From Actinomycetota bacterium (GTDB taxonomy: Bacteria > Actinomycetota > Actinomycetes > Nanopelagicales > Nanopelagicaceae), in contig VGAG01000014.1 of NCBI GenBank assembly GCA_016870835.1, forward strand, positions 1-32,119: DNA of 32,119 nt, given 5' to 3'. The position numbers were made by a program, and so were the translations under genes. Below, piece by piece: positions 1-32,119 of the stretch. Every line of letters begins with the position of its first letter. Positions within the stretch are counted from its first letter, which is position 1. The notes under the pieces were generated by a model that saw only the letters and a program-made list of their open reading frames with translations, searched no databases and was not told the DNA's origin.

Positions 1-54
1 GCAGCGGTTAGTTCACGCAAAACTAGGGAAGATTCATACAACTTACCTAGCCTC

Positions 55-60
55 TAGAAT
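55..60 (+). promoter_or_regulatory. -10 box of leaderless fur-family promoter
   Basis: The hexamer TAGAAT ends 6 nt before the GTG at 67, and there is no Shine-Dalgarno sequence between. This is the spacing expected when transcription starts at the start codon. No convincing -35 is visible. Confidence 0.6.
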
Positions 61-66
61 TGCGGG

Positions 67-492
67 GTGGCAGAGGCGAAAAAAGTGCGCGAGAACGAGC
101 TACGCGAAAAAGGATTGCGGTTAACTCTGCAACGTGAATTAGTTCTTAGCGCTGTCCGTGAACTTGGCCATGCCACCCCAGAAGAAGTAGCTGAAAAGGT
201 TCGCAAAACCCACCCTGGAATTAATCTCTCCACCGTTTATCGCAACCTCGAGACTCTTGAAAATGTTGGTTTAGTTCAACATACCCATCTTGGACATGGC
301 GGTGCGACTTACTACGCGGCGGACGAGTTAACCCATTTACATCTAGTCTGTGGCAATTGCGGTTCAGTCGGTGATGCTCCGATTGAAATAGCAGCACAGT
401 TTGTTAACACACTCGTTGATGAATATGGATTTAAAACTGATGTGACCCACTTTGCGATTTATGGAACCTGCCAGGCCTGCGCGAAGAAATGA
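67..492 (+). CDS. Fur-family metal-responsive repressor, Nur-like
   Basis: This is a 141-aa DNA-binding metalloregulator with an N-terminal winged helix (about residues 10-85, helix motif STVYRNLE at 55-62) and a C-terminal metal-binding dimerisation domain. Visible metal-site candidates are H72, H74, H77, H90, H92 and H128, plus two Cys pairs, C95/C98 and C135/C138, typical of a structural zinc site. The HTHLGHG and HLHLVC segments resemble the actinobacterial nickel regulator Nur. H72, H74 and H128 match the Nur M-site spacing, and H35, H90 and H92 match three of the four nickel-site histidines recalled for Nur, but the fourth position is Leu88. It could therefore sense another metal. The GTG start is set by the -10 box 6 nt upstream. 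Its stop overlaps the ygfZ start (ATGA), so it heads the operon. Confidence 0.85.
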   Translation: MAEAKKVRENELREKGLRLTLQRELVLSAVRELGHATPEEVAEKVRKTHPGINLSTVYRNLETLENVGLVQHTHLGHGGATYYAADELTHLHLVCGNCGSVGDAPIEIAAQFVNTLVDEYGFKTDVTHFAIYGTCQACAKK

Positions 493-1397
493 CCGCTGTA
501 TACGTAGAAGAAGGCCTTGACAAGGGGGCGGTTTGGCACTTCGGTGAAGTGGCAAAGGAACAACGAGCGCTTGCTGAAGGTAAAGCTTGGGCTGATCTCT
601 CGCATCGCGCTGTAATCGAAATAAGTGGAGAAGATCGACTTACCTGGTTGCATTCTTTAACCACACAACATCTTGAGAATCTAAAGCCGGGTGAATGGAA
701 AGAGGCGTTGATTCTTGATCCACAAGGACGCGTTGAGCAGCAACTCTTCCTTGTAGATGATGGGAATTCGGTATTTATTCATCTTGATCAAGAGCGAGTT
801 GGTTCACTTCTTTCCTACCTTGAGAAGATGAAGTTCATGCTTAGAGTTGAAGTTAGAGATGGTGGAGATCAATTCGCAATTTTGCGAGCGCCGGGGAAGA
901 CCGATGAACTCGGTGGGCCTTATGCGCTAGTTCCAAAGATTGAGCTGGCTGCAACGATTGCGGCATTTGATTCTTCAAATTTACAAGTTGGAACTTGGGC
1001 CCTTGAAGCAGAGCGGATTGCAAAGGGCAGAGCGCGAATAGGACTTGATACGGATCATAAATCGATTCCAAATGAGATTGGCGCGCTTAATAAATCAGTT
1101 CATATGAATAAAGGTTGCTATCGTGGACAAGAAACAGTTGCAAAGGTGTTTAACCTAGGGCACCCACCGCGCCGTTTGGTTCTGCTACATCTTGATGGCA
1201 GCGCGGTTGATCTTCCTAAGCATGGTGATGCCGTAACGCTTGCGGGCAAAGAGATTGGCTTTGTGGGCTCGGTTGCGCGCCACTATGAGCTCGGACCAAT
1301 TGCACTTGCACTCATTAAGCGAACAACGCCAAGTGAGGCAACTTTGATGGCTGGAAATATCGCAGCAAGCCAAGAGATTCTGGTGCCCATTGATTAG
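489..1397 (+). CDS. ygfZ: YgfZ/GcvT-like folate-binding protein, Fe-S assembly factor
   Basis: This 302-aa protein of the YgfZ (GcvT-like) family is tetrahydrofolate-dependent and supports maturation or repair of certain iron-sulfur enzymes in the cytosol. The family signature K-G-C-Y-x-G-Q-E is present as KGCYRGQE at residues 208-215, with the conserved Cys at 210. The N-terminal half has the LTWLHSLTTQ segment (51-60) and the GRVEQQ segment (80-85) typical of GcvT-fold proteins. Length is normal for the actinobacterial family. The ATG overlaps the upstream fur-family stop by 4 nt, implying coupled translation. The link between a metalloregulator and an Fe-S factor is suggestive, but the operon may simply be a housekeeping arrangement. 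Confidence 0.88.
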   Translation: MTAVYVEEGLDKGAVWHFGEVAKEQRALAEGKAWADLSHRAVIEISGEDRLTWLHSLTTQHLENLKPGEWKEALILDPQGRVEQQLFLVDDGNSVFIHLDQERVGSLLSYLEKMKFMLRVEVRDGGDQFAILRAPGKTDELGGPYALVPKIELAATIAAFDSSNLQVGTWALEAERIAKGRARIGLDTDHKSIPNEIGALNKSVHMNKGCYRGQETVAKVFNLGHPPRRLVLLHLDGSAVDLPKHGDAVTLAGKEIGFVGSVARHYELGPIALALIKRTTPSEATLMAGNIAASQEILVPID

Positions 1398-1410
1398 AGC
1401 AAGGCGTTAA

Positions 1411-1518
1411 ATGGAGATTATTACAACGGTGCTATTGATAATCGCTACCCTTTTCTTTGGACTTGCGTTACTTGGTTATGCCGCGCGGATGTGGCGTAAA
1501 TTGAAACGAGGAGAGTAG
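1411..1518 (+). CDS. 35-aa single-pass membrane peptide
   Basis: A short reading frame fills almost the whole gap between ygfZ and the nitrobindin-like gene. It encodes 35 residues: a short N-terminus (MEIITT), one hydrophobic helix of about 18 residues (roughly 7-24) and a basic tail (RMWRKLKRGE), so a single-pass protein with the tail inside is predicted. An AAGG Shine-Dalgarno-like sequence lies at 1401-1404. Its TAG stop shares a base with the downstream GTG start (TAGTG at 1516-1520), the same coupling seen at other junctions in this operon. The end of this gene (GAGGAGAG) also supplies the ribosome binding site for the next gene. Function is unknown. Confidence 0.6.
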   Translation: MEIITTVLLIIATLFFGLALLGYAARMWRKLKRGE

Positions 1519-2018
1519 TGGCCTTTCAAATCCCTGAAGGACTTCATCCCGATTTAAATCCGCTTGCTTGGATGGTTGGAACTTGGCGCGGAAAGGGACA
1601 TGGTGACTATCCCGGATCAAGTTCATTTCAATTCGCCCAAGAAGTAACTTTTAGCCACGATGGCCGGCCATTTCTTACATATTTCTCGCGCACCTGGATC
1701 ATCGATGACAACAGTGAGATTGTTAGTACTTCGGCATCTGAAACTGGTTTCTGGCGAGTAAAGCCAAATAATCAACTTGAGGTTGTTCTAGCACACTCAA
1801 CTGGGATTGCTGAAGGTTGGGTCGGAAGATTCGAAGGACCCAAGATCCAATTAGTTATGGATAGTGGCTACGCCGCCCCAACTGCAAAGAGTGTGAGTGA
1901 AGGACAGCGCCTTTATGGACTTGTTGAGGGTGAACTTTTCTTTGCATATGACATGGCATTTGGCGGAAAGAAATTGCAAGCGCATGTCTGGTCAACTCTG
2001 CCGCGAGTAACTTCCTGA
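1518..2018 (+). CDS. Nitrobindin-like heme-binding beta-barrel protein (DUF1794/FABP-like)
   Basis: This 166-aa cytosolic beta-barrel of the nitrobindin family is related to the mycobacterial FABP-like proteins. It has the family entry motif GTWRGKGHGDYP at residues 21-32 and a conserved His near the C-terminus (H156 in the segment AHVWSTL), the expected axial heme ligand. Characterised nitrobindins bind ferric heme and isomerise peroxynitrite to nitrate, so a role against reactive nitrogen species is likely but inferred. The GTG start has a strong GAGGAG site 5-6 nt upstream. The TGA stop overlaps the next ATG (TGATG). It sits three genes upstream of mshA, so a thiol/nitrosative-stress grouping is possible. 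Confidence 0.8.
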   Translation: MAFQIPEGLHPDLNPLAWMVGTWRGKGHGDYPGSSSFQFAQEVTFSHDGRPFLTYFSRTWIIDDNSEIVSTSASETGFWRVKPNNQLEVVLAHSTGIAEGWVGRFEGPKIQLVMDSGYAAPTAKSVSEGQRLYGLVEGELFFAYDMAFGGKKLQAHVWSTLPRVTS

Positions 2019-2956
2019 TGCGCCAAGGGGAGATACTCCTTGAAGTAGTTCGAAATGAGATGGTCGAGTCGATTCACTCTGGCCACTTATTGGTTGCAGA
2101 TAGCTCCGGGAATTCGATTCTAGAGTTGGGCGATCTTGATTCACCAATTTATCCGCGCTCTGCCATCAAAGCAATCCAGGCTTCGGCGATGCTCCGCGCA
2201 AATCTTAAAGTTTCAGCAAAACAACTAGCCCTTATATGCGCTAGCCATGCGGGAAGTGCTGAACATTTAGAAGTTGCACAATCGATTTTAAAGGGAGCTG
2301 GTTTAAACGAAGGCGATCTAAAAAATACTCCTGATAAACCGCTTGGAACCAACGAGCGCTTGGCTTGGGGAGATAAACCCGGGAGCTCGCTTGCGGCGAA
2401 TTGCAGCGGTAAGCACTCCGGAATGTTGGCTACCTGCAGCGCAAATAATTGGGATATTGCAAGCTATAAAGATCCAATTCATCCGCTACAAGTTGCCATT
2501 AAAGATGAGTTTGAGAAATTGTCGGGCGAGCAAATTACAAAAGTCGGAGTGGATGGTTGTGGCGCGCCGCTCTTTGCACTCTCTCTTCGCGCCATCGCTA
2601 AGTCATTTAGAAACCTCATGAGATCGGAGGAGAAGATTCATAAAGAAGTAGTGAATGCTTGTCGCACTAATCCAATTATGGTTGCCGGGATTGGACGACT
2701 ACCAACAATTTTGATGACAAAAGTTGAGGGACTATTTGTTAAAGATGGCGCAGAAGGCGTGATGGTTATGGCGACGAAATCTGGTGAAGTTATTGTTTGG
2801 AAGATGAGCGATGGATCGCAGCGCGGCTCGATGACGCTCGCTCTTGCAACCCTTTCGCATCTTGGAATTAATCTTGATTTCGAGCGAGAAACGGTCCTTG
2901 GCGGCGGGCAAGTTGTCGGAGAGATTTGCGCGAGTAAACTCGTGCGCCATGGCTAA
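2018..2956 (+). CDS. L-asparaginase II family amidohydrolase (PF06089 type)
   Basis: This 312-aa enzyme belongs to the asparaginase family typified by the Rhizobium etli inducible enzyme, which is unrelated to the E. coli AnsA/AnsB fold. It would hydrolyse asparagine to aspartate and ammonia in the cytosol. Matching segments are YPRSAIKAIQ (45-54) with the Ser48/Lys51 pair, ASHAGS (75-80), NCSGKHSG (128-135) with Cys129 and Lys132, and DGCGAPLF further on, together giving the Ser-Lys and Cys/Lys/Cys active-site set. The substrate is assigned from the family only. The start overlaps the previous stop by 1 nt, and its end overlaps mshA by 8 nt. Confidence 0.82.
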   Translation: MRQGEILLEVVRNEMVESIHSGHLLVADSSGNSILELGDLDSPIYPRSAIKAIQASAMLRANLKVSAKQLALICASHAGSAEHLEVAQSILKGAGLNEGDLKNTPDKPLGTNERLAWGDKPGSSLAANCSGKHSGMLATCSANNWDIASYKDPIHPLQVAIKDEFEKLSGEQITKVGVDGCGAPLFALSLRAIAKSFRNLMRSEEKIHKEVVNACRTNPIMVAGIGRLPTILMTKVEGLFVKDGAEGVMVMATKSGEVIVWKMSDGSQRGSMTLALATLSHLGINLDFERETVLGGGQVVGEICASKLVRHG

Positions 2957-4223
2957 ACGCGCTAACCGGATTGCATCATTGATGCTCCACACCTCACCGC
3001 TGGAACAGGCGGGTACTGGTGATGCCGGGGGAATGAATGTCTACGTTGTCGAGAGCGCAAAGCGAATCGCAGAATCTGGAGTGCAGGTAGATATCTTCAC
3101 CCGCGCTAATCGCCCAAATTTGCCGGAGAAAGTTGAAATTGCGGCGGGCGTAAATGTGGTTCACCTTGAGGCGGGGCCTTATGGCGCAGTCACTAAAGAT
3201 GAACTTCCCTCACAAATTTGTGCGCTGATGTCCTCATATCTTCGCCATGAATTACAACAAGTACCTAACTATTACGATTTAGTGCATTCGCATTATTGGA
3301 TCTCTGGGCAACTTGGCTGGTTAGTCTCAGAGCGCTACGGCATTCCACTAATACACACGATGCATACGATGGCCAAGGTAAAAAACCAATCACTTGCCGA
3401 GGGCGAGAATCCAGAACCACAATCTCGCGCAATTGGTGAAGAGCAAGTGGTTAAGGCCGCTTCAGCTTTGATCGCCAACACCGCTTCTGAGGCAGCGAGC
3501 TTGGTCTCACTTTATGATGCTTGTCCGGATAATGTTTTTGTTGTTTCTCCAGGCGTTGATCTCCGTACTTATAAAGTAAATGGCGGGAAGAGTGTTGCGC
3601 GCGAGCGATTGAAGATGGCGCAAGATCAACTTCTTCTTTTATTCGTGGGAAGAATCCAGCCTCATAAGGGACCTGAAGTTTTGATTCGCGCTGTTGCCGA
3701 GATGTTGCAACACACCCCGACTTTAAGAAGTAAATTGCGCGCAGTAATCATCGGTGGCCCTTCCGGAAATGGCTCAACTGAACCCGAACGGTTAGAAGGC
3801 TTAGCAAGATTCTTAGGCGTAAGCGAAATGATTCAATTTGTTCCGCCTGTTGCACATGAAGAGCTATCTGATTGGTATCGCGCTGCAGATTTAGTATGTG
3901 TCCCGTCATATTCAGAATCATTTGGTTTAGTTGCGCTAGAGGCGCAAGCTTGTGGAACACCCGTTGTAGCAACAGCTGTTGGTGGCCTTCGCGCAGCTGT
4001 GGCTGATGGAATCTCAGGTGTACTTGTAGATGGCCATAATCCAAAGGCCTGGTCAGCCACTTTGATGCGCCTTTTAATGGAGCCACAGCGAAGAGTGCTG
4101 CTCTCTATGGGCGCGGTGAAACATGCCTCCCACTTTGGTTGGGATGCAACAGCGCGCGGGATCCTTGATGTCTATGACTTCGTTCTCTCCAAAGGTTCGA
4201 ACGCAAAACTAAGTGTGATCTAG
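2949..4223 (+). CDS. mshA: D-inositol-3-phosphate glycosyltransferase, mycothiol synthesis
   Basis: This 424-aa GT-B glycosyltransferase (family GT4) transfers N-acetylglucosamine from UDP-GlcNAc to 1-L-myo-inositol-1-phosphate, the first step of mycothiol synthesis. The N-terminal glycine-rich loop AGTGDAGGMN (21-30), HSHYW (113-117), HTMH (136-139), FVGRIQPHKG (232-241; Arg and Lys bind the sugar nucleotide) and the E-x7-E motif (E323 and E331, in SESFGLVALEA) are all present. The ATG at 2949 was chosen over an upstream in-frame ATG at 2844, which lies deep in the asparaginase gene. The chosen start gives the normal family length and an 8-nt overlap. Mycothiol is confined to Actinobacteria, making this the clearest phylum marker in the window. 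Confidence 0.93.
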   Translation: MAKRANRIASLMLHTSPLEQAGTGDAGGMNVYVVESAKRIAESGVQVDIFTRANRPNLPEKVEIAAGVNVVHLEAGPYGAVTKDELPSQICALMSSYLRHELQQVPNYYDLVHSHYWISGQLGWLVSERYGIPLIHTMHTMAKVKNQSLAEGENPEPQSRAIGEEQVVKAASALIANTASEAASLVSLYDACPDNVFVVSPGVDLRTYKVNGGKSVARERLKMAQDQLLLLFVGRIQPHKGPEVLIRAVAEMLQHTPTLRSKLRAVIIGGPSGNGSTEPERLEGLARFLGVSEMIQFVPPVAHEELSDWYRAADLVCVPSYSESFGLVALEAQACGTPVVATAVGGLRAAVADGISGVLVDGHNPKAWSATLMRLLMEPQRRVLLSMGAVKHASHFGWDATARGILDVYDFVLSKGSNAKLSVI

Positions 4224-4708
4224 TGAGTACCCGCGCAATGGCAATTGCGACCATCGAGGAATTTCTCGATTCGCATGTAATCGATAACGAGCGAACTAAT
4301 GACTCTTTTTTATTGACCCTTCCGGGCGAGCGCAAACTCGAGACACATTGCGCACTCGTTGTCGGCGATCACTCGGTCAGCATCAACGCCTTTGTGATTC
4401 GAAAGCCCGATGAGAATGCAGATCAAGTACATGAATGGTTATTGAAGAAGAACGCGTCTATGTATTGCGTTGCCTTTGCGATAAATGAATTGGGCGATAT
4501 TTATTTAGTTGGCAGGCTGCCCTTCAGCTCGATTACCGAACGCGAATTAGATCGAGTAATCGGTGCGGTTTTGCAATACTCGGATTCTTCCTTTAACCCA
4601 CTTCTAGAGTTGGGCTATTCAAATGCGATTAGGCGTGAGTGGGCCTGGCGAGTATCACGCGGTGAATCTCTCGCAAATCTCAAAGCCTTTGAGCATTTGG
4701 TTCAGTAA
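4223..4708 (+). CDS. YbjN domain protein
   Basis: This 161-aa soluble protein has a YbjN/T3SS-chaperone-like alpha-beta fold and is commonly encoded between mshA and gpmA in Actinobacteria. It shows the alternating strand pattern of the family (ETHCALVVGDHSVSINAFV, about 37-55), then YCVAFAINELGDIYLVGRLPF (about 81-101) and a C-terminal helical region. No catalytic residues are evident, and YbjN proteins are thought to be chaperone- or regulator-like. The GTG start shares a base with the mshA stop (TAGTG), so the two are translationally coupled. This is the last gene of the fur-to-ybjN operon, as gpmA has its own promoter. Confidence 0.78.
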   Translation: MSTRAMAIATIEEFLDSHVIDNERTNDSFLLTLPGERKLETHCALVVGDHSVSINAFVIRKPDENADQVHEWLLKKNASMYCVAFAINELGDIYLVGRLPFSSITERELDRVIGAVLQYSDSSFNPLLELGYSNAIRREWAWRVSRGESLANLKAFEHLVQ

Positions 4709-4719
4709 TCAATTAGAAA

Positions 4720-4725
4720 TAGAAT
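4720..4725 (+). promoter_or_regulatory. -10 box of leaderless gpmA promoter
   Basis: TAGAAT, the same hexamer as in front of the fur-family and MFS genes, ends 6 nt before the ATG at 4732. A weak TTGGTT (4697-4702) sits at 17-bp spacing. This favours ATG 4732 over the in-frame TTG at 4726. Confidence 0.6.
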
Positions 4726-4731
4726 TTGGCT

Positions 4732-5472
4732 ATGTTCAATCTAATCTTGCTCCGTCATGGTGAGAGCGAGTGGAATGCGAAGAATCTTTTCACAGGTTGG
4801 GTTGATGTCCGCCTCTCTCAAAAAGGTGAAGCTGAGGCAAAACGCGGTGGCGAGCTTCTAAAAGAGCGTGGGCTACTTCCTGACGTTCTTCATACTTCAC
4901 TGCTGCGTCGCGCTATTCATACCGCGAACTTGGCGCTAGATGCATGTGATCGGCATTGGATCCCAGTCCAACGTTCATGGCGATTAAATGAACGCCACTA
5001 TGGAGCCTTGCAAGGCAAAGATAAGGCAGAAACTCTCACCCAATATGGTGAAGCGCAATTCAAACTTTGGCGCCGTTCTTACGATGTTCCACCACCGCCA
5101 ATTGATGACCAAAACCCATATTCACAAGCCCAAGATCCGCGTTATTTCGACTTAGGTAATTCCATGCCTAAGACCGAGTGCCTAAAAGATGTTGTCGCTC
5201 GCATGCTTCCATATTGGCAGAGCGCGATTTCGGCCGACCTAAAGGCGGGCGCAACCGTCTTGGTGGCCGCACATGGAAACTCCCTGCGCGCCCTTGTTAA
5301 GCATTTAGATGGAATTTCCGATGAAGAGATTGCAGAGCTAAATATTCCAACAGGTATTCCGCTTCACTATCAATTAGGTCAGGATCTAAAACCAATCAAG
5401 GCTGGAGAATATCTAGATCCTGTTGCGGCTGCTGATGCGATAAAGGCCGTTGCTAATCAGGGCAAGAAGTAG
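4732..5472 (+). CDS. gpmA: 2,3-bisphosphoglycerate-dependent phosphoglycerate mutase
   Basis: This 246-aa histidine phosphatase-superfamily enzyme interconverts 3- and 2-phosphoglycerate in glycolysis/gluconeogenesis. The catalytic motif [10 protein letters not shown] contains the phospho-accepting His9. RRAIHTA, the [12 protein letters not shown] loop carrying the catalytic Glu, and the second active-site His in [13 protein letters not shown] are all intact. The family-typical P-P-P-P-I lid segment is present (PPPPI). Length is that of standard dPGM. It is transcribed alone from a leaderless promoter and converges on phoU, with only 4 nt between the two stop codons. Confidence 0.95.
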
Positions 5473-5476
5473 ATAT

Positions 5477-5502
5477 TTACTGGTTTGAGAATTTACCAGT
5501 AA
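5477..5502. terminator. Possible bidirectional terminator hairpin between gpmA and phoU
   Basis: A perfect 8-bp inverted repeat, TTACTGGT (5477-5484) and ACCAGTAA (5495-5502), with a 10-nt AT-rich loop, begins at the phoU stop codon and follows the gpmA stop by 4 nt. Neither side has a long T tract, so intrinsic termination strength is doubtful. Placement between convergent genes favours a terminator or 3'-end stabiliser. Confidence 0.45.
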
Positions 5503-6133
5503 CTAAGAAATAAACGCGACGCGCAACTGAGACTGCGTGATCGGCAAATCTTTCGTAATAGCGACCAATCAGAGTTATATCAATTGCTGTTTCGGTTCCA
5601 TGAGCCCAGTTATCGTCAAGAAGCGTTGTGAAAAGTTTGCGGTGCAACTTATCCATCTCATCATCATCACGCTCTAGTTCAAGTGCCTTATCAATATCGC
5701 GCGAATTAATAACCGAGCCAGCTTTATCCGCAATCAACTTTGCAACTTTGCCCATCTCTTCGATTGTTAGAAGGAGCTCTGATGGGACAGCAGCATTTGG
5801 GTGGCGCAGGCGAGTTATTTTTGCGACGTGGTGGGCCATATCGCCCATGCGCTCTAAGTCAGCGCTCATACGAAGTGCGGTTACAAGTGCGCGAAGATCA
5901 GAAGCAACTGGTTGCTGACGAGCGATGATATCGATGATGCGCGCATCTAAATCATGTTGAAGATTGTCTACTCGATCATCAGCTGCGATGACTTCCTCAG
6001 CTTCTGCGAGGCTTGCAGTTAGTAGGGCATGGGTTGCTTTATCGATAGCGCCAGAAACTATTGAAGAGAGTTCGACCAGGGTAGATGTAACGCCATCTAA
6101 TTCATCCTGAAATGCGCTCCGTAACCAACCCAT
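5477..6133 (-). CDS. phoU: Phosphate signalling regulator PhoU
   Basis: This 218-aa all-helical protein has two PhoU repeats, with the metal-binding segment SADLERMGDMAHH in the first and YYERFADHAVSVA in the second (E/D-x3-D patterns). PhoU couples the Pst phosphate transporter to the sensor kinase and keeps signalling off when phosphate is plentiful. The ATG at 6133 (MGWLRSAFQDELD) was chosen over an upstream in-frame start at 6184. PhoU proteins normally begin just before this R-x-A/S-F-x-E-L segment, and TACTCT lies exactly 6 nt upstream of this ATG. It is divergent from senX3, the usual actinobacterial arrangement. No pst genes are in the window. Confidence 0.92.
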   Translation of the reverse strand: MGWLRSAFQDELDGVTSTLVELSSIVSGAIDKATHALLTASLAEAEEVIAADDRVDNLQHDLDARIIDIIARQQPVASDLRALVTALRMSADLERMGDMAHHVAKITRLRHPNAAVPSELLLTIEEMGKVAKLIADKAGSVINSRDIDKALELERDDDEMDKLHRKLFTTLLDDNWAHGTETAIDITLIGRYYERFADHAVSVARRVYFLVTGKFSNQ

Positions 6134-6139
6134 TGGGGA

Positions 6140-6145
6140 AGAGTA
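6140..6145 (-). promoter_or_regulatory. -10 box of leaderless phoU promoter
   Basis: On the minus strand TACTCT ends 6 nt before the ATG at 6133. It lies within the longer alternative reading frame that starts at 6184, so it supports the shorter protein. Confidence 0.5.
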
Positions 6146-6186
6146 ATTGCTCCAGGCTCCAATGGCCACGCTCACTCGTCGCAAAG

Positions 6187-6230
6187 GGTGAACTTAAGTT
6201 AGCCATCGGGTAAACATCCGGTAAATCAGT
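6187..6230 (+). promoter_or_regulatory. Four 11-bp phased repeats, candidate PHO box for RegX3
   Basis: Four consecutive 11-bp units lie between phoU and senX3: GGTGAACTTAA (6187), GTTAGCCATCG (6198), GGTAAACATCC (6209) and GGTAAATCAGT (6220). Units 1, 3 and 4 share GGTRAA at identical phase. The first core, GGTGAAC, is the reverse complement of GTTCACC, the direct-repeat core recalled for the Streptomyces PhoP box. Eleven-bp periodicity is the hallmark of OmpR/PhoB-family operators. The array ends about 29 bp before the senX3 -10 box, a position suited to activation or autoregulation. Confidence 0.55.
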
Positions 6231-6258
6231 AAGAAGTGACCTCATCTATGGATTTTCG

Positions 6259-6264
6259 TACCAT
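6259..6264 (+). promoter_or_regulatory. -10 box of leaderless senX3-regX3 promoter
   Basis: TACCAT ends 6 nt before the ATG at 6271. A TGA in frame at 6265-6267 rules out any longer protein, so the start and the leaderless promoter agree. Confidence 0.5.
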
Positions 6265-6270
6265 TGAGCC

Positions 6271-7350
6271 ATGAGGTTTCGCAAAGATGCGAGCGATTTA
6301 GATGAGCGACTTGAGATTCCGGAGTTATTAATTCGGGCGCTTGATTCACTTGAATCGGAATCATTATTGGTTCTTCCCGGTGAAGTAATTCTCCACAAGA
6401 GTGAAGGTCTCGTTAATTTTGGCGTTCTTAAGGATGGCCGGATTGCAAGTGAAGATTTAATTGCACTTATTCGAGGTGTTCGACGTAGCAATGAAGCACG
6501 GCGCGGCTCAATTGAAATTGCACGTGGACCTATCGGGCAAGGAAAACGCGAGTTAAAGGTTTCTGTAACGCCACTCACCGAAGATGGATTGATACTCGTA
6601 TTGGTCTCAGATGAGAGCGAGGCGCGCCGAATTGATGCGGTACGTCGCGATTTTGTTGCAAACGTTTCCCACGAATTGAAGACCCCAATCGGAGCACTCG
6701 GACTGCTCAGCGAGGCAATCCTTGGCGCTAAAGATCAACCAGAAGAGGTTGTCCGTTTTGCTACGAAGATGCAGAGTGAAGCAAAGCGCTTAGCAGACCT
6801 TGTCCAAGAGATCATTGATCTTTCAAGATTGCAGTCCAGCGACCCACTACAACGAGCATTCCCGGTTGAGATTGAAGATGTAATTAGAGAAGCGATTAAT
6901 CAAGCACAAGTAAGTTCTGAGTCGCGCCGAATTTCTGTAGAAACGGGAGTAATCCAAGAGGCGACCGTGATTGGTGACCGCGATCAATTGATTGCAGCCG
7001 TACATAATCTGGTTGAGAATGCTGTTAATTACTCACCTGAAAATACAAAAGTTTCTGTTACTTCCCAACTCAAAGATGGTTTGATTGAGATAAAAGTGGC
7101 AGATCAAGGAATCGGTATTCCTGAATCAGAGTTAGGACGAATCTTTGAACGCTTCTACCGAGTTGATCCAGCGCGTTCGCGCGCAACGGGTGGCACTGGG
7201 CTGGGGCTATCAATTGTTAAGCACGTAGCTTTAAATCATGGTGGGGATGTAAAGGTGTGGAGCCAAGAAGGTGTTGGAAGCACATTTTCAATTCTGCTTC
7301 CAGTCGCTCCCGAAGTTGAATACGAAGATCCAATAATTGAGGAGAACTGA
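6271..7350 (+). CDS. senX3: SenX3/PhoR-type sensor histidine kinase, apparently soluble
   Basis: This 359-aa kinase is paired with RegX3, presumably controlling the phosphate-starvation response. Residues about 15-115 look like a PAS-type region. HisKA follows with the phospho-accepting His134 in NVSHELKTP, then HATPase_c with the N box (HNLVENAVNYSPE), G1 (DQGIGIP), F box (IFERFYRVD) and G2 (GGTGLGLSI). What is odd is the N-terminus: there is no hydrophobic stretch long enough for a membrane helix, whereas SenX3/PhoR homologues normally carry one or two. An in-frame stop 2 codons upstream shows this is not a mis-set start. The protein is therefore predicted to be cytoplasmic, perhaps sensing through PhoU. 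The stop overlaps regX3 (TGATG). Confidence 0.9.
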   Translation: MRFRKDASDLDERLEIPELLIRALDSLESESLLVLPGEVILHKSEGLVNFGVLKDGRIASEDLIALIRGVRRSNEARRGSIEIARGPIGQGKRELKVSVTPLTEDGLILVLVSDESEARRIDAVRRDFVANVSHELKTPIGALGLLSEAILGAKDQPEEVVRFATKMQSEAKRLADLVQEIIDLSRLQSSDPLQRAFPVEIEDVIREAINQAQVSSESRRISVETGVIQEATVIGDRDQLIAAVHNLVENAVNYSPENTKVSVTSQLKDGLIEIKVADQGIGIPESELGRIFERFYRVDPARSRATGGTGLGLSIVKHVALNHGGDVKVWSQEGVGSTFSILLPVAPEVEYEDPIIEEN

Positions 7351-8033
7351 TGACAAGAATCTTGGTGGTTGAGGATGAGAGCTCATTTTCAGAGGCGCTT
7401 GAATTTCTCCTTGGCAAAGAGGGATTTACTGTCGTTACTGCAGCAACTGGGACTGAGGCGCTTAAGAAATTTGATCAAGGCGGTATCGATTTGGTGCTAC
7501 TAGATCTGATGTTGCCTGAAGTTTCGGGAACCGAAATTTGTCGCCAAATTCGCGCTAAATCAAAGGTGCCCATAATTATGTTGACCGCAAAAGATTCCGA
7601 GGTCGACAAAGTTGTGGGTCTTGAAATTGGCGCTGATGATTACGTGACCAAGCCGTATTCAGCGCGAGAGTTGGTCGCACGGATAAATGCGGTACTAAGG
7701 CGCAATGGCGGCGAAGGACTAATGGGCGATTCCGGCGTGCTAACCGTGCAAGGTATTCGGATGGATATTGATCGCCATCAAGTCTCCATAAATGGAATTC
7801 CAGCCTCGCTACCACTAAAAGAGTTTGAATTGCTTGAGTTCTTAATGCGTAATGCCGGTCGCGTACTTACTCGTATGCAACTTATCGATCGAGTGTGGGG
7901 TAGTGATTATGTTGGAGATACCAAGACGCTTGATGTTCATGTAAAACGGCTTAGAGCAAAGATTGAAGATGATCCAGCAAATCCAAAGGTAATCCAGACC
8001 GTGCGCGGTCTTGGTTACAAGATGGAGCTGTAA
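7350..8033 (+). CDS. regX3: OmpR/PhoB-family response regulator RegX3
   Basis: This 227-aa response regulator has a receiver domain (1-120) with acidic pocket residues E8/D9, the phospho-acceptor Asp52 (LVLLDLMLP), the conserved MLTAKD and the VTKPYSARELVARI Lys. A C-terminal winged-helix DNA-binding domain (about 130-225) contains LPLKEFELLEFLMRN and DVHVKRLRAKIE. It is co-translated with senX3. Its target sites are probably the 11-bp repeats at 6187-6230, which would make the system autoregulatory. The last 19 nt overlap the 3' end of the convergent lipoprotein gene. Confidence 0.93.
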   Translation: MTRILVVEDESSFSEALEFLLGKEGFTVVTAATGTEALKKFDQGGIDLVLLDLMLPEVSGTEICRQIRAKSKVPIIMLTAKDSEVDKVVGLEIGADDYVTKPYSARELVARINAVLRRNGGEGLMGDSGVLTVQGIRMDIDRHQVSINGIPASLPLKEFELLEFLMRNAGRVLTRMQLIDRVWGSDYVGDTKTLDVHVKRLRAKIEDDPANPKVIQTVRGLGYKMEL

Positions 8034-8494
8034 ACCCCTTCGTTCTTCACAATGATTGCGCTTAAATCAATCTTTCCAGATTTTGCAAAGACCAAGGTGA
8101 CGGGAACACGATAACCAGGTTTCTCGCCCAGAACCAAGACTTTTGCCTTGGCATTTGCATTCTCGCCTTCAAAATACATCGGCTTATTTTTCGCTAAGAC
8201 TGCTTCAGTTGTTAACTCAACTGGTTGGTTATTAATTGTTAGCCCAATTAGTTGATCCACTTCATCGCCATGATTCACAATAAAGCCAACCAATGTTCCG
8301 CTGCCATCAGGTAGAGCTACGATCTTGATATTTCTAATTTTCAAATCGCTTAGGTCTTTTTCAACGCCATCTGTTACTTGCTTAATATTTCGAGTCTCAG
8401 CGCTTCCACCAGCAGCGCAACCTGTCAAAGTAAGAGATGTCAAGAGCAGAGAAAGAAAAAGGGCGACGTGGCGCGCTAACCGGTTAGAAATCAC
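8015..8494 (-). CDS. Small lipoprotein of unknown function
   Basis: From the GTG at 8494 this encodes 159 residues with a lipoprotein signal peptide: basic start (ISNRLARH), hydrophobic core and a clear lipobox LTGC, followed by AAGGS. The mature part is beta-rich and hydrophilic and ends in SSIL. The family was not recognised, although several actinobacteria encode a short lipoprotein in this location beside carD. The frame could be extended upstream to an ATG at 8551, but the chosen GTG puts the signal peptide at the N-terminus and has CATTAT, a near -10 box, 6 nt upstream. It is convergent with and overlaps regX3 by 19 nt, and divergent from carD. Confidence 0.72.
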   Translation of the reverse strand: MISNRLARHVALFLSLLLTSLTLTGCAAGGSAETRNIKQVTDGVEKDLSDLKIRNIKIVALPDGSGTLVGFIVNHGDEVDQLIGLTINNQPVELTTEAVLAKNKPMYFEGENANAKAKVLVLGEKPGYRVPVTLVFAKSGKIDLSAIIVKNEGVYSSIL

Positions 8495-8565
8495 GGGTGA
8501 ATAATGGCAGAAACCTATTGTTTTACGCCCACTTGGGCCGGTTTTTCGCATCGCCTTAACTCTGA

Positions 8566-8571
8566 TAAAAT
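8566..8571 (+). promoter_or_regulatory. carD: -10 box of carD promoter (leadered)
   Basis: TAAAAT is a good -10 hexamer and would give a leader of about 20-25 nt before ATG 8601, containing GAAAGG as a possible Shine-Dalgarno sequence. A second, weaker hexamer CAAAAT (8589-8594) lies 6 nt from the ATG, so a leaderless transcript is also possible. Confidence 0.45.
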
Positions 8572-8600
8572 CGCCCTCTAGCGAAAGGCAAAATCCCCAA

Positions 8601-9083
8601 ATGACATTTAAGGTCGGCGAAACCGTTGTTTATCCCCATCATGGAGCGGCTCTAATCGAAGCAATAGAGACTCGAACGATCAAAGGTGAAGAGAAAATCT
8701 ACTTAGTATTGAAGGTCGCAGCAGGCGATCTCACAGTGCGAGTACCAGCCGAGAATGTCGATCTAGTTGGGGTACGTGATGTCGTCGACTCAAGTGGTCT
8801 AGAGCGCGTCTTTGGTGTGCTGCGCCAGCCATACACAGAAGAGCCAACAAACTGGTCACGTCGCTATAAAGCAAATCTTGAGAAACTCGCATCTGGCGAT
8901 GTTATTAAGGTCGCTGAAGTTGTACGCGATCTATATCGTCGCGATCTTGATCGCGGTCTATCTGCTGGTGAGAAGCGGATGCTCGCTAAAGCTCGCGCGA
9001 TTTTGATCTCCGAACTTGCTCTCGCTGAGAACACAGATGAGACCAAGGCCGAATCAATTCTCGATGAGGTGCTCGCCTCCTAA
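8601..9083 (+). CDS. carD: CarD/CdnL RNA polymerase-binding transcription factor
   Basis: This 160-aa global factor binds the RNA polymerase beta subunit and the upstream edge of the transcription bubble and stabilises open complexes, particularly at rRNA promoters. The N-terminal Tudor-like RNAP-interaction domain begins [13 protein letters not shown] (5-17). The C-terminal helical domain carries the conserved Trp85 (NWSRRYKAN), corresponding to the wedge tryptophan of mycobacterial CarD, plus the [13 protein letters not shown] helix. Length is typical. ispDF begins 12 nt downstream, so carD and the isoprenoid genes are probably cotranscribed, the common actinobacterial arrangement. Confidence 0.95.
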
Positions 9084-9095
9084 TCGGCTCGCATC

Positions 9096-10241
9096 ATGAG
9101 CCAACCAAAATATGCTGCCATCATTGCTGGCGCGGGTCTTGGAAATAGATTGGGCGCAGAACTTCCGAAAGCGCTAATCCAAATCGAAGGTGTTTCACTT
9201 GTTGAACGCGCCTTTTCATCGCTATCAAAAGTTGTAGATGAAATTGTAATAACCGCCCCGGATGGCTTTGCAGATGAGTTTCGAAAAATCGTGGGGGATT
9301 CTGCAACGGTAATAACCGGCGGAGTTCTTAGAAGCGACTCAGTTAAATTAGCTCTTAAATCCCTATCCCCAAGCATTGAATATGTATTGGTTCATGATGC
9401 AGCGCGTGGCCTTGCCACCAGCGATTTGGCAAGCCGAGTTCTTAACGAACTTAAAAAGGGCGAGTTGGCGGTAATCCCAGCCCTTTCTGTTGTCGACACC
9501 ATAAAGCAGGTCGATAGCGAAGGATTTGTTCGGAATACACCTGATAGAGGCTCACTTCGAGTGATACAAACCCCCCAAGGATTCGCACTCTCGGTTTTGA
9601 ATCGCGCGCATGAGGCAAGTGAAGATGCAACTGATGATGCCGCTTTAGTAGAGGCAATTGGAATTAAAGTTAAAACAATTCAAGGTGAAGCGCTCGCAAT
9701 GAAGGTAACTAATCCAGAAGATATCGCACTTGCTGCTGGCCTACTTAATCCAGATTCAAGAGAGCTGCGAGTTGGTTTTGGAACTGATGCGCATGCATAT
9801 TCAAATGATCCCAATCGCGAATTATGGTTAGGTGCGATTTTGTGGCCAAATGAAATAGGAGTAGATGGCCACTCTGATGGTGATGTTGCGTCCCATGTAA
9901 TATGCGATGCCTTATTTGCGGGAGCGAATATTGGTGATCTTGGTTCGAACTTTGGAACCTCAGATTCAAAATATAAGGGAGCTTCGGGCGCGCAATTGCT
10001 ATCTGAAGCTTTAAAGAGAGTTCAAGCTGCTGGATTTGAGATAAATAATGTTTCGGTTCAAATTGTCTGCAACCGGCCCAAGATTGGAACTCGTCGCGCT
10101 GAAATCATAACTGCGCTATCGGCTGCATTGAATGGAGCGTCAGTCTCGGTCTCAGCAACCTCGACTGATGGTTTGGGATTTACTGGTGAAGGTAAGGGAA
10201 TAGCAGCTGTCGCAACGGCACTATTAGTTAAGAAGAATTAG
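9096..10241 (+). CDS. ispDF: Bifunctional IspD-IspF, MEP isoprenoid pathway
   Basis: This 381-aa fusion of two non-consecutive MEP-pathway enzymes has an IspD part (about 1-220), MEP cytidylyltransferase, with the nucleotide-binding loop AGAGLGNRLG followed by LPKAL (10-26), ITGGVLRSDSV, VHDAAR and TPQGF. The IspF part (about 224-381), MECDP synthase, has FGTDAHAY, GHSDGDVASHVICDAL (metal-binding Asp and His residues) and DLGSNFGTSD. Both halves look complete and there is no stop between them. Many Actinobacteria have separate ispD and ispF genes, so the fusion is a notable variant here. There is no separate promoter; it is read with carD. Its TAG stop is part of the -10 box of cysS. Confidence 0.92.
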   Translation: MSQPKYAAIIAGAGLGNRLGAELPKALIQIEGVSLVERAFSSLSKVVDEIVITAPDGFADEFRKIVGDSATVITGGVLRSDSVKLALKSLSPSIEYVLVHDAARGLATSDLASRVLNELKKGELAVIPALSVVDTIKQVDSEGFVRNTPDRGSLRVIQTPQGFALSVLNRAHEASEDATDDAALVEAIGIKVKTIQGEALAMKVTNPEDIALAAGLLNPDSRELRVGFGTDAHAYSNDPNRELWLGAILWPNEIGVDGHSDGDVASHVICDALFAGANIGDLGSNFGTSDSKYKGASGAQLLSEALKRVQAAGFEINNVSVQIVCNRPKIGTRRAEIITALSAALNGASVSVSATSTDGLGFTGEGKGIAAVATALLVKKN

Positions 10242-10244
10242 GAT
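10239..10244 (+). promoter_or_regulatory. cysS: -10 box of cysS, built on the ispDF stop codon
   Basis: TAGGAT ends 6 nt before the ATG at 10251, and its first three bases are the TAG stop of ispDF. It supports ATG 10251 over the adjacent GTG at 10248 and gives cysS an independent leaderless transcript. Confidence 0.42.
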
Positions 10245-10250
10245 TCCGTG

Positions 10251-11624
10251 ATGATTCGCCTATATGACACAGCAACTCGCGAAGTAAGTGAGTTCAAATC
10301 GATTGAGCCGGGCAAGGTCTCTATCTATGTCTGCGGCGCAACTGTTCAAGCAGCGCCTCACATTGGTCATATTAGAAGTGGCGTGAATTTCGATATTTTG
10401 CGGAGATGGCTTGAAGCCAGCGGAAATCAGGTCACTTTCATTCGTAACGTGACTGATATCGATGACAAGATTCTTCATAAGGCATTTCATGAAGAGATGC
10501 CCTGGTGGGCGCTTGCCATGAAATATGAGCGCGCCTTTTCTGATGCCTATAAAGCGCTAAATGTTATGGCGCCAACCTATGAACCTCGCGCAACTGGTCA
10601 CATCACCCAGATGATTGAGCTGATGGAGAAACTAATCTCAAATGGTGCGGCTTATGCACCAGGAAATGGTGATGTCTATTTAGAGGTTCGAAAATTGAAA
10701 CGCTATTTAACGCTCTCCAATCAAAAGTTAGATGATCTACAGAGCGCAGGTGATTCTGAAGATACTTTTAAACGCGATCCTAGAGACTTTGCTCTTTGGA
10801 AAGCATCGAAACCTGGTGAACCTTCTTGGCCAACTCCATGGGGACCAGGGCGTCCTGGTTGGCATCTTGAGTGCTCTGCGATGGCAAGCGCGTATCTTGG
10901 CGATGAGTTCGATATTCATGGCGGCGGACTTGACCTCATATTTCCGCATCATGAAAATGAAATTGCCCAATCTGAAGCGGCCGGTCAAAAGTTTGCACGG
11001 CGCTGGATGCATAATGCTTGGGTTACAACGAGCGGTGAGAAGATGAGCAAGTCACTTGGTAATTCGCTCATCGTTATGGAAGTACTAAAGCGGGTGCGCG
11101 GAATCGAACTTCGTTGGTATCTCGGCAGCGCTCACTATCGCTCTATGTTGGAATTCTCATTTGAGGCGCTAGATGAATCGGCAAGAGCGTTTCGCCGAAT
11201 TGAAAATTTCTTAATTCGCGTGCGCGAAATCGAAGGTGACTTTCAGGGCGAGATTGCGCCTGAATTTAAAGCCGCACTCGATGATGATTTAGCTGTCCCA
11301 CAAGCACTCGCCCATATCTCTGAGTGGTTAAGGGCTGGGAATACCGCAATCAGCGCGGGAAAGAGCGCAGTTCGTGAGGCCAAGAAGATTCGGGGTGCGC
11401 TCAACATCCTTGGTTGCGATCCATTTGACCCCGCATTTGGGGAATCTGGAAATAAGAAGTTGGATAAGGCGGTAGATGGCTTAATCACGCTACTTCTTGA
11501 GCAACGCGAGGCGGCGCGAGTTCGCAAAGATTTCGCCGCAGCTGATGCAATAAGAGATCGAATTGCTTCAATGGGAATCACCGTTGAAGACACCGCAAAT
11601 GGAGCTAGATGGAGCGTGGAATAG
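10251..11624 (+). CDS. cysS: Cysteinyl-tRNA synthetase
   Basis: This 457-aa class I aminoacyl-tRNA synthetase charges tRNA-Cys. It has the zinc-ligand Cys28 in YVCGATVQ, the HIGH signature at 37-40 (PHIGHIRSG), the second zinc site in HLECSAMA and HGGGLDLIFPHHENE, and KMSKS near residue 264 (EKMSKSLGNS). The C-terminal anticodon-binding helical region is complete. MshC, its mycothiol-pathway paralogue, is usually shorter and lacks this C-terminal part, so the tRNA synthetase call is favoured. The start was chosen from the -10 box. The TAG stop abuts the rlmB ATG directly, indicating coupling. Confidence 0.95.
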   Translation: MIRLYDTATREVSEFKSIEPGKVSIYVCGATVQAAPHIGHIRSGVNFDILRRWLEASGNQVTFIRNVTDIDDKILHKAFHEEMPWWALAMKYERAFSDAYKALNVMAPTYEPRATGHITQMIELMEKLISNGAAYAPGNGDVYLEVRKLKRYLTLSNQKLDDLQSAGDSEDTFKRDPRDFALWKASKPGEPSWPTPWGPGRPGWHLECSAMASAYLGDEFDIHGGGLDLIFPHHENEIAQSEAAGQKFARRWMHNAWVTTSGEKMSKSLGNSLIVMEVLKRVRGIELRWYLGSAHYRSMLEFSFEALDESARAFRRIENFLIRVREIEGDFQGEIAPEFKAALDDDLAVPQALAHISEWLRAGNTAISAGKSAVREAKKIRGALNILGCDPFDPAFGESGNKKLDKAVDGLITLLLEQREAARVRKDFAAADAIRDRIASMGITVEDTANGARWSVE

Positions 11625-12542
11625 ATGGCAAAGCAACCTAAGCGGCGTGCTCTTCGCGGAAAAGGGCCAACGCCAAAGGCTGAGAATCGCCCCAACCACA
11701 AGCGCTATCGCGGTGGTGAAGATTCAACTCGAAAGCGAACGGAACGGAAGCGACTAGATTCTAAAAGAAGCGATCGCAAGCGCGACTTTCGCAGAGAGCC
11801 ACGCGAACATCATGACACCGTTGCCGGAAGAAATGCCGTCGTGGAAGCGCTACGTGCTGGAATTCCAGCAAAGGAATTAGTTGTTGCAACTGGCGTTGAT
11901 ATTGATGAGCGGTTAGAAGAGAGCGTTCGCTTAGCCCAGAAAATGGGAATTGGAATTCGCGAAATCGAACGACGCCAGATTGAGAATATGACTGGTATTG
12001 CTAATCACCAGGGAATAGCTCTAGTTGCTAAACCTTTCCAATACTCATCCCAAAAAGAAATCTTTGCTCGCGCAAAGGAGCCGGCGCTCTTTGTAGCAGT
12101 AGATGGCGTTACTGATCCAAGAAATATCGGAGCGATTGCAAGAAGTGCCGCTGCTTTTGGCGCGGATGGATTATTAATTCCAGAGCGGCGCAATGCACCG
12201 CTGACTGCATCAGCATGGAAAGCATCGGCAGGAGCAGCCGCGCGGCTACCAATTGCTCAAGTTACAAACCTGGTGCGCTCAATGCAGGATGCAAAGGAAT
12301 TTGGCTGCTTTATTGTGGGTCTTGATGGGGATGCCGATACTGCGGTTGAGGCGATGGAGATTGCAGACCAGCCAATCTATCTCGTCGTAGGTAGTGAAGG
12401 ACGAGGACTTTCTAGGCTAGTTCGAGAGAACTGTGATTTGTTAATAAAGATTCCGATGAGCAATACCGTTGAATCACTAAACGCTAGTGTGGCGATGTCG
12501 ATTGCTCTGTACGCAGTCGATAGGAAACGGAATGTCTTATAA
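11625..12542 (+). CDS. rlmB: 23S rRNA 2'-O-methyltransferase RlmB/TrmH family
   Basis: This 305-aa SPOUT-class RNA methyltransferase uses SAM to methylate a ribose 2'-OH, probably G2251 of 23S rRNA. An unusually basic leader (about 1-58, rich in Lys/Arg) probably binds RNA. It is followed by an L30e-like substrate-binding domain starting at GRNAVVEAL and the SPOUT domain with motif 1 (VTDPRNIGAIARSA), motif 2 (VVGSEGRGLSRLV) and motif 3 (IPMSNTVESLNASVA), which form the trefoil knot. The ATG immediately follows the cysS stop, the common cysS-rlmB pairing. Confidence 0.93.
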   Translation: MAKQPKRRALRGKGPTPKAENRPNHKRYRGGEDSTRKRTERKRLDSKRSDRKRDFRREPREHHDTVAGRNAVVEALRAGIPAKELVVATGVDIDERLEESVRLAQKMGIGIREIERRQIENMTGIANHQGIALVAKPFQYSSQKEIFARAKEPALFVAVDGVTDPRNIGAIARSAAAFGADGLLIPERRNAPLTASAWKASAGAAARLPIAQVTNLVRSMQDAKEFGCFIVGLDGDADTAVEAMEIADQPIYLVVGSEGRGLSRLVRENCDLLIKIPMSNTVESLNASVAMSIALYAVDRKRNVL

Positions 12543-13317
12543 CCGTTTTGTAGCTCTTGGTGACTCGATGACTGAGGGCATGTCGGATGAAATATACGAA
12601 GGCAAGTATCGCGGCTGGGCCGATCGAGTTGCGGAAGTGATGTCTGCAAATTGGATCCAATTCACCTACGCAAATCTCGCGGTTCGTGGAAAACTTGTGG
12701 GGCAAGTTGTCAATGAGCAAATTCCAGTAGCAAAGAATTTTGTTCAAGGAAAATCAACTCTGGTTTCATTCCATGCTGGCGCTAATGATGTTATTCGACC
12801 CAAGTACGATCCAGCAAGAACAATTTCAACTTATAACTTTGGTGTTGATGAATTAGTCCGTTCGGGCGCAACGCTGATGCTCTTCTGTGTTTTAGAAGAT
12901 AGCGGTGCAACGACTAGGGCGGCAAAGGTTTGGAAGGAGAGATTTAAAGAGTTCAACGAAAATGTTAGAAGACGCGCAGCCGCAGTAGATGCCATTCTCT
13001 TTGATCCAAATAATGATGAGTTCTGGCGCGATCCAAGATTTATCCATGAAGATCGGCTCCATCTAAATCATGAAGGACATCGACGGGTCGCTCAGGCAGT
13101 TCTCTCAAAATTTGACCTTCCGCACGATCAGGATTGGCGCAAGCCTTTACCTAAAGCAGCACCAATTACCCTGGCTGAGAAGTTACAAATCGATCTAAAC
13201 TGGTTTGGAAAGTATGCGATTCCTTGGATGGGGCGAAGGCTAAGAGGTCGGTCATCAGGTGATGGAAGAAGCGCTAAATACCCATCTCCGGCGCCGTTTT
13301 CAGGCAAAGGTAGCTAG
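12532..13317 (+). CDS. SGNH/GDSL hydrolase
   Basis: This 261-aa esterase/lipase-like protein has the block I nucleophile ALGDSMTEG (Ser12), a block III Asn in HAGANDV and a C-terminal DRLHLNHEGHRRVA with the catalytic Asp and His. There is no signal peptide, so it is probably cytoplasmic. The substrate cannot be deduced. The ATG at 12532 (MSYNRFVALGD) was chosen because GDSL proteins place block I very near the N-terminus. A longer frame from 12487 would lie inside rlmB and adds a non-homologous Cys-rich stretch. It overlaps rlmB by 11 nt and is convergent with lacZ, overlapping it by 4 nt. SGNH genes follow rlmB in many Actinobacteria. Confidence 0.85.
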   Translation: MSYNRFVALGDSMTEGMSDEIYEGKYRGWADRVAEVMSANWIQFTYANLAVRGKLVGQVVNEQIPVAKNFVQGKSTLVSFHAGANDVIRPKYDPARTISTYNFGVDELVRSGATLMLFCVLEDSGATTRAAKVWKERFKEFNENVRRRAAAVDAILFDPNNDEFWRDPRFIHEDRLHLNHEGHRRVAQAVLSKFDLPHDQDWRKPLPKAAPITLAEKLQIDLNWFGKYAIPWMGRRLRGRSSGDGRSAKYPSPAPFSGKGS

Positions 13318-16307
13318 AAGCTAAGGGCGGTCCAACTCCACTTATAAGTGCCGGGTTTAATTTTGTATTTATCTAAAGTATCAGGACCACATGATGCAGT
13401 ACCAACGCCACGTTGAATCGCATCGATTGTGACAACTGTATTTCCGCTCTCCTTTAGAAATACATTATGAGTTGCTTCGGCAATATCGGTAGAGCGATAC
13501 GGCGTTACTGTGACCATCCGAGGTTTATCTAATTGGATATAAATCCCATGATTTGTGCGATTCGATAGCGAGAACCATCTAACGCCAACATGTCCGCCAT
13601 TTTCTTGTGGCTTGATATAGGGAACATATTGCTCTGAGACTTTTGAACTCCAGCGATGAATCTTTCCAATGGAGCGATCTGGCATAGTTTCAAAAGGCCC
13701 GCTTCCAAAATAGACATATTGATCGAGATCACCACTTAGTTCAAAGTTAACTCCTACTCGAGCGACATCATCTAATTGCTTTGGAAGAGTCACGTTCTCG
13801 GTAACGCGAATTCCATCCTCAACTCGCTCAACAATTTGAGTGTGCTTAATTGAGATTCCGGCTGCGGTCTTCCAAACCGTAAGAATCCGGGAATTAGCGC
13901 CTTTGCGCGAAACTTGAGAATTGGTGCGAGTGAGGTCTCTAAGCCCCCACTTCTCCCATTTCTCAGCAATATGTCCGATGCGATCATTATCAGTTGGCGC
14001 TCGCCAAAGTGTCAGCTTCGGTTCAACTTCACAGTTAGGAAGATGAATCAGCCCATCGGTTGAGACAAATTCGTTAGCTGCTTTTGAAGGCTTAGCTTTA
14101 GGAAGTGCTTTACTTGCAAGAGCGAATTGGCATGAGGCAACTTCACTTCCAAGATGCGCCCAAGGTTTGCTGGTTGCGTACTCGAGAGTGAAATTAATAA
14201 AGCGTTCGCCCGCTCCTTCGCCAGCCCTAAGGGACTTGGCGGGCACGGCGAAAAGGGCGCTCTTTCGAGCTTTTAGCCGAGGTAATTTCACATCTCCGAC
14301 CTGGGCAACCTTGCCATTTACTGTGATTTCATAGCGAAGTTTGTAATCTTTTAAGTCGTTAAAGAACTGCTTGTTAAAGATTTCAAAACGTCCCGTTTTT
14401 AAGTTCTTAGCTGAAATTTTTACGGGGGCCGCTATCGACTTAAACTCTTGAAGAGCTGGCTTTGGTGAACGGTCGGGAAAAAACATTCCGTCACATACAA
14501 AGTTGTCATCGTGGCGAGCTTCGCCGTAATCTCCACCGTACGCAGAGCGAATCGTCCCATCCTCAAGTCGTTGATTTAATCCGTGATCCCACATCTCCCA
14601 GATAAATCCACCTTGTAAACCTTTTAGAGCATGAACTGCATCCCAATACTCAGCAATGGTGCCGTTGCTATTTCCCATCGCATGGGAGTACTCACACATA
14701 ATTAAAGGGCGAAGCGCCTTCTTGGATTTTGCATAAGAAATGATTGATGAAATCGCGGGATACATTGGACAGACAACATCGGTTAAATTATGATTAATCG
14801 TCCAATTACCACGGATTGCGCCCTCGTAGTGAAGCGGACGAGTTGGATCAAAGAATCTTGCATACTGCGCAGCTGCGCGATGATTTAACCCAGCGCCGGA
14901 TTCATTGCCAAGTGACCACATAACGACCGATGGATGATGGATATCACGTTGAATCATTCGGGCTACTCGATCTACCCAGGCAACAAGATATTTCTGGTCA
15001 TCGCAAAGCGTGTATTGGAATGCGTGCGACTCGATATTTGCCTCGCTCACAACATAAAAACCCAGTTCATCACAGAGATCAAGAAAAGCGGGATCATTTG
15101 GATAGTGCGAAGTACGGACCGCATTAAAATTCCAGCGCTTTAACTCAAGCAAGTCTTGTCGCATTAGATCTCTTGTCAGAACTCGCCCGGTTTCGCGATT
15201 GAAGTCATGGCGATTAATTCCGTAGAAGATGACAGGTTGGCCATTTACAAGGAGCTCGTTGCCCTTAATCTCAACCCTTCTAAAGCCAACTTTCTGTGTG
15301 GTTATTTCGATTACCTGTCCGGTTGGGTCTACTAACTCATATTCAACGTCATAAAGAGTCGGGGATTCAGCGCTCCAAGGCGAGATATTTGGAACTTTAA
15401 TTGTGAATTCAAGGGGGCCAGGGATTACCGTTTCGGTTGCAAGGAAGGCCTCAAATTTGCCCTTCGGCATATTGCCATCCCAATACTTTCCATGAAAGTA
15501 ATCATCTCCAGCGCGCTTTTCTTCCGCACTCTTCTCGGTCCATTGCGGCGCGCGCTTAACTACAACCGGAGCAGCTTCGCTCGCGCCCTTTATTCCAATT
15601 ACCTGGGCGCTAAGTTTGTAGTTTGCAATTGGTGCATTATTAATTGAATTTATATGTGCTCTTACGTGCAGTGTTCCGGTTTTGTTATCTGCTAATAATC
15701 CAGGAGTTGGATAGAGCCGTTCAATAAAGACTTCCTCGGTTGCATAAAGCTTCACCGAACGGGTAATACCTCCATGCCACCATTGATCTTGATCCTCAAT
15801 AAATGTGGCATCGGACCACTTGACGACCTTTATCTGAATCTGATTTGAACCATTTCCAACAAAACAAGTGATATCAAATTCCGAAGCGAGCCTAGAATCT
15901 TTCGCCACTCCCACTTCTTGGCCATTAATTGAGAGAATTGCGACTGATTCAAAGCCACCGATAGAGAGCACAATTCGTTTGTTCTTCCACGAACTTGGTA
16001 GTGAGAATTCGCGTTCATAAACTCCGGTTGGATTATCTTCTGGAACGAGTGGCGGCAATTCATCAAATGGCATCTGCGTATTTGTGTAGATTGGCTTATC
16101 ACCAAAAGGTTGTTCACCATTTATCATCGTCCATAATCCGGGAACTGGAATACTCTGCCAACGTTTACTAGGTTCTTGATCTGGGCGGTCTAATAGTTGA
16201 AAATTCCACTCGCCATCAAGAGAGATTGTCATTAGATGGCCAATATTGAGCATGGGAAGGCGATTTACTGAGGTTGTCTCAGGGCTTTTCCATACTGGGG
16301 TTTTCAC
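13314..16307 (-). CDS. lacZ: Beta-galactosidase, GH2 (LacZ type)
   Basis: This 997-aa enzyme is the full length expected for LacZ, with the sugar-binding jelly-roll (about 30-200), immunoglobulin-like domains, a TIM barrel (about 345-620) and the C-terminal Bgal small-chain domain (about 720-990). The acid/base Glu469 (SLGNESGAG) and the nucleophile Glu539 (IMCEYSHAMGNSNG) are present, as is NRHDFN. No signal peptide is visible, so it acts in the cytosol on imported beta-galactosides such as lactose or algal galactosyl sugars. No sugar transporter or regulator is adjacent. The start is GTG, with TAGATT 7 nt upstream. It stands alone between housekeeping genes and a tRNA, consistent with acquisition into a stable site, but its codon use does not look foreign by eye. 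Confidence 0.94.
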   Translation of the reverse strand: MKTPVWKSPETTSVNRLPMLNIGHLMTISLDGEWNFQLLDRPDQEPSKRWQSIPVPGLWTMINGEQPFGDKPIYTNTQMPFDELPPLVPEDNPTGVYEREFSLPSSWKNKRIVLSIGGFESVAILSINGQEVGVAKDSRLASEFDITCFVGNGSNQIQIKVVKWSDATFIEDQDQWWHGGITRSVKLYATEEVFIERLYPTPGLLADNKTGTLHVRAHINSINNAPIANYKLSAQVIGIKGASEAAPVVVKRAPQWTEKSAEEKRAGDDYFHGKYWDGNMPKGKFEAFLATETVIPGPLEFTIKVPNISPWSAESPTLYDVEYELVDPTGQVIEITTQKVGFRRVEIKGNELLVNGQPVIFYGINRHDFNRETGRVLTRDLMRQDLLELKRWNFNAVRTSHYPNDPAFLDLCDELGFYVVSEANIESHAFQYTLCDDQKYLVAWVDRVARMIQRDIHHPSVVMWSLGNESGAGLNHRAAAQYARFFDPTRPLHYEGAIRGNWTINHNLTDVVCPMYPAISSIISYAKSKKALRPLIMCEYSHAMGNSNGTIAEYWDAVHALKGLQGGFIWEMWDHGLNQRLEDGTIRSAYGGDYGEARHDDNFVCDGMFFPDRSPKPALQEFKSIAAPVKISAKNLKTGRFEIFNKQFFNDLKDYKLRYEITVNGKVAQVGDVKLPRLKARKSALFAVPAKSLRAGEGAGERFINFTLEYATSKPWAHLGSEVASCQFALASKALPKAKPSKAANEFVSTDGLIHLPNCEVEPKLTLWRAPTDNDRIGHIAEKWEKWGLRDLTRTNSQVSRKGANSRILTVWKTAAGISIKHTQIVERVEDGIRVTENVTLPKQLDDVARVGVNFELSGDLDQYVYFGSGPFETMPDRSIGKIHRWSSKVSEQYVPYIKPQENGGHVGVRWFSLSNRTNHGIYIQLDKPRMVTVTPYRSTDIAEATHNVFLKESGNTVVTIDAIQRGVGTASCGPDTLDKYKIKPGTYKWSWTALSF

Positions 16308-16314
16308 GGGTCGA

Positions 16315-16320
16315 AATCTA
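16315..16320 (-). promoter_or_regulatory. lacZ: -10 box of leaderless lacZ promoter
   Basis: On the minus strand TAGATT ends 7 nt before the GTG at 16307. No lac-type operator or catabolite site was recognised in the 61 bp between lacZ and the tRNA gene. Confidence 0.42.
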
Positions 16321-16368
16321 TCGGTCAGAAAAACAAATCACTCCTGACATAATTGGCAACCACCTCAC

Positions 16369-16443
16369 GCCTCCCTAGCTCAGTGGTAGAGCATCCGCCT
16401 TGTAAGCGGAAGGTCGTCAGTTCAATCCTGACGGGGGGCTCCA
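16369..16443 (+). tRNA. tRNA-Thr (anticodon TGT)
   Basis: This is a 75-nt cloverleaf. The acceptor GCCTCCC pairs with GGGGGGC (one T-G pair). It has a D-arm with GCTCAGTGGTAGAGC, an anticodon stem TCCGC/GCGGA around loop CTTGTAA (anticodon TGT, reading ACA/ACG), and a T-arm GTCAG-TTCAATC-CTGAC. The discriminator base is T, and the CCA end is encoded (16441-16443). It is convergent with the Rieske gene, whose stop begins 2 nt later. Confidence 0.96.
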
Positions 16444-16444
16444 A

Positions 16445-16873
16445 TTATCCGACCGTCACCTTTGTTTTGGTTACCTTAATTGGGATTGAGCGAAGATCAG
16501 AAGTTGCAGGCCCCTTCGTAAGCTCTCCATTAAAGGCATATTCGGCTTGATGGCCGAGCGCACAAATCCACCCGGAAGAAGTCTGCTCGACTGTTACGCC
16601 TTGATGCGTGCACCTCAAGTTAATTGCTCGAAAACCCGAGGATGAGTTAGCAGTTCTAATTAATGCGATATCAGTGCCATTCTTATTCTTAAATTGGATA
16701 ACTCCCCCCATTTTTTTCAATGAGGGGTTTTTAGCGATAGAAACTTCTACTTTTCCATTTGAAAGTACTTTAACCACTCCAGTTCCAATAGCTGAATCCG
16801 GAACAAGACCAAGGAAGATTGCTCCTAGTCCGCAAATTAAGGAGCGCCTTGATAAATCCATCTTCTCGCTCAT
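16445..16873 (-). CDS. Tat-exported Rieske [2Fe-2S] protein with atypical CX3H site
   Basis: This 142-aa secreted Rieske-type protein has an N-terminal twin-arginine motif SRRSLIC (8-14) with a following hydrophobic core, indicating Tat export of a folded cofactor protein. The first ligand pair is normal, C88-T-H90 in CTHQG. The second is C104-A-L-G-H108, i.e. CX3H instead of the canonical CX2H, with 13 residues between His90 and Cys104. The disulfide cysteines of bc1-type Rieske proteins are absent. Downstream, NGELTKGPATSDL (115-127) matches the usual NGxVxxGPAxxPL segment, so the fold is otherwise recognisable. A GGGAG ribosome site is 5 nt before the ATG. The gene is 26 nt behind the copper monooxygenase-like gene, so the two form an operon. 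An electron-transfer role is inferred. Confidence 0.82.
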   Translation of the reverse strand: MSEKMDLSRRSLICGLGAIFLGLVPDSAIGTGVVKVLSNGKVEVSIAKNPSLKKMGGVIQFKNKNGTDIALIRTANSSSGFRAINLRCTHQGVTVEQTSSGWICALGHQAEYAFNGELTKGPATSDLRSIPIKVTKTKVTVG

Positions 16874-16899
16874 TTACTCTCCCAACAGAATAATCAATA

Positions 16900-18186
16900 C
16901 TAATTCCTCGAAACCGAGAGTACTCCCAGGCACATCTCGTCTGAAGAGCCCTCGCCCCAAGTCACATACCTTGGGGGTTGATTCTTAAGCGCAGGGAGTA
17001 TTTGGCGAAGAATAGGATCGTGAGTGCATTCGAGCCTAATTACATCTCCGCGAGTTACTTCAACGGGTGTTTTCAGAAGAACAGGAGATTGATTATCAAA
17101 GTCATAGTTATCAACATTCAGGAGAATCTTCTCTCTTGTGGTTCCAGGATTCAAAATAATCCTCATTTTTCTCCCCAATAAATGCATATGAGGGGCGGCT
17201 GAAATGACGGTATAGCTCGAGTTAATGTTGCGATTGCAGGAAGTCAAGTTAGATGGAGTAACTTGGAGGGGGTTTCTTCCACAAATAGCCGCGATACCTA
17301 ATGCCTCGATTGCATTTGTACTATCGGTGCGCTTTGCTAAATCCTTTAGAGACTCGCCTCGATCACAGAGAAGACCTGTGACACCTTGTGGGCAAGCTAA
17401 TTCTACGGGTGCAGCAAAGAGTTCAATGTTTAGAGGCTTTATATTGGTACTAGATGCCGGTATGGCCTCCATCACTATCGTGGATTGATCAGTTTCGATT
17501 TTTCCATCTGGTGCAGCAAGGAGGTTGTAGTGGACTTGAAGAACAAATTGCTCGCCTTTGTTGAATGGGATTCCATAACCATCAGGGGAGAGATCTTTTC
17601 CTCGACCAGGTCCCCATGCGCTAATCCAGGGCGAGGTTACAAACGAAGAGACCATTCCCCCGAGACCAGAACCCCCAAAGCAAGACCAGCCAGTTCCAGA
17701 TCTATCCCGTTCAATGGCTTCTGCAAGATTAGCTTTCGATACTCTAAAGATTATTGCGTGATGTACATAGTTTTTTTGCTGTGGAATAAATTCTATGGAG
17801 CGAACTATTGAATCTTCTGTGACTTTTGGGTCAAGTAGGAAGCATCTGTAATCATCCGTTCCACCCGGAGGTGCTTTTGGTAAGTGAGCCTTACTCATCT
17901 CAACTGAGTATTTCTTTGGTTGGTCTGAATAAGTTGCGGAGGAAGATGGAAGAGGCGTGGCCGAAGGTTTAGCGGATGGAGAGGCAAGCGCCTCTTTCTT
18001 GATCTCTACGCCCTTACTCCACACCAACTTCTTTCCGCTTTTCTTGCAATTGAATTGCTTATTCTTGTAAGTCATTGTTGCCCCAGATTTGGCACATGTA
18101 GCACCTTCTCTTGGGGGAGTTGCAGCTAGCGATGGAAGCATGGGAGGGAGTAAAGTTAGAGTGGAAATCAGGATTACCTTCCTCAC
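16900..18186 (-). CDS. Secreted copper type II (PHM/DBM-like) monooxygenase family protein
   Basis: This 428-aa exported protein has a Sec signal peptide (about 1-22), then a short Cys-pair module (C31 and C47, ending KKLVWSKG), a Ser/Pro/Ala-rich linker (about 65-90) and a two-domain PHM/DBM-like catalytic core. All copper ligands expected from PHM can be placed: CuH site His142-His143 (YVHHAIIF) and His219 (LQVHYN); CuM site His333 and His335 (APHMHLLG) and Met418 (SSDEMCLG). Family members hydroxylate an aliphatic carbon using O2, two coppers and an external reductant. The bacterial substrate is unknown. The GTG start has TATTAT 7 nt upstream. It precedes the Rieske gene in one operon and is divergent from a DUF305 lipoprotein. 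Confidence 0.83.
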   Translation of the reverse strand: MRKVILISTLTLLPPMLPSLAATPPREGATCAKSGATMTYKNKQFNCKKSGKKLVWSKGVEIKKEALASPSAKPSATPLPSSSATYSDQPKKYSVEMSKAHLPKAPPGGTDDYRCFLLDPKVTEDSIVRSIEFIPQQKNYVHHAIIFRVSKANLAEAIERDRSGTGWSCFGGSGLGGMVSSFVTSPWISAWGPGRGKDLSPDGYGIPFNKGEQFVLQVHYNLLAAPDGKIETDQSTIVMEAIPASSTNIKPLNIELFAAPVELACPQGVTGLLCDRGESLKDLAKRTDSTNAIEALGIAAICGRNPLQVTPSNLTSCNRNINSSYTVISAAPHMHLLGRKMRIILNPGTTREKILLNVDNYDFDNQSPVLLKTPVEVTRGDVIRLECTHDPILRQILPALKNQPPRYVTWGEGSSDEMCLGVLSVSRN

Positions 18187-18193
18187 AACGAGA

Positions 18194-18199
18194 ATAATA
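18194..18199 (-). promoter_or_regulatory. -10 box of the copper-oxygenase/Rieske operon
   Basis: TATTAT on the minus strand ends 7 nt before the GTG at 18186, so the operon probably starts with a leaderless mRNA. It shares a 97-bp intergenic region with the divergent DUF305 gene. Confidence 0.48.
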
Positions 18200-18271
18200 G
18201 AGAGAAGAGGTTGTAGTTCTCAGACTCCACAAGGGCGCTACTAAGACTTCTCACTTCCCACCTTGGGGGGC

Positions 18272-18277
18272 TAAGGT
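18272..18277 (+). promoter_or_regulatory. -10 box of leaderless DUF305 promoter
   Basis: TAAGGT ends 6 nt before the ATG at 18284. The intervening bases are G-rich (CGGGGT) but too close to the ATG to act as a ribosome binding site. Confidence 0.45.
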
Positions 18278-18283
18278 CGGGGT

Positions 18284-18796
18284 ATGAAGCGCGCCTTAAC
18301 TCTGCTTTTATCTGTCGTTCTATTGGCGGGTTGCGCTTCGGGTAATGATGATCCGCTTTCTAATTACAGCAAGGCAGATATCAACTTTGCTGAGATGATG
18401 ATTCCCCACCATGAACAGGGTTTAGAGATGGTTGCGTTAGCGCAAGCCAATACAACTAACCCAGATATCTTGGCGCTCGCCGATCAGATTCGCGGAGCAC
18501 AAGAACCCGAAATAGTTTTGATGAAAACTTGGCCAGGTGTAGATCCCTCTAAACATGCGGGCCACACAATGGATGGAATGCTCCCCAAGAGCGAGATGGA
18601 GAAGTTGCGCTCTTCAAAGGGTGCTGACTTTGATCGCCTATTTCTTGAAGGAATGATTAAACATCATCAAGGCGCGATTGAGATGGCTAAGGAAGTAATG
18701 GACTCAAAGAATCAGAGCGTTATGAAGCTTGCTGGATGGATTGTTACTTCGCAAGCCCTTGAAATTGACACTATGAAGGAGTTGTTAAATAAGTAA
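18284..18796 (+). CDS. DUF305 lipoprotein, probable metal (copper)-binding
   Basis: This 170-aa exported lipoprotein has a short signal peptide with lipobox LLAGC (Cys17). It is a ferritin-like helical DUF305 protein with two internal copies of the family signature: MMIPHHEQGLEMV (38-50) and GMIKHHQGAIEMA (123-135), each with a His-His pair. A further HAGHTMDGM segment (91-99) is rich in His and Met. Such His/Met patterns, and the characterised cyanobacterial DUF305 protein CopM, point to periplasmic copper binding. Its position divergent from a copper monooxygenase-like gene strengthens the copper interpretation, which remains inference. It is probably cotranscribed with the GMC oxidoreductase 34 nt downstream. 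Confidence 0.83.
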   Translation: MKRALTLLLSVVLLAGCASGNDDPLSNYSKADINFAEMMIPHHEQGLEMVALAQANTTNPDILALADQIRGAQEPEIVLMKTWPGVDPSKHAGHTMDGMLPKSEMEKLRSSKGADFDRLFLEGMIKHHQGAIEMAKEVMDSKNQSVMKLAGWIVTSQALEIDTMKELLNK

Positions 18797-18830
18797 ACCA
18801 AGAGCCCCAAAATTCGCCGATGATTTTGAT

Positions 18831-20486
18831 GTGGTCATCATCGGTTCTGGGTTTGGTGGCTCAGTAGCAGCGCTTCGCCTCACCGAGAAGGGCTATCGCG
18901 TAGCGGTTCTTGAAGCTGGGCGAAGATTTAGCGATAAGGACTTTCCAAAGACTTCTTGGCGGCTCTCCCGTTTTTTGTTTATGCCTCGCCTTGGGCTAAG
19001 AGGAATTCAGAGGATTCATGCACTTCCTGATGTTCTAGTGCTTGCCGGTGCTGGAGTTGGCGGTGGCTCACTTGTTTATGCAAATACTCTTTATCAACCA
19101 CCTGATTCTTACTTTGAAGATGTCCAATGGCGCCACATAACAGATTGGAAAGAAGAATTACTTCCTTGGTATGACCAAGCATCGAGAATGCTTGGTGTAG
19201 CAAAGAATCCCTACTTCTCACCCTCTGATCAAGCGATGAAAGATGTAGCTGAGGAGATGGGAGTAGGTAATACATTCAAAATGGCGCCACTCGGTGTGCA
19301 CTTTGGCGCTGGCCCAGGTGTTATTGAAAAGGATCCATATTTCGGTGGCGTGGGCCCCGATCGACATGGGTGCCAACAATGCGGTGGATGTATGACTGGA
19401 TGCAGATTTAATGCGAAGAACACTCTTCCGAAAAATTATCTTGGATTAGCAGAGAGCGCTGGTGCGAAAGTCTTCCCGGAACATACTGTTGAATCTATTG
19501 AGGAATTGCCCGGTGGGGGTTGGAAAGTCAGAGCTCGAAAGAGCCGAGCTTGGTTTGGTGGGAAGCGAACATTTACTGCAGGTGAGGTAGTTGTGGCTGC
19601 GGGTACTTACAACACCCAGAAATTACTCCATAAGATGAAAGATTCTAAGAAGCTACCGAAACTCTCTAACTCACTTGGGAAACTATCACGGACTAATTCC
19701 GAATCTCTAGTTGGAGCGATCATGCCCCATAAGGGCGAAATCGATTTCTCTAAAGGTGCAGCAATCACCTCTTCATTCTTCCCAGATGAGCATACCCATG
19801 TCGAACCGGTTCGTTATGGAAAAGGCTCGAACTTCATGGGTTTATTGCAGACCGTCATGACTGATGGAGATTCATCAAAAGTGCGACGTCGCCAATGGTT
19901 GTTAACCCTTTTCACCAAACCTCATCTGGTTGCAAAGATCTTCGATGTTCGCCGCTGGAGCGAGCGGACAGTAATCGCTCTAGTGATGCAGAATGTTGAT
20001 TCTTCTCTAGCAGTAAGAGGCAAGCGCGGAATGTTCGGCTGGCGATTAACTTCTAAGAACGATAGCGAACGTCCAAATGCAACTTACATACCAGCTGCAA
20101 ATGAAGTTGCTCGAAGGATTGCAAAGAACCATGGCGGAACCCCAGGTGGTCATATTGGAGATTTAATTAATGCACCATTCACTGCTCACTTTGTGGGCGG
20201 ATGTGTGATTAGTGATGATCCAGATAAAGGTGTGATTGATCCGTATCATCGAGTTTGGAACTACCCGACATTGCATGTTGTTGATGGCTCTAGCGTGACT
20301 GCAAACCTAGGAGTTAATCCTTCACTAACGATTACTGCACAAGCTGAGCGTGCCTTTTCGTTTTGGCCCAATAAAGGCGAGAGTGATGTAAGACCACCGC
20401 AAGGAAGCTCTTACAAAAAGATTCATGGTATAAAACCAAACTCACCATTTGTTCCAGCAGGTGCTTATGGAGCGCTTCGAAATTAA
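18831..20486 (+). CDS. GMC-family FAD oxidoreductase, ChoD/cholesterol oxidase-like
   Basis: This is a flavoprotein of about 551 residues. The ADP-binding motif GSGFGG (5-10) stands almost at the N-terminus, followed by the FAD-contacting AGAGVGGGSLVYANTL (72-87) and a C-terminal GMC region with HFVGGCVISDDP, VVDGSSVTANLGVNPS and a GAYGALR tail. A Cys-rich loop C181-x2-C184-x2-C187-x3-C191 followed by RFNAKNTLPKNYL matches the pattern seen in mycobacterial ChoD-like proteins. Steroid or other alcohol oxidation is likely, but the substrate is not assigned. Homologous sequence (DDFDVVIIG) extends upstream of the GTG at 18831, yet no ATG/GTG/TTG occurs between it and the in-frame TAA at 18786. 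The true start is therefore either this GTG or a rare codon. It ends 4 nt inside the convergent ndh. Confidence 0.8.
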   Translation: MVIIGSGFGGSVAALRLTEKGYRVAVLEAGRRFSDKDFPKTSWRLSRFLFMPRLGLRGIQRIHALPDVLVLAGAGVGGGSLVYANTLYQPPDSYFEDVQWRHITDWKEELLPWYDQASRMLGVAKNPYFSPSDQAMKDVAEEMGVGNTFKMAPLGVHFGAGPGVIEKDPYFGGVGPDRHGCQQCGGCMTGCRFNAKNTLPKNYLGLAESAGAKVFPEHTVESIEELPGGGWKVRARKSRAWFGGKRTFTAGEVVVAAGTYNTQKLLHKMKDSKKLPKLSNSLGKLSRTNSESLVGAIMPHKGEIDFSKGAAITSSFFPDEHTHVEPVRYGKGSNFMGLLQTVMTDGDSSKVRRRQWLLTLFTKPHLVAKIFDVRRWSERTVIALVMQNVDSSLAVRGKRGMFGWRLTSKNDSERPNATYIPAANEVARRIAKNHGGTPGGHIGDLINAPFTAHFVGGCVISDDPDKGVIDPYHRVWNYPTLHVVDGSSVTANLGVNPSLTITAQAERAFSFWPNKGESDVRPPQGSSYKKIHGIKPNSPFVPAGAYGALRN

Positions 20487-21706
20487 CTTACATCCATGAT
20501 GTGGCGATTGCCGCGATCAAAAGTTAAGTAATTCCAAGTCCAGTCCGCCATCGTGCCAATCTTGTTTCGCCCACCCAGTAAGTAAAAGAGATGTAGCCAT
20601 AACCAGGCATACCAAGCCGGGATTCCCGCTAACTTCAGCGGCCCCACTTCGACAACTGCTTTATGGCGGCCAATAGTTGCCATGGAACCTTTGTCACGAT
20701 ACTTGAAGGGTGAAAGCGGCTTTTCTGCGAGCAAATTTGTGATTTGAGTCTTTAAGTGGCGACCCTGTTGCATAGCGACTGGTGCAACCATAGGCAAGAA
20801 GCGCCCATCTTCTCCCTTTGCGCCGGCAATATCTCCAATCGCAAAGATGTATGGATAGTTATTTACTTGCAGAGTTGGTTCAATTGAGATTCGACCGCGA
20901 TCAATGGGCAGATTTAGTTTCCTCATGACTGGTTCTCCGGTTACCCCAGCCGCCCAAATCGTTAACTCAGATGGCAATTTAGATTTATCGCCAAGCAGAA
21001 TCATCCTTGGCTTGACTTCACTTACTGAAGTATTTAGAAGCACGTTAACGCCAAGCTTCTCAAGATCGCGCTTGGTTCGATTTGATAAGAGTGGTGCGAA
21101 TGAGGGAAGCAATCTTGGGCCAGCCTCAACAAGATTTACAGTAATATTCGCAGCAGCTTTGGCGTAATCCGATTTAAGAGGACCCTTTTTTAACTCTGCG
21201 ATTGCACCGGCCATCTCAACGCCAGTTGGCCCACCGCCAACGACTGTGATTGCAAATTTTGTATCATCCTCAAAACGACAGAGATCTTCAAAGCGGCGCA
21301 AGATGGATGAGCGAATTTCGAGCGCTTCGGAAACGCTCTTCATACCAAGGGTATGTTCAGCAACTCCGGTAACACCAAAGTCATTTGTCGCAGATCCCAT
21401 AGCGACTACTAGATAATCAAAATCTAGAACTTCACTTGAATCTAGTTTCACTGACTTGCTCTTATGATCAATCGTTACGGGAGAGCCCATTCGGAACTTA
21501 ATCTTGGTCTTACGAAGTGCACCCCGAATTGGATGGGCGATGTGATCTGCGGCGAGGCCTGCTGTTGATACCTGATAGAGCAGCGGTAGGAAGGTCTGGA
21601 AATTATGGCGATCCACAAGGGTCACATCTGCGATGGAATCGAGCGCTTTGGCTGCCGTGAGCCCACCAAAGCCCGCCCCTAGAACAACTACTTTTGGCCG
21701 AGACAC
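20483..21706 (-). CDS. ndh: Type II NADH:quinone oxidoreductase (NDH-2)
   Basis: This 407-aa membrane-associated flavoprotein passes electrons from NADH to quinone without proton pumping. It has an FAD-binding GAGFGG (10-15), the conserved FLPLLYQVSTAG quinone/FAD segment, an NAD-binding GGGPTGVE, and the second FAD motif IFAIGDIAG followed by PMVAPVAMQQG. The C-terminal amphipathic WYAWLWLHLFYLLGGRNK is the usual membrane anchor. The GTG at 21706 was chosen over an ATG at 21736: it puts the FAD motif at the normal distance, has TAGACT 7 nt upstream, and avoids overlapping the divergent SDR start at 21730. Confidence 0.92.
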   Translation of the reverse strand: MSRPKVVVLGAGFGGLTAAKALDSIADVTLVDRHNFQTFLPLLYQVSTAGLAADHIAHPIRGALRKTKIKFRMGSPVTIDHKSKSVKLDSSEVLDFDYLVVAMGSATNDFGVTGVAEHTLGMKSVSEALEIRSSILRRFEDLCRFEDDTKFAITVVGGGPTGVEMAGAIAELKKGPLKSDYAKAAANITVNLVEAGPRLLPSFAPLLSNRTKRDLEKLGVNVLLNTSVSEVKPRMILLGDKSKLPSELTIWAAGVTGEPVMRKLNLPIDRGRISIEPTLQVNNYPYIFAIGDIAGAKGEDGRFLPMVAPVAMQQGRHLKTQITNLLAEKPLSPFKYRDKGSMATIGRHKAVVEVGPLKLAGIPAWYAWLWLHLFYLLGGRNKIGTMADWTWNYLTFDRGNRHIMDVS

Positions 21707-21713
21707 CCTCGGA

Positions 21714-21719
21714 AGTCTA
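21714..21719 (-). promoter_or_regulatory. ndh: -10 box of ndh, overlapping the opposing SDR -10 box
   Basis: TAGACT on the minus strand ends 7 nt before the GTG at 21706. Its first two bases (21718-21719) are also the first two bases of the plus-strand hexamer TACTGT. Confidence 0.48.
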
Positions 21720-21723
21720 CTGT
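21718..21723 (+). promoter_or_regulatory. -10 box of SDR gene, overlapping the opposing ndh -10 box
   Basis: TACTGT ends 6 nt before the ATG at 21730. A TTGGCC at 21694-21699 could serve as a -35 (18-bp spacer). It lies inside the start of ndh. Confidence 0.48.
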
Positions 21724-21729
21724 TTAACC

Positions 21730-23214
21730 ATGCCAAACTCGCGCCGAATTCTCGTTACTGGAGCATCGGGTTATGTAGGTGGGCGACTTGTACGCGCGCT
21801 TTTAAATGAAGGTCTAACAGTCCGAGTTAATGTGCGCGATAAGAAGAAGATTTCAGGACAGATTTGGGTAAATGAAGTTGAAGTTTCAGTAGGCAACGCA
21901 ACTAATTTTGAAGAGATGAAGCGCGCACTTGATGGTGTTCATACTGCTTTCTATTTGTTACATTCAATTGGCGTTGGAAGTGATTTTGATGAGTTAGAAG
22001 CTGAGATGGCGCGTAACTTTGCAAATGCCGCGGAGGCGAGTGGCGTAAAACAAATTATTTATCTCGGTGGAATCGCAAATGCTGCCAGGCAGAGTAAGCA
22101 TCTAGCATCTCGAGCGCGCACTGGTGTTGAACTTGGTTCCACCTCAGTTCCAGTTCTTGAAATGCGCGCTGGAATAGTTATTGGTTCGGGATCGGCATCT
22201 TTTGAAATGCTTCGCCACCTAACGCATCGATTACCAATCATGACAACGCCCAAGTGGGTCTCAAATCGCACCCACCCAATCGCAATTCGAGATGTGCTCT
22301 GGTATCTGTGCAACGCTGCGAAATTAGAAACTCCAAAATCTGGAATCTTTGATATCGGTGGACCGGAAATACTCTCTTACGCTGACATGATGCAGAAATT
22401 TGCAAAGTGTTCGGGCTTAAGAAGGCGCTGGATCATAAGAGTTCCAGTATTAACCCCAAAGCTATCTAGCCTTTGGATTGGTTTTGTTACCCCTGTTCCA
22501 ACGAGATTGGCTCGCCCACTTATCGGTTCGTTAATAAATGAGACTGTAGCGGATCCCGAGAAAAGCGTTGATGCCATCATTCCCAAGCCTCCTGAAGGGC
22601 TAATTGATGTAACTACCGCTATAAACCTTGCACTATCGCGCACAACCAGGAATCAAGTTGAAACTAGATGGTCGGATGCGAATGTAATTACTGCTCCGTG
22701 GCAAAAGGCCCAGAGCGATCCAGATTGGGCTGGTGAGATAACGCTTCGCGACAAGCGTGAAGTATTGACCGATGCTCCGATTGATTGCGTCTGGAAATCA
22801 ATCGAACAGATTGGTGGGGATACAGGTTGGTATGGCGCTGACTTCTTATGGTGGGCGCGCGGAGTGATTGATCGAATTGTTGGTGGAGTTGGAATCAGGC
22901 GTGGCCGTCGCGATCCAAAGCATTTAAGAGTCGGAGATAGTCTAGATTTTTGGCGAGTAGAGGGGATTGAGAAAGAGAAAATACTGCGTCTATATGCTGA
23001 AATGATCCTTCCCGGTAAAGCCTGGTTAGAATTTAGAATCTCAAGTGAAGATGGAAAAATTCGGATTGTGCAAGAGGCAACATTCTCACCACGCGGACTT
23101 GGCGGACAACTTTATTGGTACGTAGTACTACCACTTCATGCTTTTGTCTTCCCGACGATGCTTCGTAATATTGTGAGAAGTTCAAAGCGAAAGGCACTCT
23201 TCGGCGATGCATGA
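21730..23214 (+). CDS. Atypical SDR with C-terminal DUF2867 domain
   Basis: This 494-aa two-domain protein begins with an NAD(P)-binding Rossmann domain of the atypical/NmrA-like SDR class (1 to about 300), with the glycine motif TGASGYVGG (10-18) and the later YLGG segment. It lacks an obvious classical YxxxK pair. A DUF2867 domain follows (about 320-490), containing GWYGADFLWWARGVIDRIVG and the AEMILPGKAWLEFRI strand. Close relatives are annotated only as SDR/DUF2867 proteins. The ATG at 21730 was chosen on the -10 spacing and the Rossmann motif position; an in-frame start at 21694 would run into ndh. It overlaps the decarboxylase by 8 nt, so the two are coupled. Confidence 0.85.
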   Translation: MPNSRRILVTGASGYVGGRLVRALLNEGLTVRVNVRDKKKISGQIWVNEVEVSVGNATNFEEMKRALDGVHTAFYLLHSIGVGSDFDELEAEMARNFANAAEASGVKQIIYLGGIANAARQSKHLASRARTGVELGSTSVPVLEMRAGIVIGSGSASFEMLRHLTHRLPIMTTPKWVSNRTHPIAIRDVLWYLCNAAKLETPKSGIFDIGGPEILSYADMMQKFAKCSGLRRRWIIRVPVLTPKLSSLWIGFVTPVPTRLARPLIGSLINETVADPEKSVDAIIPKPPEGLIDVTTAINLALSRTTRNQVETRWSDANVITAPWQKAQSDPDWAGEITLRDKREVLTDAPIDCVWKSIEQIGGDTGWYGADFLWWARGVIDRIVGGVGIRRGRRDPKHLRVGDSLDFWRVEGIEKEKILRLYAEMILPGKAWLEFRISSEDGKIRIVQEATFSPRGLGGQLYWYVVLPLHAFVFPTMLRNIVRSSKRKALFGDA

Positions 23215-24556
23215 GTTTGATGAAGAGATTGATGCGCTAGCTGCAAAAATCCTCGAATACTCATTGATAAGACTTAAGAAAGATCCACCACTTGATGGAC
23301 CGTGGACATATGACGAGTTGTATGCCGAATTGGGTGAGACCATAACCGAAGCAGGGCTTGGCGGTGAGCGGACCCTTGATCTCTTTAAACATGTTCTCTC
23401 GCAAGCATGTATTTCAACAGATCATCCGCGCTATCTAGCTTTCATTCCATCGGCACCAACCGAGTCTGCGAACTTATTTGATTTAGTCGTTGGCGCATCT
23501 GCGCTCTATGGCGGCTCGTGGCTAGAGGGAGCCGGGGCAGTTTTTGCCGAGAATCAGGCGCTTAAATGGCTTAGTGATCTCGCGGGATTGCCCAGTAGCG
23601 CTGGTGGAGTTTTTGTTCAAGGCGGAACAGTTGGAAATCTCTCCGCTCTAGTTGCAGCCCGCCATAACGCGCGAAAGCGAGAGTCCAAAATTGAGAAATG
23701 GGTGATTGCTTGTAGCGATGAGGCGCATTCTTCAATCAAGAGCGCTGCCAGCGTTATGGATGTAGAAATCCTCACCATAAAGTGCGATAAGAAACATCGA
23801 CTTCAAGGTCGCGAAGTATCAAAAGCGATCGATGAATTTCATGGAAACAATCCAAAGAAACGAGTATTTGCAGTTGTTGCGACAGCGGGCACAACAAATC
23901 TTGGGATCATCGATGATTTAGATGGAATCGGTAGAGCGGCGAATCAACGCGGGATTTGGTATCACGTTGATGGCGCATATGGTCTTGCAGCTCTTGCTTC
24001 ACCGAAGACAAAACCACTCTTCAAGGGCGTTGAATTAGCTGATTCCTTCATTGTCGATCCACATAAGTGGCTCTTTGCTCCATTTGATGCCTGTGCGCTT
24101 ATCTACCGAAATCCTGAGATTGCACGCGAAGCACATACTCAACATGCTGGATATTTAGAGACTTTGAATAAGGGTGAGTGGAATCCATCGGATTATGCAA
24201 TCCACTTAACGAGAAGGACGCGTGGACTTCCGTTCTGGTTCTCACTTGCCGCTCATGGAACCAATAAATATGCCGAATCTATGGATAAAACAATGGAGTT
24301 AGCACGGCAAAGTGCGGAGTTAATTAAGGAACATCCCAACTTGGATTTATTGATGGAACCAGAACTTTCAATCGTTGCTTTCACAAAGAAGGGTTGGGAC
24401 ACTACTGACTATCAACGCTGGAGTGATAAATTGTTAAATGATCAGATTGGTTTTGTTACTCCTTCAACGCATGAAGGAAAGCCGATCTTGAGATTTGCAA
24501 TTGTGAATCCATGGACCACAATTACTGATATAAAAGTGATTCTGGCTACCCTCTAA
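23207..24556 (+). CDS. PLP-dependent group II amino-acid decarboxylase
   Basis: This 449-aa fold-type I enzyme is homologous to aromatic-L-amino-acid, tyrosine and glutamate decarboxylases. The PLP Schiff-base lysine is Lys287 in VDPHKWLF, with the pyridine-N partner Asp255 (YHVDGAYG) and the ring-stacking His174 (DEAHSS). The cofactor phosphate loop (GGTVGNLSA, 139-147) is complete. It would release CO2 and an amine from an L-amino acid; which one cannot be read from the motifs. The ATG lies within the last 8 nt of the SDR gene, so both are in one operon under the SDR promoter. An SDR plus decarboxylase could handle amine-derived metabolites, but nothing else in the window supports a pathway. 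Confidence 0.88.
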   Translation: MHEFDEEIDALAAKILEYSLIRLKKDPPLDGPWTYDELYAELGETITEAGLGGERTLDLFKHVLSQACISTDHPRYLAFIPSAPTESANLFDLVVGASALYGGSWLEGAGAVFAENQALKWLSDLAGLPSSAGGVFVQGGTVGNLSALVAARHNARKRESKIEKWVIACSDEAHSSIKSAASVMDVEILTIKCDKKHRLQGREVSKAIDEFHGNNPKKRVFAVVATAGTTNLGIIDDLDGIGRAANQRGIWYHVDGAYGLAALASPKTKPLFKGVELADSFIVDPHKWLFAPFDACALIYRNPEIAREAHTQHAGYLETLNKGEWNPSDYAIHLTRRTRGLPFWFSLAAHGTNKYAESMDKTMELARQSAELIKEHPNLDLLMEPELSIVAFTKKGWDTTDYQRWSDKLLNDQIGFVTPSTHEGKPILRFAIVNPWTTITDIKVILATL

Positions 24557-24596
24557 ATCCCAAGAATCTCCTACCTTTCTAGTTAAATATCGCGCT

Positions 24597-24854
24597 ATGG
24601 AAGAGATCAAACTCGAGGCCTCGGTTGCCCTTAGCGACCTTGAGGTGCGAATTCTGGAATTCGAGCGTCTATGGTGGCGCTATGCCGGAGCAAAAGATGT
24701 CGGAATAAAGCAAGAGTTCAACCTCTCGGCCCGCGAGTACTACGAGCTGCTTAACAATTTGATTGATCGGCAGGATGCCCTCGCTGCCGCACCGCTTCTA
24801 ATAAAACGCCTGCGCCGGCTCCGGGAAGCCCGGCTTGCAAAGCGAATTAGTTAA
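24597..24854 (+). CDS. DUF3263 protein
   Basis: This 85-aa, highly charged helical protein is of the actinobacterial DUF3263 family. The family core is clear: LSDLEVRILEFERLWWRYAG (residues 12-31), then FNLSAREYYELLNNLIDR and a basic C-terminus LIKRLRRLREARLAKR. The L-S/T-x-REYYELL region resembles a helix-turn-helix recognition helix, so DNA binding is plausible but unproven. An AT-rich stretch at 24583-24590 ahead of the ATG could be a degenerate -10. The final 8 nt overlap the convergent DUF1501 gene. Confidence 0.85.
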   Translation: MEEIKLEASVALSDLEVRILEFERLWWRYAGAKDVGIKQEFNLSAREYYELLNNLIDRQDALAAAPLLIKRLRRLREARLAKRIS

Positions 24855-26073
24855 TAAGTTCTAATCTAGAACCCCACTTACCAAGAACTCGTTCTTTAGA
24901 AGTTATCAGGACTTTTTCTAATAGAACTGCATAGATATCTCGAAAGTCCGTTGTAACAGCAAGATCATCATCTTTAAGTTTTTGTAGCGATGGTTGCTCG
25001 CCATAGAAACCACCTTTAACGCGTTCACCGAGTAAGAAGACCGGCCCTGAAGTTCCATGGTCAGTTCCCTGTGAAGCATTAGCGCGGACTCGTCGACCAA
25101 ACTCGCTGTAAACAAGAACTGTCACGTCTTTGCTTCTATTTGTGGAGCGCATTTGTGACATGAATTTTGAAATCGAACCAGAAACAGCGCCAAGTAGGGC
25201 CGATTGTGCAGTGTTCTCATCGGCATGCGTATCAAAACCACCTAGTGAAACTGACCAGACCCGCGTTGGCGAACCAGCTGCAATTAGCTTTGCCACAATT
25301 TCTAATTGGGCTGAGAGATTTGAATCTCCACCAGCATTTCCACCCACAACGGTTGGTAAATCGTTTGCTGGAGGAGCTGGATCCTTTAATATCGGAGTTA
25401 CTTCAGCAGATACCTCAAAAAGATTTCGCATAGTTCGAGCTGCCATCGCCGTTAATCGATCATCGCTGGGACTATTCATTGAGAGCTTTGCGCAATCACT
25501 CGCAAGCGATCCGGTGGGAACTTTCAAACCGCCTAACGGAAGAACTGAGCCAGATCTGCGATTTCCAGCGAGAAGTGGCGGTAGAACCGAGCCAAGACCA
25601 ATTGCAAGGAGTGGATCCTCCTTCTGAGTTTCCACCCAACGACCTAGCCAACCGGTATTACTTGCAGTCAGAGAGGCGCTCTGCCAAATTGCCATGGATG
25701 AAAAGTGAGATCGATCTGAATTTGGATAACCAACTCCTCTAACGATTGCTAGTTGATTCATATCCCAGAGAGACTTGAATCCGCTCATTGCTCCATTTAG
25801 CGCAAGACCTTCGCCTATGGGAAGCACTTGACTCTCCTTATAAGCAAGTTGTGGCCTAAGAGATTGGTAAACCGAATCTTGATAAGGAACAACTGTGTTG
25901 AGTCCATCATTTCCACCGTACAAAGTAACGACAACGAGAATTGGAGTTCCAAGAGGTAGCGGTCTTGAGATTGCTGCATTTGCTATCTCTTCAATAGAAA
26001 GCGTATGTGCAGCTGCAGCTATCGCTCCCGCTCCAGTCATCTGGATGAATTTGCGTCTTGTTAATGTGTCCAC
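24847..26073 (-). CDS. Tat-exported DUF1501 protein
   Basis: A protein of about 408 residues with a Tat signal (LTRRKFIQMTGAGAIAAAA, from residue 4) and the DUF1501 hallmarks GGNDGLNTVVPY (53-64), a central SLGGFDTHADE, and YSEFGRR plus GTDHGTSGP near the end. These indicate an alkaline-phosphatase/sulfatase-like fold. The molecular function of the family is unknown. The GTG at 26073 was preferred to the ATG at 26097 because AGGAG lies 4 nt before the GTG and the shorter form puts the twin arginines at the usual depth. With the longer start it would overlap the upstream DUF1800 gene by 8 nt. The two families are characteristically encoded together. Confidence 0.85.
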   Translation of the reverse strand: MDTLTRRKFIQMTGAGAIAAAAHTLSIEEIANAAISRPLPLGTPILVVVTLYGGNDGLNTVVPYQDSVYQSLRPQLAYKESQVLPIGEGLALNGAMSGFKSLWDMNQLAIVRGVGYPNSDRSHFSSMAIWQSASLTASNTGWLGRWVETQKEDPLLAIGLGSVLPPLLAGNRRSGSVLPLGGLKVPTGSLASDCAKLSMNSPSDDRLTAMAARTMRNLFEVSAEVTPILKDPAPPANDLPTVVGGNAGGDSNLSAQLEIVAKLIAAGSPTRVWSVSLGGFDTHADENTAQSALLGAVSGSISKFMSQMRSTNRSKDVTVLVYSEFGRRVRANASQGTDHGTSGPVFLLGERVKGGFYGEQPSLQKLKDDDLAVTTDFRDIYAVLLEKVLITSKERVLGKWGSRLELIN

Positions 26074-26089
26074 TTTTCTCCTAACAACT

Positions 26090-27397
26090 TCATGCATTCA
26101 CCAGATATTCAGGGCTACAGATTCCAAGTACTGCAAGTCGTTGAGGGTCACGAATTGCTCCATTAAGTGCTTGTCTTGTGCGCTCGCTCCAAGATGCAAC
26201 CCCAAGCCAATTCGCCAGCCCTTCTAATCGCGCTGCTGCGCTCAAGTTAGATATCGGCGCAAGTTGACCTTTCTTAGCCAGATAGTCTGCTGCTGCGAGC
26301 CGTGTTTGAGTTGATGCCGCTGACAACCAGGCTTCATCTGCGGGCCAACCACCCACATTTGGCGGGAAATATGGTCTTTGGCCCAGGCCATTTAAGAGAT
26401 TTATCAAGTAATCCGGCCGTTCAAATTGCGAGGGCGTTATCTCTAAAGCGCGAAGTACCGAAATGAGCCAATCAAGTGGCGATTTAACTTGGGTATTTAC
26501 GGGGTCAATGAATCCTGGATGGGCAACGAGCGCTTGAACAGAAGAAAGGATGTTGCGATCTGCGAATGCATTTTCAATCGCAGAGTTATTAGGTAAATCC
26601 GAGGATGAATTTATAAATCGATACCAGAGTCGCTCTGGGATAAATCTTTGACAATCACGGCGGTTGACCAGAAAGTCCGTTAGAGAAATTGCATCAAATT
26701 TTCCAGATGTTCCTAGATATGAGATATCACCGGTAAAGCTCTGGCGTAAATTCCGCGAAACTAAACCAGAACTCTTCACCACTTTATATCCAGTAAGCGC
26801 TTTGGCAGTTTGCTTTACATCATCCTCGGTATAGCGATTTACGCCTAGGATAAATAACTCCATTAATTCTCTAGAAAGATTCTCGTTTGGAGCCGCTGAA
26901 GTGTTCTTTTGGCCATCAAGCCAGTAGATAAGCGCGCCATCGAGAACCATTGCTTTTGCCATGTCTCGGAAATTTCCAAGGGCACTTTTCCGCAGGGAAT
27001 CAACATGATTAAACATGACAATTGGCTCATCAACTTTTGCATATGAAGTAGCCCAATGCCCATGCCAAAACCATGTCATTCGCTCTGTGATTGGATTTTC
27101 CTGAGTGACCATTTCATCTAGCCACCAAAGTGTCATAGTTCTTAATTGAAAACGTTTCTGCTCAACGTAATCAACAATTTCTGGAGAGTTTGGACGAGGT
27201 TGGTTGCCTAAATCCTTCAGGCCTAGCGAAGCTGCTAAATCAGGCGAAGCCGACTCTGCCTGTGCGAGCGCCCTTTCTGCTGATCTGTAGAACCCCAAAG
27301 AAAGTAGCTCTTCGAATTCACCCGGCTTTGGACCAAACCCAATCCGATGGCTCAGCCGAGCGAGGTTGCGCCGCTCCTCAATACTTACCGTCGCCAT
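26090..27397 (-). CDS. DUF1800 protein
   Basis: This 435-aa protein has the family features: LSHRIGFGP (15-23), TWFWHGHWATS (108-118) and the diagnostic NENLSRELMELFILG with YTEDDVKQTAKALTG (171-203). It ends with PPNVGGWP and a C-terminal helical part. No signal peptide or twin-arginine motif is present, although its partner DUF1501 has a Tat signal. Co-export as a complex is possible. Function is unknown. The ATG has TACTTT exactly 6 nt upstream and heads the two-gene operon; it is divergent from groEL. Confidence 0.84.
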   Translation of the reverse strand: MATVSIEERRNLARLSHRIGFGPKPGEFEELLSLGFYRSAERALAQAESASPDLAASLGLKDLGNQPRPNSPEIVDYVEQKRFQLRTMTLWWLDEMVTQENPITERMTWFWHGHWATSYAKVDEPIVMFNHVDSLRKSALGNFRDMAKAMVLDGALIYWLDGQKNTSAAPNENLSRELMELFILGVNRYTEDDVKQTAKALTGYKVVKSSGLVSRNLRQSFTGDISYLGTSGKFDAISLTDFLVNRRDCQRFIPERLWYRFINSSSDLPNNSAIENAFADRNILSSVQALVAHPGFIDPVNTQVKSPLDWLISVLRALEITPSQFERPDYLINLLNGLGQRPYFPPNVGGWPADEAWLSAASTQTRLAAADYLAKKGQLAPISNLSAAARLEGLANWLGVASWSERTRQALNGAIRDPQRLAVLGICSPEYLVNA

Positions 27398-27403
27398 GCG
27401 AGC

Positions 27404-27409
27404 AAAGTA
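27404..27409 (-). promoter_or_regulatory. -10 box of leaderless DUF1800-DUF1501 promoter
   Basis: TACTTT on the minus strand ends 6 nt before the ATG at 27397. No Shine-Dalgarno sequence is present. Confidence 0.48.
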
Positions 27410-27510
27410 GAGGTTATGAGTGGCACATGGATGAATCGGGCCTGAAGGTTGCCTGATAATTCCGTTTAGGGCTCGATTAGGGCCGGATTTGAGGGAGGGA
27501 TAACGCTGAT

Positions 27511-27539
27511 TTGAGGTCGGGAATACACCCGCCTAGGCT
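27511..27539 (+). promoter_or_regulatory. Vegetative promoter of groEL
   Basis: TTGAGG (27511-27516) and TAGGCT (27534-27539) are separated by 17 bp, a good housekeeping-sigma arrangement. Initiation near 27546 would begin the transcript at the CIRCE operator and give a leader of about 68 nt. The rest of the 216-bp gap between DUF1800 and groEL (27398-27510) shows no gene. Confidence 0.6.
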
Positions 27540-27554
27540 TGGCGTTAGCACTCG

Positions 27555-29233
<1,679 letters not shown>

Positions 29234-29239
29234 GAACGG

Positions 29240-29245
29240 TAGACT
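29240..29245 (+). promoter_or_regulatory. -10 box of leaderless DUF3027 promoter
   Basis: TAGACT, identical to the ndh hexamer, ends 7 nt before the ATG at 29253, immediately after the groEL stop. Confidence 0.45.
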
Positions 29246-29252
29246 CGGCTTC

Positions 29253-29960
29253 ATGTCTAGAGCGACAAAGAAGCCAAAGAACTCTAACGAGAGCGGCGGC
29301 GTCGATCCATTTGATGCCGCCGTTCTTGCACGTGGCGCCGCAATTGAAGATGCGAAGGATGAGAAGTACGTAGGAAATCTTCTTTCGACTGATACCGATG
29401 GCGATCATGTTGCTACTTATCTCTTTGAGGCGAACTTACCTGGTTATGTTGGTTGGCGCTGGGCGGTAACAATTGCAAAAGTGGATCAAGATAGTTCCCC
29501 GACTGTCTGTGATGTTGTACTTCTACCTGGAACGGATTCGCTTCTTGCTCCAGATTGGATTCCATATAGCAATCGCGTTACTAAAGAAGATGTCTCAGCC
29601 GGAACCATCGTTCCAACCGAAATTGATGACGCAAGACTTGTTCCTGCAAGCGCAGTTCTTCCGGAAGATGAAGAGTTAGATCTCCGAGAACTCTTTGAAC
29701 TTGGCGCCGGACGCTTGCGTGTTCTATCAATTGAAGGTCGCGACCAAGCAGCCAAGCGTTGGATCGAAGGTGACCGCGGCCCAAATGTAGATATCGCGCG
29801 CTGGGCGCCTAAGAATTGTGGGAGCTGTGGTTTTTATCTACCAATTAGCGGCTCACTTCGCCAAGCCTTTGGCGTCTGCGCCAATGCAATTTCACCTGAG
29901 GATGCAAGCGTAGTTGCGGTAAATCATGGCTGCGGCGCTCACTCTGAGGCGATAAACTAG
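29253..29960 (+). CDS. DUF3027 protein
   Basis: This 235-aa protein is of an actinobacteria-specific family. After a Lys-rich start it has the conserved VGNLLSTDTDGDHVATYLFEANLPGY region (as separate segments at about 32-58), GWRWAVTIA, and VLLPGTDSLLAPDWIPY (about 90-106). Near the end is a four-Cys segment, CGSCGFY and FGVCAN, followed by NHGCGAHSE, which may form a zinc site. Function is unknown. Synteny with a cold-shock gene is common in Actinobacteria. The ATG at 29253 is preferred to an in-frame start at 29169 inside groEL, based on the -10 spacing and the usual N-terminus. Confidence 0.86.
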   Translation: MSRATKKPKNSNESGGVDPFDAAVLARGAAIEDAKDEKYVGNLLSTDTDGDHVATYLFEANLPGYVGWRWAVTIAKVDQDSSPTVCDVVLLPGTDSLLAPDWIPYSNRVTKEDVSAGTIVPTEIDDARLVPASAVLPEDEELDLRELFELGAGRLRVLSIEGRDQAAKRWIEGDRGPNVDIARWAPKNCGSCGFYLPISGSLRQAFGVCANAISPEDASVVAVNHGCGAHSEAIN

Positions 29961-30020
29961 CCCCCTGTCCGCAAAGCGCGGCGCACACGACACCTAAATG
30001 ATTTTTATGTAAAGGGGGCT
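29959..30020 (+). repeat. Inverted repeat masking the cold-shock gene ribosome site
   Basis: AGCCCCCT (29959-29966) is perfectly complementary to AGGGGGCT (30013-30020), which contains the only Shine-Dalgarno sequence of the cold-shock gene. The loop is 46 nt. In a transcript reading through from DUF3027, the ribosome site would be paired; a transcript starting between the arms would be open. Confidence 0.5.
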
Positions 30021-30026
30021 CCTCCT

Positions 30027-30410
30027 ATGCCAACCGGACGCGTTAAGTGGTTTAGCCTCGAAAAGGGTTTTGGATTTATCTCATCTGATGAAGGCGAAGA
30101 TGTTTATATCGCTGCTTCTGCTCTTCCCGATGGCGTTGCAACTTTAAAGCCTGGCACAAAATTAGAGTTCGGTGTTGCCGAAGGTCGTAAGGGTCCACAA
30201 GCTCTATCGGTAAGAGTTGTTGAAGCGCCACCATCTCTAGCCGCCTCAAAATCAGGTGCTGATGATCTCGCGGTAATTATTGAAGAATCGATCAAGATGT
30301 TGGATCGAGTCGGAAATGGTTTGCGTCATGGTCGTTATCCAAGTGAGGCTGAAGCGACTCGCGTTGCCAAAGTATTACGTGGAATTGCGCAAGAAATAGA
30401 GGGGAAGTAA
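30027..30410 (+). CDS. Cold-shock domain protein with C-terminal helical extension
   Basis: This 127-aa protein has an N-terminal OB-fold cold-shock domain (1-67) with the RNA-binding motifs KGFGFIS (13-19) and DVYIAAS (25-31; RNP2-like), then a linker and a C-terminal helical region (about 75-127). Most Csp proteins are 65-70 aa; this extended form resembles the actinobacterial long Csp type such as the M. tuberculosis CspB. The second RNP motif reads DVYIAASAL rather than the usual DVFVHxSAI, so the conserved His is replaced by Ala. An RNA chaperone role is likely. Its AGGGGG ribosome site is 8 nt from the ATG, and it is one of the few genes here with a leader. Confidence 0.9.
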   Translation: MPTGRVKWFSLEKGFGFISSDEGEDVYIAASALPDGVATLKPGTKLEFGVAEGRKGPQALSVRVVEAPPSLAASKSGADDLAVIIEESIKMLDRVGNGLRHGRYPSEAEATRVAKVLRGIAQEIEGK

Positions 30411-30414
30411 AGCT

Positions 30415-30591
30415 TTAGAGCCCTTCGCGTTTTGCGCGCCGTTTTGTGTAACGAATTCCAATAAGTCCAAGGGTTATACCGAGTAAGCAAGCAAGAATCA
30501 CCTTTGCCATCGCGTTTGCGATTATTGCAATTACTAGCGCAATCGTCCAAAGAATTATTCCGATGATGATGACTGGAATAGCGCCACGCAT
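30415..30591 (-). CDS. DUF2530-like small membrane protein
   Basis: This is a 58-aa protein (62 aa if the ATG at 30603 is used) with two predicted membrane helices, IPVIIIGIILWTIALVIAII and VILACLLGITLGLIGIRY, ending in a basic tail TKRRAKREGL. The G-x-x-L-W-x-x-A-L ... G-x-x-L-G-x-x-G-x-x-Y-x-x-R-R pattern fits the actinobacterial DUF2530 family. ATG 30591 has TATGCT 7 nt upstream and so may be a leaderless start. It is divergent from the MFS gene and ends 4 nt from the cold-shock gene. Confidence 0.72.
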   Translation of the reverse strand: MRGAIPVIIIGIILWTIALVIAIIANAMAKVILACLLGITLGLIGIRYTKRRAKREGL

Positions 30592-30598
30592 GAAAAGA

Positions 30599-30604
30599 AG
30601 CATA
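30599..30604 (-). promoter_or_regulatory. Possible -10 box of DUF2530 gene
   Basis: TATGCT on the minus strand ends 7 nt before ATG 30591. It is one base from the opposing MFS -10 box, a second back-to-back leaderless pair in this window. It is weaker evidence than the others because the ATG at 30603 overlaps it. Confidence 0.35.
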
Positions 30605-30605
30605 C

Positions 30606-30611
30606 TAGAAT
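30606..30611 (+). promoter_or_regulatory. -10 box of leaderless MFS promoter
   Basis: TAGAAT ends 6 nt before the GTG at 30618, identical in sequence and spacing to the fur-family and gpmA promoters. Confidence 0.55.
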
Positions 30612-30617
30612 CAACTA

Positions 30618-31871
30618 GTGAGTACGTTGCGATCTTTTCGTCATCGCAACTTTAGAATACTTTTCGCAGCCAACTTCGTCTCAAATATAGGAACCTGGGC
30701 CCAAGGCGTTGCACAAGCCTGGTTAATCTTGGAACTAACAAATAGCGGTTCTTATCTTGGAATTGTCACTGCACTTCAATTTGCACCTACTCTTTTTTTC
30801 AGTATCTCCGGTGGGAAGATCGCAGATAAATTCAATAAGCGAAAAGTTTTGATCCTTACTAATTTAACTGGTGCGATTTCTGCGCTCTCGGTCGGAACCC
30901 TCGTTCTGCTAGACCAAATACAGATCTGGCATGTGATGTTCTTTGCCTTCTTACTTGGTATGGGAAATGCGATCGATGCCCCTACTCGCCAGAGTTTTAA
31001 TGTTGAGGTTGTCGGTAAAGAAGATCTACCAAATGCCGTTGGTTTGAATTCAACAAACTTCAATATTGGCCGCTTGATTGGCCCCGGGCTCTCCGGAGTT
31101 TTGATTGCCGCTTACGGGACGGGATTCTCATTTATTTTAAATGGAATTTCCTACCTCGGAGTGATTATTTCGCTGCTATTCATTCGGGAGAGTGAGCTCT
31201 TCCGGGAAGAGATGAATCGCAGCTCCACCAAGATTCGCCAGGGACTTAACTATGTCCGCGCTCGCCCTGACATCCTTGCCGTGATGTTCACGGTCTTCTT
31301 TGCAACTAGCTTTGGATTAAATTTCAATATTTTCAACACGATGATGGCAACAGCTGTCTTTAATAAGAGCGCCGCCGAATATGGTGCGCTAGGTAGCATC
31401 CTTGCCATTGGTTCACTCAGTGGCGCTATCGTTTCGGCTCGACTTGAGCGAAAGCGAGACCCAAAGTTCGTAATGAGGGGCTCGATGCTCTTTAGCGTCG
31501 TATTGATTGCCTCAGCATTTGCACCTAACTACATCACTTATGCAATTTTCTTACCGCTAATTGGATTTATCGCCCTCATTACCTTTATCGCAGCAAACAC
31601 AATGGTTCAACTTCGAACTGATTCGGCTATTCGTGGCCGTGTGATGGGAATTTATCTCACTGTTTTTCTTGGTGGAACTCCAATTGTCTCGCCGCTAATC
31701 GGCTGGATGACTCAAGAAATTGGTACTCGATACACAATCGCAATTTGTGGCGCTATCTCACTTACTGCGGCTGCTCTCACTTACTTGAAATTCAAAGATC
31801 GAGTAGAAGCCCCAGAAAGCGTCCTAGTTGATGATGTTTTAGAGGCCGCTTACGAGGACAAAAAGGATTAA
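30618..31871 (+). CDS. MFS transporter (MFS_3/EntS-like exporter)
   Basis: This 417-aa major facilitator protein has about 12 predicted membrane helices. It begins with FRHRNFRILFAANFVSNIG, has the motif-A loop GGKIADKFNKRKVL between helices 2 and 3 (about 69-82), and NAIDAPTRQSF after helix 4, both typical of the DHA3/EntS-type drug or siderophore exporters. The C-terminal tail is acidic (EAPESVLVDD to the end). The substrate is unknown. In several Actinobacteria an MFS gene occupies this place between cold-shock/DUF2530 genes and serC. The GTG start is placed by its -10 box. Confidence 0.88.
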   Translation: MSTLRSFRHRNFRILFAANFVSNIGTWAQGVAQAWLILELTNSGSYLGIVTALQFAPTLFFSISGGKIADKFNKRKVLILTNLTGAISALSVGTLVLLDQIQIWHVMFFAFLLGMGNAIDAPTRQSFNVEVVGKEDLPNAVGLNSTNFNIGRLIGPGLSGVLIAAYGTGFSFILNGISYLGVIISLLFIRESELFREEMNRSSTKIRQGLNYVRARPDILAVMFTVFFATSFGLNFNIFNTMMATAVFNKSAAEYGALGSILAIGSLSGAIVSARLERKRDPKFVMRGSMLFSVVLIASAFAPNYITYAIFLPLIGFIALITFIAANTMVQLRTDSAIRGRVMGIYLTVFLGGTPIVSPLIGWMTQEIGTRYTIAICGAISLTAAALTYLKFKDRVEAPESVLVDDVLEAAYEDKKD

Positions 31872-31919
31872 GCCAAAGAGAATCACAAGGGTCACAGTTC
31901 TCCGGAATTTGTAGTTCAT
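31839..31919 (-). CDS. Candidate 26-aa membrane peptide downstream of serC
   Basis: The ATG follows the serC stop with no gap (TAAATG on the minus strand). The frame encodes 26 residues: a basic start MNYKFRRT and one hydrophobic helix VTLVILFGLILFVLVSGL. Composition and coupling look like a real small membrane protein, but 33 nt overlap the 3' end of the MFS gene on the other strand and no family was recognised. Confidence 0.3.
   Translation of the reverse strand: MNYKFRRTVTLVILFGLILFVLVSGL

Positions 31920-32119
<200 letters not shown>

Follow-up and report, generated by a model that had tools for sequence, protein, structure and literature searches.

The locus analyzed here raises the question of how an exported bacterial copper protein resembling PHM and DBH, encoded beside a Rieske protein and a DUF305 lipoprotein, would obtain its electrons, and which of these neighbors belong with it. 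PHM and DBH are animal enzymes known from textbooks, with ascorbate as the reductant. All coordinates given below are positions in the window, by which we mean the whole stretch of 32,119 nt that was analyzed (from a freshwater Actinomycetota bacterium, contig VGAG01000014.1). Three open reading frames with the strands and the 26-nt and 97-nt gaps described in an earlier sequence-only reading were confirmed on the sequence (Table 1). The Rieske gene lies downstream of the Cu protein gene across the 26-nt gap, both on the minus strand, and ARAGORN places the 3' end of a tRNA-Thr gene 1 nt from the Rieske stop codon.

Table 1. Features of the Cu protein locus and its borders, in window coordinates.
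Feature	Position	Strand	Basis or remark
tRNA-Thr(TGT)	16369..16443	+	ARAGORN; its 3' end marks the cassette's left border
Rieske protein, Tat-type exported, 142 aa	16445..16873	-	PF00355
PHM/DBH-type exported Cu protein, 428 aa	16900..18186	-	GTG start, Sec-type signal
M418, CuM-type ligand, followed by invariant C419	16933..16935	-	Invariant in 52/52
H333-M334-H335, with H333 and H335 as CuM-type ligands	17182..17190	-	H333 and H335 invariant in 52/52
H219, CuH-type ligand; Q217, two residues earlier, likewise invariant	17530..17532	-	Invariant in 52/52
H142-H143, two CuH-type site ligands (the third is H219)	17758..17763	-	Invariant in 52/52
N-terminal Cys-rich domain of the Cu protein	18000..18110 (approximate limits)	-	Partial matches in most congeners, residues ~3-90 only
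Gap of 97 bp between the divergent Cu protein and DUF305 genes	18187..18283		Sequence
DUF305/CopM lipoprotein, probable resident neighbor of the tRNA-Thr locus	18284..18796	+	PF03713, NF049983

In comparisons with Pfam, the Cu protein matched PF03712 above the cut-off (29.6 bits; cut-off 23) and PF01082 below the curated cut-off (23.9 bits, E 5e-5; cut-off 30). A profile of 52 homologues, compared with PDB sequences, identified DBH as the best match (E 7e-8), together with PHM (E 2e-7). AlphaFold predicted a two-domain PHM fold with a pLDDT of 89; the model aligned to PHM (6ALA) with Z 24.2 and an rmsd of 2.7 over 260 residues and to DBH (4ZEL) with Z 23.1, far above the next unrelated fold (Z 9.7). 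The ligand numbering of the sequence-only reading (H142, H143, H219, H333, H335 and M418) proved right, and all six residues, as well as Q217 and the M418-C419 pair, are invariant in the 52 homologues, so that its description of an exported, PHM-like protein with a full ligand set is borne out. The protein thus resembles PHM (1PHM, 6ALA) in its two-domain fold, its six ligands, the glutamine before the third histidine and the M-C pair at the second site, as well as in being secreted with conserved cysteines.

Residues 1-90 of the Cu protein comprise the signal peptide and a small Cys-rich domain, which makes up the first ~60 mature residues. This domain (CxxxG ... FxCxxxGKKLxWxKG) has no Pfam match, and it forms the N-terminus of about 50 exported proteins of various kinds in the genus (in G009 and on many other contigs of the genus), among them a protein of the cytochrome b5 type (L032, 5148-5756). 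The domain may serve as a surface-anchoring or sorting tag.

The Rieske protein matched PF00355 at 26.4 bits (cut-off 20.3; E 6.5e-6), and its profile matched PetC3 with E 1e-13. Structure prediction returned a Rieske fold (pLDDT 82) for which the best PDB matches are Rieske proteins. Like the b6f/bc1 Rieske proteins and Rieske ferredoxins, it combines this fold with a Tat-type N-terminus and four ligands; C88, H90, C104 and H108, along with the twin arginine, are invariant in 49 homologues. It differs in lacking the second cysteine pair for the loop disulfide. The second ligand pair of a canonical Rieske protein is C-x2-H, whereas the window protein reads C-A-L-G-H (C-x3-H), one residue longer than usual, so the C-x-H ... 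C-x2-H pattern is not matched; this is the main doubt concerning cluster binding. The C-x3-H loop is common to the window, genome G002 (C-K-D-G-H in the Rieske protein paired there with a Cu protein) and two further genomes, and other Rieske proteins of the family, at four loci, have C-x5-H or C-x6-H loops. The range of variants from C-x2 to C-x6 suggests that the loop tolerates change, and we class the gene product as having a Rieske fold, a variant loop and a putative 2Fe-2S cluster.

A second Rieske gene is found in most of the 24 genomes of the genus that we examined; it encodes the C-x2-H loop and is divergent from a GGDEF gene wherever its surroundings were read. The window's own genome also keeps this locus, albeit interrupted by a contig end. 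In the tree, the two Rieske proteins that are paired with Cu proteins form a group (SH-aLRT 89) whose sister is the genus-wide copy (98 for the whole group); the partner of the Cu gene is thus a duplicate, specific to the genus, of a housekeeping Rieske gene.

The Cu-Rieske pair recurs in one other genome, G002, where it occupies a different locus, and the Rieske gene has therefore been kept as companion of the Cu gene in two settings, which supports the association proposed in the sequence-only reading. In both, about 10 bp at most separates the Rieske stop codon from the 3' end of a tRNA gene; in G002, the tRNA is tRNA-Arg and the distance is 8 bp. Since the pair ends at a tRNA 3' end both times, it has the appearance of a cassette transferred in one piece. 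Four congeners, including G002, have the gene order lacZ, tRNA-Thr, DUF305 with nothing in between; nucleotide similarity between the window and these congeners stops at 16441-16456 and restarts inside the DUF305 gene at about 18330-18386. The pattern resembles that of a tRNA-targeted island: the cassette adjoins a tRNA 3' end, relatives carry the empty site, and G002 carries a second site, away from its own DUF305 gene. Among loci with the Cu gene or the cassette, 6 of about 47 have a tRNA within 100 bp, compared with roughly 0.5 expected when calculated from tRNA density. Five congeners with the Cu gene show five different neighborhoods.

Related genomes differ in what lies between tRNA-Thr and DUF305 (the window and three other loci), and this slot is thus a hotspot for insertion; in G009, it is filled by two other exported-protein genes. 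No integrase was seen among the genes near the cassette, and the search for an att-type repeat returned only a shared 8-bp string, GGGGGGCT, located in the 97-bp gap (18265-18272) and at the tRNA-Thr 3' end (16433-16440), which is weak evidence. Base composition gave no sign of foreign origin (45.5% GC in the cassette region, 46-49% around it). A chimeric assembly at the tRNA is unlikely, because the gene order on both sides matches that of relatives. From these sequence comparisons, insertion of the Cu-Rieske cassette beside a resident DUF305 gene is the simplest history; loss of the cassette by deletion in other lineages, instead of insertion here, is less likely.

We then counted gene pairs within 5.5 kb across 296 Nanopelagicaceae genomes, 74 of which (about a quarter) encode the Cu protein. 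The cultured Planktophila strain IMCC25003 is among the carriers of the gene. Phyletic co-occurrence with the Cu gene is weak (p 0.03 for Rieske, 0.05 for DUF305 and 0.4 for cytochrome b5), so that position alone is informative. These counts treat related genomes as independent and thus overstate significance: the Cu gene pairs with an exported cytochrome b5 gene 13 times in 13 genomes (0.29 expected), with a Rieske gene twice (0.33 expected) and with DUF305 five times (0.36 expected), and Rieske and DUF305 genes form 19 pairs in 13 genomes (0.68 expected). The cytochrome b5 neighbors are mostly convergent with the Cu gene, not co-transcribed, and several lie within 1-15 bp of it; in two genomes, the cytochrome b5 gene is on the same strand, about 73 bp upstream. 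The idea of a protein electron donor thus holds in spirit, through a different carrier in most places, and the cytochrome b5 neighbors raise the plausibility of such a donor above what the Rieske case gives by itself.

Copper amine oxidase genes also recur beside the Cu gene. Half of the 16 genomes that have both carry them within 3 kb of each other, inside the 5.5-kb limit used above (8 of 16; 0.14 expected, again with related genomes taken as independent), and the two are convergent in 10 further loci. Based on a quick tree of the Cu family, the amine oxidase adjoins two distinct branches, and this neighborhood hints at amine substrates. At five Nanopelagicaceae loci, a UbiA prenyltransferase gene lies between the PHM/DBH-type gene and the amine oxidase gene; several of the tail-to-tail amine oxidase loci (L076, L089 and L099 are among these loci) are labeled Ilumatobacteraceae or acIV. 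Other surroundings of the Cu gene include, in genus g30 (three loci), a same-strand run of cytochrome oxidase genes, a rhodopsin, a small membrane protein and the Cu oxygenase. Divergent from the Cu gene at about 30 loci (e.g., L070, 2588-5056), whose labels span two Actinomycetota classes, are genes for a fusion of an exported S15-type hydrolase with an ABC ATPase and for an ABC-2 permease.

The Rieske gene could instead be a passenger, co-captured in a mobile cassette, with the Cu protein being reduced by cytochrome b5, by a small reductant or through the respiratory chain. Nearly all Cu loci lack an adjoining Rieske gene: among the 81 that we examined, window included, it is present in 2 (with DUF305 nearby in 3), it is missing from three of the five Cu gene loci in congeners, and neither profile nor motif found a Rieske partner of the Cu gene in other actinobacteria. 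Small Rieske genes are widespread whether or not the Cu gene is present (strong matches in 114 Nanopelagicaceae genomes), and exported-protein cassettes are swapped at the tRNA locus, as the two other genes in G009 illustrate. However, the tight same-strand pair at two different sites and the separate clade of the cassette Rieske proteins argue against a mere co-capture, which we consider somewhat unlikely.

The arginine located two residues before the first CuM histidine of PHM is the substrate-carboxylate clamp; in all 52 homologues of the Cu protein, this residue is A, G, T or N, so by that test the protein is not a peptidylglycine hydroxylase. It also differs from PHM in being bacterial, in its ~20% identity and in having genes for redox proteins nearby instead of free ascorbate, and it differs from DBH (4ZEL), the closest PDB sequence, in lacking the DOMON and dimerization parts. 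Homology over both halves, the ligand set and the predicted fold make the Cu protein a member of the PHM/DBH superfamily, albeit not PHM proper. The missing clamp, together with the lack of any characterized bacterial member in the literature covered, could be taken to indicate a copper-binding or copper-redox surface protein with a PHM fold, engaged for example in copper handling. We consider this quite unlikely: the profile alignment shows that DBH likewise lacks the arginine, there is no exception to the conservation of the six catalytic ligands, of Q217 or of the M-C pair in the 52 sequences, and the neighbors in the loci examined are redox carriers and amine oxidase, not copper pumps.

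The DUF305 protein matched PF03713 at 132 bits (cut-off 27; E 2.3e-38) and the NCBIfam CopM family NF049983 at 95.7 (cut-off 90). It shares the exported DUF305 domain with CopM of Synechocystis, which binds copper (PMC4335983); unlike CopM, it is a lipoprotein and is not encoded beside copRS or an RND pump. Because DUF305 directly follows the same tRNA-Thr in four congeners that lack the cassette there, it is most likely a resident neighbor and not a dedicated copper loader. DUF305 was probably already at this spot before the cassette, and it is not clearly part of the unit; it may bind copper near the Cu-Rieske pair as a pre-existing neighbor. A search for the three families together found the Cu-Rieske pair again in G002, but the trio at none of the other loci examined, and dedicated membership of DUF305 in the unit, as the sequence-only reading had it, is therefore not supported. 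Two genomes (G149 and G270) have Cu, DUF305, cytochrome b5 and Rieske genes within about 10 kb. The clustering of DUF305 with other Rieske genes leaves room for a looser link. A recurrent Nanopelagicaceae operon (11 loci) encodes a His-rich exported protein, DUF305, an unnamed ~205-aa exported protein and a Tat-Rieske protein, sometimes joined by a DUF2231 membrane protein; in the tree, this Rieske protein belongs to a different clade from that of the cassette. A candidate copper operator in the 97-bp gap, the inverted repeat ACCTT-N8-AAGGT, was dropped, as none of the 19 other DUF305 genes examined has it upstream. The three-part module of the sequence-only reading, in which DUF305 loads copper, the Rieske protein reduces the oxygenase and expression runs from the shared 97-bp region, can draw on the copper binding of CopM, the DUF305 pairs counted above and the four-gene neighborhoods of G149 and G270, yet it is very unlikely given the cassette-free DUF305 loci, the separate location of the cassette in G002, the different Rieske clade and the repeat's absence elsewhere.

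We tentatively favor, at somewhat below even confidence, a two-gene cassette of an exported PHM/DBH-type oxygenase and a protein electron carrier (Rieske here, cytochrome b5 elsewhere), perhaps acting on an amine substrate. The proposal starts from the ligand set, the predicted fold, the pairing and relocation of the genes, and the export signals recognized in their sequences. Single electrons would flow from the Rieske protein to the CuH site of the Cu protein, and the CuM site would bind O2 and, outside the cytoplasm, hydroxylate a C-H bond in a small substrate that is possibly an amine. The donor role, which falls to ascorbate in animal PHM and DBH, would here fall to the Rieske protein, and in relatives it may fall to an exported cytochrome b5. 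Copper loading by DUF305 is the weakest step of the scheme. A broader version, in which a cell-surface PHM/DBH-type system of abundant freshwater actinobacteria uses Rieske or cytochrome b5 interchangeably, as dedicated exported carriers, in place of ascorbate, relocates among slots linked to tRNA genes and acts jointly with copper amine oxidase on amines, is unlikely in its entirety.

A 2020 review places PHM and DBH under eukaryotic copper proteins only (PMC7435645). Pfam clearly recognizes bacterial proteins of this type, the Cu protein being one through PF03712. In the part of the literature covered, we found no described bacterial PHM/DBH system with a protein reductant, in agreement with the sequence-only reading, which knew of no system of this make-up. 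With its full ligand set and its occurrence in about a quarter of the sampled Nanopelagicaceae, a conserved branch in bacteria would show how PHM/DBH chemistry proceeds without ascorbate. A Rieske or cytochrome b5 protein would offer a tractable partner for studying how electrons pass from one copper site to the other, a matter of long debate. The finding points to an unrecognized extracytoplasmic oxidation in dominant lake bacteria.
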